From Syntrophorhabdus sp. PtaB.Bin047 (GTDB lineage Bacteria > Desulfobacterota > Syntrophorhabdia > Syntrophorhabdales > Syntrophorhabdaceae): DNA of 64,000 bases. Made by a program: the position numbers and the translations under genes. Shown here piece after piece: positions 1 to 64,000 of this stretch. The DNA lies in NCBI GenBank assembly GCA_002067235.1, contig MVQP01000005.1:1-64000 (forward strand), given 5' to 3'. The notes beneath the pieces were generated by a model. That model was not told the DNA's origin. It saw only the letters and a program-made list of their open reading frames with translations, and made no database searches. Numbering within the stretch: position 1 is the stretch's first letter; each line of letters opens with the position of its first letter.

Positions 1-963
1 TTTCTCGGGTGCCTCTCCCAGGATATTGTACACCTGGTTGAGGGTGATCGCACCCTCCGTCGCATAGTCTATACCTTTTATATCATAAGACGGCGGCTTA
101 TGATAGGCATTTGACATGTTCTTCATCTCTATGGGGACGCCGAGATTACGGGCGACGATCTCGGCGGTGGAGGACCCGCAGACGATCCTCGCTCCCTTCA
201 TGTCCGCGAATTCCCTGACCACCCGGGCATCGTCCATTTTCCGGGCCGGCGGCCCCGTCAGGATGTTGAGGACCTGTGCCTCCCGGCAGAGCAGGAGGCT
301 GCATGTGGTGTCATCCCCGTACGTTGCCCCCGAGATGTCCCTCACGTTGGCAACGATCCTGCCGGGGATGTCCTTCATCCGCGTGCCCTGCGCAAGCAGG
401 CCATTGATGAAGTCGCACGCCCCCTGGATGCCCCAGCCCATTCGGTACTGCTGGCCGAGGCCCGCCTGGCTGACCCCGTCGCTCACCATGACTATGCCGT
501 CGCCGTACTCCAGCATACAGTTGACCTCGCCCACCATCTCGAGACCCATGGGAAAGACACGCTGCTTCGGCAGGTACGCCGCCAGGCGGTTGTTGATGAG
601 GATGGGAGAGGGGATCTCGTAGGACACGACCGTCGCGTGCCCGCTGACGAGGACGCGGCAGGCGGAAAAGGCGGAGAAGGGGATGTCCATGGTCCGTGCC
701 GCGTGCATGGTGTCGACGACCTTATGGCACGCCTCGCGAAGGGTGAAACCGACGCGAATGAGCTCCATGAGACGGGAGGCGCACATAACGGCGGCGACCC
801 GCGCCTTGATGCCCGTGCCGATCCCGTCGGCCACGATCACGGTTGTCGCCTCGGCCGTACGTTCGGTTACTATGTAATCTCCGCATATGCCGCCCGGCTT
901 CTTGGCCGCCTGGGCGTTCGCCGCTTCGATGTATTTTCTCGGTTCATCGGGTATTGCTTTCAT
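1..963 (-). CDS. SpoIIE-type PP2C serine/threonine phosphatase (3' end outside window)
   Basis: About 321 residues are visible and no stop is reached, so the gene runs off the left edge. The ATG at 963-961 overlaps the end of the upstream sensor hydrogenase gene by 20 bp, indicating translational coupling. The sequence carries PPM-type metal-site motifs: ADGIGTG near residues 45-51 and VSDGVSQAG further on, followed by a GDDTTCSLLL-type segment. The family dephosphorylates Ser/Thr sites, classically anti-anti-sigma factors. Its place directly after a PAS-containing hydrogenase suggests it is the output of a hydrogen- or redox-sensing relay; that role is inference. Family assignment is firm, substrate unknown. 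Confidence 0.85.
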   Translation of the reverse strand, partial: MKAIPDEPRKYIEAANAQAAKKPGGICGDYIVTERTAEATTVIVADGIGTGIKARVAAVMCASRLMELIRVGFTLREACHKVVDTMHAARTMDIPFSAFSACRVLVSGHATVVSYEIPSPILINNRLAAYLPKQRVFPMGLEMVGEVNCMLEYGDGIVMVSDGVSQAGLGQQYRMGWGIQGACDFINGLLAQGTRMKDIPGRIVANVRDISGATYGDDTTCSLLLCREAQVLNILTGPPARKMDDARVVREFADMKGARIVCGSSTAEIVARNLGVPIEMKNMSNAYHKPPSYDIKGIDYATEGAITLNQVYNILGEAPEK

Positions 964-2680
964 CGCTTTCGCTGAGACTCATCAGTTTTCTCACCAGTTC
1001 CTCACCGCGGGCGGTGCTCTCGCCCAGGAACTGGGCAATGTTCTGGGCCATCTTTATCTGGTGCTCAAGGAGCTCGTTCGCCTGTTCCACCGTCTGTGAA
1101 CGGATCTCCCTGAGCTTCTTCTCGTGTTCCTGCTGACTCGTTATGTTGATGAAGATGCCGACGATCTGCTTCTCCTCCTTGAGCATGTACAGGAGTTCCC
1201 GGCACAGAAGATTGTAGGGGCGGTGCAGGACGGTGATGTCAAGGTTCTCCGTGACGCCGGATATGAGCTTTTCGAAGGGGGCGGGGTCCATGAGATAGGA
1301 TATGTGCCGTCCCAGGATGACGTCGCTGCAGGAAAAGAACTTCTTGAACGCCGGGTTCATGCCGAGTATGTTCAACTCATCGTCGAGGAGGAGGACGCCG
1401 TTGGGCGTGGTGCTGAAGATCTGGTCCGTGCGCCTCTCCGCTAGACGCCTCATGTAGGGGATGCACATCTCGGGCTCCGCCATGCCAAGAGCCACGGCAA
1501 TGGCCTTCTCGCGGCAGCTGTCATAGCCGCATGCGCCGCAGTTGAGCTGTTGCTCCGGGTCCTGTTTGCCCGTCTGGGCGAGGATCTTCAGGATCTGCTC
1601 CTCGGTGACGCTTCCCGGGGAACTGCCGCTGTCGGCACCGACGAATGTCGCTGTGAACAGTCTGCCATCCGCCGGTTCGGGCGTGACGGAGGCTGCCCGG
1701 GTCTCCTCATTGTACTCGATAATGTCTCTCCTGCGGTCGAAAAGGTTCTTGCCGGGGTCCACGCCGGGGCCGTTGATGCAGCCCTGGCTGCAGAAGAGGG
1801 GTTCGATGATCGCCTGCTCCGGGTTTTCCTCGATACCCGTCAGGAGCTCCCGCACACCCTGTATGCTGTCGACGCGCAGGAGCTTGAGGTTGAGCCCGTC
1901 GTCGTCGAGGCCCGCCGTTTTGATGAGGCCGCCGGGAAGAGGGTAGAGCTGCGCCTGGTGGACGGGTTTCTCGTCGAAGTTGCTCTCCTCGCACATGGAC
2001 AGGTCGATGCCCTTTTGCAGGAGCCACGCATTGAGTTCCTTGAAGGTGAGGACGCAATCCACCAGGCCCGCAACATCCGGCCGCGTGAGCTCCGATTTCT
2101 TCGCCACGCAGGGGCCTATGAAGATCACCTTTGTTTCCTTGCCGAGCTTTTCCTTGAGGAGCCGCGCGTGGGCCGCCATGGGGGACAGAAGGGGCAGGAG
2201 ATTGCCCACGAGCTGGGGCCGGTATTTCTCGATATAGTTGATAAGGGCGGGGCACGCCGTCGCGATGTGGGGCCCCGCCGGGTTTTCTTCGGCTATGCGC
2301 CGGGATTCAAGAGATATCTGGTATGCCCCGTGGGATGTCTGCCCCACGTAGCGGATGCCGAGGGCCCTCAGGGCCGAGGGGAGCCGCGAGCGCTGCCACC
2401 GGTTGAACACGGCGGCGAAGGAAGGGGCGATGCTGGCGGCGACGAAGTGTCCATCGTCGATAAGACGCCGCGCCACGTCGATATCGTTGCGGAATGTCTT
2501 TGCCTGCTGCGGACATTCCCGGATGCAGGTGCCGCAGGCGATACAGCGCTTTTCATCCACGTACGCCTGGCCGTTCTGCATGCGGATTGCCTTGACGGGA
2601 CAGGCCCTCAAGCACCGGTAACAGTCCCGGCAGCGGGCGGTCAGCGTGAAGACGATCTGCGGTCTTGGTGTTTCAAGCAT
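944..2680 (-). CDS. Sensor-type [FeFe] hydrogenase with PAS domain (HydS-like)
   Basis: A 578-residue protein. Two [4Fe-4S] ferredoxin motifs lie at C17/20/23/27 and C46/49/52/56. A divergent H-cluster domain follows, with ATACPA (C143), GPCVAKKSE (C191) and FCSQGC (C297, C301) in place of the canonical TSCCPxW, MPCxxKxxE and MACPGGC. A four-Cys FeS domain (C381, C384, C389, C406), a PAS domain (about 415-520) and a helical tail complete it. This architecture matches the group C sensory hydrogenases known from Thermotoga and Ruminococcus. It overlaps the hydA stop by 8 bp and a SpoIIE-type phosphatase follows, so it probably reports H2 or redox state rather than producing H2. Confidence 0.85.
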   Translation of the reverse strand: MLETPRPQIVFTLTARCRDCYRCLRACPVKAIRMQNGQAYVDEKRCIACGTCIRECPQQAKTFRNDIDVARRLIDDGHFVAASIAPSFAAVFNRWQRSRLPSALRALGIRYVGQTSHGAYQISLESRRIAEENPAGPHIATACPALINYIEKYRPQLVGNLLPLLSPMAAHARLLKEKLGKETKVIFIGPCVAKKSELTRPDVAGLVDCVLTFKELNAWLLQKGIDLSMCEESNFDEKPVHQAQLYPLPGGLIKTAGLDDDGLNLKLLRVDSIQGVRELLTGIEENPEQAIIEPLFCSQGCINGPGVDPGKNLFDRRRDIIEYNEETRAASVTPEPADGRLFTATFVGADSGSSPGSVTEEQILKILAQTGKQDPEQQLNCGACGYDSCREKAIAVALGMAEPEMCIPYMRRLAERRTDQIFSTTPNGVLLLDDELNILGMNPAFKKFFSCSDVILGRHISYLMDPAPFEKLISGVTENLDITVLHRPYNLLCRELLYMLKEEKQIVGIFINITSQQEHEKKLREIRSQTVEQANELLEHQIKMAQNIAQFLGESTARGEELVRKLMSLSESDESNTR

Positions 2681-4697
2681 TCTGCTTTACCTCTTCGGCG
2701 AGGTCGACCCCCTCGCGCTTTATGGCCTCGATGGCCTTCTCTATGGTGCAGCCGTCGATGATCCTGCTCCCTACTTTAATTGTCGGCCCTTTGTCGCATT
2801 TCTCAAAGCAAAATGATGCCTTTACGTTGACCCTCGCTCCGAGCCCCCTGGAGCGTATGTGCTCCAGGATGTCGCGCAGCAGCTTCTGGGAGCCCTTGAG
2901 GAAGCAGCTCGTGCCGAAGCAAACGTTGACGTCGACGCTCTTCTCTCCGCCGGAGCTTATGTCGACGTCCTCGTCGAATATACGCTTGCGGGTGCGGTAG
3001 CCGGTGTGGAGAAGCTCGTGTGCCTTGTGGCTTCCCACGTCGCCGAGCACCTTTTCGTACAGTTCGGTGATGTAGGGGTTGTCCTGTGACTTGTGGAGCT
3101 CGAGCATGCGGTCGTTCTCGTAGAGGCCCTTCGTCCTCTTCTGCTTGACGCCGGAGTCGGTGAAGACCGGCTGGCCCGCTCCGCCGATGCAGCCTCCGGG
3201 GCATGCCATGACCTCGACGAGGTCGTAATGCTCCTCGCCGTTGCGTATCTTCTCGAGGACCCGCCTTGCGTTGCCGAGGCCGCTCACCACCGCGAAGGAG
3301 AACTCCTTGCCGGCGATGGAGAGCTTTGCCTCGCGAATGCCCTCCTCACCCCGGACGGACGTGAACTCGTAGCTGTCGAGTTTCTGCCCCGTCAGCTTCT
3401 CGCTGACGTAACGCAGGGCCGCCTCGCTGACGCCGCCGGAATTGCCGAATATGACGCCGGCGCCGGTCTTGAAGCCGAAGGGCAGGTGGAAGGATTCCGG
3501 TCCAAGCTCGGTAAAGTGAAGGCCTGCCTCCTCGATCATCCTCCCCAGTTCCTGTGTGGTGAGGACATGGTCCACGTCCCGCACGCCGTCACTTTCGAAT
3601 TCCGGTCTCTTCGCCTCGAACTTCTTGGCGGTGCAGGGCATGATGGACACGACGACGATGTCCTTGCGCGCAACCTCGAGCTCGCTGGAAAGCATCTCTT
3701 TCGCCAGGGCGCCGAACATCTGCTGGGGCGAGCGGCAGCTGGAGAGGTGGTTGACGAACTCAGGGTAGTATTGCTCGACAAACTTGACCCATGCGGGGCA
3801 GCATGAGGTGAACTGCGGGATCCTGTCGCCGGCGGTCACGCGCTTTATGAACTCGTTGCTCTCCTCCAGCACCGTGAGGTCTGCGGTGAAGGACGTGTCA
3901 TATATCTTGTCGAAGCCGATGGCCCGGAGCGCTGCCGCGATCTGTCCCGTCGTCGTGGTGCCCGGGGGCAGGCCGAACATCTCGCCGATGGCCACCCGCA
4001 CGGCGGGTGCCACCTGAGCGACAACGACCTTCGCGGGGTCATGAATGGCCTGCCAGACCTCGTCCACTTCGGAGCGGGGGGTCAGGGCGCCGGTGGGGCA
4101 GATCCGGGCGCACTGGCCGCAGTTCACGCATTCCACCTGGTCGAGGGCCTTTCCGAAGGAGGGTATGACGACCGTCTGTGCTCCCCGGTATGCGAAGTCA
4201 ATGGCGCCGACACCCTGCACCTCGGAGCATATGCGCACGCAGTCGCCGCAAAGGACACATTTGTTGGGGTCTCTGATGATGGACGGGGAGGATTCATCGA
4301 GGGGCATTTCCTTCAGTTGGTTCTTGAAACGCACCTTGGTGATGCCGAGGCGCTTCGCGAGCGCTTGGAGCTGGCAGGTGGTGCTCTTCTGGCAGGTGGG
4401 ACAGTTCTGGCTGTGGTTGGCAAGGAGAAGCTCCACAATGATCCTGCGCATCTTCCGGATCTCCTCCGTGTTGGTGCTGACCTTCATCTCGGCGGTGGGC
4501 GGGGTGGAACAGGCCGGAACGAGGCCCATGCCCTCAACCTGCACCATGCAGAGCCTGCAGGCGCCGTAAATGCTCAACTCCGAATGGTAGCAGAACGTGG
4601 GCAGGTCGATCCTCGCCTTCCTGACAAGTTCCAGGAGGTTCTGCTCGTTCTCGATGGGTATCTCTTTATTATCGATGTAGACAACGGTGCCGTTCAT
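2673..4697 (-). CDS. hydA: Catalytic subunit of a bifurcating-type [FeFe] hydrogenase
   Basis: A 674-residue group A hydrogenase. In order: N-terminal [2Fe-2S] domain (C36, C47, C50, C63), His/Cys [4Fe-4S] site (H95, C99, C102, C108), two [4Fe-4S] clusters (C147-C157 and C190-C200), then the H-cluster motifs TSCCPAW (297-303), MPCTAKKFE (353-361) and MACPGGC (497-503). A C-terminal thioredoxin-like [2Fe-2S] domain has C593, C598, C630 and C634. This long form resembles Thermotoga maritima HydA, part of the NADH/ferredoxin-dependent HydABC complex. An AAAGGAGA ribosome site precedes ATG 4697; hydB ends 3 bp upstream. It probably couples H2 turnover to NAD(H) and ferredoxin; bifurcation itself is inferred from homology. 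Confidence 0.95.
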   Translation of the reverse strand: MNGTVVYIDNKEIPIENEQNLLELVRKARIDLPTFCYHSELSIYGACRLCMVQVEGMGLVPACSTPPTAEMKVSTNTEEIRKMRRIIVELLLANHSQNCPTCQKSTTCQLQALAKRLGITKVRFKNQLKEMPLDESSPSIIRDPNKCVLCGDCVRICSEVQGVGAIDFAYRGAQTVVIPSFGKALDQVECVNCGQCARICPTGALTPRSEVDEVWQAIHDPAKVVVAQVAPAVRVAIGEMFGLPPGTTTTGQIAAALRAIGFDKIYDTSFTADLTVLEESNEFIKRVTAGDRIPQFTSCCPAWVKFVEQYYPEFVNHLSSCRSPQQMFGALAKEMLSSELEVARKDIVVVSIMPCTAKKFEAKRPEFESDGVRDVDHVLTTQELGRMIEEAGLHFTELGPESFHLPFGFKTGAGVIFGNSGGVSEAALRYVSEKLTGQKLDSYEFTSVRGEEGIREAKLSIAGKEFSFAVVSGLGNARRVLEKIRNGEEHYDLVEVMACPGGCIGGAGQPVFTDSGVKQKRTKGLYENDRMLELHKSQDNPYITELYEKVLGDVGSHKAHELLHTGYRTRKRIFDEDVDISSGGEKSVDVNVCFGTSCFLKGSQKLLRDILEHIRSRGLGARVNVKASFCFEKCDKGPTIKVGSRIIDGCTIEKAIEAIKREGVDLAEEVKQNA

Positions 4698-4700
4698 TGC

Positions 4701-6593
4701 TCAGTCTCCTTTGATCGCCTTGAATTTGCAGGCTTCCACGCAGATATTGCATTTTCTGCATATGTTCTGGTCGATGCTGTGCGGCTTCCCTTTCTCTCCC
4801 GATATGGCGCCGACGGGGCATTTGCTCGCGCAGAGCGTGCAGCCCTTGCACAGCTCGGGGTCTATGGTGAGTCTCACGAGGGCCTTGCATTTTCCCGTGG
4901 GGCAGCGCTTGTCGCGCACGTGCGCGACGTACTCGTCACGGAAGTGCTTCATCGTGGAGAGGACCGGGTTGGGGGCAGTCTTGCCGAGCCCGCAGAGCGA
5001 GCCTTTCTGAACGGCCGCCGCCAGGTCCTCGAGGAGGTCGAGGGTCTCCATCGTGGCCCGTCCTTCGATGATGTCGTCGAGGAGGGCAAGCATCTGCTTT
5101 GTCCCTTCGCGGCAGAGAACGCACTTGCCGCAGGACTCGTGCTGCGTGAACTGCATGAAGAAGCGCGCCACGCTGACCATGCATGTGTTCTTGTTCATGA
5201 CGACAAGGCCGCCGGAGCCGACCATGGCGCCGACGCTCTTGAGGGAATCGAAATCGATGGGAAGGTCGAGTTGGTCGCGTGTGAGACAGCCTCCCGAGGG
5301 ACCGCCTATCTGGACGGCCTTGAAGCCGTCGCTCACGGCCTTTCCCGTATCGGAGGTCATTCCTCCGGCGACACCGTAGATGATCTCCCTGAGCGTCGCG
5401 CCGAAAGGCATCTCTATGAGGCCCGAGTTCGCCACGTGGCCGGTAAGGGCAAAGGTCTTCGTGCCCGGGGATTCCTTCGTGCCCATCCTGCGGTATCCTT
5501 CGGGGCCGGCGGCGAGTACCAGGGGCACCTGAGACAGGGTCTCCACGTTGTTGATGACCGTCGGCTTACCCCAGAGGCCGCTCACGGAAGGGAAGGGCGG
5601 TTTGGGGGAGGGCATGCCTCTTTTCCCCTCGATGGACGCGATGAGGGCCGTTTCCTCTCCACAGACGAAGGCACCGGCACCCTCCATTATGTTGAGGTTG
5701 AAGGCCCGCTCCGTGCCGAAGAGGTTCTTGCCGAGGAGGCCGACGCGGTAGGCGTCGTCGATGGCCTTGCGCAGGCGCTTGACGGCGAGCGGGTATTCGG
5801 CGCGCACGTAGATGTAGCCTTCGTCGGCCTCGATGGCGCGCGCGGCAATGATCATGCCCTCGATGACGCTATGGGGATTGCCCTCCATGATGCCCATGTC
5901 CATGAAGGCCCCGGGGTCTCCCTCATCACCGTTGCAGATGACGTATTTCTTCGCATTCGTTTCACGCCGGGCGACGTCCCACTTCCGTCCCGTGGGGAAG
6001 CCTCCGCCCCCCCGTCCGCGCAGGCCAGCGGCGAAGACGAGCTGACAGATCTCCTCGGGACTCATCTCCAGGTAGGCCCGTATGGCCTGCCTGTATCCGC
6101 CGGACGCGATGTACTCGTTTATGTCCTCGGGGTCGATGGCCCCGCAGTTGGAAAGCACGAAGCGGTGCTGTTTCCGGTAGAAGGGGATCTCGTCCTTGGT
6201 GCGGCACATTCTTTGCGAATCGGGCTCGACGTAGAGAAGCCTCTCCACGACATTGCCCTTCCGTATCGTCGTTTCCACTATTTCGGCGACATCGCCGGGT
6301 TTGACCTTCGTGTAGAATATGTTCTCCGGCAGGATGGTGACAAGAGGCCCTATCTGGCAGAACCCCTGGCAGCCGGTGCGCGACACGAATTCGCCCTCTT
6401 CCTCTTTCTTGAGCTCGACGATGGCGTTGAACCCGCTTTCCTTCAGCGCCTTCACGAACGCCTCGTACACCTTGAGGGACCCGTTCACCAGGCATCCCGT
6501 TCCCGCGCAGACGAGGACGCGGTGCCGGGCGGCCGCGGTGCGAACGTGAAAATCCTTGGTTATCTTGTTAAGCCCCGTGAGCATCAGATTCAT
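4701..6593 (-). CDS. hydB: NuoF-like diaphorase subunit of the hydrogenase
   Basis: A 630-residue protein. The N-terminal thioredoxin-like [2Fe-2S] domain has C29, C34 and a GCQGFCQIGP segment. The FMN/NAD(H)-binding NuoF core carries GRGGGGFP at 193-200. The SLBB region follows, then the HESCGKCVLC cluster motif near residue 485, and two C-terminal [4Fe-4S] motifs (CKGCTLCASKCP and CRKCNICVEACKF) in the last 70 residues. This is the full domain set of HydB from electron-bifurcating HydABC enzymes, where the flavin site splits electrons between NAD+ and ferredoxin. GGAGG lies 7 nt before the ATG. The start overlaps the end of hydC by 26 bp. Confidence 0.95.
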   Translation of the reverse strand: MNLMLTGLNKITKDFHVRTAAARHRVLVCAGTGCLVNGSLKVYEAFVKALKESGFNAIVELKKEEEGEFVSRTGCQGFCQIGPLVTILPENIFYTKVKPGDVAEIVETTIRKGNVVERLLYVEPDSQRMCRTKDEIPFYRKQHRFVLSNCGAIDPEDINEYIASGGYRQAIRAYLEMSPEEICQLVFAAGLRGRGGGGFPTGRKWDVARRETNAKKYVICNGDEGDPGAFMDMGIMEGNPHSVIEGMIIAARAIEADEGYIYVRAEYPLAVKRLRKAIDDAYRVGLLGKNLFGTERAFNLNIMEGAGAFVCGEETALIASIEGKRGMPSPKPPFPSVSGLWGKPTVINNVETLSQVPLVLAAGPEGYRRMGTKESPGTKTFALTGHVANSGLIEMPFGATLREIIYGVAGGMTSDTGKAVSDGFKAVQIGGPSGGCLTRDQLDLPIDFDSLKSVGAMVGSGGLVVMNKNTCMVSVARFFMQFTQHESCGKCVLCREGTKQMLALLDDIIEGRATMETLDLLEDLAAAVQKGSLCGLGKTAPNPVLSTMKHFRDEYVAHVRDKRCPTGKCKALVRLTIDPELCKGCTLCASKCPVGAISGEKGKPHSIDQNICRKCNICVEACKFKAIKGD

Positions 6594-7074
6594 TTTGCGC
6601 CTCCTTGAGTACGATCTCGTCGATTATGTCCGACACCCGCTGCGGTGTAAGCTGGCCGAAGACCTCGTCGTTGACGACCATGGCCGGCGAAAGGCCGCAG
6701 GCACCGAGGCAGTTGACGGTCTCCACGGTGAAGAGCATGTCCGACGTGGAATCCTGTCCCTCGGTGAGACCGAGCTTCTTCACGATGGCGCCATAGATGC
6801 CCATTGAGCCCTTGACGTGACACGCCGTCCCGTTACAGACCCGTATGAGGTACTTGCCCTTGGGTTTCAGGGTGAAGAGCGAATAAAAGGTCGCCACCCC
6901 GAATACCCTTGCGGGAGATATCCCAAGGGATGTTGCCACGAAGGTCAGTATCTCTTCCGGCAGGTAGCGATATTCCGCCTGTACTGCCTGGAGAATGGGT
7001 ATGAGCCTCGCGGCGTTTCGCTGGTTGTTGTCGATGATCTCGCAAACCCGTTCGAATTTTCGCATTGTCTCCAT
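6568..7074 (-). CDS. hydC: NuoE-like [2Fe-2S] subunit of the hydrogenase
   Basis: A 168-residue NuoE-family protein, a normal length for HydC. Four ligand cysteines are present: C80 and C85 in VCNGTACHVKG, C122 and C126 in NCLGACG. The helical N-terminal half contains the typical VFGVATFYSLF stretch. In HydABC enzymes this subunit transfers electrons next to the flavin subunit. It lies 15 bp after rex and overlaps hydB. ATG 7074 was kept as start, but an ATG 9 nt downstream (7065) with GGAG just before it is also possible. Confidence 0.93.
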   Translation of the reverse strand: METMRKFERVCEIIDNNQRNAARLIPILQAVQAEYRYLPEEILTFVATSLGISPARVFGVATFYSLFTLKPKGKYLIRVCNGTACHVKGSMGIYGAIVKKLGLTEGQDSTSDMLFTVETVNCLGACGLSPAMVVNDEVFGQLTPQRVSDIIDEIVLKEAQNESDAHGA

Positions 7075-7089
7075 TATTCCATCCCATCC

Positions 7090-7782
7090 TTACGATTGGT
7101 TTTGTCTTGCCAGTGTCAGTTTCTTTGCCAGGACCACGAGGGACGAGGCGAGGTTCTCGTGCTGGACGATTATGCCGTGAGGAACGTTCACCTTCACCGG
7201 CGAAAAGTTCCAGATCGCCTGTATGCCGGCGCGGACCATTTCATCCGTCAGTTCTTGGGCGGGGGGTGCCGGAACGGTAAGGATCCCGATCTTGATGCCC
7301 ATGCGTTTCACCATGTCGTGGAGCTTCCCCAGGTGAAAGACCTTGACCCCGTGGATCGTCTTTCCTATCTTGTCCTTGTCGATATCGAAGGCGGCTATGA
7401 TGTTGAGACCGTATTCCTTGAACCTCTCGAACCCGAGGAGCGCCGTCCCGAGATGACCGACACCGATGAGGTAGGCGTCCTTCGTGTTGTTCCAGCCGAG
7501 AAAGGTCTCTATGATGGAAATGAGCTCGTCGATGCTGTAGCCGAGCTTCGGTTTTCCGACGGCCTCGGCGATCCCCAGGTCCTTGCGGACCTGGATGGGG
7601 AGTATGCTGAGGTCGTTGCCGATCTGCGTGCAGGAGATGAAATCCCCCCTGTGTTCGTCGCGCACTTTCTTGAGGTATTGATAATAGAGAGGGAGCCTCC
7701 TCAGTGTTGGTTCGGGGATGGGTTTAGTCGGAAGATCGTTTCTGTCCTCCACGTTCGCCATGCTTACCTCCATCTCGTTCAT
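7090..7782 (-). CDS. rex: Redox-sensing transcriptional repressor Rex
   Basis: A Rex family protein of up to 230 residues. The N-terminal winged helix contains IPEPTLRRLPLYYQYL and ISCTQIGNDL, and the Rossmann domain contains the NADH loop GVGHLGTALLGF. Rex senses the NADH/NAD+ ratio and typically represses fermentation and hydrogenase genes. It is the first gene of the rex-hydC-hydB-hydA operon, so autoregulation together with the hydrogenase is likely. ATG 7782 is the longest start, but ATG 7761 is preceded by GGAGG at 5 nt spacing and may be the true one (223 residues). The promoter region carries a five-copy 14-bp palindromic repeat that does not look like the usual Rex operator. Confidence 0.95.
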   Translation of the reverse strand: MNEMEVSMANVEDRNDLPTKPIPEPTLRRLPLYYQYLKKVRDEHRGDFISCTQIGNDLSILPIQVRKDLGIAEAVGKPKLGYSIDELISIIETFLGWNNTKDAYLIGVGHLGTALLGFERFKEYGLNIIAAFDIDKDKIGKTIHGVKVFHLGKLHDMVKRMGIKIGILTVPAPPAQELTDEMVRAGIQAIWNFSPVKVNVPHGIIVQHENLASSLVVLAKKLTLARQNQS

Positions 7783-7848
7783 TCGATAATTTCCTATCTA
7801 TAAAATCTTATCTATAAGAGCTTATCGATAAAAATATATCGAATAGTC
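7779..7848. repeat. Five-copy 14-bp palindromic repeat array in the rex promoter
   Basis: Units start at 7779, 7793, 7807, 7821 and 7835, exactly 14 bp apart. They share a TATCGATA/TATCTATA core. The fourth is the perfect palindrome TTATCGATAA (7822-7831) and the third is CTTATCTATAAG (7807-7818). The array covers the predicted -10 element, the transcription start and the first start codon of rex, as expected for a repressor-binding array. The cognate regulator is not identifiable from sequence alone. Confidence 0.7.
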
Positions 7849-7861
7849 CCCCGTGAGTCAA
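7833..7861 (-). promoter_or_regulatory. Predicted sigma-70 promoter of the rex-hydCBA operon
   Basis: On the minus strand, a -35 TTGACT (7861-7856) and a -10 TATATT (7838-7833) are separated by 17 bp. Transcription would start near 7826, leaving a short leader that is almost entirely the 14-bp repeat array. Confidence 0.6.
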
Positions 7862-8386
7862 TATTTTTTTGAAACCGTTTTAAGTTTTAAGTGGTTAAGT
7901 GTTAAGTTGAGGCGAAAGACAAGAACTCTTTTCATCTGGAACCTGAAACCCGGAACCGCCTCCAAAAGGGTTGCCCCCGGGAGGCGCCGGGGGCATTTAA
8001 AAACGCATAAGGGGGGGGTGATGGTATCGTGAAGATGACTCTTCAGAGCCTCAATTGCGATTTAGTTTGTGAGTCGGGGACATGGCCTCGGGTACACCAG
8101 TTGAGGTCCTTGCCGACAGCGGTAGTTTCGTCTGCCGGTAGGGGAGGGACGAGGTAGAGGTGGTATGGGGAGCTCGATCGTGTGCGCAGAGAGGGCTTAG
8201 AGGTGATCCAGATAGTTATGGAGGCGAACATGAGGGTCAACATGAGCATGAGGTTATTCAGTATCAGGTCGGACATTCTTCACGTCCCCCGACTCACGTT
8301 ATGGGAAGGAAAGGTGAGGGATTTCCGGTGCCTCACATTTCCCGCCCCTGATAGGTTGCAAATAATGGTTAATGATGCCGCGGATA
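7849..8386. other. Gene-poor intergenic stretch
   Basis: I see no well-supported gene here. A 77-codon minus-strand reading frame (8276-8043) begins with a hydrophobic stretch but lacks a good ribosome site and any recognisable family. A hairpin GCCCCCGG/CCGGGGGC spans 7973-7994. Near-perfect 13-14 bp inverted repeats (GTGAGTCGGGGAC at 8069-8081, complement at 8284-8297) bracket about 200 bp. Another imperfect hairpin (about 8310-8340) lies just downstream of the 8387-8728 gene and may act as its terminator. Confidence 0.4.
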
Positions 8387-8728
8387 TCATCGCGTCACCT
8401 GCCGGTTCGGGTCGCTGCCGTTGTTCCCCTTTCTGAGCCACACGGTGTGATCGAGGATGCCGTATTTCTTCAGCGTCTCGGCAGCCATCAATCCTATTTC
8501 GCTCTCCCCGTGGATATTCTGCACGGTGTCCCAGAGTATATGCAGACTCACGTCTCCGGGGACGGCCGAATGGGTATAGATCCGTGCTTCGTTGAGACCG
8601 GGCGTTGCACCGATGTTGTGGACCAGGTCTCTCAACCACTTGACCACAAGCGGCTCGACATCGGGTTGCGTTCTTAATCGTATGATCTCTATCCATTCCA
8701 TCATTCTTTCTTGCTGATTCTTAAGCAT
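8387..8728 (-). CDS. Conserved-looking small protein of unknown function
   Basis: Up to 113 residues; the more natural start is the ATG at 8701 (MEWIEIIRLRTQ), giving 104 residues with AAGAAAGA upstream. The protein is soluble, mixed alpha/beta, with segments such as ARIYTHSAVPGDVSLHILW that resemble small dimeric ferredoxin-like-fold proteins (antibiotic-biosynthesis-monooxygenase type). I cannot assign a family with certainty. It is divergent from the sigma-54 activator gene, with about 150 bp between them. No signal peptide or membrane segment is visible. Confidence 0.6.
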   Translation of the reverse strand: MLKNQQERMMEWIEIIRLRTQPDVEPLVVKWLRDLVHNIGATPGLNEARIYTHSAVPGDVSLHILWDTVQNIHGESEIGLMAAETLKKYGILDHTVWLRKGNNGSDPNRQVTR

Positions 8729-8839
8729 TCTTTGTGCCAGAACTTATTTCTCCATAAATCCAGCATGTTACATTGTCATGGTCAGATTACTGTGAAATAT
8801 GACGGAAAGTTGCTGGCATATTTGTCAGTTCTGGTCTAT

Positions 8840-8857
8840 ACTATCGCATACGATAGT
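8840..8857. promoter_or_regulatory. Perfect inverted repeat upstream of the sigma-54 activator gene
   Basis: ACTATCG-CATA-CGATAGT is a perfect 7-4-7 inverted repeat 25 bp before the start codon at 8882. It overlaps a possible -10 (TATACT, 8837-8842). It shares the TATCG/CGATA half-sites of the rex promoter array, so the same regulator may bind. Confidence 0.5.
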
Positions 8858-8881
8858 AGCGTAAAGGAGAGGGAAAGCCTT

Positions 8882-10441
8882 ATGGATACCGATGAGAGCG
8901 AGTTCTTTCGGGAGATGACTCTGAAGATATGCGGGACCTTGGACTTGGAGAACGCCCTTCACCAGTGTTTTCTCTACGTGCGTAACATCATACCGGCCGA
9001 TGAGCTCGATCTTTTTGTCTACGATCCTGCCATCGGCACGGTAGACGTGGCGGCTTCGGCGAACGAGTCGGGGGGCACAAGGAGGATGGACAAGACGCAC
9101 CTGCCGCCTGAACTGCGTCAGGAACTCGAAGAACCGTACCGCCGGCCGCGGGTCCGCGTCGCCGAGAACATCTTCGAGGACCCCATTCTGGGGAGGGTTG
9201 CACGGAACCTTGGATGGGAAGAATGCTCGATAATGCTGGGAAGGCTTATCGTCGACGACAAGTACATCGGCGCCCTCGGGATAAGGGCGCGGGGGACGGG
9301 CCGCTTCACCGAGGAACATGTCCGCCTCTGGTCCGTGGTGAACGAACCCGCCGCGATCGCAGTCGCCAACAGCCGCAGGCTCCGGGAAGTGATCGAGCTC
9401 AAGGACATGCTTGCCGACGACAATCGGTACCTCAGGGATGAGCTCAGGAAGAACACCGTCGAGATAGTGGGGGCCGATTTCGGGCTGAAGGAAGCCATGG
9501 AGAGCGTGAGAAAGGTGGCGCCCCTTGCCAGCCCCGTGCTCATCATCGGCGAGACGGGAACAGGCAAGGAGGTCATCGCCAACGCCATCCACAACCTGTC
9601 TCCCCGATACAACGGACCTTTTGTGAAAGTGAACTGCGGGGCCATCCCGGAGTCTCTCATAGACAGCGAGCTCTTCGGCCACGAAAAGGGGGCTTTCACG
9701 GGAGCGCTCGCACGCAAGAGGGGGCGTTTCGAGCGTGCCCACGGAGGGACGATCTTCCTCGACGAGATCAGCGAACTCCCGCCCCACGCGCAGGTGAGGC
9801 TCTTGCGCGTCCTCCAGGAGAAAGAGATAGAAAGGGTGGGCGGAACGGAGCCCGTGCATGTGGACATCAGGATCGTGTCGGCGACGAACCGGAACCTGGA
9901 AAAGATGGTGGAAGACGGTGATTTTCGGGAAGACCTCTATTTCCGTATCAAGGTCTTTCCCATCGAGGTTCCCCCTTTGCGGGCGAGAAAAAACGACATA
10001 CCCGCCCTGGTCCAGCATTTTGTCCGCAAGAAGAGCCGGGAGATGGTGCGCCACACCATACCGCCGCTTGCGCCGGGGGCCATAGATGCACTTATGATGT
10101 ATGACTGGCCGGGAAATGTCCGGGAAGTGGAGAACGCCGTGGAGAGGGCCCTCATCCTCTCCGACGGCAAGCCCCTGAAGTTCGACGGCGTTCTGGGGGT
10201 TTCGGGCGCGTTCCAGGAGCGCCCTTCCGCAGCCACCGGCGAGAGCCGGGGCTCCGTCACGCTCCACGACATCGAGGCCGAACATATAAGCCGCATCCTG
10301 AGAGCGGCCGGGGGCCGGATCGAGGGCCCCGGGGGGGCAGCCGAACTTCTCGACATGAACCCCGGTACGCTCCGCCATCGCATGAGAAAACTGGGCATAC
10401 CTTTCGGAAGAAGATCTCATGCCCGGGATGGCGGACGGTAA
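8882..10441 (+). CDS. GAF-domain sigma-54-dependent transcriptional activator
   Basis: The start is set at ATG 8882 (519 residues), after AAGGAGAGGG. The longer upstream reading frame has no domain and crosses the operator-like repeat. An N-terminal GAF sensor domain (about 20-175) is followed by an AAA+ domain with Walker A GETGTGKE near residue 222, the sigma-54 contact loop GAFTGA near 270 and a Walker B segment (GGTIFLDEISELP). A Fis-type helix-turn-helix ends the protein (about 480-515). Such proteins open sigma-54 promoters in response to a signal bound by the GAF domain; a redox or small-molecule signal is plausible. It precedes the second hydrogenase operon but has its own transcription unit. 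Its target promoters are not identifiable here. Confidence 0.92.
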   Translation: MDTDESEFFREMTLKICGTLDLENALHQCFLYVRNIIPADELDLFVYDPAIGTVDVAASANESGGTRRMDKTHLPPELRQELEEPYRRPRVRVAENIFEDPILGRVARNLGWEECSIMLGRLIVDDKYIGALGIRARGTGRFTEEHVRLWSVVNEPAAIAVANSRRLREVIELKDMLADDNRYLRDELRKNTVEIVGADFGLKEAMESVRKVAPLASPVLIIGETGTGKEVIANAIHNLSPRYNGPFVKVNCGAIPESLIDSELFGHEKGAFTGALARKRGRFERAHGGTIFLDEISELPPHAQVRLLRVLQEKEIERVGGTEPVHVDIRIVSATNRNLEKMVEDGDFREDLYFRIKVFPIEVPPLRARKNDIPALVQHFVRKKSREMVRHTIPPLAPGAIDALMMYDWPGNVREVENAVERALILSDGKPLKFDGVLGVSGAFQERPSAATGESRGSVTLHDIEAEHISRILRAAGGRIEGPGGAAELLDMNPGTLRHRMRKLGIPFGRRSHARDGGR

Positions 10442-10485
10442 CGGCATATACTGTTTTTTTTCTTCACTTTTTCCTCATTGTCCTT

Positions 10486-10514
10486 TTGACTTCGGAAAGG
10501 AAATGCACTATACT
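10486..10514 (+). promoter_or_regulatory. Predicted promoter of the second hydrogenase operon
   Basis: TTGACT (10486-10491) and TATACT (10509-10514) are spaced by 17 bp. A leader of about 150 nt follows before the first gene at 10674. It contains a small hairpin (CGGTTC/GAACCG) and the palindrome GTATCGATAC at 10628-10637, similar to the rex array core. Confidence 0.6.
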
Positions 10515-10673
10515 GAACAAGCGTGCTCGTCCCTGCAACTAAACAGACAATATTACCCGGCAACGAGGTTTTCTGAGGTTGATCCCGGGGCCGGTTTGTC
10601 GGTTCTCGGAACCGGGACACGATAAGAGTATCGATACACCACCGGCTGACATCCGGACGATGTGAGGTTCTAC

Positions 10674-11024
10674 ATGACACTGCAAGAGGTCCAGGAACTG
10701 CTGGAAGCGCAGGTGCTCTGCGGGAACGATGAGTGTCTGAAGCGTAGCGTGCGGGTTTGTTTTGCCTGCGACCTCATCAGCGAGATGCTCCTTTACCTGA
10801 AGCCCCAATCGCTTTTGATCACGTCGTTGACCAACGCGCACGTGATCCATGCGGCACAGGTGATGGACGCCAAGGCGGTCCTCTTCGTCGGGGGACGCAG
10901 GCCCGATGAATCCGTTGTCAGGAGCGGGGAATCGAACAAGATCCCCCTTTTCACCACGATGCTTCTCACGTTCGACTGCTGCGGCCGGCTTTATGAGAAG
11001 GGCATCAGAGGAGATAAGCAATAG
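10674..11024 (+). CDS. DRTGG-domain protein
   Basis: The start is set at ATG 10674, with GAGG 6 nt upstream; a GTG 12 nt earlier is less likely. The 116-residue protein is a stand-alone DRTGG-type domain, related to the regulatory part of phosphotransacetylase and CBS-associated proteins. It includes a CDLISEMLLYLKPQSLLITSL segment. It is the first gene of the operon, followed by an RsbW-like ATPase and a sensor-type hydrogenase. Stand-alone DRTGG proteins recur beside [FeFe] hydrogenase genes in fermenters but have no established function. A second, divergent copy lies at 12944. Confidence 0.75.
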   Translation: MTLQEVQELLEAQVLCGNDECLKRSVRVCFACDLISEMLLYLKPQSLLITSLTNAHVIHAAQVMDAKAVLFVGGRRPDESVVRSGESNKIPLFTTMLLTFDCCGRLYEKGIRGDKQ

Positions 11025-11046
11025 CCCGGTTAGGAGAGACTAACCA

Positions 11047-11514
11047 ATGGTTGACAGCTTAGCGTACACCCCGCAGATCACGCTCGATTTCGAGATAGGC
11101 GAAAAAGATTTCTTTGTTGCCGGAGAGTGTGCGTCGCGGGTGAAGAAGACCCTTCAGCAGCTTGGGCTCAAACAGGATGTCATCAAGCGGATCGCGATCA
11201 TCATTTACGAGGCGGCTATGAACGTGGCTATCCACGCCACTTCGGGAAGACTTGTGGTCCATGTCGAGCCCGACGCGATCACCATACGGACGGAAGATGT
11301 GGGAGCCGGGATCGAAGATATCGACCTTGCGATGAAGGAAGGATATTCGACGGCGTCCTACGAGATCCGGGAGATGGGGTTTGGGGCTGGCATGGGCCTG
11401 TCCAACATCAAGCAGTGCTCCGATGACCTCAACATCGAATCCAGGGTCGGCGTGGGGACGACGCTGAACGCCAGGGTCTTCTTCAGGGATGAGAGGCGGC
11501 ACGAGGGCGCATGA
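11047..11514 (+). CDS. RsbW/SpoIIAB-like anti-sigma factor serine kinase (HATPase)
   Basis: A 155-residue GHKL ATPase. The N box is EAAMNVAIHA (about residues 56-65), the G1 box EDVGAGIEDIDLA and the G2 box GFGAGMGLSNIKQ, close to SpoIIAB/RsbW proteins. In partner-switching systems these kinases phosphorylate an anti-anti-sigma factor and bind a sigma factor; SpoIIE-type phosphatases oppose them. Its stop overlaps the next gene (sensor-type hydrogenase) by 4 bp (ATGA). No sigma or anti-anti-sigma gene is nearby, so the partner is unknown. Confidence 0.85.
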   Translation: MVDSLAYTPQITLDFEIGEKDFFVAGECASRVKKTLQQLGLKQDVIKRIAIIIYEAAMNVAIHATSGRLVVHVEPDAITIRTEDVGAGIEDIDLAMKEGYSTASYEIREMGFGAGMGLSNIKQCSDDLNIESRVGVGTTLNARVFFRDERRHEGA

Positions 11515-12869
11515 ATCGATACTTCCATTCCGTGACGCTGGAGACGGAGAAGTGCAAGGGATGCACCAACTGCATCAAGCGATGTCCCGTCGAGGCCATC
11601 CGTGTCCGTGACGGCAAGGCGATGATCGTTCAGGAACGCTGCATCGACTGCGGCGAATGCATCCGCGAATGCCCGAACCATGCGAAAGTGGCGGTGACGG
11701 ACACCCTCGGCAAGCTTTCGGAATACAAGTACCGGATCGCCCTGCCGGCACCATCGTTCTTCGGCCAGTTCAAGGAACAGGTCAATATCGAGGACGTGCT
11801 CGGGGCCTTCAAGGGGATCGGTTTCGACGAGGTCTTCGAGGTCGCCCTTGCCGCGGAGATCGTCGGCCACATCGTCCACCAGTTCCTGAAGGATTACAAG
11901 GGCAAGCGCCCCATTTTCTCCTCCGCCTGTCCGGCGGTGGTGCGCCTCATGCAGATCAAGTACCCCGACCTCCTCGAGCAGGTGGCCCCTTTCCTCACGC
12001 CCATGGAAGTGGCGGCGCGCATCGCCAAGGAGCAGGCATCCCGGAGGACGGGCATCCCTTACGAGGAGGTAGGGGCATTCTTCATATCGCCCTGTCCGGC
12101 GAAAGTCACGGAGATGAGAAATCCCATGACAACGAAGCACTCGGCAGTGAATGGCGTCATCGGGATCAACCTTATCTATAAGGATATCATCCGGCATCTC
12201 GGCGACAGGTACGCAAACGGCGGACCCGAGAAACTGCAGCGCGCCACCAAGTTCGGCATGGCCTGGGGATACGTGACGGGGGAGTCGCGGAACGTTGATG
12301 CGGCAACCACGCTGGCCGTTGGCGGCATCCACAACGTCATCAGCCTCCTGGAAGAGATCGAGAGGGGGGAGCTCAAGGACGTGGATTTTGTCGAGCTTCA
12401 GGCGTGCACGGGCGGGTGTGTGGGAGGGCCGCTCAACATCCAGAATCTCTTCGTGGGGCGTATCCGTCTCCGCGACCTTATAAAGCGGTTTGGAACAAAA
12501 GATGCCTATTTCACGGAGGCCGAACTTCAGGACATCCATCTGCAGAACAGGTTTGCCGCCACGGAGCCCGTGGAGCCGAGGGCGATCATGACCCTCGATG
12601 AGGACGTTTCCCGGGCGATCATGAAGATGGAGCGCCTCGACCAGATAACGAGCGAACTACCGGGTCTTGATTGCGGTGCCTGCGGTTCGCCAAGCTGCCG
12701 GGCCCTTGCCGAGGACATCATCCGCGGCATAGCCTTCGAGACGGATTGTGTTATCAAGCTTCGTGAGAAGGTGAAGATACTGGCGAAGGAGATCCTCGAT
12801 CTTTCCCGCATCGTCCCGACGTCGATGAGCGGCAGTTCGAAGGAGGGCGATCCGGGACAGGGGTGCTGA
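11511..12869 (+). CDS. Second sensor-type [FeFe] hydrogenase (no PAS domain)
   Basis: A 452-residue protein. Two [4Fe-4S] motifs (C15/18/21/25 and C44/47/50/54) precede a divergent H-cluster domain with SSACPAV (C140), SPCPAKVTE (C195) and QACTGGCVGGP (C299, C303). A four-Cys FeS domain follows (LDCGACGSPSC, C388-C413). The layout matches the PAS-containing homologue at 944-2680, but the chain ends about 40 residues after the FeS domain. The neighbouring RsbW-like ATPase, coupled by a 4-bp overlap, may be the output module instead. Loss of the canonical TSCCP and MPCT residues argues for sensing over bulk catalysis. Confidence 0.82.
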   Translation: MNRYFHSVTLETEKCKGCTNCIKRCPVEAIRVRDGKAMIVQERCIDCGECIRECPNHAKVAVTDTLGKLSEYKYRIALPAPSFFGQFKEQVNIEDVLGAFKGIGFDEVFEVALAAEIVGHIVHQFLKDYKGKRPIFSSACPAVVRLMQIKYPDLLEQVAPFLTPMEVAARIAKEQASRRTGIPYEEVGAFFISPCPAKVTEMRNPMTTKHSAVNGVIGINLIYKDIIRHLGDRYANGGPEKLQRATKFGMAWGYVTGESRNVDAATTLAVGGIHNVISLLEEIERGELKDVDFVELQACTGGCVGGPLNIQNLFVGRIRLRDLIKRFGTKDAYFTEAELQDIHLQNRFAATEPVEPRAIMTLDEDVSRAIMKMERLDQITSELPGLDCGACGSPSCRALAEDIIRGIAFETDCVIKLREKVKILAKEILDLSRIVPTSMSGSSKEGDPGQGC

Positions 12870-12943
12870 CGGGCATCGGAATGTAATGGTCGGCACAACA
12901 TCTATATATGAGGACGCAATGACACGCATGCAGGGAGGGGATG

Positions 12944-13282
12944 ATGACCGTTCGTGAACTTGCGGAGACGCTTGGACTTGAGGTGCTCACGGGAGAAACG
13001 AACCTCATGAGGCCGGTGAGGTCGGGGTATACCTCCGATCTGCTCTCGGATGTGATCGCGAACATCGGTGACGATGCGGTGTGGATCACGATCCAGCGGC
13101 ACGTGAATATTCTCGGGGTGGCAAAGCTCAAGGATGTATCTGCCGTCATTATCCCGCGAAAACTGGAACTGGAGGAGTCGTTTCTGGAAAAGGCGAGACA
13201 GGAGGGCATAGCCGTCTTGAGGGGCGCCCCTTCGGCATTCGAACTCTCGGCCCTCGTGTATGAGCTTCTGAAGAGAGGTTAG
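12944..13282 (+). CDS. Second DRTGG-domain protein
   Basis: The start is set at the second of two adjacent ATGs (12944), after GGGAGGGG; the protein has 112 residues. It opens with MTVRELAETLGLEVLTGE, typical of DRTGG-type regulatory domains, and contains ISDLLSDVIAN-like and VWITIQRHVNI segments. It has no membrane segment or metal motif. It follows the second sensor-type hydrogenase by 74 bp and precedes a PHP-domain gene. It is only distantly similar to the copy at 10674, so the two probably form different complexes. Function unknown. Confidence 0.72.
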   Translation: MTVRELAETLGLEVLTGETNLMRPVRSGYTSDLLSDVIANIGDDAVWITIQRHVNILGVAKLKDVSAVIIPRKLELEESFLEKARQEGIAVLRGAPSAFELSALVYELLKRG

Positions 13283-13289
13283 AGAGGAC

Positions 13290-14039
13290 TTGCCGGAATT
13301 TGCCTGTGATCTGCATATACACTCGACCCTGTCGCCCTGCGGCAGCCTTGACATGTCGCCCCGGGTCATCGTCGAGAGGGCGCGGGAGGCGGGACTCGAT
13401 ATTATAGCCGTTACGGACCATAACATAGCAGAGAACACACCCTATGTGAAAGAAGCGGGAAACCGCAGCGGACTTGTGGTCCTGGCAGGCATGGAACTGC
13501 AGACCAGGGAAGAGATACACGTTCTGGCCATCTTTGACGAGTATGACACCGCCCATGAACTGCAGCTCATGATCTACGACCTGCTGCCGCAGGTGGCCAA
13601 CGACGTCGAGTTCTGGGGTGACCAGGTTGTCGTGGACGGTGAGGACAACATAGTCCGCAGCGAAGAGAGGCTTCTTATAAGCTCCGCAGGGATCTCCATA
13701 GAGGACGCCGTGTCCTGGATAAAGTCCCACGGGGGAATCGCCATCGCCTCGCATATCGACAGCCCGACCTTCAGCATCATAAGCCAGCTCGGGTTCATAC
13801 CGGCGGACATCCCCTTCGACGCCCTGGAGATGCGCGACCGGGGAAGGACCGGGGACCTCATGCCCTTTATCATGAGGAAGGGACTGCCCTTTGTCACGTT
13901 CTCCGATGCCCACTATCCCGGGGACATCGGAAAGAGGAGGACGCATCTGACGCTCGACGCGCCCGATTGTGTGTGCATAGAAGGGGCACTCAGGGCCCTG
14001 GGGGAGCAGTCGCTCACCGGGCAGGAGGGGCGGTCGTGA
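13290..14039 (+). CDS. PHP-domain metal-dependent phosphoesterase
   Basis: A 249-residue protein starting at TTG 13290 (GAGAGGAC upstream). PHP metal motifs are visible: DLHIHSTLSPCG near the N-terminus, VTDHN, and the late ASHIDSPTF and FSDAHYPGDIG segments that supply His and Asp ligands. The family includes histidinol phosphatases, polymerase-associated phosphoesterases and oligonucleotide phosphatases. The position between a DRTGG gene and a HATPase gene in a hydrogenase operon recurs in anaerobes, but the substrate is unknown. It might hydrolyse a nucleotide or phosphoprotein signal; that is speculative. Confidence 0.82.
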   Translation: MPEFACDLHIHSTLSPCGSLDMSPRVIVERAREAGLDIIAVTDHNIAENTPYVKEAGNRSGLVVLAGMELQTREEIHVLAIFDEYDTAHELQLMIYDLLPQVANDVEFWGDQVVVDGEDNIVRSEERLLISSAGISIEDAVSWIKSHGGIAIASHIDSPTFSIISQLGFIPADIPFDALEMRDRGRTGDLMPFIMRKGLPFVTFSDAHYPGDIGKRRTHLTLDAPDCVCIEGALRALGEQSLTGQEGRS

Positions 14040-14058
14040 ATGGACGGAAACCGCCATT

Positions 14059-14589
14059 ATGATGGAGGATATTGCATCCCATATCATGGACATAGTGATG
14101 AACTCAGTAACGGCAGGGGCTAAACGCATCGGTATCGCAGTGGAGAAGGACCCGCGGACGGCGACGCTGAGCCTCACGGTAACCGATGACGGGGTCGGGA
14201 TGGACCCTGAAACGGTGCGGAAGGTGCAGGACCCCTTCTTTTCCACGAAGACGGGAAGAAAGGTGGGGCTTGGGATACCCCTTCTCAAGGGAACGGCCGA
14301 GACGACAGGGGGCGGTTTCGAACTGACAAGCGCGAAGGGCGCCGGGACGACGATACGGGCGACCTTCGACTGCCGGCATCCCGATCTGCCCCCACTGGGG
14401 AACATACGTGACACCTTTCTCGTTCTCGTCGTGAGCCATCCCGACGTCGATTTCGATCTTCGCTATTCCGTCGACGGCAGGATGCTGGAACTCGACACGA
14501 AGGAGCTGAAAAGGGAGCTTGTTGACGTCCCGGTGAACCACCCGGAAGTCATCGGTTTCCTCGGCAAATATCTTGACGAACATCTATGA
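14059..14589 (+). CDS. Histidine-kinase-like ATPase domain protein
   Basis: A 176-residue GHKL ATPase. N box: MEDIASHIMDIVMNSVTAGAK (about 2-22). G1: VTDDGVGMDPE. F/G2: DPFFSTKTGRKVGLGIPLLK, closer to histidine kinases and DNA-repair-like GHKL folds than to RsbW. No dimerisation or sensor domain is present. The last 45 residues form a separate small segment. It lies between the PHP gene and the HndB-like gene. Homologues occur beside HydABC genes in Thermotoga-like clusters, where the role is also unknown. Confidence 0.78.
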   Translation: MMEDIASHIMDIVMNSVTAGAKRIGIAVEKDPRTATLSLTVTDDGVGMDPETVRKVQDPFFSTKTGRKVGLGIPLLKGTAETTGGGFELTSAKGAGTTIRATFDCRHPDLPPLGNIRDTFLVLVVSHPDVDFDLRYSVDGRMLELDTKELKRELVDVPVNHPEVIGFLGKYLDEHL

Positions 14590-14627
14590 TTTTATATAGA
14601 TTGTTATCATCATAAGGAGGCCGAGAG

Positions 14628-14978
14628 ATGAATCTTGAAGAGCTGAAAAAAATAAGGGAAAAGGCACAAAAAGATGTGGAGTTGCGGCAGAAGCAGGCAC
14701 GGGTGCGTATCGTTGTCGGGATGGGGACGAGCGGAATAGCCGCCGGCGCGCGGGACGTGCTCAAAACATTTGTTGAAGAGGTGGGGAAACGTAACCTTTC
14801 CGACGTCGTCGTGACACAGACGGGTGAAAAAGGTCTCGCCTCACAGGAGCCAATGGTGGAGGTCTTCGAGGAAGACAAGCCCGCCGTCGTATACGGGAAC
14901 ATGAATGCTGAGAAGGCAAAAAGGGTGGTGGTGGAGCACGTCGTCAACGGGCACCCCGTTTCGGAATTCGCCATCTAG
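14628..14978 (+). CDS. HndB-like thioredoxin-fold subunit lacking cysteines
   Basis: A 116-residue protein after AAGGAGG. It has the fold pattern of the thioredoxin-like [2Fe-2S] domain found at the N-terminus of HydB/NuoF, with a VVGMGTSGIAAGA stretch exactly where other copies have VCAGTGC. It contains no cysteine at all, so it cannot hold a cluster. Position and size fit HndB of the Desulfovibrio NADP-reducing hydrogenase HndABCD. It is probably a structural or assembly subunit of the complex encoded downstream. Confidence 0.7.
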   Translation: MNLEELKKIREKAQKDVELRQKQARVRIVVGMGTSGIAAGARDVLKTFVEEVGKRNLSDVVVTQTGEKGLASQEPMVEVFEEDKPAVVYGNMNAEKAKRVVVEHVVNGHPVSEFAI

Positions 14979-14998
14979 GCGACCAAAAGGAGGCTGGC

Positions 14999-15457
14999 TT
15001 GGACAGGGAAGCTATTCTCAAGAAATTTGAACCAAACCTCAGCAATATACTTTACATCATGCACGATCTTCAGGATACCAACCCGGAGAGGTATCTCTCC
15101 AAGGAAGACGTCGAGGCCTGCGCTGACTATCTCAACGTCCCGTATAGCTATGTGCACAGCGTGGCGAGCTTCTACACGATGTTCAGCCTCAAGCCCCGGG
15201 GCAGGAACATCATACGCCTTTGCGAGTCCCCTCCGTGTCATCTCATGGGGGCGCACTCGCTCCTCGACTATCTCAAGGGCTCACTGAAAGTGGACGTAGG
15301 GGGGACAACGAAGGACGGAATGTTCACGCTGGAGTTGACAAGCTGCCTCGGCGCCTGTGGTGTGGCACCAGCCATGATGCTAAACGAAGAGATGTTCGGC
15401 AATCTCACACCGGAGAAGGTCGATGCCATCCTTGACAAGAGGAGAAAAGAGATATGA
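14999..15457 (+). CDS. NuoE-like [2Fe-2S] subunit of the second hydrogenase (HndA-like)
   Basis: A 152-residue protein starting at TTG 14999, with AAGGAGG 6 nt upstream. It has the NuoE ligand set C75, C80 (LCESPPCHLMG), C116 and C120 (SCLGACG), and the VASFYTMF segment typical of the family. It is one of three NuoE-like genes in the window. Its stop overlaps the start of the next gene by 4 bp. It should relay electrons next to the NuoF-like diaphorase in a HydABC/HndABCD-type complex. Confidence 0.92.
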   Translation: MDREAILKKFEPNLSNILYIMHDLQDTNPERYLSKEDVEACADYLNVPYSYVHSVASFYTMFSLKPRGRNIIRLCESPPCHLMGAHSLLDYLKGSLKVDVGGTTKDGMFTLELTSCLGACGVAPAMMLNEEMFGNLTPEKVDAILDKRRKEI

Positions 15458-17034
15458 ACCTCGTTAGAAACCACGTATTGATCAGTATCGATGCAGGGAC
15501 GATCATGGCGGGCGCCCGTGCTGTCGAGAAGGTCCTGGTGGAGGAGATCAACAAGCAGGGTCTTTCCGGCGAGATAGCAGTCCTGGAAACGGGCAGCATA
15601 GGGGCGACGGGTCAGGGTGTCGTCATCGTCGTCTATCCCGAGGGCATCTACTACGCGAACGTGACACCCGGGGACGCGGCCGAGCTCGTCGAAGAGCACC
15701 TTCTGAAGGGAAGGCCCGTGAAAAGGCTCATCATGACGGAGATGCCCAAACAGCACGTCATCAAGAAAGAGAAGACGGGCCTGCTCAGGGAACAGCCCCG
15801 GATCGTGCTGCGCAACAGCGGTGTCATCAACCCGGAGAACATTGACGAATACATCGCCGAGGGTGGCTACGAGGCGCTCGAAAGGGCCTTCACCGAACTT
15901 AAGGCCGCCGGGGTCACAAAAGAGGTCAAGGACTCGGGGCTCATGGGAAGGGGCGGAGCGGCCTTCACGACGGCCATGAAATGGGAATTCGCCTCCAGGG
16001 CACCAGGCGATGTGAAATACATCATATGCAATGCCGACGAGGGCGAGCCGGGAACGTTCAAGGACAGGCTCATCCTTGAAGGCGATCCCCACAAGCTCAT
16101 CGAAGGCATGATCCTCGCGGGATACGCCGTGGGTGCGACAAAGGGCTTTGTCTACATCCGTGGCGAGTATGCCCTTTCCATCGAACGCCTCGAGAAGGCG
16201 ATTACACAGGCGCGGCTGTACGGACTTCTCGGCGACAACATACTCGAGAGCGGTTTCAGCTTTGACATTGCGGTCATGAAGGGTGCGGGCGCGTACGTCT
16301 GCGGCGAGGAGACGGCACTTATCGAGTCGCTGGAAGGGAAGAGGGGTCACCCCCGCAACAAACCCCCCTATCCCGTGACGGAGGGCCTCTGGGCCAAACC
16401 GACGGTCGTGAACAACGTGGAGACGCTGGCGAACGTACCGGAGATCGTCCGCAACGGTGCCGCCTGGTACCGCGGTTACGGCACGGACAAGTGCCCCGGG
16501 ACGAAGGTCTACACCATAATCGGGAACGTGGCAACACCGGGCCTCATCGAAGCGGAGATGGGCACCACCCTGCGCGACATCATCTATGAATACGCCGGCG
16601 GCATCAAGGACGGCAAGAAGTTCAAGGGTGCCCTGGTCGGCGGCGCTGCGGGTGCCTTCATGGGGCCGGAGATGCTCGACGCGAAGATGGACTTCGTGAA
16701 CCTCAAGGAATACGCGGCCGTGCTGGGGTCAGGCGCCATCCTCGTCATGGACGAGGACACGGACATCGTGGGGATGCTCCAGAGCGTTCTCCACTTCTTC
16801 AGGCACGAGTCCTGCGGCCATTGCGTGCCCTGCCGCCTCGGTACGAACCAGCTCGCCGAGATAATCGACCGCATAGCGGGAGGGAAGGGGAAGGCCGAGG
16901 ACGTGGACAAGCTCGTCTCGATATCGGAGGTGATGCGCGACACGTCGTTCTGTCCCCTGGGGCAATCGCCGGTCCTGCCCATCACGAGTTCCCTGAGATT
17001 CTTCAAGGACGAGGTATACGGCAGGGTGCAGTAG
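15454..17034 (+). CDS. NuoF-like diaphorase subunit of the second hydrogenase (HndC-like)
   Basis: A 526-residue NuoF-family protein. The N-terminal 110 residues keep the thioredoxin-like fold but have no cysteines (SIDAGTIMAGA where ligands are expected). The flavin/NAD loop is GRGGAAFTTAMKW (165-177), a variant of the usual GRGGxGFPTGxKW. The C-terminal cluster motif HESCGHCVPCRLGT is intact. Unlike HydB at 4701-6593, it lacks the two C-terminal ferredoxin clusters. It probably oxidises or reduces NAD(P)H in an Hnd-like complex. The altered loop and lost clusters may change cofactor preference. Confidence 0.9.
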   Translation: MNLVRNHVLISIDAGTIMAGARAVEKVLVEEINKQGLSGEIAVLETGSIGATGQGVVIVVYPEGIYYANVTPGDAAELVEEHLLKGRPVKRLIMTEMPKQHVIKKEKTGLLREQPRIVLRNSGVINPENIDEYIAEGGYEALERAFTELKAAGVTKEVKDSGLMGRGGAAFTTAMKWEFASRAPGDVKYIICNADEGEPGTFKDRLILEGDPHKLIEGMILAGYAVGATKGFVYIRGEYALSIERLEKAITQARLYGLLGDNILESGFSFDIAVMKGAGAYVCGEETALIESLEGKRGHPRNKPPYPVTEGLWAKPTVVNNVETLANVPEIVRNGAAWYRGYGTDKCPGTKVYTIIGNVATPGLIEAEMGTTLRDIIYEYAGGIKDGKKFKGALVGGAAGAFMGPEMLDAKMDFVNLKEYAAVLGSGAILVMDEDTDIVGMLQSVLHFFRHESCGHCVPCRLGTNQLAEIIDRIAGGKGKAEDVDKLVSISEVMRDTSFCPLGQSPVLPITSSLRFFKDEVYGRVQ

Positions 17035-17074
17035 TCCCGATCTGATCTGAATGGTCACATCAAGGAGAAATTGT

Positions 17075-18841
17075 ATGAGCATGGTAACACTGACCATTAA
17101 CAATATACCAGTGGAAGTGCCCGAGGGTACGACCATCCTGTGGGCGGCCAAAAAGGCTGGATTCACGATCCCCACGCTCTGTCACCATCCCGATCTTACG
17201 CCGGGAGGACAGTGCGGGATCTGCGTCGTCGAGATAGAGGGCATACCGGGACTGAAAAGGTCCTGCATGACCCCGGCGGCCGATGGTTTCAAGGTGAAGA
17301 CCCATACGCCGCGCGTCATGGCGACACGCAGGCAGCTCGTCGAGCTTATCCTGTCGAATCATGACACCGATTGCCTGACGTGCATAAAGAACAACAACTG
17401 CGAACTGCAGAAGCTTGCCGCCACTGTCGGCATCAATACCCTCGATTACGCCAACGCGCTGCGGGAGAAGCTTCCCATAGACCGTTCCAGCGTCTCCATC
17501 GTCCGGGACCCCAACAAGTGCATACTCTGCGGGCGATGCATCGAGGTGTGCAGCAGGATCCAGACCGTGAACGCCCTGGCCGTGAACCACAGGGGGTTCG
17601 ATACGGTCATCACGACGGCCTTCAATGCGGGTCTCGGCAACAGTGTCTGCATCAACTGCGGACAGTGCGTCGTTCATTGCCCCGTCGGTGCCCTGTATGA
17701 GAAGAGCGCCGTCGATGAGGTGTGGGACGCCATCCACGACCCCGACCGGTTCGTCGTCGTCCAGGAGGCCCCCGCGGTGAGGGTGCAGCTCGGAGAGGAG
17801 TTCGGGATGCCGACGGGCTCGCTGGTCAGCGGCAAGATGCACGCGGCCCTGAGGAGACTCGGTTTCGACGCAGTGCTGGAAACGAACTTCACCGCCGACC
17901 TCACGATCATGGAGGAGGGGACGGAACTCATCGGGAGGCTGACCTCGGGGAAGAATCTGCCTCTCATCACCTCCTGCAGCCCGGGATGGATAAAGTTCAT
18001 GGAGACCTTCTTCCATGACATGATACCCCATATGTCCACGGCCAAATCCCCGCAGCAGATGTTCGGCGCCCTGGCGAAGACATACTACGCCGAGGCAAAA
18101 GGGATAGACCCGGCGAAGATAGTCTCCGTTTCCGTCATGCCCTGCACCGCGAAGAAATTTGAGTGCTTGAGGCCCGAGATGAAAGCGAGCGGCTACCAGG
18201 ATGTGGATTACGTCCTCACGACGAGGGAACTGGGCAGGATGATGCGTGAGGCCGGCCTCGACATAAAAGAAATGCCCGATGAGCCCGCGGACGATATCCT
18301 GGGCGATTACACGGGCGCGGCCACCATCTTCGGCGCGACCGGCGGCGTCATGGAAGCCGCGGTGCGGAGCGCTTACCGTCTCGTAACCGGACGGGAGCTT
18401 GAGGATGTGGAGATAAAACCCGTCAGGGGGCTTAAAGGCATAAAAGAGGCGGAGATAGATATCGACGGGACAAAGGTCAAGGTTGCCGTGGCCCACAGCT
18501 GCGGTCAGGCGCGAGCGCTTCTTGACAAGGTGAGGGACCAGATCGCGAAGGACGGAAAGTCCGAATACCAGTTCATCGAGGTCATGGCCTGCCCCGGTGG
18601 ATGCGTTGGCGGCGGCGGCCAGTCCTGGGGCAGCAACATCGCGAAACGCGCCCGCAGGGGAGAGGCCCTTTACGAAGAGGACCGCAGCCTGCCGCTGAGG
18701 CGTTCCCACGAGAACCCCTCCGTTCAGACAGTGTACGAAAAATATCTTGAGAAACCGAATTCGGAGAAGGCCCACAAACTTCTCCATACTCATTACTATA
18801 AACGGAGTACCGTGGACGGCAAGATACTGCCGAACCAGTAG
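17075..18841 (+). CDS. Catalytic subunit of the second [FeFe] hydrogenase (HndD-like)
   Basis: The start is set at ATG 17075 (588 residues), with AAGGAG upstream; an in-frame ATG 24 nt earlier lacks a good site. Clusters in order: [2Fe-2S] (C36, C47, C50, C64), His/Cys site (H96, C100, C103, C109), two [4Fe-4S] sites, then the H-cluster domain with TSCSPGW (299-305), MPCTAKKFE and MACPGGCVGGGGQ. It lacks the C-terminal [2Fe-2S] domain of the minus-strand hydA. Length and layout match HndD. In TSCSPGW a serine (S302) replaces the second cysteine of the usual TSCCPxW motif. Confidence 0.93.
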   Translation: MSMVTLTINNIPVEVPEGTTILWAAKKAGFTIPTLCHHPDLTPGGQCGICVVEIEGIPGLKRSCMTPAADGFKVKTHTPRVMATRRQLVELILSNHDTDCLTCIKNNNCELQKLAATVGINTLDYANALREKLPIDRSSVSIVRDPNKCILCGRCIEVCSRIQTVNALAVNHRGFDTVITTAFNAGLGNSVCINCGQCVVHCPVGALYEKSAVDEVWDAIHDPDRFVVVQEAPAVRVQLGEEFGMPTGSLVSGKMHAALRRLGFDAVLETNFTADLTIMEEGTELIGRLTSGKNLPLITSCSPGWIKFMETFFHDMIPHMSTAKSPQQMFGALAKTYYAEAKGIDPAKIVSVSVMPCTAKKFECLRPEMKASGYQDVDYVLTTRELGRMMREAGLDIKEMPDEPADDILGDYTGAATIFGATGGVMEAAVRSAYRLVTGRELEDVEIKPVRGLKGIKEAEIDIDGTKVKVAVAHSCGQARALLDKVRDQIAKDGKSEYQFIEVMACPGGCVGGGGQSWGSNIAKRARRGEALYEEDRSLPLRRSHENPSVQTVYEKYLEKPNSEKAHKLLHTHYYKRSTVDGKILPNQ

Positions 18842-18877
18842 GTCTGATCGCCAGGTAACTCTGAGGGAGGGATGAAG

Positions 18878-19372
18878 ATGTCAGAAAAGCAATGCCACTG
18901 TGCCGAGGTTCAGGAGGAAGAGCTCTATCCCCGGCTCGAAGAAGTCATCATGGAACACAAAGGGAAGGGAGAAGATCTCATCATGGTTCTGCACAAGGCG
19001 CAGAACCTGTTTGGTTATCTTCCGAGAAGGGCCCAGGAGATGGTCGCGGAAGGCCTCAATGTTTCGCTCAACGAGGTGTACGGCGTCATCACCTTTTACA
19101 ACTTCTTCTCGACCGTGCCCCAGGGACGCAACAGTGTGAAGGTATGTCTCGGCACAGCATGCTACGTGAGAGGTTCCCAGGAGGTCCTGGACAAGGCCCA
19201 GAAGGAACTCGGGATCAAGGTGGGCGGCACGACGGAGGACCGGCGATACTCTCTCGATGTTGTGCGTTGCATCGGCGCGTGCGGCCTTGCGCCGGCGATG
19301 CTGGTCAATGAAGATGTCTACGGGCGGATCAAACCACCGCACCTTGCGGATGTGCTCGAAAAGTACGAGTAA
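18878..19372 (+). CDS. NuoE-like [2Fe-2S] subunit of the third hydrogenase module
   Basis: The start is set at ATG 18878, 7 nt after GGGAGGG; an ATG 6 nt earlier is too close to it. The 164-residue protein has the four NuoE ligands C90, C95 (VCLGTACYVRG), C131 and C135 (CIGACG). The extreme N-terminus has an extra QCHC cluster of residues not seen in the other two copies. It lies 36 bp after the second hydA and 15 bp before the NuoF-GltD fusion, so the operon continues into a third module. Confidence 0.92.
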   Translation: MSEKQCHCAEVQEEELYPRLEEVIMEHKGKGEDLIMVLHKAQNLFGYLPRRAQEMVAEGLNVSLNEVYGVITFYNFFSTVPQGRNSVKVCLGTACYVRGSQEVLDKAQKELGIKVGGTTEDRRYSLDVVRCIGACGLAPAMLVNEDVYGRIKPPHLADVLEKYE

Positions 19373-19387
19373 GGAGGAAGGATAAAC

Positions 19388-22300
19388 ATGGAGGTATCTC
19401 GCGCTCACATATTGGTTTGTGCTGGGGCTGCATGCGTCTCGTCCGGCTGCCGTCAGATCAGGGATGCTGTTGTCAATAAAGTCATCGAACAGGGTCTTCA
19501 GAATGAGATCAAGGTCATAGAGACGGGTTGCATCGGCTCCTGCGACCTCGGGCCCCTGGCCCTTGTCTACCCGGAAGGGGTTCTCTATCAGAAGCTCACG
19601 CCTGCGGACGCTGAAGAGATAGTAACGGAACATCTCCTCAAGGGCAGGATAGTCGAGCGCCTTCTTTACAAGGAGGCGGTGACGTCAAAGACCATCCCGT
19701 CGATGAAGGAGATCGATTTCTTCAGGAACCAGATCAAGATCGTTCTGAGGAACTGCGGTGTCATCAACCCGATGAACATCGAGGAATACATTGCCCGCGA
19801 CGGCTACCTGGCCCTGGGTAAGGCACTGACCTCGATGACCCGTGAAGAGGTCATCGACGAGGTACTGAAGTCAGGCCTGCGCGGCCGCGGCGGCGGCGGG
19901 TTCCCCACGGGACTGAAATGGAAGTTTGCCTTCCAATCGCCGGGTGACGTGAAGTACGTCGTCTGCAACGCCGACGAAGGCGACCCTGGCGCGTTCATGG
20001 ACCGCAGCGTCCTCGAAGGCGACCCGCACAGCGTCATAGAGGCGATGGCCATAGCCGCGTACGCCATCGGGGCCCAGCAGGGGTACGTCTACGTCAGGGC
20101 GGAGTATCCTCTTGCCATCGAGCGCCTCAACTGGGCCATCGGACAGGCGAGGGAATACAAGTTCCTCGGAAAGAACATCCTCGAGACGGGCTTCAATTTC
20201 GACCTCGAGATCCGTATCGGCGCGGGCGCCTTCGTCTGCGGCGAGGAGACGGCCCTTATGATCTCCATCGAGGGCAAGCGCGGTGAACCAAGACCGAGAC
20301 CCCCCTTCCCTGTCGTCAAGGGTCTTTTCAATGCCCCGACGCTCCTCAACAATGTTGAAACATACGCGAACATACCCGCCATCATCAACAACGGGTCCGC
20401 CTGGTACGCCCAGTACGGTACCGAAAAGAGCAAGGGCACCAAGGTCTTTGCACTTGCCGGTGCCGTCAACAACACGGGCCTCGTCGAAGTGCCCATGGGC
20501 ACGCCGCTGGGAGACATCGTCTTCAACATCGGCGGCGGCATCAAGGGCGGCAAGAAGTACAAGGCGGCGCAGCTCGGCGGTCCTTCCGGCGGCTGTATCC
20601 CCATCGACCACCTCAACGTTCCCGTTGACTATGAATCCGTCGCGGAGTTGGGCGCCATTGTCGGGTCGGGCGGTCTCATCGTTGCCGACGAAGATACGTG
20701 CATGGTCGACTTCGCCAGGTTCTTCCTGGATTTCATCCAGCATGAGTCATGCGGAAAGTGCCCGCCCTGCCGCATAGGCACGAAGCGTATGCTCGAGATC
20801 TTAAGGCGCATCACCCACGGCGAGGGAAAACCGCAGGACATCGACGACCTCGTCGAGATGGCGACGCGCATCAAGGATTCGGCCCTGTGCGGCCTCGGTC
20901 AGACGGCGCCGAACCCCATTCTGTCCACCCTCCAGTACTTCAAGCACGAATACATGGAACACATCGAGGACAAGCACTGCCGGGCCGGTGTGTGCAGCGC
21001 GCTCTTTGACGCTCCCTGCCAGAATGCCTGTCCCGCGGACCAGAATGCCTGGGGATATGTGACCCTCATCAGCGAGGGGAAGATGAAGGAGGCCATCGCG
21101 GTCATCAAGGAATCGAACCCCTTCCCGGCGACACTGGGCCGGGTCTGTGTCCATCCCTGCGAGGCGAAGTGCCGCAGGGCCCAGATAGATGCCCCCATCT
21201 CCATCTGCTCCTTGAAGAGGTATGCCGCGGATGTGGACATGAAGTCCCACCCCCGCTACAAACCCCAGGTGGAGGAACCGAAGGGCAAAAAGGTTGCCGT
21301 CATCGGTGCCGGTCCGGCCGGGCTGGCCGGAGCCTATTTCCTCGCCCTCAAGGGGTACGGCGTGACGGTCTTCGAGGCGCTCCCCGTGGCGGGCGGCATG
21401 CTCGCCGTTGGCATCCCCGATTACCGTTTGCCCAGGGAGATACTGGAGAACGAGATCAAGTCCATCACCGATCTCGGTGTGGAGATCAGGTACAACACGG
21501 CCTTCGGCAAGGATATCACCGCGAAGAAGCTTTTTAGTGACGGTTATGGCGCCATCCTCGTCGCCACGGGTGCACACAAGGGGCAGAAGCTCGGCATCCC
21601 CGGCGAGGAAACCCCGGGAGTGTTGGACGGTGTGACATTCCTGCGCGACGTCAATCTCGGCAAGACACTGAAGGTCGACGGGAAGGTTGCCGTGATCGGC
21701 GGCGGCAACGTGGCCATCGACGCGGCGCGGGCGGCCCAGCGACTGGGGGCGAGCGAGGTTTCCATACTCTACAGGCGCGAACGGTCGGATATGCCCGCAT
21801 ACGTCGAGGAGATCGACGAGGCCGAAAACGAGGGCATCGCCATTCACACCCTCACGGCGCCGCGGAGCATAGTGGCGAAAGGTGGAAAGGCCGCGGGGGT
21901 CGAGTGCTCCCGGATGAGCCTCGGGAAGTTCGACAAGGGCGGCAGGCGCACACCGCAGGCCATACCCGGGTCCGATTTCGTTGTCGACGCCGACATGGTC
22001 ATAGCCGCCATAGGCCAGACACCCGATCTGTCGTGGATGAACGGCGACGGTGTCAAGGCCGACAGGGCGGGGACCGTGGAAGTTAATGTGAAGACCCTTG
22101 CCACGGGCGCGGACGGTATCTTCGCTGCCGGCGACAATGTCAGGGGGCCTGCCACGGTCGTCGAGGCCGTCGGCGACGGCAAGACAGCCGCCATGGCCAT
22201 CGATGAATATCTCGGTGGTGACGGAAAGGCACCGAACGCGTTCCGTGATGAACTCGTCAACATGGTCGTCTCCTATGACGAGACGCTGTACCAGAAAGAA

Positions 22301-22441
22301 CTGGGCAGGGCAGCGATGCCGCATCTGCCCGTATCGAAACGGGACCGCAATTTCAACGAGGTTGTTCTCGGTTACGATGAAAGGACCGCGGTCGAAGAGG
22401 CCAAGAGATGCCTCCACTGCTACGTCAGGCAAACTGAATAG
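19388..22441 (+). CDS. NuoF (HydB-like) fused to a GltD/NfnB-like flavoprotein
   Basis: A 1017-residue fusion. Residues 1-110: thioredoxin-like [2Fe-2S] domain with C11, C16, C48, C52. About 120-520: NuoF core with GRGGGGFPTG (166-175) and HESCGKCPPCRIGT near 452. About 530-1017: GltD-type module with N-terminal cluster cysteines (CQNACP, CVHPCEAKCRR), a first dinucleotide fold (GAGPAGLAG near 640), a second (GGGNVAIDAARAA near 771), an FAD-closing AAGDN near 916, and EAKRCLHC at the end. HydB normally ends in two ferredoxin clusters; here GltD takes their place. GltD-like flavoproteins with HydBC-like partners form the Sporomusa-type Nfn transhydrogenase. A complex linking H2, NAD(H) and NADP(H) is an inference. 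Confidence 0.93.
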   Translation: MEVSRAHILVCAGAACVSSGCRQIRDAVVNKVIEQGLQNEIKVIETGCIGSCDLGPLALVYPEGVLYQKLTPADAEEIVTEHLLKGRIVERLLYKEAVTSKTIPSMKEIDFFRNQIKIVLRNCGVINPMNIEEYIARDGYLALGKALTSMTREEVIDEVLKSGLRGRGGGGFPTGLKWKFAFQSPGDVKYVVCNADEGDPGAFMDRSVLEGDPHSVIEAMAIAAYAIGAQQGYVYVRAEYPLAIERLNWAIGQAREYKFLGKNILETGFNFDLEIRIGAGAFVCGEETALMISIEGKRGEPRPRPPFPVVKGLFNAPTLLNNVETYANIPAIINNGSAWYAQYGTEKSKGTKVFALAGAVNNTGLVEVPMGTPLGDIVFNIGGGIKGGKKYKAAQLGGPSGGCIPIDHLNVPVDYESVAELGAIVGSGGLIVADEDTCMVDFARFFLDFIQHESCGKCPPCRIGTKRMLEILRRITHGEGKPQDIDDLVEMATRIKDSALCGLGQTAPNPILSTLQYFKHEYMEHIEDKHCRAGVCSALFDAPCQNACPADQNAWGYVTLISEGKMKEAIAVIKESNPFPATLGRVCVHPCEAKCRRAQIDAPISICSLKRYAADVDMKSHPRYKPQVEEPKGKKVAVIGAGPAGLAGAYFLALKGYGVTVFEALPVAGGMLAVGIPDYRLPREILENEIKSITDLGVEIRYNTAFGKDITAKKLFSDGYGAILVATGAHKGQKLGIPGEETPGVLDGVTFLRDVNLGKTLKVDGKVAVIGGGNVAIDAARAAQRLGASEVSILYRRERSDMPAYVEEIDEAENEGIAIHTLTAPRSIVAKGGKAAGVECSRMSLGKFDKGGRRTPQAIPGSDFVVDADMVIAAIGQTPDLSWMNGDGVKADRAGTVEVNVKTLATGADGIFAAGDNVRGPATVVEAVGDGKTAAMAIDEYLGGDGKAPNAFRDELVNMVVSYDETLYQKELGRAAMPHLPVSKRDRNFNEVVLGYDERTAVEEAKRCLHCYVRQTE

Positions 22442-22472
22442 ATTGGGTAACCGACCCAGGGAGCAGAACACC

Positions 22473-24197
22473 ATGACGATAAGTGTCACCATTGACGGCA
22501 GGCCCGTCGAAGTCGAAGAAGGAACAACGATACTCAACGCAGCAGCCAAGGCAAATGTCCACATACCGACCCTGTGCTATCTGCCCGAGGTACAGGCGAT
22601 AGGCGCCTGCCGGGTTTGCCTTGTCGAAGTGGAAGGCAACCGGACCCTCCAGGCGGCATGCGTTGCGCCCGTGGCCAACGGGCAGATCGTTCACACCAAT
22701 ACGGAGAGGGTCCGCAAGGCAAGGCGTTTCTCGGTGGAGATGCTGTTGTCGAACCACCCCTTCGAGTGCCTTTCCTGCGCGAAGAACCTCCATTGCGATC
22801 TTCAGTCGCTGGCGTACGATCTCGGCATCAGGGAGATCCGCTTCACCGGAGAAAAGAGCGGCGGCCGGATCGATGAATCATCCCCGTCAATACGGCGGGA
22901 TCAGAACAAGTGCATTCTTTGCAGGCGCTGTGTAACGGTCTGCCAGGAGATACAGTCCGTGACCGCCCTCTACATGCAGGGCAGGGGCTTTGAAACACGC
23001 GTGGAGCCCGCCTTCGACCGCGACATCAATGATGTTGCCTGCACGAATTGCGGCCAGTGCTCCATCGTCTGTCCCGTCGGGGCCATAACGGAAAAAGAGT
23101 ACATAGATGATGTCTGGGCGGCGCTGAACGACCCGACCAAGTTCGTCGTCATCCAGGACGCGCCCGCGGTCAGGGCGGCCCTGGGTGAAGAGTTCGGATA
23201 TCCTCCGGGCACGCTGGTGACGGGCAAGATGCTCGCCGCCGCCCGCAGGCTGGGTTTCGACCGCGTTTTTGACACGAACTTCGCCGCCGACCTCACCATT
23301 TTGGAGGAAGGGACGGAACTTCTGACGCGGGTGAAGAAGGGCGGCGTCCTCCCGATGATCACCAGTTGCAGCCCGGGATGGATCAAGTTCATCGAACATT
23401 TCTACCCCGAGCTTCTCGATCACCTTTCAACATGCAAATCGCCGCACATGATGCTCGGTGCCCTGACGAAGACCTATTTCGCTCAGAAGTCGGGTGTCGA
23501 CCCGAAGGACATGATCGTTGTCTCCGTCATGCCCTGCACGGCAAAGAAGTTCGAATGCAACCGTCCCGAGATGTACGACAGCGGATACAAGGATGTCGAC
23601 TACGTCCTGACGACCCGCGAATTTGCGAAGATGATCAAGCAGGCCGGCATTGACTTTGAAGGCCTTCCCGATGAAGGCTACGACGACCCCATGGGGGAAT
23701 ACACGGGTGCGGCCACGATCTTCGGGGCGACGGGCGGCGTCATGGAAGCGGCCCTTCGCACGGCCTACGAGGTGGCGACGGGCAAGACCCTGGAGAATGT
23801 CGAGTTCACGGCCGTAAGAGGTCTTCAGGGCATCAAGGAAGCGACGGTGCCCGTGGACGGCATAGGTGATGTGCGGGTTGCCGTGTCCCACGGTCTCGGG
23901 AACGCCCGCAAGCTCCTCGACAGGATAAAGACCGGTGAGGCGAATTACCATTTCATCGAGGTCATGGCCTGCCCCGGCGGATGCGTCGGCGGCGGCGGCC
24001 AGCCCATTCCCGTCGACAACGAGATTAGAATGAAAAGGGCGCAGGCGCTCTATAGCGAGGACTGTGCCCTCACCTACAGGAAGTCCCACGATAACCCCTC
24101 GATCAAGAAGATATACGAGGAATACTTGGGGGCGCCGCTGGGAGAGAAGTCGCATCATCTCCTCCACACGCATTACACGCCGAGGAGCAAATTCTAG
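22473..24197 (+). CDS. Catalytic subunit of the third [FeFe] hydrogenase
   Basis: The true start is ATG 22473 (574 residues), 31 bp after the fusion gene; the longer open frame upstream runs inside that gene and is not coding. It has an N-terminal [2Fe-2S] domain (C35, C46, C49, C63), a His/Cys site, two [4Fe-4S] sites and the H-cluster motifs TSCSPGW (297-303), MPCTAKKFE and MACPGGCVGGGGQP. It lacks a C-terminal [2Fe-2S] domain. It is closely similar to the copy at 17075, suggesting duplication, and shares the serine-containing first motif. It is the last gene before the terminator. Confidence 0.93.
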   Translation: MTISVTIDGRPVEVEEGTTILNAAAKANVHIPTLCYLPEVQAIGACRVCLVEVEGNRTLQAACVAPVANGQIVHTNTERVRKARRFSVEMLLSNHPFECLSCAKNLHCDLQSLAYDLGIREIRFTGEKSGGRIDESSPSIRRDQNKCILCRRCVTVCQEIQSVTALYMQGRGFETRVEPAFDRDINDVACTNCGQCSIVCPVGAITEKEYIDDVWAALNDPTKFVVIQDAPAVRAALGEEFGYPPGTLVTGKMLAAARRLGFDRVFDTNFAADLTILEEGTELLTRVKKGGVLPMITSCSPGWIKFIEHFYPELLDHLSTCKSPHMMLGALTKTYFAQKSGVDPKDMIVVSVMPCTAKKFECNRPEMYDSGYKDVDYVLTTREFAKMIKQAGIDFEGLPDEGYDDPMGEYTGAATIFGATGGVMEAALRTAYEVATGKTLENVEFTAVRGLQGIKEATVPVDGIGDVRVAVSHGLGNARKLLDRIKTGEANYHFIEVMACPGGCVGGGGQPIPVDNEIRMKRAQALYSEDCALTYRKSHDNPSIKKIYEEYLGAPLGEKSHHLLHTHYTPRSKF

Positions 24198-24220
24198 AGA
24201 GGAACATATAGACCATCCCG

Positions 24221-24255
24221 CATCCCCGCCCGGAAGAAGGGCGGGGATGTTTTTT
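24221..24255 (+). terminator. Strong intrinsic terminator of the hydrogenase operon
   Basis: A perfect 11-bp stem CATCCCCGCCC/GGGCGGGGATG with a 7-nt loop is followed by six T residues. It lies 24 bp after the third hydrogenase gene. Confidence 0.92.
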
Positions 24256-24411
24256 GTGCAAGCCTTCAGTCCATTGTCGCAGAGATCTTTGGCCGGATAA
24301 GGAACGGTTTATTTTGGAGTTGCATCCGGGCGGGAATTGAGGGAGAATTAGGCAACCTTCATCGGGATGCAGTTAACCGCATCGTTGCCGGCGGTCGTTG
24401 AAGTCCAAAAC

Positions 24412-25308
24412 ATGAACGTTATCCTGAAAATAGTCCCCGTTGTGCTCATATTCCTCCTGGGATATGCGCTGAAACGTTTGAACATACTCAAGAAGGAAGA
24501 CGGCGACCTCTTTCTCAAGGTGGTCTATTACATAGCGTTACCCGCCCTGGTCATAATATCCATCGTGGACATCGAACTCCGACTGAACTTTGTGTTTCTG
24601 CCTGTCAGCGCCGCTCTTGTAGTATTGACGACAACGGGGATCTCATTCCTTTCAGGTAAAGTTCTCAGGCTTCCCCGAGCGACCCTGGGCACTTTCATTG
24701 TTGGCTCGACGATCATGAACATAGGGTTCACCCTGCCCTTCTTCATCACGGCATACGGCAAGGAGGGCCTGGCCCGGATAACCATGTTCGATTTCGGGAA
24801 TATGACGGTCATATTTACCTTCACGTACTGGCTCGCGTGCAAGCACGGGACAAGTGGCATGGACAAGAAGGTTATGATGAAGAAGCTGTTCCTGGTGCCC
24901 CCCATGTGGGCGCTTGTGATCGCGGTTGCGCTCAACCTCATGAAGATCAGGATCCCGTTCTTCATCAACGACTTTCTGCAGATGGTCGGATGGATGATGA
25001 CGCCCCTTGTCATGCTGGCCTTGGGCCTCTATTTCAGCCCCAGGATGACGAGGATGTTTCCCGTCCTCGGGGCAACCTTCATCAGGATGATCATCGGATT
25101 CGCCCTGGGGTTCCTGCTTGCCAGGCTGTTCGGGCTCGAGGGGCTCAACCGGTCGATCGTTATGATAGGGGCCGCAGCCCCGGTCGGATACACGACACTC
25201 ACCTACTCCTTTCTCGAGAACCTGGACATGGAATTTGCTGCGAGCCTCATATCCTTCTCCATAATCATGGGCATGATATTCGTTCCCCTGCTGATATTGC
25301 TTCAGTAG
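24412..25308 (+). CDS. AEC (auxin efflux carrier) family transporter
   Basis: A 298-residue integral membrane protein from ATG 24412; a frame-compatible ATG at 24367 adds 15 non-hydrophobic residues and neither start has a good ribosome site. About ten hydrophobic segments are visible, with the family-typical N-terminal LLGYALKRLNIL and a late GAAAPVGYTTL segment. AEC carriers move small organic anions such as malate or amino-acid-like substrates. It stands alone between the hydrogenase terminator and the cupin gene. Substrate unknown; the nearby aspartase hints at C4 metabolism, but that is weak. Confidence 0.82.
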   Translation: MNVILKIVPVVLIFLLGYALKRLNILKKEDGDLFLKVVYYIALPALVIISIVDIELRLNFVFLPVSAALVVLTTTGISFLSGKVLRLPRATLGTFIVGSTIMNIGFTLPFFITAYGKEGLARITMFDFGNMTVIFTFTYWLACKHGTSGMDKKVMMKKLFLVPPMWALVIAVALNLMKIRIPFFINDFLQMVGWMMTPLVMLALGLYFSPRMTRMFPVLGATFIRMIIGFALGFLLARLFGLEGLNRSIVMIGAAAPVGYTTLTYSFLENLDMEFAASLISFSIIMGMIFVPLLILLQ

Positions 25309-25331
25309 CAGCATCAGCGCCGGGCCGCATT

Positions 25332-25667
25332 CTACCGGATCATAACGAGGAGCATCTTGTATCGGGTGATCGCCTTGAGGGCATGGGGCTTCCCCGCGGG
25401 CATGATGATCATCTCCCCGCTTTTCACGGAGTGGGGTTTGCCGTCGATGGTGATCTCGGCCTCGCCCTCGATGATGTACACGGCCGCGTCGAAGGGAGCG
25501 GTATGCTCACTCAAGCCCTCGCCCTCGTCGAAGGCGAAGACCGTCATCGTGCCCGCTGGTTTGCGCACGATCTCGCGGCTCACGACGGAATGGTCCTGGT
25601 AAACGGCGAGCTCCCCGAGGCTGAACGCCCGGGTCTCATTTCCTGTGGGTATGAAGTTCTCTGCCAT
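25332..25667 (-). CDS. Small single-domain cupin protein
   Basis: A 111-residue cupin. Motif 1 is degenerate (GEGLSEHTAPFDAAVYIIEGEAEITIDG) and motif 2 is PAGKPHALKA, so at least two His and one Glu could bind metal. AAGGAGGA precedes the ATG. A class II-type FNR/HcpR site is centred about -41.5 from a predicted start. Such cupins are often minor metal-binding or sensor proteins. It diverges from aspA. Function unassigned. Confidence 0.82.
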   Translation of the reverse strand: MAENFIPTGNETRAFSLGELAVYQDHSVVSREIVRKPAGTMTVFAFDEGEGLSEHTAPFDAAVYIIEGEAEITIDGKPHSVKSGEMIIMPAGKPHALKAITRYKMLLVMIR

Positions 25668-25689
25668 GGTCTGTCCTCCTTATAGTAAT

Positions 25690-25695
25690 TGTATA
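25690..25695 (-). promoter_or_regulatory. Predicted -10 element of the cupin promoter
   Basis: TATACA on the minus strand places transcription start near 25683. The centre of the upstream FNR-type palindrome is then at about -41.5, the position of a class II activator site that replaces the -35 element. Confidence 0.45.
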
Positions 25696-25717
25696 GAACA
25701 GAACGTCCAAAGTGAAA

Positions 25718-25731
25718 TTGACCTGGGTCAA
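25718..25731. promoter_or_regulatory. FNR/HcpR-type operator between cupin and aspA
   Basis: TTGACCTGGGTCAA is a perfect inverted repeat with the TTGA-N6-TCAA arrangement of CRP/FNR-family sites; the GTCAA half matches the HcpR type described in sulfate reducers. It lies about -41.5 from the cupin start and about -62 from the aspA start, both favoured activator positions. Confidence 0.55.
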
Positions 25732-25752
25732 AATGGCCGTCAAGGAGTTTGC

Positions 25753-25781
25753 TTGATTGTTTCTTTCCGCCGGTTTATAAC
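25753..25781 (+). promoter_or_regulatory. Predicted aspA promoter
   Basis: TTGATT (25753-25758) and TATAAC (25776-25781) are spaced by 17 bp. Transcription would start only a few bases before the ATG at 25790, so the aspA-hydF-hydG message may be nearly leaderless; no ribosome site is visible there. Confidence 0.45.
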
Positions 25782-25789
25782 AAAGAACT

Positions 25790-27223
25790 ATGGGCAACTT
25801 CAGGGTCGAACGCGATCTTCTGGGCGAGATGGACGTGCCCGCCGGTGCGTATTACGGCATCCACACCCAAAGGGCGCTTCGGAATTTCCCTGTTTCTTCC
25901 TTCCCCGTTCCCCGCGAACTGATTGTTGCCCTTGCCCAGGTGAAAGAGGCTTGCGCCGTCGCCAACATGCGGGCGGGTCTTATCGATGTCAGATGCGGCG
26001 AGGCGATCGTTGCGGCCGCGAAAGAGGTGGCAGGGGGCGCCCTTGCGGACCAGTTCGTGGTGGATGCCCTGCAGGGAGGCGCGGGGACATCGACGAACAT
26101 GAACATGAACGAGGTCCTGGCCAACCGCGCGATAGAGATCCTCGGCGGGAGAAAAGGGGATTACGGTATTGTCAGTCCTCTGGGCCACGTCAACCTTTCC
26201 CAGTCCACCAACGATGTCTATCCGACGGCCGTGAAGGTCGCGGCGGTGAGGCTCGTCATCGCGCTTTCCGAAACGACCGCCAGCCTTCAGGGTGCCCTGC
26301 AGAAGAAGGAACGGGAATTCGCCGGCATCCTCAAACTCGGGCGGACCGAGATGCAGGACGCCGTCCCCATCACCCTGGGGCAGGAGTTTGGGGCCTTCGC
26401 GGAGGCCTTTGCCCGCGACAGGTGGCGCCTGTTCAAGGTGGGGGAGCGGCTGCGGCAGGTCAATCTCGGCGGCACGGCCGTGGGCACGGGCCTCAACGCG
26501 AAACGCGAGTACATCTACGCGGCGATCGACGCGCTTCAGGACATCACGGGCCTCGGCGTCGCCCGGGCGGAGAACATGGTCGACGTTACGCAGAACGCCG
26601 ATGTCTTTGCCGAGGTCTCGGGGCTTGTGAAGGCTGCCGCCGTCAACCTCGCCAAGGTATCGTCGGATATGCGTTTGCTGTCGATGGGCCCGGGAGGGGG
26701 TCTTGCAGAGATAAGGCTCCCCGCGCTCCAGGAAGGTTCATCCATCATGCCCGACAAGGTGAACCCCGTCGTCACGGAGATGGCGACGAGCGTTGCCTTT
26801 CAGGTCATGAGCCTGGACCATGCCATCACCCTTGCGGCATCGGCGGGGCAGCTCGAACTCAACGCCTTCCTCCCGCTTATTGCCTTCAACCTCCTCACGG
26901 AGCTGAAACTTCTCGCAAACGCGCTTTCCATCTTCCGCACGCACCTGGTCGAAGGGGTGGCGGCTGACGAGGGGCGCTGCAGGCGATGGCTGGAAGAGAG
27001 CCTCTGCCTTGCCACGGCGCTTGCACCGTACGTCGGCCACGAAAGAGCAGGCGAGCTCTCAAAAGCGGCCCGCGAAGAGGGAAAGACGATCGGCGAGGTT
27101 GCCGTCGAAAAAGGTTTGTTCTCAAGGGAGGAGATCGAGGCCATATTCCAGCCCCGGGAGCTGACAAGGCCTGGCATAGCAGGGTCGAAAAAGGTGAAGA
27201 AGGACAAGGAAGGACAGACGTGA
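25790..27223 (+). CDS. aspA: Aspartate ammonia-lyase
   Basis: A 477-residue member of the fumarase/aspartase superfamily. The signature GSSIMPDKVNP is intact, and GGAGTSTNMNMNE and GHVNLSQSTND active-site segments are visible; a 40-residue C-terminal tail is Lys-rich. It converts aspartate to fumarate and ammonia in the cytoplasm. Its stop overlaps the hydF start by 4 bp, tying it to H-cluster maturation; aspartase genes recur beside hydF in other anaerobes. It may supply ammonia for H-cluster bridge assembly, though a direct role is unproven. Fumarase activity cannot be excluded, but the sequence is closer to aspartase. Confidence 0.88.
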   Translation: MGNFRVERDLLGEMDVPAGAYYGIHTQRALRNFPVSSFPVPRELIVALAQVKEACAVANMRAGLIDVRCGEAIVAAAKEVAGGALADQFVVDALQGGAGTSTNMNMNEVLANRAIEILGGRKGDYGIVSPLGHVNLSQSTNDVYPTAVKVAAVRLVIALSETTASLQGALQKKEREFAGILKLGRTEMQDAVPITLGQEFGAFAEAFARDRWRLFKVGERLRQVNLGGTAVGTGLNAKREYIYAAIDALQDITGLGVARAENMVDVTQNADVFAEVSGLVKAAAVNLAKVSSDMRLLSMGPGGGLAEIRLPALQEGSSIMPDKVNPVVTEMATSVAFQVMSLDHAITLAASAGQLELNAFLPLIAFNLLTELKLLANALSIFRTHLVEGVAADEGRCRRWLEESLCLATALAPYVGHERAGELSKAAREEGKTIGEVAVEKGLFSREEIEAIFQPRELTRPGIAGSKKVKKDKEGQT

Positions 27224-28458
27224 CGGATACGACACTCAATCAGACGCCGAGAGGAAGCCGGCTCCACATTGCCATCTTCGGCAGGAGAAACGCCGGCAAG
27301 TCGAGCCTCATAAACGCACTGACGAATCAGGACATCGCCATTGTCTCCGATGTCCCCGGGACCACGACGGACCCCGTCTACAAGTCGATGGAGATACTTC
27401 CCATCGGTCCTGTCGTCATCATAGATACGGCGGGTATCGACGACGTGGGCGAACTGGGAAGGCTCCGTATTGAAAAGGCCCTGGGTGTCCTCGGCAGGAC
27501 GGACCTCATGCTCCTCGTCGTCGACCCGGCTTCCGGCGCGGGTGTGTTCGAGGAAGATGTCATGGAGAAGGCCCGCGAGAACAAGGTCCCCGTCATCATT
27601 GTTGTCAACAAGACGGACCTCTATCCGCAGTTCAGCGCGAACGAGGTCTTCCCCGGCCGTGGACTGCCTGTCGTGGCCGTGAGCGCGATGACGCGTCAGG
27701 GCATCGATGAGCTGAAGATGGCCATGATCAGGGAAGCGCCGAAAGACTTCATGACCCCGACCATTCTGGGGGACCTCATCTCTCCCGGCGACACGGTCGT
27801 GCTCGTCGTGCCCATCGACCTCGCGGCGCCGAAGGGGAGGCTCATTCTTCCCCAGGTCCAGACCATCCGGGACATACTGGACAATGACGCCATGGCTTAT
27901 GTGGTGAAGGAGCGGGAGCTGAAAGGTGCCCTGGCGAAGCTGAAGGACAGGCCGAGGCTTGTGGTCACCGATTCCCAGGCATTCCTGAAGGTCGCTGCCG
28001 ATACCCCGAAGGATGTTCCCATGACCTCTTTCTCGATACTCTTCGCCCGGCACAAGGGGGACCTTGCGACGCTCGTGGAGGGGGCTCGGGCGATAGAGGA
28101 CCTTGTCCCCGGCGACAGGGTACTTGTTTCCGAGGCCTGCACGCACCATCGTGTGGAGGACGACATCGGGACGGTGAAGATTCCGAGGTGGCTCAACCAA
28201 CTCGTGGGCGGACCTCTGGACTACACGTGGGTAAGCGGGCCCGAACTGCCCGGGGACCTGTCGGGGTACAAGCTGATCATACATTGCGGCGCCTGCATGA
28301 TAAACCGCAAGGAAATGCTCCACCGCCTCATGGTCGCGAAGCATGCCGGGGTCCCCATCGTCAACTACGGTGTGCTCATCGCCTATGTCATGGGCATCCT
28401 GGAGAGGACCCTGAAGCCCTTCCCGGAGGTCGCCGGGGTCCCGGAAGATAACGCCTGA
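27220..28458 (+). CDS. hydF: [FeFe]-hydrogenase maturation GTPase HydF
   Basis: The start is set at GTG 27220 (412 residues), after AAGGAAGGA; upstream in-frame sequence lies inside aspA. The N-terminal Era-like GTPase domain has a P-loop GRRNAGKSS (21-29), switch/G3 DTAGI and NKTD. The C-terminal domain carries the cluster ligands of HydF: CTHHR and, about 50 residues later, HCGAC. HydF is the scaffold on which the diiron subcluster is assembled with HydE and HydG before transfer to HydA. The gene is coupled to aspA and followed by hydG after 66 bp. It serves all three catalytic hydrogenases of the window. Confidence 0.95.
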   Translation: MTDTTLNQTPRGSRLHIAIFGRRNAGKSSLINALTNQDIAIVSDVPGTTTDPVYKSMEILPIGPVVIIDTAGIDDVGELGRLRIEKALGVLGRTDLMLLVVDPASGAGVFEEDVMEKARENKVPVIIVVNKTDLYPQFSANEVFPGRGLPVVAVSAMTRQGIDELKMAMIREAPKDFMTPTILGDLISPGDTVVLVVPIDLAAPKGRLILPQVQTIRDILDNDAMAYVVKERELKGALAKLKDRPRLVVTDSQAFLKVAADTPKDVPMTSFSILFARHKGDLATLVEGARAIEDLVPGDRVLVSEACTHHRVEDDIGTVKIPRWLNQLVGGPLDYTWVSGPELPGDLSGYKLIIHCGACMINRKEMLHRLMVAKHAGVPIVNYGVLIAYVMGILERTLKPFPEVAGVPEDNA

Positions 28459-28524
28459 AAGGCTCCCGGCCTTCCTTTACTTTTCAGTACCCAGGCAATA
28501 TACTTATACGACGGAGGCCACAGC

Positions 28525-29940
28525 ATGGACCGACGGCATGGATGGGAACGGGCCGAGTTCCTCGATGAAGAGCTCGTAGCAAATACCCTCAAAAAGGCAA
28601 AAGGCGCCTCCGTCGAAGAGGCACGGGACATCGTGCAGAAAGGCCGCGAGGCAAAAGGCCTGACCCCTTACGAGACGGCCGTGCTCCTTCACACCGCTGA
28701 TGGCGATGTTCGAAAGTCGCTCTTCGCGGCCGCGCGGGAGGTGAAGGAGAAGATCTACGGCAAGCGCCTTGTCTTCTTTGCTCCGCTCTACATCAGCAAC
28801 TATTGCACGAATAACTGTGTTTATTGCGGATACAGGCGGGACAATGCCATGGCGAGGAGGAAGCTCGGTCTCGACGAGATAGAGCGGGAAGTCATCGCTC
28901 TCGAGACGATGGGACACAAGCGGATAGCCCTTGAGGTCGGAGAGGACCCCGTGAATTGTCCCCTAGACTACGTTATCGAGGCCATGGGGCGGATATACGC
29001 CGTCAAGGAGAAGATGGGCAGTATACGCCGCATCAACGTCAACATAGCCGCCACCACCGTGGAGGACTACCGCAGGCTCAAGGCGGCCGGCATAGGCACC
29101 TACATCCTGTTCCAGGAGACCTATCACCGCGAAACTTACAAGAGGATGCATCCGGCGGGACCCAAGGGAGACTACGACTGGCATACCATGGCGATGGACC
29201 GCGCGATGCAGGCAGGCATCGACGACGTGGGGCTGGGCGCTCTGTTCGGCCTGTACGATTTCAGGTTCGAGGTGCTCGGTCTGCTCCTGCATTCACTTCA
29301 CCTGGAGGAGCGTTTCGGCGTTGGCTGCCACACCATATCCGTGCCGAGGATGCGGCCGGCGGAAGGGGTCAACTTGCAGACATTTCCCCACCTTGTCAAC
29401 GACGACGATTTCAAGCGGATGGTTGCGGTGATCAGGCTCGCCGTCCCCTACACGGGGATGATCCTTTCCACGAGGGAGCCGCAGGGTTATCGCGATGAGG
29501 TCATCGCGCTGGGCATCTCGCAGATCAGCGCAGGTTCGTGCACGGGTGTCGGCGGGTATCACCGGGACATAGAGAGGCCCGCAGAGGAAACGACGGGCCA
29601 GTTCCAGGTCGAGGACCATCGGACCACGGACGAGATGCTTGCAAGCGTCTGTGAGGCGGGATACCTTCCGAGCTTCTGTACCGCCTGTTACCGCCAGGGA
29701 AGGACGGGCGACAGATTCATGGCACTCGCGAAGACGGGGGAGATACAGAACATCTGCCAGCCCAACGCGATCCTGACATTCAAGGAATTCCTCCTGGACT
29801 ATGCATCGGAAAGGACGAAGAAGGTGGGAGAAGAAGCGCTCCTCAGGCACCTGGAATCGGTGCCCAACGTGAAGCTGCGCGATGAAGTGAGACGTCGGCT
29901 CGAAAGGCTCGAGGCAGGGGAGCGGGACCTCTATTTTTGA
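28525..29940 (+). CDS. hydG: Tyrosine lyase HydG ([FeFe]-hydrogenase maturase, radical SAM)
   Basis: A 471-residue radical SAM enzyme. The SAM cluster motif CTNNCVYC spans C94, C98, C101. A second cluster site near the C-terminus (FCTACYRQGRTGDRF followed by a Cys about 20 residues later) binds the auxiliary cluster where the Fe(CO)2(CN) synthon forms. HydG cleaves tyrosine to CO, cyanide and p-cresol. Length is normal. It follows hydF and probably shares its transcript. A GC-rich hairpin (CCGGGGC/GCCCCGG, about 29943-29972) follows the stop. Confidence 0.96.
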   Translation: MDRRHGWERAEFLDEELVANTLKKAKGASVEEARDIVQKGREAKGLTPYETAVLLHTADGDVRKSLFAAAREVKEKIYGKRLVFFAPLYISNYCTNNCVYCGYRRDNAMARRKLGLDEIEREVIALETMGHKRIALEVGEDPVNCPLDYVIEAMGRIYAVKEKMGSIRRINVNIAATTVEDYRRLKAAGIGTYILFQETYHRETYKRMHPAGPKGDYDWHTMAMDRAMQAGIDDVGLGALFGLYDFRFEVLGLLLHSLHLEERFGVGCHTISVPRMRPAEGVNLQTFPHLVNDDDFKRMVAVIRLAVPYTGMILSTREPQGYRDEVIALGISQISAGSCTGVGGYHRDIERPAEETTGQFQVEDHRTTDEMLASVCEAGYLPSFCTACYRQGRTGDRFMALAKTGEIQNICQPNAILTFKEFLLDYASERTKKVGEEALLRHLESVPNVKLRDEVRRRLERLEAGERDLYF

Positions 29941-30052
29941 GGCCGGGGCCAGAATGCGCTTGCCTGCCCCGGTCATTGACTATATACTTTAACAAGACAG
30001 GCTTGGATCTGCACAGGGGTCACCAAAAAAAAGACAAGGGGGCTTAAGAGCT

Positions 30053-30499
30053 ATGAAGACCGCAAAGGACATGCTCAAGGAGAAGAAGAAGGATATCTGG
30101 TCCATCGGACCGAACAAAACCGTTTTCGACGCGCTGAAGCTCATGGGTGAGAAAGAGATCGGCGCCCTGATGGTCATTGATGACAAAGGGAAGGTGCACG
30201 GGATAATCTCCGAGAGGGACTACGCCCGGAAGATCATACTCAAGGGAAAGACCTCAGCCCAGACCAAGGTATCGGAGATCATGACCCCCGCGGACAAGAT
30301 GTTCACGGTGAAGCCCGAGACATCCGTCGAGGACTGCATGGTCCTCATCACGGCGAAACGCATCAGGCACGTCCCCGTATTTGACAGCGACAAGTTTGTC
30401 GGCCTCATCTCCATCGGTGACGTGGTCAAGTCGATCATATCCGAGAAGGATATGCTCATTGAGCATTTGAGCAATTATATAGCTGGCAAATACGTTTAA
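30053..30499 (+). CDS. CBS-domain pair protein
   Basis: A 148-residue protein made of two CBS motifs (about residues 10-65 and 75-130), with typical ALMVIDDKGKVHGIISERDYAR and RHVPVFDSDKFVGLISIGDVVK segments. Stand-alone CBS pairs bind adenine nucleotides or SAM and often modulate partner enzymes. It lies between hydG and convergent hydE, with only 3 bp between its stop and the end of hydE. Its GGGGG-rich ribosome site is loosely placed (AAGGGGGC). Whether it acts on maturation is unknown. Confidence 0.9.
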   Translation: MKTAKDMLKEKKKDIWSIGPNKTVFDALKLMGEKEIGALMVIDDKGKVHGIISERDYARKIILKGKTSAQTKVSEIMTPADKMFTVKPETSVEDCMVLITAKRIRHVPVFDSDKFVGLISIGDVVKSIISEKDMLIEHLSNYIAGKYV

Positions 30500-30502
30500 G
30501 GA

Positions 30503-31540
30503 TCACTTTCGTCCCGGTTGCTCTCTTTTCTTGAAGGAGTGGCCGGGACCTCGTCCCACCCTTCTTCCCAGGGACTCAATTCGCGCTATGGCCGCAGTCG
30601 TGCATTCCTCGGGTTCCTCATCCACCGAAGGTTTTCCCGGATAGAGAAGGTATTCCTTCTTGTAGCGGACAGGGGTGATGTTGGGCATGAAGACGTTCGC
30701 GCCCCTCTTGAGGACGAGGTTCCGTCCCTTACCGGGAAAGACGGCATCGAAGGCGGTTGTGGCCGGTATGTGGGCGTCGGGGTTGAATATGCGCAGCACC
30801 GCGAGGGCCCTGAAGAACATGTCGGGATCGTCGTGATAGGCATTCCTGGTGCCGCACAGAGGGGTGTCTGGGTGGGGGATGAAGGGGCCGATCCCGATCA
30901 TATCGAGATCGAGACGGCGGCACAGGAGGATGTTGTCCGCCAGCACTTCCACGGTCTCGCCCGGGAGACCTATCATGAAGCCGCTGCCCGTCTGGACCCC
31001 GAGGCCCCTGAGGTCTTCGAGGCAGCGCAGCCTGTCATCGAGGCTCGATCCCGGGTGGAGGCGAGCGAAAAGTGCCGGGTCCGATGTCTCGAAGCGGAGG
31101 AAATACCGGTCCATGCCGCACTCAAGCCAGTATCGGTACGTTTCGAGGGGCCTGTTGCCCACGGAGACGGTAACGGCCAGGCCGGTCGCATCCTTGATCC
31201 GCCTTATGAGGACTCCCAGCTTTTCATCGGCGATCCCCGGGGTCTCGCCCGACTGAAGGACAACCGTGGTCTGCCGGAAGCGGCCCATTGTACCGGCTAT
31301 CGCCAGTATCTCGTCGGGGGACATCACGTACCGGGCGACGTTCCTGTTGGCCGCCCGTATCCCGCAGTAGAGGCAATTGTTGACGCATACGTTGGAGAAC
31401 TCGATTATCCCCCGGATGTAGACCTCGTCGCCCATGTGGTTTTTCCGCACCACATCGGCGTGGCGGTACAGCTCGTCGAGGGCCCCGCCCTCGGCGGCGA
31501 GCATTTCGAGGGCGCGTTCCCGTGCATATTCACTTTCCAT
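30503..31540 (-). CDS. hydE: [FeFe]-hydrogenase maturase HydE (radical SAM)
   Basis: The start is set at ATG 31540 (345 residues, normal length); a longer frame adds 24 residues without family similarity. The radical SAM motif CVNNCLYC has C52, C56, C59. A GET-like LQSGETPG segment and the TIM-barrel core match HydE. The enzyme remodels the organometallic HydG product into a [2Fe] precursor loaded on HydF. It is separate from aspA-hydF-hydG and convergent with the CBS gene. The ribosome site is weak. Confidence 0.95.
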   Translation of the reverse strand: MESEYARERALEMLAAEGGALDELYRHADVVRKNHMGDEVYIRGIIEFSNVCVNNCLYCGIRAANRNVARYVMSPDEILAIAGTMGRFRQTTVVLQSGETPGIADEKLGVLIRRIKDATGLAVTVSVGNRPLETYRYWLECGMDRYFLRFETSDPALFARLHPGSSLDDRLRCLEDLRGLGVQTGSGFMIGLPGETVEVLADNILLCRRLDLDMIGIGPFIPHPDTPLCGTRNAYHDDPDMFFRALAVLRIFNPDAHIPATTAFDAVFPGKGRNLVLKRGANVFMPNITPVRYKKEYLLYPGKPSVDEEPEECTTAAIARIESLGRRVGRGPGHSFKKREQPGRK

Positions 31541-31663
31541 GGCTGAAAATATACCTGATAAGGGCCCCTTCTGCAACAGTGGGAGCCCGGGTCCCGATGC
31601 GCATGAACTCATGACGGCATCTCTTTCTTCTCTGTCCCGTTCGCTCGTATACGTCCTGTGGTG

Positions 31664-31987
31664 TCAGGAGAAATACACCGCCACCCATATCGTGGGCCCC
31701 CTGTCATCGGTCCGTGTCACCCTGTGGCGTCGGTGCGCCGGGATGAGGATGTGGTCTCCCGGAAGAAGGGTGATGGGGTTTGTCTCTCCGTCGAAGAGAA
31801 TGTCGGCGCTTCCCTTGAGGAGAATGACCCATTCGCCGTGATCCTCGTCGTACCAGGAACCTTCCGGCGTCGCCTGGCCGTGGGAGATGATCCTTTCGAT
31901 CCTGACGGCCCCGCTCGTGACGATGGTCTCGAATACCTCCTCAGGGATGTCGGACGGGATGGCGGAGAAGATGTTCTGCTTTTTCAT
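31664..31987 (-). CDS. Cupin-domain protein
   Basis: The start is set at ATG 31987 (107 residues) after CGAGGA; a longer frame extends into intergenic repeats. Motif 1 (EGSWYDEDHGEWVILLKGSADILFDG) and motif 2 (LPGDHILIPAHRRHRV) are present, with His, Glu and His ligands. This matches small RmlC-like cupins of the phosphoribosylaminoimidazole-carboxylase-associated or anti-sigma ChrR-like type, without a clear function. It lies upstream of hydE in the same direction, with about 120 bp between. Confidence 0.8.
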   Translation of the reverse strand: MKKQNIFSAIPSDIPEEVFETIVTSGAVRIERIISHGQATPEGSWYDEDHGEWVILLKGSADILFDGETNPITLLPGDHILIPAHRRHRVTRTDDRGPTIWVAVYFS

Positions 31988-32009
31988 GGTATCCTCGATG
32001 GAAGAAGAC

Positions 32010-32175
32010 AATGACCAATGATCAGATTCCAATGACCGGAAAAACAAACAATGATCAATGACCAGAAGTGACCGAATCGGTCCGTTCTGCCCTTCTGTCT
32101 CGTCAATTGATTATTTATTGGTGAATTGGTAATTGTCCTCCTATTTGGTTATTGTGATTTGGTCATTTGGTCTTG
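32010..32175. repeat. AT-rich intergenic repeat block with AATGACCA/AATGATCA units
   Basis: The stretch 32010-32070 holds at least four AATGACC or AATGATCA units. A related array on the opposite strand (CCAAATGACCAAATC-like) continues to about 32175 and encodes the last residues of the TPR lipoprotein gene. Base composition is far lower in GC than the flanking genes. Confidence 0.5.
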
Positions 32176-32629
32176 TCTTTTCCCTTATTTTCTGCCAGGT
32201 GTCCTGGAACTCCTCTCTGTCCGGGGCGAGTTCAACGGCTTTTCTTGCCAGCTTTTCCGCCTCGCCGAGGTTCTCGCCTGTCGAGTAGTAGAGCCAGGCG
32301 AGGTTGTTGTATGCGCCGGGGTCGCCGGTCCTGTCGATCGCCTCGCGGTAGCATTCCTCAGCCTTCGGGAATTCCTTCTTCTGGAAAAGGACGTTGCCCA
32401 TGTAAAGATAGGCGACTGGCAGGGCCCTTGAGGCCTTTTCGTATTCCTTCAGGGCCTGGTCGAATTCTCCCGATCTCTCATAGGTCACTCCAAGATTGAT
32501 GTGATCCTGCGGTGTCAGGGGATCGTTAAGGACGAGTATCCTCGGAAGGCTGCAGGAGTAAAGGCAAAAGAGAAGGCCAGCCGTCAGGAGGGAAAGAGCC
32601 GGAGCGCCCAGTAACCTGTTTTTTTCCAT
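32141..32629 (-). CDS. TPR-repeat lipoprotein
   Basis: The start is set at ATG 32629 (162 residues), 5 nt after GGAG and inside the end of the C39 peptidase gene (46 bp overlap, different frame). A hydrophobic signal ends in a lipobox (LYSC, Cys near 26). Three TPR units follow (HINLGVTYERSGEFDQALKEY, VAYLYMGNVLFQKKEFPKAEE, PGAYNNLAWLYYSTGENLGEA). The final residues are encoded by a simple AT-rich repeat. Together with the next two genes it forms a PA2778/PA2779-like unit of the cell envelope; function unknown. Confidence 0.85.
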   Translation of the reverse strand: MEKNRLLGAPALSLLTAGLLFCLYSCSLPRILVLNDPLTPQDHINLGVTYERSGEFDQALKEYEKASRALPVAYLYMGNVLFQKKEFPKAEECYREAIDRTGDPGAYNNLAWLYYSTGENLGEAEKLARKAVELAPDREEFQDTWQKIREKTRPNDQITITK

Positions 32630-33123
32630 GCTTTCTCCAGATCGGAATTCGGGACGACCTGTCTTTCCTCGCGGCCTGAATTCACGATGATGCCGTCCCG
32701 GGTATAACCCGTCACTATCAGGAAGTGATCGAGCCGGTAGAGCGACAGGCCGTAGTCGACAAGAAGAATGACGGGGATCCCCCTGTCGATGCTCTCGCGC
32801 AGACGGCTTATGGAACCTGTGAACTGCTCCGTCACGAAACCCTTCTTTTTCGGGTACTTCTCCAGGTCCGCAGGCAGGACGCCCCGCGCCCCCGGGCTGT
32901 AGATGGCCCGGGCTATTTCGTCGACGCCGGTCCTGACGGCGCTGCCACTGCGGGCGTACCAGTAGTTCATGGCCGTTGCGAGGACAGCCGGGCCGCACTG
33001 ATAGTCCTCCTGGGGAAAGAAGGGGACATCGGAGAGGATCTTCGCGCCCCGGGGCAGGGCGGCGGGCCCGGAGGCGCAGCCGTGGAGGAGGATAAGGGCG
33101 CACAGGAACGGTAAGACCTTCAT
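32584..33123 (-). CDS. C39-like cysteine peptidase lipoprotein (PA2778-like)
   Basis: The start is set at ATG 33123 (179 residues), giving a lipoprotein signal (ILLHGC, Cys near 16). The papain-like C39 fold shows the active Cys in EDYQCGPAVLATAMNYW, the His in LDHFLIVTGY and an Asn/Asp in IIVNSG. In the PA2778 family the peptidase is usually fused to TPRs; here these are in a separate overlapping gene. It probably processes or inspects an envelope peptide with the PA2779-like partner upstream. Substrate unknown. Confidence 0.85.
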   Translation of the reverse strand: MKVLPFLCALILLHGCASGPAALPRGAKILSDVPFFPQEDYQCGPAVLATAMNYWYARSGSAVRTGVDEIARAIYSPGARGVLPADLEKYPKKKGFVTEQFTGSISRLRESIDRGIPVILLVDYGLSLYRLDHFLIVTGYTRDGIIVNSGREERQVVPNSDLEKAWKKTGYWALRLFPS

Positions 33124-33188
33124 AGGGATGCGTCCGGCCACGGGGCTGCCCAAAGGCGCCCCGTGGGCCTCTTGTCGATAGTGCCCGG

Positions 33189-33578
33189 TTATTGCGTCAC
33201 CACGACCTTCTTGCCCGTGGTGAGATTGATGATGAGGATGACGAGCAGCACGATAACGAGAATGGCTATGACGATGCCAAGCCCGCTGTCCTTGCCCACT
33301 CTCAGATCGTCAAGCTTCTGGGCGAAATTGTGGATCTGCGCGTCCGTCATTTCCGAGACCCGTGATGCGATCTCTTCCGGAGAGAAACCGAGGTCGAGGA
33401 GCCTCTGCCTCACGAGCTTCATCTCGAGGACCGCCTGGATCTTCTGAATATCGGCGTCCCTCTGTGCATGAGGGATGCCGATCGTCTCCGAGGGGAGAAA
33501 TGCGGCATCGACACGGGGCGCGATGCCGATGATGAACATCACTGCGATGAGATAATAAACCAGGGTTTTTCTGGCCAT
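33189..33578 (-). CDS. PA2779-family small exported protein
   Basis: The start is set at ATG 33578 (129 residues), with an excellent AAAGGAGGTGA site. A signal peptide (about 1-25, ending ...RVDA) is followed by a helical part and a C-terminal hydrophobic segment (IVIAILVIVLLVILIINLTTG). The middle carries LLDLGFSPEEIASRVSEMTDAQIHNFA, typical of the PA2779 family. It is the first gene of a three-gene operon with the C39 peptidase and TPR lipoprotein, and may be the peptidase substrate. Confidence 0.85.
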   Translation of the reverse strand: MARKTLVYYLIAVMFIIGIAPRVDAAFLPSETIGIPHAQRDADIQKIQAVLEMKLVRQRLLDLGFSPEEIASRVSEMTDAQIHNFAQKLDDLRVGKDSGLGIVIAILVIVLLVILIINLTTGKKVVVTQ

Positions 33579-33623
33579 ACCGTCACCTCCTTTCAGATCG
33601 ACCCGGCTGATCGTATGTAACAG

Positions 33624-33652
33624 TATATATCCGATATGCGGTGGTTTGTAAA
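33624..33652 (-). promoter_or_regulatory. Predicted promoter of the PA2779/C39/TPR operon
   Basis: On the minus strand, TTTACA (33652-33647) and TATATA (33629-33624) are spaced by 17 bp. Confidence 0.5.
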
Positions 33653-33716
33653 CCCCTTTGAGGCGGGGCGGGAAAGGCCGCGTTCCGGTGAGTCCCCCGT
33701 TCGTAACAGCGTATGA

Positions 33717-35090
<1,374 letters not shown>

Positions 35091-35116
35091 AGACTCCGCA
35101 GGAAGCAGGTATGTTC

Positions 35117-35156
35117 AGGGCCGGCGCCCTCGCGTGAAGGGCGAGCCGGCCCTTTT
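35117..35156 (+). terminator. Terminator of the enolase gene
   Basis: A nested stem AGGGCCGGC/GCCGGCCCT with an inner GCCCT/AGGGC pairing ends in four T residues. It lies between convergent eno and the small Cys-rich protein gene. Confidence 0.8.
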
Positions 35157-35159
35157 CCA

Positions 35160-35393
35160 TCATGTCGGAGGCAGCGTGGACTTGTCCTTTTTGGGGTTCG
35201 CGGCCGCGTTGTCGCAATCCCTCAAACAATCCTGGTAGCACCTGGCTTCCTTTTCCTTCGTGCATCTGGAATCGGTGCAGCAATCGGAGAGACAGTTCTC
35301 GCGACAGGACGAGGCGACCGCCGGCGGAGACGACAGAATGGCCGCGGCGGCGATGAGTGCGATCAGGGTCGATGCGAGAAGAAGTCTTTTCAT
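35160..35393 (-). CDS. Small secreted cysteine-rich protein
   Basis: A 77-residue protein with a clear signal peptide (about 1-28, ending AVASS). The mature part has eight cysteines in about 33 residues with the spacing C-x3-C-x3-CC-x4-C-x7-C-x3-C-x3-C; the CxxxCLxDC pattern occurs twice, suggesting internal duplication. GGAGGTGATACG precedes the ATG. I do not recognise a family. Disulfides or metal binding in the periplasm are possible. Confidence 0.75.
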   Translation of the reverse strand: MKRLLLASTLIALIAAAAILSSPPAVASSCRENCLSDCCTDSRCTKEKEARCYQDCLRDCDNAAANPKKDKSTLPPT

Positions 35394-35579
35394 CGTATCA
35401 CCTCCTTGATATGGGGCATGACGATTTATAACACTATGGTTTCAGACAGTCAATGTCCTGCGTCACACTTGGGGCGGGGCCCGTCGATATGCCCTGCTTT
35501 TTTGTTGAGAATTTCGGTGCTTTTTCGGGAAAGATGGGATACATTGTACGTATCAATCCAAACATGAACGGTATGTCGT

Positions 35580-36491
35580 ATGGTAAAACTCTACAACATT
35601 GTGGATTCACGGGTAACGGAATGCGTCGGCGCGGCGGAGAACATAGCCGTTTACATCAACCCCGATGAGAACGAGAGGCGCCGTCTCATCGACCAGTATC
35701 AGATAGACGAGCACACCCTTCAGTCCGCCCTTGACCCCGATGAGCTTTCCCGTATCGAGATCGAGTCGAACCACGTGGCCATCATCCTCAAGGTACCCGT
35801 TAATTATCAGGCCGAACATGCCTTCGAGTTTCTCGTTTCATCCATGGGCATGTTCCTCTTTGAGGACAAGCTTGTCATGGTGATGGCCGAAGACCTTCCC
35901 ATCTTCGACAGCAAGACCTTTACCCGTGTCAGCCGTCTTGCCGAGACGATGCTGAAGATCGTGAACTACAGTATCTTCCGTTTCCTGGAGCACTTAAGGG
36001 TCATCGACATGGTCTCCGACGAACTGGGTGAGAAGATCAGCACCTCCATGGAGAACACCTACCTCCTCAACCTCTTCGCGCTGGAGAAGAGCCTTGTGTA
36101 TTACCAGAACGCGATCAATTCCAACTCCGTCCTGATCGAGAAGATGAAGATATACACTCAGCGGATAGGGTTCACCGTCGACGACACGGAGCTCCTCGAC
36201 GACATCACCATCGAGAACACGCAATGCTACAAGCAGGCGGAGATCTATTCAAACATTCTCGCGAGCATGATGGACGCCAGGGTCTCCATCGTGAACAACA
36301 ACCTCAACATCCTGATGAAAAAGCTCACGATTGTGACCATCGCCATCATGGTTCCGACCTTCGTCGTCAGCGCCTTTTCGATGAACGTGAACTTTCCCCT
36401 GCAGAAACATCCCTTTGCTTTCTGGATAATCCTTGGCATAGCTTTCATGGCTATGCTCTCCTTCTTCTTCCTCTGGGGCAGAAAGAAGTGA
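35580..36491 (+). CDS. corA: CorA-family divalent cation transporter
   Basis: A 303-residue protein. The cytoplasmic domain is followed by two C-terminal membrane helices (about 245-265 and 275-295). The pore signature usually reads YGMN; here it is FSMN, with serine for glycine, in SAFSMNVNFP. CorA channels admit Mg2+, Co2+ or Ni2+. The ribosome site is weak, so the start is uncertain. The gene stands alone, and its small basic tail (WGRKK) is typical. The GMN change could alter selectivity; a member of the family but perhaps not a Mg2+ channel. Confidence 0.88.
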   Translation: MVKLYNIVDSRVTECVGAAENIAVYINPDENERRRLIDQYQIDEHTLQSALDPDELSRIEIESNHVAIILKVPVNYQAEHAFEFLVSSMGMFLFEDKLVMVMAEDLPIFDSKTFTRVSRLAETMLKIVNYSIFRFLEHLRVIDMVSDELGEKISTSMENTYLLNLFALEKSLVYYQNAINSNSVLIEKMKIYTQRIGFTVDDTELLDDITIENTQCYKQAEIYSNILASMMDARVSIVNNNLNILMKKLTIVTIAIMVPTFVVSAFSMNVNFPLQKHPFAFWIILGIAFMAMLSFFFLWGRKK

Positions 36492-36644
36492 CAGAAAAGA
36501 CGGTTCAGGAAGGAGAGGTCTCGGCGGGCAGAAGCGGCGTCGAGCGTCTGTTCATCTGAGGCCCGGAGCCTCCGGACTGCTTCCGATGTCCCTGCTGGAT
36601 GGCCGGCCTGATCTCGGCTACAATATAGATACAAGGAGATTATT

Positions 36645-37124
36645 GTGACGATCCAGGGGGGAAAGCGGAGCGCCGGTTTGCTGATGTACCGCCGCCGCGG
36701 CGGAGCGGTCGAGGTTCTGCTCATCCATCCCGGCGGACCATTCTGGTCCGGGAAGGATGACGGGGCCTGGAGCATCCCCAAGGGATCGATCAACCCCGGC
36801 GAGGACGAGCTCCTGGCGGCCATCCGGGAGTTCCAGGAGGAGACCGGCTTCACCGCGGAGGGAGAGTTCGTCGCCCTGCCGCCGCTCAGGCAGCCGAGCG
36901 GCAAGGTCATCGCCGTCTGGGTCTGCGAGGGAGACTGCGACCCCACGGAGATGAAGAGCAACCTCTTCTCCATGGAGTGGCCGCCGCGTTCCGGCAAGAT
37001 GGCCGAATTCCCCGAGGCCGACAGGGCCGCCTGGTTCGCGCTCCCGTCGGCGAGAACAAAGATCATCAAGGGCCAAAGAGGCTTCATCGAAGAACTGGAA
37101 CGCCTCTTGAATATCAATAGCTAA
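36645..37124 (+). CDS. NUDIX hydrolase
   Basis: A 159-residue protein from GTG 36645, with AAGGAG 6 nt upstream. The NUDIX box is complete (GSINPGEDELLAAIREFQEETGF). An N-terminal SAGLLMYRRRGGAVEVLLIHPGG segment is typical of the subgroup acting on diadenosine polyphosphates or other nucleotide derivatives. It has no operon partner. Substrate not predictable. Confidence 0.92.
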   Translation: MTIQGGKRSAGLLMYRRRGGAVEVLLIHPGGPFWSGKDDGAWSIPKGSINPGEDELLAAIREFQEETGFTAEGEFVALPPLRQPSGKVIAVWVCEGDCDPTEMKSNLFSMEWPPRSGKMAEFPEADRAAWFALPSARTKIIKGQRGFIEELERLLNINS

Positions 37125-37290
37125 CAGGCCTTCTGGACAGCCCGTATCCTTCCCGAGACCCTCACGCACCGCCAGCGTCAAGCCACGCGCTCGAGCCCCG
37201 GGAGTCAGCTTGTTCTAGAGGTTCTGCGTGTCTTTGCCTGAAACCGGGAACTTGAAACCTGAAACCATCTCTTATTCCTGAAACCTGTTT

Positions 37291-37554
37291 CTACCCCAAA
37301 AACTCCTTCAGGAGGGCGTCGATCTGGTCCTGGGAGAGACTTTCGTTGTCAGAGGGGGGGCTGGTGGGTGCGGCCTCCTGGGGTTCCGGTGTGATGTTGA
37401 CACCGAGCGCTTCGAGATCGGCCATGAGCTTGTCGAGGTCGGTTTGCTGGGTCTGCGTCTGTTTGAGGTCGGACTGTCGTGCGGACTGTGGGGCCTCGGG
37501 GGGTTCGAGGCCGGCAAAGAGCGCGTCGAGATCGGATTGGGAAAGTTCGGCCAT
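37291..37554 (-). CDS. Small acidic protein with three FliM-like [L/Q]xxDLDALF motifs
   Basis: An 87-residue acidic, probably disordered protein. ELSQSDLDALFAGL (about 3-16), QQTDLDKLMADLEAL (about 36-50) and SLSQDQIDALLKEFL (about 72-86) repeat the SQxxIDALL motif that forms the CheY-binding N-terminus of FliM. The linkers are rich in Gln, Pro and Ser. No flagellar or chemotaxis gene is in the window. It might bind CheY-like receiver domains, but this is only motif similarity. It is flanked by intergenic CTGAAACC repeats. Confidence 0.7.
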   Translation of the reverse strand: MAELSQSDLDALFAGLEPPEAPQSARQSDLKQTQTQQTDLDKLMADLEALGVNITPEPQEAAPTSPPSDNESLSQDQIDALLKEFLG

Positions 37555-37695
37555 AAGTCCTCTAACGCCCCGGACGGGCTATGATGTATTATCGGCACAA
37601 CGGGGGGAAATATAGGGGAAAATCGCTACCGGGCGGGTGCGGGTGATTGCATTTGTGATCTTTTGGAGGTATTATACAGCGGAGTGAACAAGAAA

Positions 37696-39357
37696 ATGAA
37701 ACGCCTTTTGCTCGCAGCGATCTTCTTCCTCTTCTTCTTCCCCCTCTGCGCCGCGGCTCAGGAGTGCCTGGATTGTCATGAGAAATACCAGAAGGTGGAC
37801 CACGCAAAGGTCAAATGTGTTGCCTGCCACAGCGACGCGAAGGACCTGCCACACCCGGAAAAGCTGAAGAAACCGGAGTGCCTGTCATGCCACGGGGACG
37901 CCGTCAAGCAGCATGATGCCAGCGTGCACGCCGGCAAGGGCCTGAAGTGCAAGTCCTGCCACAATGTTCATACCCCCCGGCAGGAAACGAAGAAATGCGC
38001 CTCCTGTCACGCGTCCCCGGCCCACAGGAAGCTCCCCTCAGCGCGAAAACACCTGACGGAACTGAGCTGTCTCGGATGTCACGCAAAGAACCCGCAGGGG
38101 CATATAGACGTGAAGGCGGAGTTGAAGCAGTCGATCACCCGGGACACTCTAGACAAGGATGGAAACGGGTCCGTCGATGAAAGGGAGTGGAAGGACTTTC
38201 TCGTCCACACCCAGTCGGTGGTGGGGGATGGCTACAGGATCAAGAGGTCCTATTCCGCGACCGGCAACGCCCACGCCGTCGGCCCGTCGGCCATGTCCTG
38301 CAACGGCTGCCATGTGGAGAACAAGGTGTTCCACAAGGCGACACTGGAAGTCAACGCCAGGGGACAGAGGATCAAAATGGCCCTTGATCCCCACAGTGTC
38401 ATCCCCCGTTTGCCCGTTGTCGATCTCTATCGCCTCACCGCCCACGGGAAGGGCGGGGTGGCATGCGCCGACTGTCACGTATCACAGAAGCGGATCGACG
38501 ATCATGTCTGCGCGAAATGCCATGACAAGGTCTACAATGTCTACAAGGGGACGAAGCACGCGAAGGGAGGAGCGGCAAAATGCACCGATTGCCACGATCC
38601 CCACAAGGTAAAGACATACCGGGAGCTGGGTACGTCGGAGCGGATGGCCGTGTGCGTACGCTGCCACGGGAACTACATGAAGCATCACCGGTGGCTGCCC
38701 CATGCGGAACTCCACTTCATGTACCTCGAGTGTTCCACCTGCCACAGTCCGCGCTCCAGGAAAGGCATGGTTTTCAACGTCAACGTCGACGGAAAGGACG
38801 GCAGGAGACGCCTTACCCGTGATGATATCATAGCCGCCTTCGGCGGAACGAAACAGACCAAAGACCTTATCGACGCGAACGCCGATGACCGTATAGTCCC
38901 CTCGGAGATCATTCCCTTCTTCGAAGACCTGGGAAGGACGACAAAAGGTACGGTGGGCGTCGAAGGCTCAATCGCTGTCACGGATATCCACCATGACTAT
39001 TCAGAGGTGCAGAAGAGGGACAAGGTCTGCACAACCTGTCACTCCAATGACGCGCCTTTCTATCAATCCATGTACCTTGTGCTGCCGGAGACGGAGGGCC
39101 TCTTCTACATGCCGGTGAAAGGGACGGTCCTCGCGGCCATGCCGTCTTCGATCGCCCTCAACTTCTTCCTTCTCGGCGAGACGAAGGCGCGGTGGACCGA
39201 CATAAGGACGCTCGTCGGGGCACGGGGTGAGGCGCGCGGTGAGATCGTGAAGGAACTGGGGTTCAAGTGGATCGACATTGTCGGGTTCTTCCTCTCCCTT
39301 GCGGTGTTGTTCTTTGTTTGCGTCCATATCGTCCTGAGGGTGGTGTTCAAACGATGA
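37696..39357 (+). CDS. Multihaem cytochrome c (13 CxxCH) with EF-hand motifs and a C-terminal anchor
   Basis: The start is set at ATG 37696 (553 residues); a GTG 12 nt earlier is possible. A signal peptide (LLLAAIFFLFFFPLCAAA) leads into 13 CxxCH haem-binding motifs. Two EF-hand-like loops interrupt them: DKDGNGSVDEREW (about residue 153) and DANADDRIVPSEI (about 396). A C-terminal helix (IDIVGFFLSLAVLFFVCVHIVL) anchors it to the membrane. The stop overlaps the start of a cytochrome b gene by 4 bp, so the pair may form a quinol-linked electron conduit. Calcium control of conductivity is speculative. Confidence 0.9.
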   Translation: MKRLLLAAIFFLFFFPLCAAAQECLDCHEKYQKVDHAKVKCVACHSDAKDLPHPEKLKKPECLSCHGDAVKQHDASVHAGKGLKCKSCHNVHTPRQETKKCASCHASPAHRKLPSARKHLTELSCLGCHAKNPQGHIDVKAELKQSITRDTLDKDGNGSVDEREWKDFLVHTQSVVGDGYRIKRSYSATGNAHAVGPSAMSCNGCHVENKVFHKATLEVNARGQRIKMALDPHSVIPRLPVVDLYRLTAHGKGGVACADCHVSQKRIDDHVCAKCHDKVYNVYKGTKHAKGGAAKCTDCHDPHKVKTYRELGTSERMAVCVRCHGNYMKHHRWLPHAELHFMYLECSTCHSPRSRKGMVFNVNVDGKDGRRRLTRDDIIAAFGGTKQTKDLIDANADDRIVPSEIIPFFEDLGRTTKGTVGVEGSIAVTDIHHDYSEVQKRDKVCTTCHSNDAPFYQSMYLVLPETEGLFYMPVKGTVLAAMPSSIALNFFLLGETKARWTDIRTLVGARGEARGEIVKELGFKWIDIVGFFLSLAVLFFVCVHIVLRVVFKR

Positions 39358-39968
39358 CAAACAATGCTGTTCCCCTTCATCCCCTTCTTATCCGTATCTG
39401 GCACTGGGCGAACGCCTTTCTCATTTTTGTCCTTGTCGTCACGGGGGCCCAGTTGCGCTTTACGGACCTTGCCATCATCCCGGACTACGCGTTGGTGGTG
39501 GCCCTGCACAAGTATGCCGGATACGTCCTGACGTTGTTCTTTCTCTTCTGGATCGCCGCATACGTCATCGTGGGAGGCTTTACGGCCCATTACGTCATCT
39601 CTCTCAAGGACATAAGGTCCATTCCCCGTCAACTGTCCTACTACATCCACGGTCTCTTCCAGGGCAGCCCGAATCCTTTCGTGCCCTCTCCGGAATCCAG
39701 GTTCAACGCTATGCAGAAGCTGGCTTATTCCTTCATCATGATCATCGCGATGCCGATCATCATCATCACGGGAATAGTCTTCGGCAACATAATGGATTTT
39801 TACGGCATTATCCGCGCCACAGGCGGGATCCGCGTCCTCGATGCCATCCACGTGGTCGTTGGATACATCTTCCTCATCTATCTCATCGTCCACCTGTACA
39901 TGGCGACCCTGGGCAAAACCCCCTTCTCCCACACGAAGGCGATGTTCACGGGCCGGGAAGAAGAATAA
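39354..39968 (+). CDS. Membrane cytochrome b (b561/formate dehydrogenase gamma-like)
   Basis: The start is set at ATG 39354 (204 residues), overlapping the cytochrome c stop by 4 bp; the longer frame runs within the upstream gene. Four membrane helices are visible, with histidines suited to bind two haems b (HPLLIRIWHWANAF, LHKYAGYVLT, IHVVVGYIFLIYLIVH). This type of cytochrome b connects a periplasmic redox partner to the quinone pool, here most likely the 13-haem cytochrome. It is followed by a long inverted repeat. Confidence 0.87.
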   Translation: MTNNAVPLHPLLIRIWHWANAFLIFVLVVTGAQLRFTDLAIIPDYALVVALHKYAGYVLTLFFLFWIAAYVIVGGFTAHYVISLKDIRSIPRQLSYYIHGLFQGSPNPFVPSPESRFNAMQKLAYSFIMIIAMPIIIITGIVFGNIMDFYGIIRATGGIRVLDAIHVVVGYIFLIYLIVHLYMATLGKTPFSHTKAMFTGREEE

Positions 39969-39970
39969 GG

Positions 39971-40091
39971 ACCGTCTCAGGTCTCACGTTTCAGGTCCCA
40001 GGTTAAGGACCAGGGCACCTGAGATTACTGAAACCCGGAAACGGTTTCTATTTCTTTTGCCTGAGACCTGAAACGTGAGACCTGAGACGGT
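39971..40091. repeat. Long perfect inverted repeat after the cytochrome genes
   Basis: Two perfect 27-bp arms (39971-39997 and 40065-40091) flank a 67-bp spacer. The arms consist of variations on GTCTCAGGTCTCACG/GAAACGTGAG. The spacer itself contains CTGAAACCCGG, a motif seen in other gaps of this window. The transcript would form a stable hairpin and may end or stabilise the cytochrome mRNA. Confidence 0.85.
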
Positions 40092-40143
40092 CTTCCCCGT
40101 CTTCCCTGTTTTTCCTGCCCTAAAGATGATATGATGTTTGCCT

Positions 40144-41088
40144 ATGGGGCTTACCGGTATTGACAATACGGGGGTCAAGCTTATCATGGTCGGAGGAAAG
40201 GGCGGCGTGGGCAAGACGACCTGCGCGTCGGCGATCGCCCTGAAAATGGCCAAGGAGGGGAGGAAGGTGCTCATCATCACGAGCGACCCGGCCCCCTCTC
40301 TTTCGGACATCTTCGAGAAGGAGATAGGCGACAGGGAGACCCGGATAGATGACACGCTTGAGCTTTACGGCCTGGAGGTCTCCTCCGACATCGTCCTTGC
40401 GCGGTGGAAGGAGCGTTTCGGGCCGGAGATCTACGAGGTGGTCTCCTCCTTTGCCAGCGTTGACTACGATTTTGTCGAATACATAGGAACCGCCCCCGGG
40501 ATAGAAGAGGAGTACATGCTCAGTTTCATCATGGAGCTCGTGGAAGGCGGGAGCTACGACGTGGTCGTGTGGGACACGGCCCCCGCGGGACATACCCTGA
40601 GACTTCTCAAGCTGCCGCAGCTCTTCCTGTCGCACATGGAGGCGGCGACGAAGTTCTACATGAACATGTACGGTTACATCGAAAAGGTGAAGGACACGGT
40701 GCGCCTCAAGGAATCCAAGAAGACGCTCCTGCAGATAATCGCGGGCTGGGAGGCCCTTTCCGAGCGCATCGTGGAGTTCATCAGGGACGGGGCATCCGTC
40801 AAGTACCTCATCGTCACCATCCCCGAGGCCCTCGGGGTGAAGATGACGAACCGGGTCATCGGCGAGCTCGAACAGAACCGTCTTGCCGTCGAGAATATTG
40901 TCATCAACAACGTAGTGCGGGAGGCCGACTGCGAGTTCCACCGCCTCCGCAAGGCCATGCAGGAACACTATATCGAGGAGTTGAGACGGACGTACGGGGA
41001 CAAGACCCTGACCTTCCTGTACCTCGCGGCCCACGAGATAAAGGGCATGGAAAGAATAGCGGGCGTCACCAGGTCGCTCTTCGGATAG
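40144..41088 (+). CDS. ArsA/GET3-like ATPase
   Basis: A 314-residue protein from ATG 40144 (a TTG 6 nt earlier is possible). The deviant P-loop GGKGGVGKTT is at the N-terminus, with switch segments TSDPAPSLSDIFEKEIG and DTAPAGHTLRLLKLP typical of the ArsA family. Cysteine metal-binding sites of classical ArsA are not evident. Bacterial homologues have unclear roles in protein targeting or metal resistance. It precedes rsmD by 5 bp, forming the head of a mixed housekeeping operon. Confidence 0.88.
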   Translation: MGLTGIDNTGVKLIMVGGKGGVGKTTCASAIALKMAKEGRKVLIITSDPAPSLSDIFEKEIGDRETRIDDTLELYGLEVSSDIVLARWKERFGPEIYEVVSSFASVDYDFVEYIGTAPGIEEEYMLSFIMELVEGGSYDVVVWDTAPAGHTLRLLKLPQLFLSHMEAATKFYMNMYGYIEKVKDTVRLKESKKTLLQIIAGWEALSERIVEFIRDGASVKYLIVTIPEALGVKMTNRVIGELEQNRLAVENIVINNVVREADCEFHRLRKAMQEHYIEELRRTYGDKTLTFLYLAAHEIKGMERIAGVTRSLFG

Positions 41089-41093
41089 GACCC

Positions 41094-41669
41094 ATGGCGA
41101 CGCTGCGCATAACGGGAGGAAGGCTCAAAGGGATGTCGATCGGTGTCCTGCCGGGGGATGTGGCGCGGTACACGTCCTCCAAGGTCAGAGAGGCCCTTTT
41201 CAACATGATCGGCGACGTGGAAGGTCTGTCCGTCCTCGATCTTTTCGCCGGCTCCGGCTCCTTCTCCATAGAGGCGCTGAGCCGGGGGGCGGCCTCGGCG
41301 ACACTCGTTGAGGCGAACAGGAAGATGACGGACCTTGTCGGCAAGAACCTCGCCAGGACGGGATTAAATAAGTATTGCCAAGTGTTACATATGGATGTAA
41401 GATATGCAGTCCCTTTGCTCTATGGCAGGAAGTGCATGTACGATGTGATCTTCATGGATCCTCCTTACGAAATGGGATATGTGACCCGCACAATGACACT
41501 TCTTGATGAACATCCACTCCGGAATTCCGACACAATTACCATAGCCGAATATTCCAGACGGGAAAGTGATTGCCTGTCCCTTTTCGAAGGACTCGAAGGA
41601 GCAAGGACGAGGAAATATGGCGACACAATGATCTCGTTGTTCAGAGACCCAAGAAACCCCGGAGCTTAA
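41094..41669 (+). CDS. rsmD: 16S rRNA (guanine-966-N2)-methyltransferase RsmD
   Basis: The start is set at ATG 41094 (191 residues), 5 bp after the ArsA-like gene. The SAM-binding segment VLDLFAGSGSFSIEALSRGA and the catalytic motif DPPY (FMDPPYEMGY) match RsmD, which methylates G966 of 16S rRNA. TSSKVREALFNMIGD near the N-terminus is family-typical. It is followed by coaD, a frequent arrangement. Confidence 0.95.
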   Translation: MATLRITGGRLKGMSIGVLPGDVARYTSSKVREALFNMIGDVEGLSVLDLFAGSGSFSIEALSRGAASATLVEANRKMTDLVGKNLARTGLNKYCQVLHMDVRYAVPLLYGRKCMYDVIFMDPPYEMGYVTRTMTLLDEHPLRNSDTITIAEYSRRESDCLSLFEGLEGARTRKYGDTMISLFRDPRNPGA

Positions 41670-41678
41670 GGAGACACC

Positions 41679-42167
41679 ATGAAAGAGACGCTCGCAGTGT
41701 ATCCCGGTTCATTCGACCCCGTGACCTTTGGCCATCTCGACATCCTCGCGAGGGGACTCGAACTTTTCGACAAGGTTATAATCGCCATCGCCTACAACAT
41801 CGAGAAACAGGGACTCTTCACGTTTGAGGAGCGCAAGGACCTCATCCAGCAGTCCATCAACGGGAACACTGATGTCATCATCGACAGCTTCGACGGTTTG
41901 CTCATCGACTACGTAAAGAAGGTGAACGCCCGTTTCGTCATCAGGGGCCTGCGTGCCATGAGCGACTTTGAGTACGAGTTTCAGATGGCATCCATCAACA
42001 GGACCCTCAACCCCGGGATGGATACCCTTTTCATGATGACCAGCAAGGATTATTTTTTCATCAGCTCGAGAACGATCAAGGAAGTCGCCGCGTTCCATGG
42101 TTCCGTCTCCAGTTTTGTCCCCGCTCCCGTTGAAAAACGACTCAAGGAGATCTTCGAAAAGCGATGA
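41679..42167 (+). CDS. coaD: Phosphopantetheine adenylyltransferase
   Basis: A 162-residue protein with the nucleotidyltransferase motif PGSFDPVTFGHLDIL (HxGH-type, GHLD) and the ISSRTIKEVAA motif. It makes dephospho-CoA from 4'-phosphopantetheine and ATP in CoA synthesis. AAGGAGACACC precedes the ATG. Its stop overlaps the next gene by 4 bp. coaBC, another CoA gene, is further down the same gene string. Confidence 0.97.
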   Translation: MKETLAVYPGSFDPVTFGHLDILARGLELFDKVIIAIAYNIEKQGLFTFEERKDLIQQSINGNTDVIIDSFDGLLIDYVKKVNARFVIRGLRAMSDFEYEFQMASINRTLNPGMDTLFMMTSKDYFFISSRTIKEVAAFHGSVSSFVPAPVEKRLKEIFEKR

Positions 42168-43453
42168 AGAGACCGTGTTTCATCATTGCGCTCATCGGCG
42201 CAGTCGTTCTTTTCGCATCCTTCTCCCACGCAAAAGATGTGTACACGGTCCGCATACAGGGCGCCATCAACCCTCCCGTGGCGGGCTTTCTGGGGGAATG
42301 TGTTGAGAAGGCCGGCAAGGCCGATGCCGAGGCCCTTGTGGTCCTTCTCGATACACCGGGGGGGCTCGATTCCTCCATGCGGGACATCGTAAAGGAAATA
42401 ATGGACGCACCCGTTCCCGTCATCGTCTATGTCGCTCCGCCAGGGGCGAGAGCGGCTTCGGCGGGGGCCATCATCCTTCTGGCCTCGCATGTGGCGGCGA
42501 TGGCCCCCGGAACCAACGCGGGCGCTGCTCATCCCGTGAGCATCGGCAAGGAAAAGCAAGACGAAGTGATGATGAAGAAGGTGGTCAGCGACGCGGAGGC
42601 GTATTCGAAGAGCATTGCGGCGAAGCGCGGAAGGAGTGTCGATTTCGCGGCAAAGGCGGTCACGGAGAGCATCTCGATAACCGCAAAGGAAGCCCTTGCC
42701 AGGAAGGTCATCGATGTCGTGGCCGATTCCACGGACGACCTTCTGGCGCAGATAGACGGAAGAACGGTGGAGACCAGGAAGGGAAAGGTCGTGCTCCGCA
42801 CGAAGGGGGCAAAGAAGGTGGAGATCGCGATGCCCTTCAAGTTCCGGTTCCTTGCCTACGTGAGCGACCCCAATGTTGCGTATATACTCATGATGATCGG
42901 GATCTACGGTATCCTTTTCGAGTTCTACAGCCCGGGCACCATATTCCCCGGCGTCATCGGGGGCATTTCCCTCATCCTGGCGCTCTATGCTTTTCAGGCG
43001 ATACCGATCAGTTTTGCCGGGCTTGCATTGATCCTCCTGGGTATCGTATTCTTTATCCTGGAGGTCAAGATAGTCAGCCACGGACTTTTGGGCATCGCGG
43101 GCATCGTGTCCGTCGTCATCGGTTCGGTCATGCTTGTCGACCTTCCGGGCAGCCCGCTCGCCATATCATTCACGACCATCCTCATCGTCGCCATCATTTC
43201 GGCGATATTTGTCTTCGGCATACTTTCATTTGCCGTAAAGGCGCAGTTGTCCAGGGTGAAGACCGGCTCCGAGGGGTTGAAGGGCGAGACGGGGACGGCG
43301 AAGACCAGCATCGCGCCCGGGGGTGGAGGAAAGGTCATGGTGCACGGCGAGCTCTGGAAGGCCCGCAGTGACGAGGCGATAGGTGAAGGCGACGAGGTCG
43401 TCGTCACCGCCGTTGAGGGACTCATCGTCGAGGTGAGGAAGAAAGGAGGGTAG
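42164..43453 (+). CDS. NfeD-family membrane protease (long form)
   Basis: A 429-residue protein: signal peptide (about 1-23), ClpP-like serine protease domain (catalytic Ser in [15 protein letters not shown], and a following Lys region), four to five membrane helices (about 235-365) and a C-terminal OB-like NfeD domain. Long NfeD proteins pair with SPFH proteins, and a slipin gene follows 5 bp later. The pair is thought to act in membrane quality control. Start at ATG overlapping coaD. Confidence 0.92.
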
Positions 43454-43457
43454 CAGC

Positions 43458-44213
43458 ATGTTTTCCATTCCGATCCTGTTTGTCGTCGTTATCGTCGTAT
43501 TCTTTCTTTTCAGTGCCATCAAGATACTGAACGAATATGAAAGGGGCGTGATCTTCAGGCTGGGGAGGGTGCTCGGCACGCCGAAAGGGCCGGGGCTCAT
43601 CATCCTTATCCCCATCATCGACCGCATGGTGAAGGTGAGCCTGAGGACCGTCGTCCTCGACATACCCCCCCAGGACGTCATAACCCGCGACAACGTTTCC
43701 ATCAAGGTGAACGCCGTGGTCTATTTCCGCGTTGTCGACCCCTTGAAGTCCATTATCGATGTGGAGAACTATCTCTACGCGACGAGCCAGCTTTCCCAGA
43801 CCACCTTAAGAAGCGTGCTGGGGCAGGCCGAGCTCGACGACCTGCTCTCGCACCGTGAGAAGCTGAACGAGAGGCTCCAGGAGATCCTCGATACCCATAC
43901 GGAACCCTGGGGCATCAAGGTGTCGAACGTCGAGGTGAAGAACGTGGATCTCCCGCAGGAGATGCAGAGGGCCATCGCCCGCCAGGCGGAGGCGGAAAGG
44001 GAGAGAAGGGCGAAGGTCATCGGTGCCGAAGGTGAATACCAGGCGGCGACGAAGCTGGCGGAGGCATCGGACATCCTTTCCAAGAACCCGATGTCGCTGC
44101 AGCTGCGCTACCTTCAGACACTGATAGAGATATCGACGGAAAAGAACTCGACCATAGTCTTTCCGTTGCCCATAGACATCGTCAAGATGTTCATGGACAG
44201 ATTAGGAAAATAG
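43458..44213 (+). CDS. Slipin/stomatin-like SPFH protein
   Basis: A 251-residue protein. An N-terminal membrane segment ([21 protein letters not shown]) is followed by an SPFH domain ([28 protein letters not shown]) and a coiled-coil region ([28 protein letters not shown]). It is the usual partner of long NfeD, encoded just upstream, in oligomeric membrane microdomain complexes. GAGGGTAGCAG precedes the ATG. Confidence 0.95.
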
Positions 44214-44232
44214 TGCAAGGAACCGGGAGGAT

Positions 44233-45420
44233 ATGAAGAGACTGCTCGTATTTGTTGTCGTGATATCGTTTTGCGTTCTCAATCTTGCGGGATACGCAAC
44301 GGCCAGGGCCATCGCCGGGAAAAAGGGTGCACCCGCCCGGCAGAGCAAGGAGGCCGAACCTCCCTGCAAGTCCTTCATCGTCGTCGAGGCCCAGGGCGGC
44401 AAGATGATAGACGGGAGCAACATCAATGAAAGACGGGCTCCGGCGAGCATAACGAAGCTCATGGTGGCCTACGTTGTCATGGGGAAACTGGCGACAGGCG
44501 GGATCAAGCTGACGGACAAGGTGACCATATCGAAAGAGGCGTCGAAGATCGGCGGAAGCCAGGTCTATCTCAAGGAGGGCGAGGTCTTCACCCTGGAGGA
44601 CCTCATGAAGGCGATGATGGTTGCCTCGGGCAATGACGCGGCCTACGCCATAAGTGAATATGTGGCCGGCAGCAAGGATGAGATGGTGAACCTCATGAAC
44701 GCACAGGCGAAGGCCCTGGGTCTTGCCGACACGGAATTCCACAGCGTTCACGGCCTGCCCCCGGCAAAGGGGGAGAAAGAGGACATGACCTCGTGCAGCG
44801 ACCTCGCGGTCCTCGCCCGCGAGCTCCTGAAGAACCCCAGGATCCTGGAGTGGACGTCCATCCAGAACGACACCTTCAGGGACGGCAAGTTCGTCCTGAC
44901 AAACACGAACAAGCTCCTGGGGAAGTTTGCCGGCGCCGACGGTCTCAAGACGGGGTATTACTCCCAGACGGGTTTCAACATCGTGGCCACCGCCAGGCGG
45001 GGGGACATGAGATTCATCGCCGTCGTCATGGGAAGTCCCACGGGAAAGATACGGGACAGCTTCGCCATGGAAAAGTTGCAAAAGGCCTTTGCTCAGTATA
45101 GAATGATGAACGTTGTGAAAAAAGGGGAAGTGATCGATCAGGACGTCTTTCTCGTCGACGGCAAATACAGAAAAATGAAAGGAGTGACTGAGAAGAGTTT
45201 CCTTTACCCGATGGAAGTCGACAAAAGGGGTGCCATCACACGGGAGATCCTCCTGCCCGAGCGGATAAAAGGGGAAATAAAGGAAGGGCAGAGACTCGGT
45301 GAGCTGGTGGTCAAGTTGAACGGGCAGGTGATAGGCAAGGTGAACATCGTTTCCCCCGTCTACGTGCCCAAGGCGAATCTCTTCACGAGGTTCATAAGGA
45401 GACTCGGTCTCAACATTTGA
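44233..45420 (+). CDS. dacA: D-alanyl-D-alanine carboxypeptidase (PBP5-like)
   Basis: A 395-residue serine peptidase. A signal peptide (about 1-25) precedes the S11 domain with SxxK (PASITKLM), SxN (MVASGNDAA) and KTG (LKTGYYSQTGFN). A C-terminal domain (about 290-385) resembles PBP5 domain II. It trims D-Ala from peptidoglycan pentapeptides in the periplasm. GGGAGGATATG gives the start. Next comes coaBC, after 1 bp. Confidence 0.92.
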   Translation: MKRLLVFVVVISFCVLNLAGYATARAIAGKKGAPARQSKEAEPPCKSFIVVEAQGGKMIDGSNINERRAPASITKLMVAYVVMGKLATGGIKLTDKVTISKEASKIGGSQVYLKEGEVFTLEDLMKAMMVASGNDAAYAISEYVAGSKDEMVNLMNAQAKALGLADTEFHSVHGLPPAKGEKEDMTSCSDLAVLARELLKNPRILEWTSIQNDTFRDGKFVLTNTNKLLGKFAGADGLKTGYYSQTGFNIVATARRGDMRFIAVVMGSPTGKIRDSFAMEKLQKAFAQYRMMNVVKKGEVIDQDVFLVDGKYRKMKGVTEKSFLYPMEVDKRGAITREILLPERIKGEIKEGQRLGELVVKLNGQVIGKVNIVSPVYVPKANLFTRFIRRLGLNI

Positions 45421-45421
45421 G

Positions 45422-46672
45422 ATGATGGATACGCAATTCAGCATGTTACGGAACAAGGAGATCATCGTCGGGATAACCGGCGGCATCGCGGCATACAAGA
45501 CAGCGGAACTCATCAGGCTCCTCACGAGGCGCGGCGCCAACGTCCACGTTGTCATGACGAAGAACGCCATGCAGTTCGTGACGCCGCTGACCTTCCAGAC
45601 GCTTTCCGGGAATCCCGTCATTCACGAGATGTTCGAGCTCTTCCGGGGCTCCAAGATCGGGCATATTGCCCTTTCCGACATAGCCGACCTTCTCGTCATC
45701 GCTCCGGCCACGGCAAATATCATCGGGAAGATAGCCAACGGGATAGCGGACGATTTTCTTACCACCATGGTCATGGCGACAACGGTGCCCGTCTTCTTCG
45801 TGCCCTCCATGAACACCAAGATGTGGTCCAGCAAGATGGTGCAGGCGAACCTCATGAAACTGAAGGAGGCCGGGTACGAGCTCATGGAGCCGGCGAGCGG
45901 TGACCTGGCCTGCGGGACGGAAGGCAAGGGGCGTCTTCCGGCGGTAGAGGAGATCGTTGAAAGGATAGAGGATATCTTTACCGAGAAGGACCTCTGCTCC
46001 GAGCGGATTCTGGTGACGGCGGGACCTACGACGGAGTACATCGACCCCGTGCGATGCATAACCAACAGGTCGTCGGGAAAGATGGGCTACGCCATTGCGA
46101 AAATGGCCCGCAGGCGTGGCGCAGAAGTGGTCCTCATCACCGGCGAGACTTCCATCCCGGTGCCCCGAGCGGACATTACGGTGGAGCGCGTCGTGACGGC
46201 TTGCGAGATGATGGATGCCGTCATGGAGCGCCACAGGGACTGCACGGTCGTCATCAAGGCCGCCGCTGTCGCGGACTTCAGGTGCAGGAACGAGAATTGC
46301 CAGAAGATAAAAAAGAAGGGCGATACGAGCCTCATGACGATCGAGCTCGAGAAGAACCCCGATATCATAGCCGAAGTCTGCAAGGTGAAGGGGGACAGGA
46401 TAGTCGTGGGTTTCGCCGCGGAGACGGAGAATATAATCGAACACGCCATTGACAAGCTCAAGAGAAAGGATCTCGATCTCATCGTTGCCAACAACGTGGC
46501 TGAGCAGGGAATCGGGTTCGGTTCCGAGATGAATGAGGTGACGATCATCGATCGTTCCGGGGCCACCAAGCAGGTGCCGCGGCTGAGCAAGGATGAGATC
46601 GCCCACATCATCCTCGATTCGGTAAAGAAGCTCATTAAGAAACGCCGCAGGTCCGTGGAGGATCATTCCTGA
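45422..46672 (+). CDS. coaBC: Bifunctional phosphopantothenoylcysteine decarboxylase/synthetase
   Basis: A 416-residue protein. The CoaC half (about 8-185) has GITGGIAAYKTAELIR, the active His in IGHIALS, PATANIIGKIANGIADDFLTT and PSMNTKMW. The CoaB half (about 195-405) has TAGPTTEYIDPVRCITNRSSGKMG and KAAAVADFR. It makes 4'-phosphopantetheine from phosphopantothenate and cysteine, upstream of CoaD's step. The first residues (MMDTQFSM) have no strong site, so the start could be a few codons later. Confidence 0.95.
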   Translation: MMDTQFSMLRNKEIIVGITGGIAAYKTAELIRLLTRRGANVHVVMTKNAMQFVTPLTFQTLSGNPVIHEMFELFRGSKIGHIALSDIADLLVIAPATANIIGKIANGIADDFLTTMVMATTVPVFFVPSMNTKMWSSKMVQANLMKLKEAGYELMEPASGDLACGTEGKGRLPAVEEIVERIEDIFTEKDLCSERILVTAGPTTEYIDPVRCITNRSSGKMGYAIAKMARRRGAEVVLITGETSIPVPRADITVERVVTACEMMDAVMERHRDCTVVIKAAAVADFRCRNENCQKIKKKGDTSLMTIELEKNPDIIAEVCKVKGDRIVVGFAAETENIIEHAIDKLKRKDLDLIVANNVAEQGIGFGSEMNEVTIIDRSGATKQVPRLSKDEIAHIILDSVKKLIKKRRRSVEDHS

Positions 46673-46766
46673 GGGAGACACGGTTCCTGTGTGGACTCCT
46701 TCAGACCGCCGGGTACCATCTATGACGACAAGACCGGCAACACCATCGCCCGGGAGGAAAGTGAGA

Positions 46767-48128
46767 ATGAAGAGGCTGTGCTGGCCGCTGTCGGTCATGA
46801 GCCTGGCTGTCCTTTGCCTTATTGGCCCCGGGGTCGCGCTCGGGCAGAGGCACACTCAGATCCAGCAGGACGACAGGGTCGCCGATGTCGTCGAGATGGC
46901 GAGCAGGACGATTGTCAATATCAAGACCGAGGAACTTCTCAAGACCGAGTCGGAAGACAAGAAATCATCCCCATCCCTCTTCAGAAAGTATTTTTCCGGC
47001 GAGGACGAAGTGGAGGAACTCGTGGAGAACATCGGTTCCGGCGTGGTCCTCGATCCCAAGGGCATTGTCGTCACCAACGAGCATCTTATAGCCCGTGCGA
47101 TAAACATCAGGGTCAAGTTCATGAACGGAAAGGAATATGAGGCCTACGTGCTCGGCAGCGATCCGGAATACGATATCGCCCTTCTGAAGATCGTGTCCGA
47201 CAGGGTGGATTTTCCCCATCTCACGATCAGGGAGAGGAAGGTCCGTGTTGGTGAGAGGGCGATAGTTATCGGAAACCCTTACGGCCTCTCCAGTTCCGTT
47301 TCCCTGGGGGTCGTGAGTGCCCTCGGGCGTAACCTGCGGATAGACAACAAGGTCTACGCCAATCTCATCCAGACGGACGCCGCGATCAACCCCGGTAACA
47401 GCGGTGGTGCTCTTCTCGGGGTCGACGGTGCTCCCATCGGCATCGTCACGGCGATCTACGGTGAGGGCAAAGGGATAGGGTTTGCCATCCCCATGGACGA
47501 TGTGATGACCATCCTTTCGGAATTCACCGAGAGCAAGCTGACGCGGCCCATTCTCGGACTTTTCATCGGGAGGCAGAAAGAGGACAAGAAGAACTACCTT
47601 CTCGTCGAACGCGTCATACCGGGAAGCCCCGCCGCGAAATACGGGTTCAGCGTGGGGGACAGGATCACGGAGATCAACAAAAGGACGATACGGGAGTCAC
47701 TGAAGATCCAGGTCGCCATCCGCTCCGTGAAGTCGCGGGACAACTTCCAGGTCCGGCTCACGCGCGGCGGCAGGAAATACACCGTCAACATCGAGGTGGC
47801 CGACGTGGAGGAATACACGCCGCAGCCTGTCGACCAGGTGCTCTGCGGCATGAGGGTCTCCGACATCTCGGGTTACCCCAAATTGAAATACCGTCTCCGG
47901 GACAAGGACGGCGCGGTGGTGGTGAAGGTGCTGCCCGGAAGCATTGCCATGAGGTCAGGCCTGAAGAAAGGCGACGTCATCGTCAGGATCAACAACAACC
48001 CGGTGAAGAACCGCAAGGATTTCGACACCTTCATGATAGAAGGGCTCAAGAGGAACTACATCCTCTACCAGGTGAAAAGGGACGACAGTCTCTTCTTCGC
48101 GCCGGTGAAGCTCGATACTCTCCTATAG
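46767..48128 (+). CDS. HtrA/DegP-type periplasmic serine protease
   Basis: The start is set at ATG 46767 (453 residues) with GGAGG upstream. A signal peptide (MKRLCWPLSVMSLAVLCLIGPGVALG) leads the trypsin-like domain with His in VVTNEHLI, Asp in EYDIALLK and Ser in NPGNSGGALL. Two PDZ-like domains follow (about 255-345 and 360-450). It degrades or refolds misfolded envelope proteins. The adjacent DUF1844 gene follows after 9 bp. Confidence 0.94.
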   Translation: MKRLCWPLSVMSLAVLCLIGPGVALGQRHTQIQQDDRVADVVEMASRTIVNIKTEELLKTESEDKKSSPSLFRKYFSGEDEVEELVENIGSGVVLDPKGIVVTNEHLIARAINIRVKFMNGKEYEAYVLGSDPEYDIALLKIVSDRVDFPHLTIRERKVRVGERAIVIGNPYGLSSSVSLGVVSALGRNLRIDNKVYANLIQTDAAINPGNSGGALLGVDGAPIGIVTAIYGEGKGIGFAIPMDDVMTILSEFTESKLTRPILGLFIGRQKEDKKNYLLVERVIPGSPAAKYGFSVGDRITEINKRTIRESLKIQVAIRSVKSRDNFQVRLTRGGRKYTVNIEVADVEEYTPQPVDQVLCGMRVSDISGYPKLKYRLRDKDGAVVVKVLPGSIAMRSGLKKGDVIVRINNNPVKNRKDFDTFMIEGLKRNYILYQVKRDDSLFFAPVKLDTLL

Positions 48129-48137
48129 GGGGCTTAA

Positions 48138-48458
48138 ATGGCGGAATTGGATGATATCAAGAAAAAGGTCCAGGACGAGGTAGGTACCTGTGAGGCTGCA
48201 GAAGAGCATCTTTTCCCGGAACTGAACTTCTCCACGTTCCTGCTGTCGCTCTCGACATCGGCAATGGTCTGCCTCGGGGAGCTGCCGGACCCGATCAGCA
48301 GCGAAAAGAACACGAACCTTCCCCTGGCGAAGCAGACGATCACGATCATAGAGATCCTGAAGGAAAAAACGAAGGGCAACCTGAACCCAGACGAAGAGCG
48401 CCTCATCGACGGCATCCTTTATGACCTCCACATACGATACGTAAAAGCCGCCTGCTGA
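48138..48458 (+). CDS. DUF1844 family protein
   Basis: A 106-residue soluble protein with the family signature NFSTFLLSLSTSAMVCLGELPDP and a late NPDEERLIDGILYDLHIRYV. DUF1844 proteins are common in Desulfobacterota and their role is unknown. It is the last gene of the operon after the HtrA-type protease. Confidence 0.93.
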   Translation: MAELDDIKKKVQDEVGTCEAAEEHLFPELNFSTFLLSLSTSAMVCLGELPDPISSEKNTNLPLAKQTITIIEILKEKTKGNLNPDEERLIDGILYDLHIRYVKAAC

Positions 48459-48613
48459 TCCCGATGGCATATCCGGCCGCTCTCTTCGTTAGCCGCGTCT
48501 TCGACTCCTCGACGTACGGACGTACGCCTGCGTCGTCTCATCCTTGCCGCCTCGATATCGACCGAATCTGCCATCGGGATCCGGACCGCTTGAGGCGCTC
48601 ATCAGTTCTTAAC

Positions 48614-48649
48614 GTTCAAGCGGTTCAAACGGCTCAAGCGGTTCAAGCC
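48614..48649. repeat. Four tandem 9-bp units near purB
   Basis: The units GTTCAAGCG, GTTCAAACG, GCTCAAGCG and GTTCAAGCC follow each other without spacing. The outermost ACCGCTTGA at 48585-48593 is complementary to the first unit, so a hairpin downstream of purB is possible. A GACGTACG direct repeat lies about 100 bp to the left. Confidence 0.7.
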
Positions 48650-48654
48650 GTCTT

Positions 48655-49947
48655 TTACCCGTACACTCTCTTGAAAATGGTTTCGATGTGGCGGAAGTAG
48701 TGGTCGTTGGTGCAGGTCTCTTCGATCTCTTTTGATGACAGGTGTTTTGCCAGTTCGGCGTCTTTTTTCAGTTCCGTGACGAAATCGAGACCGCCTTCGT
48801 AGCAGCGCATGGCCACGCCCTGGGTGACCTTGTAGGCTTCCTGTCTTGTGAGACCCTTCCTGATGAGGGCGATGAGTATCGCCTCCGAGTGATAGAGGCC
48901 GCGGGTGATGTCAAGGTTCTTCTGCATCTTCTCGGGGTAGACGATAAGGTTCTTGAAGACGTTCTTCACTCTTTCGAGCATGTAGTCGAGGGCGATGGTG
49001 GCATCGGGGGCGATGACCCGCTCTGCCGACGAATGACTGATGTCCCTCTCGTGCCACAGGGGTATGTTCTCCATCGCCGTCACGGCAAAGCCGTGGAGGA
49101 GCCGCGCCATGCCGCAGAGGTTCTCTGACGCGATGGGGTTCCTCTTGTGGGGCATTGCCGAAGAGCCTGTTTGCCCCTTGCGGAAAAACTCCTCCGCCTC
49201 GCCCACCTCGGTCCGCTGGAGGTTGCGGACCTCCATGGACATCCGTTCGATGGTGGAGCCCGTGAGCGCTATCGCCGTGAAAAACTCCGCGTAGTAATCG
49301 CGGGGAATGATCTGCGACGATATGGAGCATGCCTTGAGGCCCAGCTTCTCGCAGACGTATTCCTCGACGGAGGGCGGGACGTGCGCGTAGGTGCCGACGG
49401 CGCCCGATATCTTACCATGGCGGATGCGTTCCTTTGCGGCCCTCATCCTCTCCAGGTTCCGTTTCATCTCGTCGTAGAAATGGGTTATCTTGAGGCCGAA
49501 AGTGACCGGCTCGGCATGGATGCCGTGGGTCCTGCCGATGGCGGGCATGTCCTTGCAGGCGTAAGCCTTTTCCTTGAGGACCTCCATGAGCGCGGCGATG
49601 TCCTCGATGAGGATGTCCGCCGCCTCGTTGAGAAGGCAGGAAAAGGACGTGTCCAGTATGTCCGAGGAGGTGACGCCCATGTGGATATACTTGGAGGAAG
49701 GCCCGACATACTCTGCGACGTTCTCGATGAAGGCAACCACATCGTGACGGGTCCGCTCTTCGATCTCGAGCACCCTGGCGACCTCGAAATTTGCCTTTTC
49801 CCTGATGTTCTTCATGTCCTCTTCGGGAATGAGGCCGAGCTTCGTGTACGCCTCGCAGATGAGGACCTCTATGTCGAGCCACTTCCGGTACTTGTTCTCG
49901 TCCGTCCAGACCCTGGCCATCCGTTCCCGCGTATACCGTTCGATCAT
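48655..49947 (-). CDS. purB: Adenylosuccinate lyase
   Basis: A 430-residue member of the fumarase/aspartase superfamily with the signature SSAMPHKRNP and PAIGRTHGIHAEP and HMGVTSSDILDT active-site segments. It cleaves SAICAR and adenylosuccinate in purine synthesis. It stands alone, with short repeats directly downstream. Length is normal. Confidence 0.97.
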   Translation of the reverse strand: MIERYTRERMARVWTDENKYRKWLDIEVLICEAYTKLGLIPEEDMKNIREKANFEVARVLEIEERTRHDVVAFIENVAEYVGPSSKYIHMGVTSSDILDTSFSCLLNEAADILIEDIAALMEVLKEKAYACKDMPAIGRTHGIHAEPVTFGLKITHFYDEMKRNLERMRAAKERIRHGKISGAVGTYAHVPPSVEEYVCEKLGLKACSISSQIIPRDYYAEFFTAIALTGSTIERMSMEVRNLQRTEVGEAEEFFRKGQTGSSAMPHKRNPIASENLCGMARLLHGFAVTAMENIPLWHERDISHSSAERVIAPDATIALDYMLERVKNVFKNLIVYPEKMQKNLDITRGLYHSEAILIALIRKGLTRQEAYKVTQGVAMRCYEGGLDFVTELKKDAELAKHLSSKEIEETCTNDHYFRHIETIFKRVYG

Positions 49948-50071
49948 GCCAGTATATAACCCGACGGACGGAGCGATGTCAATTTGAAAACAAGGACCTC
50001 ATTACATGCCCGTTCAGTGACCCGAGTGCCGGGCAGGAGCGGGGGAGAGGTATGGTCTCTGCGGTCTTTCC

Positions 50072-51322
50072 CTATCGTTCTATCAGTGCTCTGCAGTAGT
50101 CGCGGAAGTTGTTAACTGCTATGAAGAATTCCCGCATCATTATGACCCAGTAGTACTGGCCTTTCGGAGTGAGGGTGAGGGTGGGGCCGGTCTTGATGAG
50201 AGCGCCCGTGAGGAGGAAGAAGGTTATTTCGGGAAGGAGGTAGTGACAGGCGTTGACGCCGTGCTTTCTCGTGAGCTCGTCGAGGTCGAGGGTGATGCCG
50301 AAGAGCTTCATCAGGAAATCGTAGAGGAGACGCTCTCTCGTGCCGCAGTCCTTCCGGGCGGCGACGGGAAACTCCCCGTGTTCAAGGCGGTCGATGTATC
50401 CGGGGATGTCGAAGGTGTTCGAGTAGACGCTGCCGCCCAGGTAACCGATGGAACCGCTCCCCAGGCCCGCGTACTCGTCATAGTTGACGACGTACTCGTC
50501 GATCATCACGTCGCCCCGGGAAAAGCACCATGCCGTGCTGGGGCGATAGCCGTGGTGGAGCATTTCCGTGATCCTCCTGTACAGGTTCTGGCCGCGGTCG
50601 TAGTCCACGCGACCGAGCTTCCTGCCCATGAGCTTCTCCGTGGAGGTCGAGACCATGAGGGGATAGAACGTTACCTGGTCCACCGCGATGTCCATGAGAA
50701 CGTCGAGGTCGTGCTCCAGCATTTCCATGGTCTGGCTGGGGAAATTGAAGATCATGTCGACATTGAGGGTGTCGAAGCGGCCCATCGTCTCCGCGAGCCT
50801 TTCGGCGATCTCTTTCCCGCTGCCATACTTGTGATAGCGCTCCACGGCCTTCAGCAGGCTGTCATCGAAGGTCTGGACGCCAACAGAAAGGCGGTTGACC
50901 CCCGTGTCCTTGAGCCGCGCCAGGTTCGGCTCCGTGAGGTGGTTGGGGTTCGTCTCGACGGAGACCTCGCGGATACGGAACATATCTCTCGCCAGGGTCA
51001 GCGTGTCCGACAGCTCGTCGATGAGGACCGTCGGCGTGCCGCCTCCCACGTAGATGGCGTTGAAATCGTACCCGAGGTCGCGATACATCCCGATCTCTTT
51101 GCGCAGCGCCTTGAAATAGGCCCGCGCGATGTCCTCTCTGAAGACGACGCGGTTGAAGGAACAGTAAGGGCAGAGTTCCTCGCAGAAAGGCACGTGAAGG
51201 TAGAGCAGCCTCGGGATCGCATCGCTCGGCCGTGGGACCTCGTATGATTCGCCCGGCGTGAAGCGCAGATAGTCGGCGTTCTTCCTCCGGGCGACGCTGC
51301 ATATGAGCTTTTCGATCAACAT
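50072..51322 (-). CDS. HemW-like radical SAM protein
   Basis: The start is set at ATG 51322 (416 residues); a TTG two codons earlier is possible and the ribosome site is weak. The radical SAM motif CEELCPYC is followed by AIYVGGGTPTVL and VETNPNHL, features of the HemN/HemW superfamily. The C-terminal winged domain (about 340-416) fits the same group. Members are coproporphyrinogen dehydrogenases or haem chaperones; the CxxxCxxC-only motif and lack of the HemN trip-wire residues favour a HemW-like or uncharacterised role. Not in an operon. Confidence 0.78.
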   Translation of the reverse strand: MLIEKLICSVARRKNADYLRFTPGESYEVPRPSDAIPRLLYLHVPFCEELCPYCSFNRVVFREDIARAYFKALRKEIGMYRDLGYDFNAIYVGGGTPTVLIDELSDTLTLARDMFRIREVSVETNPNHLTEPNLARLKDTGVNRLSVGVQTFDDSLLKAVERYHKYGSGKEIAERLAETMGRFDTLNVDMIFNFPSQTMEMLEHDLDVLMDIAVDQVTFYPLMVSTSTEKLMGRKLGRVDYDRGQNLYRRITEMLHHGYRPSTAWCFSRGDVMIDEYVVNYDEYAGLGSGSIGYLGGSVYSNTFDIPGYIDRLEHGEFPVAARKDCGTRERLLYDFLMKLFGITLDLDELTRKHGVNACHYLLPEITFFLLTGALIKTGPTLTLTPKGQYYWVIMMREFFIAVNNFRDYCRALIER

Positions 51323-51444
51323 GGCCAAAGGGTCTTAAGTCACTAAGTTTAAAGGTCACAACGGCGAAAAATCAAGCACATATTCCGGGCTTCCGGAAAT
51401 AACTTGACATGCCCGGGAAAGGTCGTTAAAACATGACATATTTT

Positions 51445-52269
51445 ATGAAGAGATTGTTGCTGCTTACCTTGCTTTCCGTTTTCCTTGCCGCCGTGGCCGG
51501 TTGCTCCCTGGACAGCTTTTTTTCACCGGATTACGGCAACAAGGAGTATCCCACGACGGAACTTCCCGACCTGACGAAGAAGCCGAAACAACAGGAGGCG
51601 GCCGTCGAGCCGAACCAGCGCGTCACCGCCCCTGACGAAGAAGCAAAGCTGGGGCCTACGCCAAAATCGGCGGCGCAGACCGTCAGGGACGAGACCATCG
51701 ACGGACGCGGGACCCCCGTGGGCCCGGGTACGACGGCTTCGCTGACGAAGGTCAGGACGGGGTCGAGCACAACCTTCACGGGAACCGTCACCGCCGTCGA
51801 TTATGTCGGGAAGTCCATATCCATGAAGAGTGCCGGCAAGAACCTGACATTCGATCTTGCGAACCCCGTCGTGCGGGGCTACAAGCACACGGGAGAGATA
51901 CAGATCGGGGACGTTATCACCGTGGGATACATCAAGAACGGCATCGCCATCGTCAAGGGCGAGAACTTCCATCAGGACCTCCTCGACCAGACCGCCCCCG
52001 ACGAACTGGCCGCATCTCAAAAGGGCAAACGGTCCAAACGGACAGCGGCAAAACAATCCTCCAACAACCGGGCCGCCCCCGTTCGCGTCAAATACAAGGT
52101 GAACACGCTTTCCTTCAACGATGTTGACAACAACAAGGACGGCAAGATCTCTCCCGTCGAGCTGGGAACCGTCCTTCCCTCCGTTACCATGCAGGACTTC
52201 AAGAAATACGATCGCAACGGCGACGGCAGCCTGAGCGAACCGGAATACAGGGACGTCAGGAAAAGATAG
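51445..52269 (+). CDS. Lipoprotein with two EF-hand motifs
   Basis: The start is set at ATG 51445 (274 residues). The lipobox is AAVAGC (Cys near 20). A low-complexity linker rich in Pro, Lys and Thr precedes a small beta domain (TFTGTVTAVDYVGKSISMKS). The C-terminus has two EF-hand loops, DVDNNKDGKISPVE and KYDRNGDGSLSEPE. It probably binds Ca2+ in the periplasm. No neighbour suggests a role. Confidence 0.8.
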   Translation: MKRLLLLTLLSVFLAAVAGCSLDSFFSPDYGNKEYPTTELPDLTKKPKQQEAAVEPNQRVTAPDEEAKLGPTPKSAAQTVRDETIDGRGTPVGPGTTASLTKVRTGSSTTFTGTVTAVDYVGKSISMKSAGKNLTFDLANPVVRGYKHTGEIQIGDVITVGYIKNGIAIVKGENFHQDLLDQTAPDELAASQKGKRSKRTAAKQSSNNRAAPVRVKYKVNTLSFNDVDNNKDGKISPVELGTVLPSVTMQDFKKYDRNGDGSLSEPEYRDVRKR

Positions 52270-52281
52270 AGAGAACCGGTG

Positions 52282-52361
52282 ATAGGCTATAGGCTATGGG
52301 GAAGGGCAAAAGGCCTTTCCTTTTTCTCTTCCAGGCCTATTGCCCATGGCCCATTACCTAT
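52282..52361. terminator. Imperfect inverted repeat between convergent genes
   Basis: Arms 52282-52301 and 52342-52361 match at 15 of 20 positions, with an inner AAAGGCCTTT palindrome and T-rich run. It separates the EF-hand lipoprotein gene from the convergent ModE-like gene and may terminate both. Confidence 0.5.
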
Positions 52362-52370
52362 GACCCGGTT

Positions 52371-52697
52371 TCATTTGAAGTGTTTTTTGAAGGTTTTTTC
52401 CAGGGTTTGCCTCACGTCCTCGCGGAAGCCTTCATAGCTCTTCAGGAACCTCTTTCCCTCAGGGGTTATGTTGGAGCCCCCGCCGGACACACCTCCCACC
52501 TTCCTTTCAAGGAGTGCGAAACCCAGCCTCGCCTCTATCGCCTGAAGCATCAGCCAGGCCTTCCGGTAGGACATGTTGAGGTCCATGGCCGCCTTGTGGA
52601 GGGACCCCGTCTCCTCGATCCGCTTGAGCACCTGGTAAGGGCCCTCGCCGAACGCCTTTCCGTTGTTATCTATCCACACCTTGTAACCCACTTTCAT
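52371..52697 (-). CDS. ModE-like molybdate-responsive regulator (DNA-binding domain only)
   Basis: The start is set at ATG 52697 (108 residues); the longer frame upstream overlaps the promoter. The protein is a ModE-type winged helix with PYQVLKRIEETGSLHKAAMDLNMSYRKAWLMLQAIEARLGFALLERKVGGVSGGGSNITPEG, where the GGGS segment is ModE-typical. The molybdate-binding Mop domains of E. coli ModE are absent, as in many short ModE homologues. It is divergent from the TonB receptor operon, whose promoter carries two ModE-type boxes, so it is probably its regulator. How it senses the metal is unclear. Confidence 0.87.
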   Translation of the reverse strand: MKVGYKVWIDNNGKAFGEGPYQVLKRIEETGSLHKAAMDLNMSYRKAWLMLQAIEARLGFALLERKVGGVSGGGSNITPEGKRFLKSYEGFREDVRQTLEKTFKKHFK

Positions 52698-52728
52698 ATG
52701 AAGGCCCCCTTGCTCGCGTGACAAGGCA

Positions 52729-52757
52729 ATTATAGATAACACCTGTAATCCTGTCAA
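52729..52757 (-). promoter_or_regulatory. Consensus sigma-70 promoter of the ModE-like gene
   Basis: On the minus strand, TTGACA (52757-52752) and TATAAT (52734-52729) are both perfect consensus and spaced by 17 bp. A TGTAA-N10-TTACA inverted repeat (52744-52763) overlaps the -35. Confidence 0.75.
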
Positions 52758-52911
52758 GTTACAATATTTCCTCCAGCACACCCCCTCACCGGGCCCCCGG
52801 CGTTCACAATAGACAACGACAGTGTTCATCACATTAACCTGTAATTACAAACAGATAGAACATTCTGCATAGAGCACGGACAGAATATCGAACTATCGTG
52901 AAAAATTGGCC

Positions 52912-52941
52912 TTGACTTGGCTTTATATCCGATGATATATA
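52912..52941 (+). promoter_or_regulatory. Predicted promoter of the TonB-receptor operon
   Basis: TTGACT (52912-52917) and TATATA (52936-52941) are spaced by 18 bp. The first ModE-type box covers the spacer and -10, so a bound regulator would block transcription. Confidence 0.65.
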
Positions 52942-52944
52942 ACG
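52921..52944. promoter_or_regulatory. ModE-type box 1
   Basis: CTTTATATC-N6-TATATAACG: the 9-N6-9 arrangement of ModE operators such as that of E. coli modABCD. The right half is perfect and the left half matches at 7 of 9. Confidence 0.7.
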
Positions 52945-52946
52945 TT

Positions 52947-52970
52947 CGTTATATCCACTACGATATAAGG
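52947..52970. promoter_or_regulatory. ModE-type box 2
   Basis: CGTTATATC-N6-GATATAAGG, 26 bp after box 1. Its right half reaches the ribosome site (AGGAGG) of the TonB receptor gene. Confidence 0.65.
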
Positions 52971-52981
52971 AGGCTTGCCAC

Positions 52982-54991
52982 ATGGTTGCTTTCTCCCGAC
53001 CCACCCTCTTTCTGGTTCTCATCGCCCTACTGGCCATGGTATTCAGTCCTGGCGCCGGAGCGCAGGACAAAACGAAGGACGACGTGTTCACCCTCGGAGA
53101 GATCGACGTAAAGGACCAGACCGAGGTGAGCAGGAACGTAACGGTCGAAAAGATCTACCAGGAGGACATGCGCGATTTCAACAAGAACAACGTCGCCCAG
53201 GCGGTCAACATGCTGCCGGGCGTCACGATGACGAAAAACAGCCGAAACGAACAGATGGTATACATACGGGGCTTCGATATGAGGCGCGTCCCCATCTACC
53301 TCGACGGCATCCCGATCTACGTGCCCTACGACGGCTATCCCGACCTGGGACGTTTCCTGACATACGACATGTCGGAGATCACCGTTTCCAAGGGGTTCAC
53401 GTCGGTGCTCTATGGCCCCAACACCGAGGGAGGAGCCATCAACATGATATCGAAGAGACCGCAGAGGGCCTTCGAGGGAAACATAAGCACGGGGTACGCG
53501 ACGGGCGACACCTTCACGAGCTACATCAACCTGGGGACGAACCAGAAGAAGTGGTATCTCCAGGGCGGCGGATCCTATGTGAGCAGCGACTACACCAGGA
53601 TGTCCGACAACTGGACGGAAAGACCGACGGAGAACGGCGGGCACCGCGAGAACTCCTACTACAGGGACAGGAAGTACAACCTCAAGTTCGGGTTCACGCC
53701 CCTCGAGGGGCACGAGTATGCCATGAGCTACATAAACCAGCACGGCGTGAAAGGTAATCCCCCGTACGCCGGCCTTGACCCTTCCGTTACCATCCGGTAC
53801 TGGCAGTGGCCTTACTGGGATAAGGAAAGCCTTTACTTCACATCCAGAACACCCATCGGGAAGGATTCGTATTTCAAGGTCAGGCTCTACTACGACCAGT
53901 ATCAGAACTCCCTCTACAGCTATGACAACGACACGTACTCGACGATGAAGAAGGGTTCCTCCTGGATGAGCGATTTCAGCGACAACACCGGCGGCGGCTC
54001 CATCGAGGCCGGAACGACCCTCATCCCCAGGAACAACATAAAGGCCGCCTTCCATTACAAGGAGGACAAGCACAAGGAACACAACCAGCCGAACCCCTAT
54101 CAGCACTTCAAGGACGAGATATGGTCCGCCGGGCTCGAGGACACGCTTCAGATCACTGACAAGCTCTACAGCATCTTCGGCGCCAGCTATGACAACATAA
54201 AGACGCTTGAGGCCGAGAACTACAATTCAACAACGAAGAAGTTCTCCGATTTCGAAAGGGACAGCCAGTCAGCCTTCAACCCGCAGATAGGGTTCTTCTA
54301 TGACCTCACGAACACGGCAAAGATACATGCGACGGTCGCGAAGAAGACACGACTCCCCACGATGAAGGACAAGTACTCCTACAAACAGGGCACCGCCCTG
54401 CCGAACCCCAATCTGAGACCGGAGAAATCGATCAACTACGAATTGGGATACCAGGACATGTTCTTCAAGAAGATCGGACTGAAGACCGCCATCTTCTATT
54501 CCGACATAACGGACATGGTGATGCAGGTCAAGGTCCCCAATCCTGCGAACCCCAAGACCACGCTGAACCAGAACCAGAATATCGGCGACGTGAGACGTTA
54601 CGGTGCCGAACTCGATGTATCGGGCACCATCGTCACGAACCTGAACGGCGGCTTCAACTACACATATATCTGGTCCGACAACAGAACCGACTCGACGCGG
54701 ATAACGGATATCCCGAAGCACAAGCTGGCCGCCTACGCCAAGTACGCCCCCCTTAAGGGCCTCGACCTCACCGCGGACGTCGAGTACAATTCCCAGCGAT
54801 ACAGTTCCTCCGACGGCATCGAGGTCGCGAGGGCTTTCGCCGTCGCCAACTTCAAGGCGGCCTACGAGTTCCTGAAGGGACTCAGCATCGAAGGCGGGGT
54901 ATCGAACATATTCGACAGGGACTATTCACTTGCCGAAGGTTACCCCGAGGCGGGGAGAAGCTTTTTCAGCAACCTCGTCTACAAGTTCTGA
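52982..54991 (+). CDS. TonB-dependent outer-membrane receptor
   Basis: A 669-residue protein. A signal peptide (about 1-27) precedes a TonB-box-like segment (DDVFTLGEIDV), a plug domain (NVAQAVNMLPGVTMTKN, MVYIRGFDMRRVPIYLDGIPIYVPYDG) and a 22-strand-like beta barrel ending in Phe. Substrate is likely a metal chelate. Its promoter has ModE-type boxes and its operon encodes TonB, a FecBCD-type importer, FmdE-like and MoeA-like proteins, suggesting molybdenum or tungsten rather than iron. No Fur box was seen. Confidence 0.93.
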   Translation: MVAFSRPTLFLVLIALLAMVFSPGAGAQDKTKDDVFTLGEIDVKDQTEVSRNVTVEKIYQEDMRDFNKNNVAQAVNMLPGVTMTKNSRNEQMVYIRGFDMRRVPIYLDGIPIYVPYDGYPDLGRFLTYDMSEITVSKGFTSVLYGPNTEGGAINMISKRPQRAFEGNISTGYATGDTFTSYINLGTNQKKWYLQGGGSYVSSDYTRMSDNWTERPTENGGHRENSYYRDRKYNLKFGFTPLEGHEYAMSYINQHGVKGNPPYAGLDPSVTIRYWQWPYWDKESLYFTSRTPIGKDSYFKVRLYYDQYQNSLYSYDNDTYSTMKKGSSWMSDFSDNTGGGSIEAGTTLIPRNNIKAAFHYKEDKHKEHNQPNPYQHFKDEIWSAGLEDTLQITDKLYSIFGASYDNIKTLEAENYNSTTKKFSDFERDSQSAFNPQIGFFYDLTNTAKIHATVAKKTRLPTMKDKYSYKQGTALPNPNLRPEKSINYELGYQDMFFKKIGLKTAIFYSDITDMVMQVKVPNPANPKTTLNQNQNIGDVRRYGAELDVSGTIVTNLNGGFNYTYIWSDNRTDSTRITDIPKHKLAAYAKYAPLKGLDLTADVEYNSQRYSSSDGIEVARAFAVANFKAAYEFLKGLSIEGGVSNIFDRDYSLAEGYPEAGRSFFSNLVYKF

Positions 54992-54999
54992 AGGGTAAT

Positions 55000-55344
55000 A
55001 TGGCCATCAAGGAAACACCCGATCTTCTCGAAAGTCTCTACGGAGACACCCTGGAGCACATCACCATCGAGAGGATCGTCGTCGGTGTGTGTTTCACCGG
55101 CGTCAAGCTATCAAACGGCTGCGGCGGGATCTCGTATACCCCTGTGGCCGACCCGCACGGCTCCTGTTGCTCCATCCTCAATACAATGGGGCGGAAGCGG
55201 GGGGCACTGAAGGGTACCTCCGTTGACGAAAGCCTTCAGTCGTCCCCCGCAACTCCCCTGAGAACGGTCGTCAAGATCGTCGTCATGAATGCCCTATCGG
55301 CATTCTTCACGAATAACCTTCCGGAGGCGTCGCGTCAGTCATGA
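55000..55344 (+). CDS. DUF4213-domain protein
   Basis: A 114-residue protein resembling the DUF4213/DUF364 N-terminal domain (LESLYGDTLEHITIERIVVGVCFTGVKLSNGCGGISYTP). Such domains occur in proteins proposed to act in metal chelation or transport. It has five Cys, including CC in GSCCSIL. The usual C-terminal DUF364 domain is missing, so it is a short form. It lies 8 bp after the receptor and overlaps tonB by 4 bp. Function unknown. Confidence 0.72.
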   Translation: MAIKETPDLLESLYGDTLEHITIERIVVGVCFTGVKLSNGCGGISYTPVADPHGSCCSILNTMGRKRGALKGTSVDESLQSSPATPLRTVVKIVVMNALSAFFTNNLPEASRQS

Positions 55345-56108
55345 GAATAATCCCTCTCCACAACATGCAACGGGAGTTTCTCGTATCTCTGATCCTGCAC
55401 CTCTGTTTCTTCGGCGCCGCGGCCGTCTTCGGCCATAACCTGGGGAAGTCCCGGGATGCGGTCCTCGTCTACCTCACCGACGAACTCCCCGGTGGAGGCT
55501 CGGGCGGCTCGTCCCGCCCGGCGACGTTTTCACAGGGAGGCGGAAAGCGGCAGGCCCCGCCCGTCCGTCGCGAGCTTCAAGAGAAACAGGTGGCAAGACC
55601 GTTGTCGACAGCCAGGTCTCCGGCAAAGGAGCCTGAAAGGAAGACGGACACAAGAGAACGGGAGGTCTCCGACCGTGCTGAGACGGCCGCAGACGTGGCT
55701 GGCATATCGAACGACCAGTCATGGCAGGCCGGTGGAGGTCAGGGCCGGTCTGGAACAGGCGGGGGGGGCGGTTCCGGGTCCGGCTACGGCCAGGGTGTGG
55801 GAAGCGGCAGAGGACTGGCAGACGCCAGGACGCAGTATTTGAAGGAGCATTTCGCGTACATCCGGGATCTTATCATGAAACACCTTGCGTATCCCCAGAT
55901 GGCACGAAAGATGGGTTGGAAGGGAAAGGTTATCGTTGCCTTCGTTATCAGAGAGAACGGCACCGTGGAAAATACCCGCGTCCTTAGAAGCTCGGGTTAC
56001 GAAGTCCTCGATCACAGCACACTGAAGACCATCAGGGACGTACAGCCTTTTCCGAAGCCACCGGTAAAGGCGGAACTTGTGATACCCATCGTCTACAGAC
56101 TCGAATAG
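55341..56108 (+). CDS. tonB: TonB energy transducer
   Basis: A 255-residue protein. One N-terminal membrane helix (about 12-30) is followed by a long Gly/Ser- and charged-residue-rich spacer (about 50-150) and a C-terminal TonB domain (YPQMARKMGWKGKVIVAFVI, ending in IPIVYRLE). It should energise the receptor encoded two genes upstream. ExbB and ExbD are not in the operon and must be supplied elsewhere. The start ATGA overlaps the DUF4213 stop. Confidence 0.92.
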   Translation: MRIIPLHNMQREFLVSLILHLCFFGAAAVFGHNLGKSRDAVLVYLTDELPGGGSGGSSRPATFSQGGGKRQAPPVRRELQEKQVARPLSTARSPAKEPERKTDTREREVSDRAETAADVAGISNDQSWQAGGGQGRSGTGGGGGSGSGYGQGVGSGRGLADARTQYLKEHFAYIRDLIMKHLAYPQMARKMGWKGKVIVAFVIRENGTVENTRVLRSSGYEVLDHSTLKTIRDVQPFPKPPVKAELVIPIVYRLE

Positions 56109-56116
56109 GAGGAGTA

Positions 56117-56713
56117 ATGAGTACAGACCATCTCGACCTGCGGGAATGCCTTAAGAAGGCATCGCTCTTCCACGGCGATCTCTGCGCGGGGATCACGCTG
56201 GGTACCCGAATGTCCATACTGGGACTTAAGGCCATCGGCATCGACGACCCCACGGGGAAGGACCGAAAGAATCTCATCGTCTTCGTCGAGACGGACCGTT
56301 GCGCGACCGACGCGATCCTGGCTGTGACGGGATGCCATCCCGGAAAGAGGACGATGAAGATACTGGACTACGGCAAGATGGCCGCGACCTTTGTCAACCT
56401 CGCCACGGGAAAAGCCGTCCGCGTCGTGGTGAAAGACAGGACGATGGACCCGAACAAGGAATACTCCCGGGAGATGATCGAAGCGGAACCTCACACGGAG
56501 AAATACGCCATGATGCCCCCCGAGGACCTCTTCGAGATTGAAGAGGTCGACGTGGACCTGTGGCCCGAGGACATGCCCGGCAAACCTCTCAGGATAGTCA
56601 CGTGTTCCTCCTGCGGGGAAAGGATCATGGACATGCGGGAGGTACGCGACAATGGCGGGATCCTTTGCAGACCCTGCGCGGAAGGCAGGACTTACTGGCG
56701 GAAAAAGACGTGA
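56117..56713 (+). CDS. FmdE-like protein with C-terminal zinc ribbon
   Basis: A 198-residue protein. The FmdE core has FHGDLCAGITLGTRMS (about 18-33) and DRCATDAILAVTGCHPGKRTMKILDYGK (about 60-87). A C-terminal zinc ribbon has CSSC and CRPC (about 163-187). FmdE-type proteins were named for copurifying with molybdenum/tungsten formylmethanofuran dehydrogenase but occur widely without it, often near molybdate or tungstate genes. No such dehydrogenase is in the window. It may handle the metal after uptake; inference. Confidence 0.88.
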   Translation: MSTDHLDLRECLKKASLFHGDLCAGITLGTRMSILGLKAIGIDDPTGKDRKNLIVFVETDRCATDAILAVTGCHPGKRTMKILDYGKMAATFVNLATGKAVRVVVKDRTMDPNKEYSREMIEAEPHTEKYAMMPPEDLFEIEEVDVDLWPEDMPGKPLRIVTCSSCGERIMDMREVRDNGGILCRPCAEGRTYWRKKT

Positions 56714-56728
56714 GAACAGGATGATCGG

Positions 56729-57538
56729 ATGAGAGACACGGCAATTGACTGGAACGAGGTCTGGAAAAAGGAGAGTGCGAAAAGGTCCGTGAAGAAACGG
56801 GACGTCAGCTTCTGGAATGAAAAGGCCCGCAACTTCTTCAAGAAACCCTGGGAATCGAACTACTCCGAGGATTTCCTCAAGATAATGGAACCCAGACGCT
56901 GCTGGACCGTGCTGGACATGGCCTGCGGGACGGGCGCGCTGACGGTTCCCCTGTCACGGTACGTCAGGAGGATAACCGCCGTCGACTTCTCCCCCCGGAT
57001 GCTCGAGGGCCTCGAGGAACAATGCCGGGTGCAGGGCATCGAGAACGTCAGGACCATCAAGGCGAGCTGGGAGGATGACTGGAGTTCCCTGGGCATCGGC
57101 GAGTACGACGTGGTGATCGCGTCGCGCTGCCTCGTCGTCGACGACCTCCGGAAGGCAGTCATGAAACTGAACGATACGGCCCGGGAACGCGTCTACATTT
57201 CCACCATCGTCGGGGACGGGCCTCATGACCGGATGATCTATGAGGCTGTCGGGAGGCGACTCACTCCCGGGCCGGACTACATATACACCTACAATCTCCT
57301 CCATCAGCTCGGTATCTATGCCAACCTGTTCATCATCAAGGACATGAGGAGCGAATCCTTCCGTGACGGCGACGAGGCCCTTGCATACTACGAGCATTTC
57401 CTCGGGAAGTTGACGAAAGGTGAGAAGGGGGACCTTGGCAGCTATCTGCGAAAACACCTTGTGTCGAGGAACGGCAGGTGGGTCCTTGATTACAGGAGAA
57501 TAACACGATGGGCGGTGATGTGGTGGGAAAAGGAATAA
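56729..57538 (+). CDS. Class I SAM-dependent methyltransferase
   Basis: A 269-residue protein with the SAM-binding motif VLDMACGTGALTVPLSRYV (about 57-75) and ITAVDFSPRMLEGL. It has an N-terminal extension (WNEVWKKESAKR) seen in methyltransferases encoded near corrinoid or metal-chelate transport genes. It lies between the FmdE-like gene and the permease. It could modify a small-molecule metal ligand; no substrate is known. Confidence 0.85.
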   Translation: MRDTAIDWNEVWKKESAKRSVKKRDVSFWNEKARNFFKKPWESNYSEDFLKIMEPRRCWTVLDMACGTGALTVPLSRYVRRITAVDFSPRMLEGLEEQCRVQGIENVRTIKASWEDDWSSLGIGEYDVVIASRCLVVDDLRKAVMKLNDTARERVYISTIVGDGPHDRMIYEAVGRRLTPGPDYIYTYNLLHQLGIYANLFIIKDMRSESFRDGDEALAYYEHFLGKLTKGEKGDLGSYLRKHLVSRNGRWVLDYRRITRWAVMWWEKE

Positions 57539-57563
57539 CGGAAACGAGCAAGGTCTTTCTGCC

Positions 57564-58577
57564 ATGAGAACGGGACTCGTCATCACAGGCCTCACCTGCG
57601 CCCTCGTCGTTGCCGTACTCATCTCCCTGGTGCTGGGCAAGTACCCGGTGGGCATCGAGGATGTCTGCGGGTTCTTTCTCTGGAAGGTATTCAATGCCGG
57701 TGTGAACCTGTCCATCGACAGGCAGCTCCTGGAGAACATCCTCCTCAATATCCGCCTGCCCCGTATCATGGCGGCGGTCTTCGTGGGAGCATCGCTCTCC
57801 ATCTCCGGGGTCGCCTTTCAGGCGATGTTCTTGAACCCTCTTGTTTCGCCGGGCATCCTGGGCGTGCTCGCGGGAGCGTCCTTCGGAGCCGCCCTCGGGA
57901 TGGTGCTTTCAAAGAGCTGGTTCTTCGTGCAGGCGAGCTGTTTCGTATTCGGTTTTCTGGCCGTAATGGCGGCGGTCGGCGTTGCCCGTTTTTACAAGGG
58001 CAATTCGATCATCCTCCTGATTCTCGGCGGGGTAATAAGCGGTGCGCTTTTTACTTCCCTTTTGTCCATCGTGAAGTACCTCGCCGACCCTTACAACCAG
58101 CTTCCCGCGATAGTCTACTGGCTCATGGGCGGTCTCACCCTTGTCGACGCAGGGACCATCAGGACGAGCGCCATCCCCGTCGTTGCCGGTGTCGCTCTTG
58201 TCATCTCCCTGTCGGGATACCTCAACGTCCTCTCCATGGGTGACGAGGAGGCGCGGGCCATGGGTGTTCCCGTCGAACGGATCAGGATCATTCTCGTTGT
58301 CATTACCACGATGCTGAGTGCCATCACCGTTGTGCTTGCCGGGATGGTCGGCTGGGTCGGGCTCATCATTCCCCACATCTCGAGGATGATCGTCGGACCC
58401 GACAACCGCGTGCTGATCCCGGTGAGCGCCCTTGTCGGGGCGCTTTATCTCGTGGCCGTCGACGATATTTCACGACTTCTCTTCACAACGGAGATACCCC
58501 TGGGGATCATCACCTCCCTCGTGGGCATACCGTTCTTCGCCGTCGTCCTCAAGAGGGCCGGCAGGGGGTGGAGTTGA
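57564..58577 (+). CDS. FecCD-family ABC importer permease
   Basis: A 337-residue type II importer permease of the BtuC/FecCD family with about nine or ten membrane helices. RLPRIMAAVFVGASLSISGVAFQ and the late GMVGWVGLIIPHISRMIVGPDNR are diagnostic. The family moves corrinoids, haem, iron-siderophores and, in MolBC, molybdate/tungstate. With the adjacent ATPase and binding protein it makes a complete importer. The stop overlaps the ATPase start. Confidence 0.95.
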   Translation: MRTGLVITGLTCALVVAVLISLVLGKYPVGIEDVCGFFLWKVFNAGVNLSIDRQLLENILLNIRLPRIMAAVFVGASLSISGVAFQAMFLNPLVSPGILGVLAGASFGAALGMVLSKSWFFVQASCFVFGFLAVMAAVGVARFYKGNSIILLILGGVISGALFTSLLSIVKYLADPYNQLPAIVYWLMGGLTLVDAGTIRTSAIPVVAGVALVISLSGYLNVLSMGDEEARAMGVPVERIRIILVVITTMLSAITVVLAGMVGWVGLIIPHISRMIVGPDNRVLIPVSALVGALYLVAVDDISRLLFTTEIPLGIITSLVGIPFFAVVLKRAGRGWS

Positions 58578-59419
58578 TGGCGCTCATGGAGGTCAGGCAC
58601 GTCACCTTCGCGTACAGGGAGAAACCGGTCCTGAAAGACGTCAGCGTGGAGGTCGGCGAGGGAGAGGTTGTCACTCTCCTTGGCCCGAACGGGAGCGGGA
58701 AAAGCACCCTCATCAAGACGGTCATCGGCCTCATCAGGCCGGGACAGGGCACCGTCCGCCTTGCCGGCCGGGACATATCATCCATTCCGCAGAAGGAGCT
58801 GGCGAGGCACATAGCTTACGTTCCCCAGTTCCACAGGGGCGCCTTTCCCTACAGGGTCCTCGACGTCATTCTCATGGGCCGGATGCCCCACAAGACGTTC
58901 TTCTTCCGCTACTCTCAGGAAGATATCGACATCGCGCGGACCGTGATGGAGAAACTCTCCATCACGCATCTCGCCGGGCGCCCCTACACGGAGATAAGCG
59001 GCGGTGAGAGGCAGCTCACCCTCATCGCCCGGGCCCTGGCACAGGGCGCTCGCATCTTTGTCATGGACGAGCCCGCGAGCGGCCTCGACTACGGCAATCA
59101 GCTCAGATTGCTCGAACACATCACGGCCCTGTCCTGTGAGGGGTACACCTTCATCAAGTCGACCCACTCACCGGAGCACGCCCTCTGGATAGCACACCGC
59201 GCCGTCATGATCAAGAAAGGGGCGATCATTGCCGACGGGCGCTGCGACGATGTCGTGAACAGCGAAACCCTGCTGCAGCTCTACAACATCAGGGTCAACG
59301 TCATCAGGCTGAACGGAACGCTGCGCGTGTGCGTGCCCGAAATGCTGAAGGACAACGGCGCCGGGGAGGGGACGGAACGCCCATCCGTGTTCGTTCACAG
59401 GGGAACCCTGCGGAGGTGA
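58577..59419 (+). CDS. ABC importer ATPase
   Basis: The start is set at ATG 58577 (280 residues), overlapping the permease stop; a GTG 9 nt upstream is possible. Walker A GPNGSGKST, signature ISGGERQ, Walker B RIFVMDEPASG and H-loop STHSPEH are intact. It energises the FecCD-type permease. A C-terminal segment (about 225-280) follows the domain. Confidence 0.95.
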   Translation: MALMEVRHVTFAYREKPVLKDVSVEVGEGEVVTLLGPNGSGKSTLIKTVIGLIRPGQGTVRLAGRDISSIPQKELARHIAYVPQFHRGAFPYRVLDVILMGRMPHKTFFFRYSQEDIDIARTVMEKLSITHLAGRPYTEISGGERQLTLIARALAQGARIFVMDEPASGLDYGNQLRLLEHITALSCEGYTFIKSTHSPEHALWIAHRAVMIKKGAIIADGRCDDVVNSETLLQLYNIRVNVIRLNGTLRVCVPEMLKDNGAGEGTERPSVFVHRGTLRR

Positions 59420-59423
59420 GGCA

Positions 59424-60710
59424 ATGATCAGTTACGAGAAGGCGCTGGAGATGGTGCTGGAGAACGTTCGCGTCCTCAGGCCCGAAAGACGGCCCGTCCT
59501 GGAAAGCACAGGCCAGGTGGCGGCCCACGATGTCCTTTCCGATGTCGATCTGCCCCCGGCCGACATCGCGGGACCGGACGGGTACGCCGTGAGGTCCTCC
59601 GACCTCCTGACGGCGGGCAGCGACACCCCTGTCGCCCTCAGCATCATTGGCGCGGCACGAGCGGGACGGTCGACGAAGAGAGCCGTTAGAACGGGCACCG
59701 CCATCCGGATCATGGCGGGCTCCCTCATCCCCGAAGGGGCCGACTGCGTCGTCCCCTTTGAAGACACGGATGAGCCGGATGACAAGAACGGACCCAACAG
59801 GGACAACCCGTCGACGGTCAGCGTCTTCTCCTCCGTTCGGAGAGGCACCGGCATCCGCCGAGCGGGAAGCAACGTGAAGACGGGGTCCGTGGCGGTACTG
59901 AGGGGAACGGTCCTCGGCCCCGCGCAGGTCTCCGCGCTCCTGTCCATAGGACAGACGAGGGTCACTGTGATCCGTCGCCCCGTGGTAACGATAATGGCCA
60001 CGGGTGACGAACTGGTCGCCCCGGGGAAGGAGCTGTCTCCGGGGAAAACGTATAATTCCAACGCAGCGGCGATAGCCTCCCTGGTCGGCCATTACGGCGG
60101 GATACCAAGGATCCTTGGCATTGCTCGCGACAATGAGGCATCGGTGCTGGAAAAGCTCCGAAAGGGACTCGATTCAGATGCGATCATCACGAGCGGCGGT
60201 ATTTCTCACGGCGATTTCGACCTTGTTCGCCTGGTCCTCGGGAGGATAGGGAAAACACTTTTTTCCCGGGTCAATATGGGTCCGGGCGCCGGAGCCGTCT
60301 TTGGCCTCATCAACAGGCCCCCCGTGAGGGGAAGGAACGGCGAGGTCCCGGTATTCGCGCTTTCGGGCTCTCCGGCAGGCTGTCTCATCAATTTTGAGAC
60401 CCTCGTACGGCCCGCCCTTCTCAAGATGCAGGGGTTCCCGCGGTTGAACCACCCTCTCGTGGAGGCAACAGCCGCCAATTCGGCGGTCAACAGCAAGGGG
60501 ATGCCCTGCGTCAGATGGACGTACCTTGAAGAGAATGACGGGAAATACAGGGCCACGATCAACGCAGGGGGCAACAAGGCCAACCTGACATCGATAGCAA
60601 TGGCCAATTCCCTGACCATCCTCCCCGAGGAGTCAACGGTCAAGACGGGAGATTCCGTACGTGTCCTGCCCCTCGATTGGGGACGATACCGTTTTGGTGC
60701 CCACACGTAA
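59424..60710 (+). CDS. moeA: MoeA-like molybdenum-insertion protein
   Basis: A 428-residue MoeA family protein. N-terminal segments (GPDGYAVRSSDL, IRIMAGSLIPEGADCVVPFEDT), the MPT-binding MATGDELV and TSGGISHGDFD, and C-terminal domain IV are present. MoeA inserts Mo or W into molybdopterin-AMP. The usual KPGKP segment reads GPGAG (VNMGPGAGAVFG), so two conserved Lys are missing, and the usual PGNP reads SGSP. Position inside a transport operon is unusual and supports a Mo/W role for the whole cluster. Confidence 0.9.
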   Translation: MISYEKALEMVLENVRVLRPERRPVLESTGQVAAHDVLSDVDLPPADIAGPDGYAVRSSDLLTAGSDTPVALSIIGAARAGRSTKRAVRTGTAIRIMAGSLIPEGADCVVPFEDTDEPDDKNGPNRDNPSTVSVFSSVRRGTGIRRAGSNVKTGSVAVLRGTVLGPAQVSALLSIGQTRVTVIRRPVVTIMATGDELVAPGKELSPGKTYNSNAAAIASLVGHYGGIPRILGIARDNEASVLEKLRKGLDSDAIITSGGISHGDFDLVRLVLGRIGKTLFSRVNMGPGAGAVFGLINRPPVRGRNGEVPVFALSGSPAGCLINFETLVRPALLKMQGFPRLNHPLVEATAANSAVNSKGMPCVRWTYLEENDGKYRATINAGGNKANLTSIAMANSLTILPEESTVKTGDSVRVLPLDWGRYRFGAHT

Positions 60711-60724
60711 AGGAAGAGGTTGCC

Positions 60725-61873
60725 GTGACAACATATGGAGAAGACGGGAGAGCGGGTCGCACTCCCGCAATGTTATACGTGCTCGTTGGGGCAGCATGTG
60801 TGCTCATTGTCGCCGTGCTGACCGTCCTCGCGGCGGCCGGCGGCGTGCAGGCGAGAGAACTTACCGACATATTCGGCAGGAAGGTCACCGTTCCTGAGCG
60901 CATAAGGCGCGCCTGGGCCACGTCGCCGCCGGCCACCTACATGCTCTATGCCGTGGATCCAGGCGTCCTTGCGGGCCTCAACACCCCGGTAAGGGAATGG
61001 GAAAGGAAGTACTTTCGCAAAGATCTGCAGCAACTGCCGGTCCTCGGCGGATGGTTCGGGCAGGGCAATGTGCCCAATATCGAGATGGTCCTGAAAGTGA
61101 ATCCCGAGATCATCATCGCGACGAGCCTGACCTCCTCCATCGAAGCAAGGACCACGCAGACGCTGAAAGACGTTCCCATACCGGCGGTGAGCGTGAAAAT
61201 GGAGAGACTCTCCGATTATCCCGCCGCCTTCACCTTCCTTGGTGAGGCCCTCGGCCGCCGGGAACGGGCGAAAAAGCTGAGCGACTACGCCCGGGAGACG
61301 ATCACGAAGATGGCGGCGATCGTCGAGGCCATACCACCGGGGCAGAGGGTATCAGTCTATTACGCCGAAGGAGAGGACGGGCTCAGCACCGAGTGCCACG
61401 GGTCCATGCACGTCGAGCTCATAGGGCTTGCAGGAGGGCGCAGCGTTCACCGCTGCGTATCCAAGGATGTCTACGGCATGGAAAAGGTCTCCATGGAACA
61501 GGTGCTGCTGTACGATCCGGAGGTCATCCTCGTCTTCGAACCTCTCTTCTTCAAGAGTGTTCTCTCCGATCCCAGGTGGCGACAGATAAGGGCGGTGAGG
61601 GAGCGGAAGGTTTATCTCATACCGAGGCAACCCTTCAACTGGTTCGACCGTCCTCCGTCCTTCATGCGCCTTATCGGCCTCAAGTGGCTGACGAACCTCC
61701 TCCACCCCCAACTGTATTCCGTGGACATCGTGAAGGAAACGCAAACCTTTTTCCGTTTCTTTCTCGGCATCGACCTGACCGCCAGGCAGGCCCTGGAGAT
61801 AATACACCCCCGGCGGAACGTCTCAGGGCGCGGGGCAGAGGTCACGCAACACGGGTCGCACGGGAAACGCTAG
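60725..61873 (+). CDS. ABC importer periplasmic binding protein
   Basis: A 382-residue protein from GTG 60725 (AGGAAGAGG upstream); an ATG at 60770 would give a more classical signal peptide but lacks a site. A long N-terminal hydrophobic segment (about 16-41) ends in VQARELTDIFGRKVTVPERI, the start of the BtuF/FepB-type fold. EIIIATSL and YDPEVILVFEPLF segments are typical. It presents the substrate to the FecCD-type permease. Last gene of the nine-gene operon. Confidence 0.92.
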   Translation: MTTYGEDGRAGRTPAMLYVLVGAACVLIVAVLTVLAAAGGVQARELTDIFGRKVTVPERIRRAWATSPPATYMLYAVDPGVLAGLNTPVREWERKYFRKDLQQLPVLGGWFGQGNVPNIEMVLKVNPEIIIATSLTSSIEARTTQTLKDVPIPAVSVKMERLSDYPAAFTFLGEALGRRERAKKLSDYARETITKMAAIVEAIPPGQRVSVYYAEGEDGLSTECHGSMHVELIGLAGGRSVHRCVSKDVYGMEKVSMEQVLLYDPEVILVFEPLFFKSVLSDPRWRQIRAVRERKVYLIPRQPFNWFDRPPSFMRLIGLKWLTNLLHPQLYSVDIVKETQTFFRFFLGIDLTARQALEIIHPRRNVSGRGAEVTQHGSHGKR

Positions 61874-61909
61874 ATGAGACCGAGCAACGCAGATTCTCCA
61901 AAAAAACAC

Positions 61910-61940
61910 TTGACAGCGTTATTACCATATGTATATAACA
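61910..61940 (+). promoter_or_regulatory. Orphan promoter with a third ModE-type box
   Basis: TTGACA (61910-61915) is followed by a ModE-type box CGTTATTAC-N6-TATATAACA (61917-61940) that spans a -10 (ATATAA at 61933-61938, 17-bp spacing). Transcription would start near 61945, which is also the first base of an ATG. Confidence 0.6.
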
Positions 61941-61944
61941 CTAT

Positions 61945-62357
61945 ATGATGGTTACAACATTGATTCCCTACGTACGGAAAAACGGGAAGCATCGGGGAAG
62001 CACTGGTACACCGGATGATATGACGTGGACCGGCCTTCAGGGGAGGTTCATCTCTTTATAACGCTACTCCTCTCATAATCCTTTCTATTGGGGATGTGGT
62101 CGTCGCGCGCATGTGGCCGGACGGCCATATCTCTTTTTGGGCACTCTTCTCGTTCACCGACCGGTGGACGTGTCATCGGTCTGTCAGCAGCCTGGCTCAC
62201 CGGGGTGGCCGCAACACCCGCGCATTGTAACGATCTTCTTCGTGTTGTTGCGTACGAGAAGCCACACCTTTCGCCACAGGGGCATGTCGGCGTCAAGGTT
62301 TGTCAGGAAGGCCCGCGCGCTCGGCCTTGCATGGTCGTGGTCGTGGTCCCTCACGGT
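61945..62357. other. Gene-less stretch after the ModE-box promoter
   Basis: A 38-codon plus-strand frame begins exactly at the predicted transcription start (61945-62061) but resembles nothing I know and lacks a ribosome site. I see no gene from there to 62357. The transcript could be a small RNA, a leaderless small protein or decayed sequence. Confidence 0.35.
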
Positions 62358-62747
62358 CTACGTTTTGTCACCGACGAGCGGCAGGACCCTGTCGATGTGG
62401 AAGTAGACTACGAATCGCTTTTCGTCCTTCTGCTCCTCCGGGATCCTGTACGTCTTGCGCCAGCGGAACTGCTCGATCTTCGCGGGGTCAGACTCTTCAC
62501 GGATCTTCGTGAGATAGAGACGCTTCCCCACGAAGGCGTTCTCCTTTGCCTCCGCGAAGATGTAGGCGGCATGGGGGTTTGACTGGAGGTTGGCGTGCGT
62601 CAGTCGGTCCGTCATTATCCACACCGCCGTTTCTTCGTCGACGAAATGGGGCCGGGAATAGACCGCCGCGTCAACTATGCCTTTCGCATCCGCCGTGGCG
62701 AGAACGCCCCTACCCAAAGTGTTCTCGAAATACTCGCTGAGCTTCAT
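62358..62747 (-). CDS. Pyridoxamine 5'-phosphate oxidase-like flavin-binding protein
   Basis: A 129-residue protein of the split-barrel FMN-binding superfamily (GVLATADAKGIVDAAVYSRPHFVDEETAVWIMTDRLTHANLQSNPHAAYIF). The AGAGGAGGGTCC site precedes the ATG. Members bind FMN, F420 or haem and include small redox or stress proteins. It stands alone and diverges from the photolyase gene. Cofactor unknown. Confidence 0.87.
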   Translation of the reverse strand: MKLSEYFENTLGRGVLATADAKGIVDAAVYSRPHFVDEETAVWIMTDRLTHANLQSNPHAAYIFAEAKENAFVGKRLYLTKIREESDPAKIEQFRWRKTYRIPEEQKDEKRFVVYFHIDRVLPLVGDKT

Positions 62748-62830
62748 GGACCCTCCTCTCTTTCGTTACTGCCTGTTTTCCCATTATAGCAAAGAACCGG
62801 TCCTTTGTTATAGAATAACAGGAGGGACGG

Positions 62831-64000
62831 ATGGGTGTGCTAGCGCAAAGGGTCAAATGTATCAGGGAAGGTCGGCCGGGCCGCGGGCCCGTGGCGTACT
62901 GGATGAGCCGTGACCAGCGCACGGTCGACAACTGGGCGCTCCTCTTCGCACAGGAAACGGCCATTGCACATTCCCTTCCCCTTGTTGTCGTATTCTGCCT
63001 TTCCGATTCTTTTCCCGGTGCGGCACTGAGGCAATACGGCTTCATGCTCCGCGGCCTGGAGAAGGTCTCCCGGTCCCTCAGCGCACTGTCCATTCCTTTC
63101 TTTCTCCTGCCCGGAGACCCGGCCGACACCCTGCCTGCATTTGTCGAAAGCCGTGATATCTCGCTCCTCGTTGCCGACTTCGACCCTATTCGCGTGAAGC
63201 GGCAATGGAAGGAGGCTGTCATCCGAAAGACGAAGGTCCCCGTGTACGATGTCGACGCCCACAATATCGTTCCCTGCCGCACGGCTTCCGACAAGCGCGA
63301 GTATGGCGCCCACACCATAAGGAGAAAAATACGGAGGCTCCTGCCGGTCTTTCTGGACGACATGCCCATCCTTCAAAGGCACCCCTGGGATTCAGGGCTC
63401 ACGGGAAGCGACGTTGATGCACAGACGCTGCTCGAGGCCTTAAAGACCGACCGCTCGGTGGGAGAGGTCGATTGGATTACGCCGGGGGAAGATGAGGCGC
63501 GGACCGCGCTGCGGTCATTCATCGAGGAAAGACTCGACCGATACGAGACCGACAGGAACGACCCCCTAAAAGACTGCCAGTCGAACCTCTCGCCCTACCT
63601 TCATTTCGGACAGATATCGGCCCAGCGGGTGGCGCTCGAGGTCAGGGATTGCACTGCCCGCATCCAGGCGAAGGACGCGTTTCTCGAGGAGCACATCGTT
63701 CGCAGGGAGCTTGCCGACAACTACTGCTACCATACCCCCGGCTATGACCGCTTCGAGGCCTTTCCCGAATGGGCGAAGAAGACCCTCAACGACCACAGGG
63801 CCGACAGGCGCCCCTATCTCTATTCCCTACGGGAACTCGAGATGGGGCAGACCCATGACGAACTCTGGAACACCGCTCAGAAAGAGATGACAAAGACGGG
63901 AAAGATGCACGGCTATCTGAGGATGTACTGGGCGAAGAAGATACTGGAATGGACGGGCTCCCCTGAAGAGGCGATATCGGCGGCCATCTACCTCAACGAC
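62831..64000 (+). CDS. Class II deoxyribodipyrimidine photolyase (3' end outside window)
   Basis: The ATG at 62831 follows GGAGGGACGG. 390 residues are visible and the gene continues past the right edge; full class II enzymes have about 450. The alpha/beta domain (PVAYWMSRDQRTVDNWALLFAQ) and the FAD/DNA-binding half (SNLSPYLHFGQISAQRVAL, VRRELADNYCYHTPGYDRF, TGKMHGYLRMYWAKKILEW) are clear. It repairs cyclobutane pyrimidine dimers using light. Its presence in an otherwise anaerobic gene set is mildly unexpected. Confidence 0.95.
   Translation, partial: MGVLAQRVKCIREGRPGRGPVAYWMSRDQRTVDNWALLFAQETAIAHSLPLVVVFCLSDSFPGAALRQYGFMLRGLEKVSRSLSALSIPFFLLPGDPADTLPAFVESRDISLLVADFDPIRVKRQWKEAVIRKTKVPVYDVDAHNIVPCRTASDKREYGAHTIRRKIRRLLPVFLDDMPILQRHPWDSGLTGSDVDAQTLLEALKTDRSVGEVDWITPGEDEARTALRSFIEERLDRYETDRNDPLKDCQSNLSPYLHFGQISAQRVALEVRDCTARIQAKDAFLEEHIVRRELADNYCYHTPGYDRFEAFPEWAKKTLNDHRADRRPYLYSLRELEMGQTHDELWNTAQKEMTKTGKMHGYLRMYWAKKILEWTGSPEEAISAAIYLND

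Follow-up and report, generated by a model that had tools for sequence, protein, structure and literature searches.

The region at positions 52371-61873 of the window (the whole 64,000-nucleotide stretch of DNA analysed here, which lies on contig MVQP01000005.1, C5 in our numbering, of the 3.6-Mb, 89%-complete draft genome of Syntrophorhabdus sp. PtaB.Bin047) is probably an operon for molybdenum and tungsten (Mo/W) acquisition, energised by TonB and regulated in the manner of ModE. A gene for a ModE-type DNA-binding domain is divergent from nine tightly packed plus-strand genes, in the order receptor, DUF4213 protein, TonB, FmdE, methyltransferase, FecCD permease, ATPase, MoeA and binding protein; no gap among the nine exceeds 25 bp and several of the genes overlap by a short stretch, so that one operon is very likely. 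An earlier sequence-only reading of this DNA had named these genes, proposed a TonB-dependent Mo/W system and concluded that the cell imports a Mo/W chelate. All of the genes are present where it placed them and Pfam confirms each family, although the two operators at 52921-52970 were absent from its description. Devotion to Mo/W is well supported because the predicted operators are conserved, because of the make-up of the regulon that shares them, and because there are a second such operon in the genome and, in several phyla, relatives beside full-length ModE and ModABC genes; the chelate itself is plausible only.

Table. Features of the Mo/W acquisition locus in the window
Feature	Position	Strand	Basis or remark
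ModE-type winged-helix DNA-binding domain, 108 aa	52371..52697	-	HTH_1 (Pfam); ATG at 52697
ModE-type operator 1 (predicted)	52921..52944	.	CTTTATAT-CCGATGAT-ATATAACG, 1 mismatch
ModE-type operator 2 (predicted)	52947..52970	.	CGTTATAT-CCACTACG-ATATAAGG, 1 mismatch
TonB-dependent outer-membrane receptor, 669 aa	52982..54991	+	Plug and barrel domains (Pfam)
DUF4213-only protein, 114 aa	55000..55344	+	N-terminal half of usual DUF4213-DUF364 protein
Dedicated TonB protein	55341..56108	+	TonB_C, E 1.9e-20
FmdE-like protein with zinc finger	56117..56713	+	PF02663, E 5.5e-32
SAM-dependent class I methyltransferase	56729..57538	+	Pfam methyltransferase
FecCD-type inner-membrane permease	57564..58577	+	PF01032, E 4.5e-77
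ABC transporter ATPase, FecE/BtuD/F420-0 type	58568..59419	+	ABC_tran (Pfam), NCBIfam
MoeA-like protein	59424..60710	+	MoeA_N/MoCF/MoeA_C
Periplasmic metal-complex binding protein (putative)	60677..61873	+	PF01497 (Peripla_BP_2); start probably 60770

As is characteristic of TonB-dependent transport, the operon pairs a TonB protein with a receptor that has plug and beta-barrel domains, and the solved homologues of the receptor are siderophore, B12 and metal-complex receptors. The window operon has no genes for ExbB or ExbD; ExbB is present in related clusters. The DUF4213-only ORF is probably degenerating. A later start for the binding protein is favoured over the one at 60677 because a signal-peptide-like stretch follows the later ATG.

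The operators were recognised with the pattern CGTTATAT-N8-ATATAACG, the E. coli ModE form, against which all operator mismatches given here are counted. The receptor promoter carries two such sites as tandem inverted repeats with starts 26 bp apart. The second is separated from the receptor ATG by 11 bp, and abuts or overlaps the ribosome-binding region of that gene. The modA promoter of E. coli K-12 holds CGTTATATTGTCGCCTACATAACG, which has the identical 8-8-8 form, and the published ModE consensus ATCGNTATATA-N6-TATATANCGAT equals the window operators in half-sites and spacing (PMC545781). Three matches to the pattern at up to three mismatches occur in the window against 0.07 expected (a 40-fold excess over shuffles), and none of 100 shuffled windows reached three.

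The same pattern recurs across the genome, which holds 19 sites at up to three mismatches, where the reversed pattern used as a control gives one. At up to two mismatches there are 11 sites, of which two precede the window operon. A second operon, on contig C61, has three sites and encodes a methyltransferase, a binding protein 46% identical to that of the window, a receptor, a MoeA and a flavodoxin. A perfect site lies upstream of a full-length DUF4213-DUF364 gene (C49), and further sites lie upstream of modA/modB or modABC-type operons on C43, C98 and C147 (the modA-type genes of the first two scoring above the TIGR01256 cut-off), of a moeA divergent from a gene for an AOR-family oxidoreductase (C40), and of a porin-like gene with no family match (C30). 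Two of the five receptor plug domains of the genome are in site-bearing operons, and the genome scan reported no operator near the other three plug-domain genes; MoeA genes number four. This regulon resembles that of E. coli ModE and ModABC in operator sequence and spacing and in placing ModA, ModB and ModC under the same operators, but adds two TonB-dependent receptors, MoeA, DUF364 and the porin-like protein. An earlier study of delta-proteobacterial regulons listed ModE sites only at modABC-type operons (PMC545781).

Relatives of the system were found by scanning named genomes with an alignment of the binding protein, the operators forming no part of the search. The scan gave 347 relatives, of which 79 loci were kept. 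A close relative of the binding protein occurs in 13 of the 46 genomes of the class; Syntrophorhabdus sp. PtaU1.Bin058 and UBA1386 are among the related genomes from the genus and family. At up to two mismatches, 48 operator sites fall in 29 of the 79 loci, against a simulated expectation of about 0.3 (0-1 sites in ten first-order Markov simulations, and 1 with the reversed pattern). The sites lie mostly 14-60 bp before the starts of receptor, binding protein, TonB, FmdE, methyltransferase or ModA genes, and the 26-bp tandem spacing recurs in seven relatives from the class, in orthologous or related operons. The remaining 50 loci have no operator at up to two mismatches, which counts against a Mo/W-regulated reading; the Desulfobacteraceae branch is mostly without one, and its regulation may be different or its site may have diverged.

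A ModE gene lies inside 11 of the 79 loci. In Sulfurospirillum and its relatives it encodes a full-length ModE with two TOBE matches, and a site lies between it and a divergent run of genes for ExbB, ExbD, a globin, two binding proteins, a receptor, a methyltransferase and TonB. In Sulfurospirillum cavolei and S. diekertiae, sites with a perfect or near-perfect match stand before the binding-protein or methyltransferase gene. In a maximum-likelihood tree built from 98 binding proteins, the ModE label turns up in all parts of the family, though sparsely in the Desulfobacteraceae branch; by record title, its bearers belong to the Thermodesulfobacteriota, Campylobacterota, Pseudomonadota, Spirochaetota and Myxococcota. 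Predicted ModE-type operators are conserved in at least three phyla. We also scanned 395 genomes of the phylum, independently of genes, for the composite of the inner half-sites, ATATAACG-NN-CGTTATAT; allowing no mismatches is too strict for a survey of the phylum, and the two matches obtained, this window and a position upstream of a modA homologue elsewhere, both fit.

Simple BLAST comparisons, which give lower bounds, place a receptor in at least 58 of the 79 loci, an ATPase in at least 50, FecCD in 49, a methyltransferase in 41, TonB in 36, FmdE in 27, DUF4213 in 13 and MoeA in 4, with ModABC components in several. Wider clusters (94 loci) also contain a second methyltransferase type (42), ExbB (30), radical SAM proteins (27), flavin monooxygenases (15), DUF364 (14), truncated globins (11) and ModD (5). 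The structure predicted for an uncharacterised 'VDARGWQN' protein was poor (mean pLDDT 42.9).

The binding protein is closest among solved structures to 4PAG, from Sulfurospirillum deleyianum, with 38% identity and a profile-search E value of 2e-111, compared with 3e-28 for MolA (HI_1472). 4PAG and 4ovk rank first by profile, with MolA and 4hn9 about equal, and a fold search with the AlphaFold model (pLDDT 80.8) likewise gave 4PAG (TMt 0.90), then 4ovk, 4hn9 and MolA (0.73). In the structure library used, 4PAG carries no assigned ligand name. It shares about 88-90% identity with binding proteins whose genes adjoin one for a full-length ModE; the best solved structure therefore belongs to this same system. 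Specific orthology to MolA was not found, 4PAG and 4ovk being closer and 4hn9 about equal, and the likeness to MolA is one of branch to branch within a large family, which by itself is no proof of Mo/W binding. That the protein is as near to other metal-complex binding proteins as to MolA counts against a Mo/W reading.

The sequences show the genes and their layout as an operon, the operators and how far these are conserved, and which genes share the ModE-type site; we infer that Mo/W represses the operon and that the system transports these metals. Scarcity of cytoplasmic molybdate or tungstate would relieve ModE-type repression at the two tandem operators; the receptor, driven by its own TonB with ExbB/ExbD from elsewhere, would take Mo/W species that are scarce or bulky across the outer membrane, and the type III binding protein would pass them to the importer formed by the FecCD permease and the ATPase. 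FmdE and the methyltransferase would then help, in the cytoplasm, to free or handle the metal, as would radical SAM enzymes, flavin monooxygenases and DUF364 proteins in some genomes, and MoeA may insert it into molybdopterin. The case for a complex over the free oxyanion is indirect: receptors of the TonB-dependent kind are described as taking up what porins cannot supply because of its size or scarcity (PMC11658791), modA-type transporters are also present in the genome, and several of the enzymes encoded in the clusters might have an organic ligand as their substrate. An organic Mo/W chelate is accordingly a plausible substrate. No genes for chelator biosynthesis were recognised here, which counts against a chelate-importing system.

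It is possible, though a good deal less probable than not, that the same Mo/W system imports an inorganic species instead, namely extremely scarce free oxyanion, a polyoxometalate, or the thiomolybdate or thiotungstate of sulfidic habitats. The thio species have to be taken seriously, since many of the hosts live in the presence of sulfide. Many hosts are metabolisers of sulfate or sulfur, each cluster has several SAM methyltransferases, free molybdate and tungstate are bound by MolA (PMC4031551), and the lack of recognised chelator genes fits as well. Against inorganic import, porins can let through an ion as small as free molybdate and modA-type transporters are also encoded, the characterised substrates of TonB-dependent transporters are mostly larger complexes, and the presence of additional enzymes in the cytosol (radical SAM, flavin monooxygenase) is suggestive of an organic moiety. 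If a thio species were imported, the methyltransferases would handle it. A broader proposal is that anaerobes and bacteria of sulfidic habitats share a widespread TonB-dependent pathway, complete with cytosolic release, whose substrate is either a novel Mo/W metallophore or thiomolybdate/thiotungstate; we would give this an even chance. The members of such a release pathway would be the methyltransferases, a radical SAM enzyme or flavin monooxygenase, FmdE and DUF364.

The regulator described by the sequence-only reading as ModE-like is indeed divergent from the receptor and has the N-terminal winged helix of ModE (TIGR00637 ModE_repress, E 7e-18, scoring 64.5 bits where the NCBIfam cut-off is 98.5), but unlike E. 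coli ModE it is a DNA-binding domain alone, no C-terminal tandem TOBE/Mop molybdate-binding domains being found in it. Orthologues divergent from the same operon occur in two related loci, L045 (98% identity) and L047 (92%). It is the sole ModE match in the draft genome, in which TOBE domains were found in two ABC ATPases only, and a local ModE with no sensor domain in such a genome counts against a Mo/W-regulated reading. The operators might accordingly be real and yet be bound by this HTH-only protein in answer to another signal, as the HTH-only ModE homologues of Desulfovibrio, which are tied to a different site (PMC545781), could suggest; we think this improbable, as the same operators occur in genomes with a full-length, two-TOBE ModE and also at modA genes.

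Slightly less probable still is an ordinary operon for iron-siderophore, haem or cobalamin uptake beside which the ModE-like regulator lies by chance. The receptor, permease, ATPase and binding protein all belong to families with such named members, and the system shares with FhuA/FecA siderophore and BtuB cobalamin uptake a plug-barrel receptor, TonB, a type III binding protein, a FecCD permease and a BtuD-like ATPase; it differs from them in its predicted control through ModE-type operators, where theirs is by Fur or a riboswitch, and in its linkage to FmdE, methyltransferases, MoeA, DUF364 and ModABC. Neither a cobalamin riboswitch nor any other RNA family was found within the window, and the Fur box GATAATGATNATCATTATC had no match there at up to three mismatches, a pattern that a divergent Fur box could escape. 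Scores lie below the BtuB, BtuC and BtuF cut-offs, and no binding-protein or receptor score reaches an NCBIfam cut-off for B12 or siderophores. Chance proximity also sits poorly with operators predicted in three or more phyla and with the other site-bearing genes being mostly Mo/W genes.

MoeA and FmdE, which the sequence-only reading had taken as evidence for Mo/W, are present but weigh less than they appeared to, since MoeA is lost from two close relatives. In L045 and L047 it is deleted, what is left of its N-terminus (34 aa in L045) being joined in frame to the ORF of the binding protein, and DUF4213 is broken or internally deleted; the methyltransferase gene is intact in the orthologous operons L045, L047, L048 and L049. 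Because they are lost in relatives, MoeA and DUF4213 are dispensable, and the core therefore consists of the receptor, TonB, FmdE, methyltransferase, permease, ATPase and binding protein. We rejected MoeA as a defining part of the system on the strength of these deletions. If the system salvaged molybdopterin or some other complete Mo/W cofactor, and MoeA and FmdE worked on the pterin after its import, the presence of MoeA in both the window operon and the second operon would be accounted for. Such salvage is very unlikely given that the sequence test used found MoeA in only 4 of the 79 relatives, that the gene is deleted in L045 and L047, and that molybdopterin is unstable when not bound to a protein.

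Entry of Mo and W through the outer membrane is usually assigned to passive porins. The system would be a siderophore-type uptake architecture applied to a new class of metal under ModE control. A non-exhaustive survey of the literature, with regulon databases and subscription papers outside its scope, gave no account of Mo/W uptake by such a TonB-dependent route, and words in molybd- or tungst- do not occur in a 2024 review of TonB-dependent transporters. MolABC of Haemophilus influenzae (HI1470-1472), a molybdate/tungstate importer, is alike in its FecCD-type permease and type III binding protein, but was described as of low affinity and without a dedicated receptor (PMC4031551), whereas the window system has its own receptor and TonB. 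The molybdophores of Azotobacter (protochelin and azotochelin) are a precedent for Mo chelates in metal nutrition, and one report cites siderophores as used for Mo and for the control of W (PMC13036778); those are catechol siderophores of an aerobic diazotroph, whereas no such biosynthesis genes were recognised here.

If this Mo/W reading is true, these metals would form a class with dedicated outer-membrane receptors of its own. A ModE-controlled receptor system common to the Thermodesulfobacteriota, the Campylobacterota and some Pseudomonadota and Spirochaetota would mean that where sulfide leaves little Mo/W in the habitat, it is scavenged actively and probably in the form of complexes. It would also assign functions to FmdE, DUF364 and unnamed methyltransferases, would correct many annotations as 'iron siderophore' components, and would point to an undiscovered Mo/W ligand.

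Two genes on a contig of the organism's own draft genome, encoding a radical SAM protein and then a conserved 379-aa protein of the 'VDARGWQN' family, lie 25 bp downstream of a predicted ModE-type site with three mismatches to the E. coli form, and the same pair is found again next to several related receptor clusters. The 'VDARGWQN' protein has no match in Pfam or NCBIfam; we consider the two proteins candidate ligand-processing enzymes. The same locus encodes a protein with an N-terminal YkuD (L,D-transpeptidase) domain fused to Mur ligase domains, and an 86-aa ORF that has no Pfam match and by eye resembles the C-terminus of the ModE domain encoded in the window, possibly a regulator remnant. 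In two close relatives (L045 and L047) the deleted MoeA leaves an N-terminal remnant fused in frame to the binding-protein ORF.

At two further loci the receptor and binding protein are adjoined by a CobW/HypB-like GTPase, an ABC ATPase and an SBP_bac_6 protein. In the Mo-linked cluster of Sulfurospirillum cavolei (L130), a single gene combines a radical SAM domain with one that is periplasmic-binding-protein-like, and some truncated (bacterial-like) globin genes of the Campylobacterota clusters (L130, L115) lie immediately 3' of a predicted ModE-type site. In the window, a weak predicted site (three mismatches) is located directly past the operon end. Up to three predicted ModE-type sites precede the gene for a porin-like outer-membrane protein on contig C30 (L020), which is without a family match and is possibly a passive channel under Mo/W regulation.

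Coordinates of the features discussed
Locus	Position	Feature
Window	61917-61940	ModE-type site
L020 (contig C30)	4692-6044	Porin-like protein
L025 (contig C59)	3975-4235	86-aa ORF
L025	4943-7089	Radical SAM/'VDARGWQN' pair
L025	7133-9001	YkuD-Mur ligase fusion
L045	9558-9659	MoeA remnant
L047	near 10481 (- strand)	MoeA remnant
L058	7496-10235	Receptor/binding-protein neighbours
L059	about 6885-9543	Receptor/binding-protein neighbours
L115	13295-13894	Truncated globin
L130	6679-7227	Truncated globin
L130	9454-10029	Truncated globin
L130	11907-13715	Radical SAM fusion
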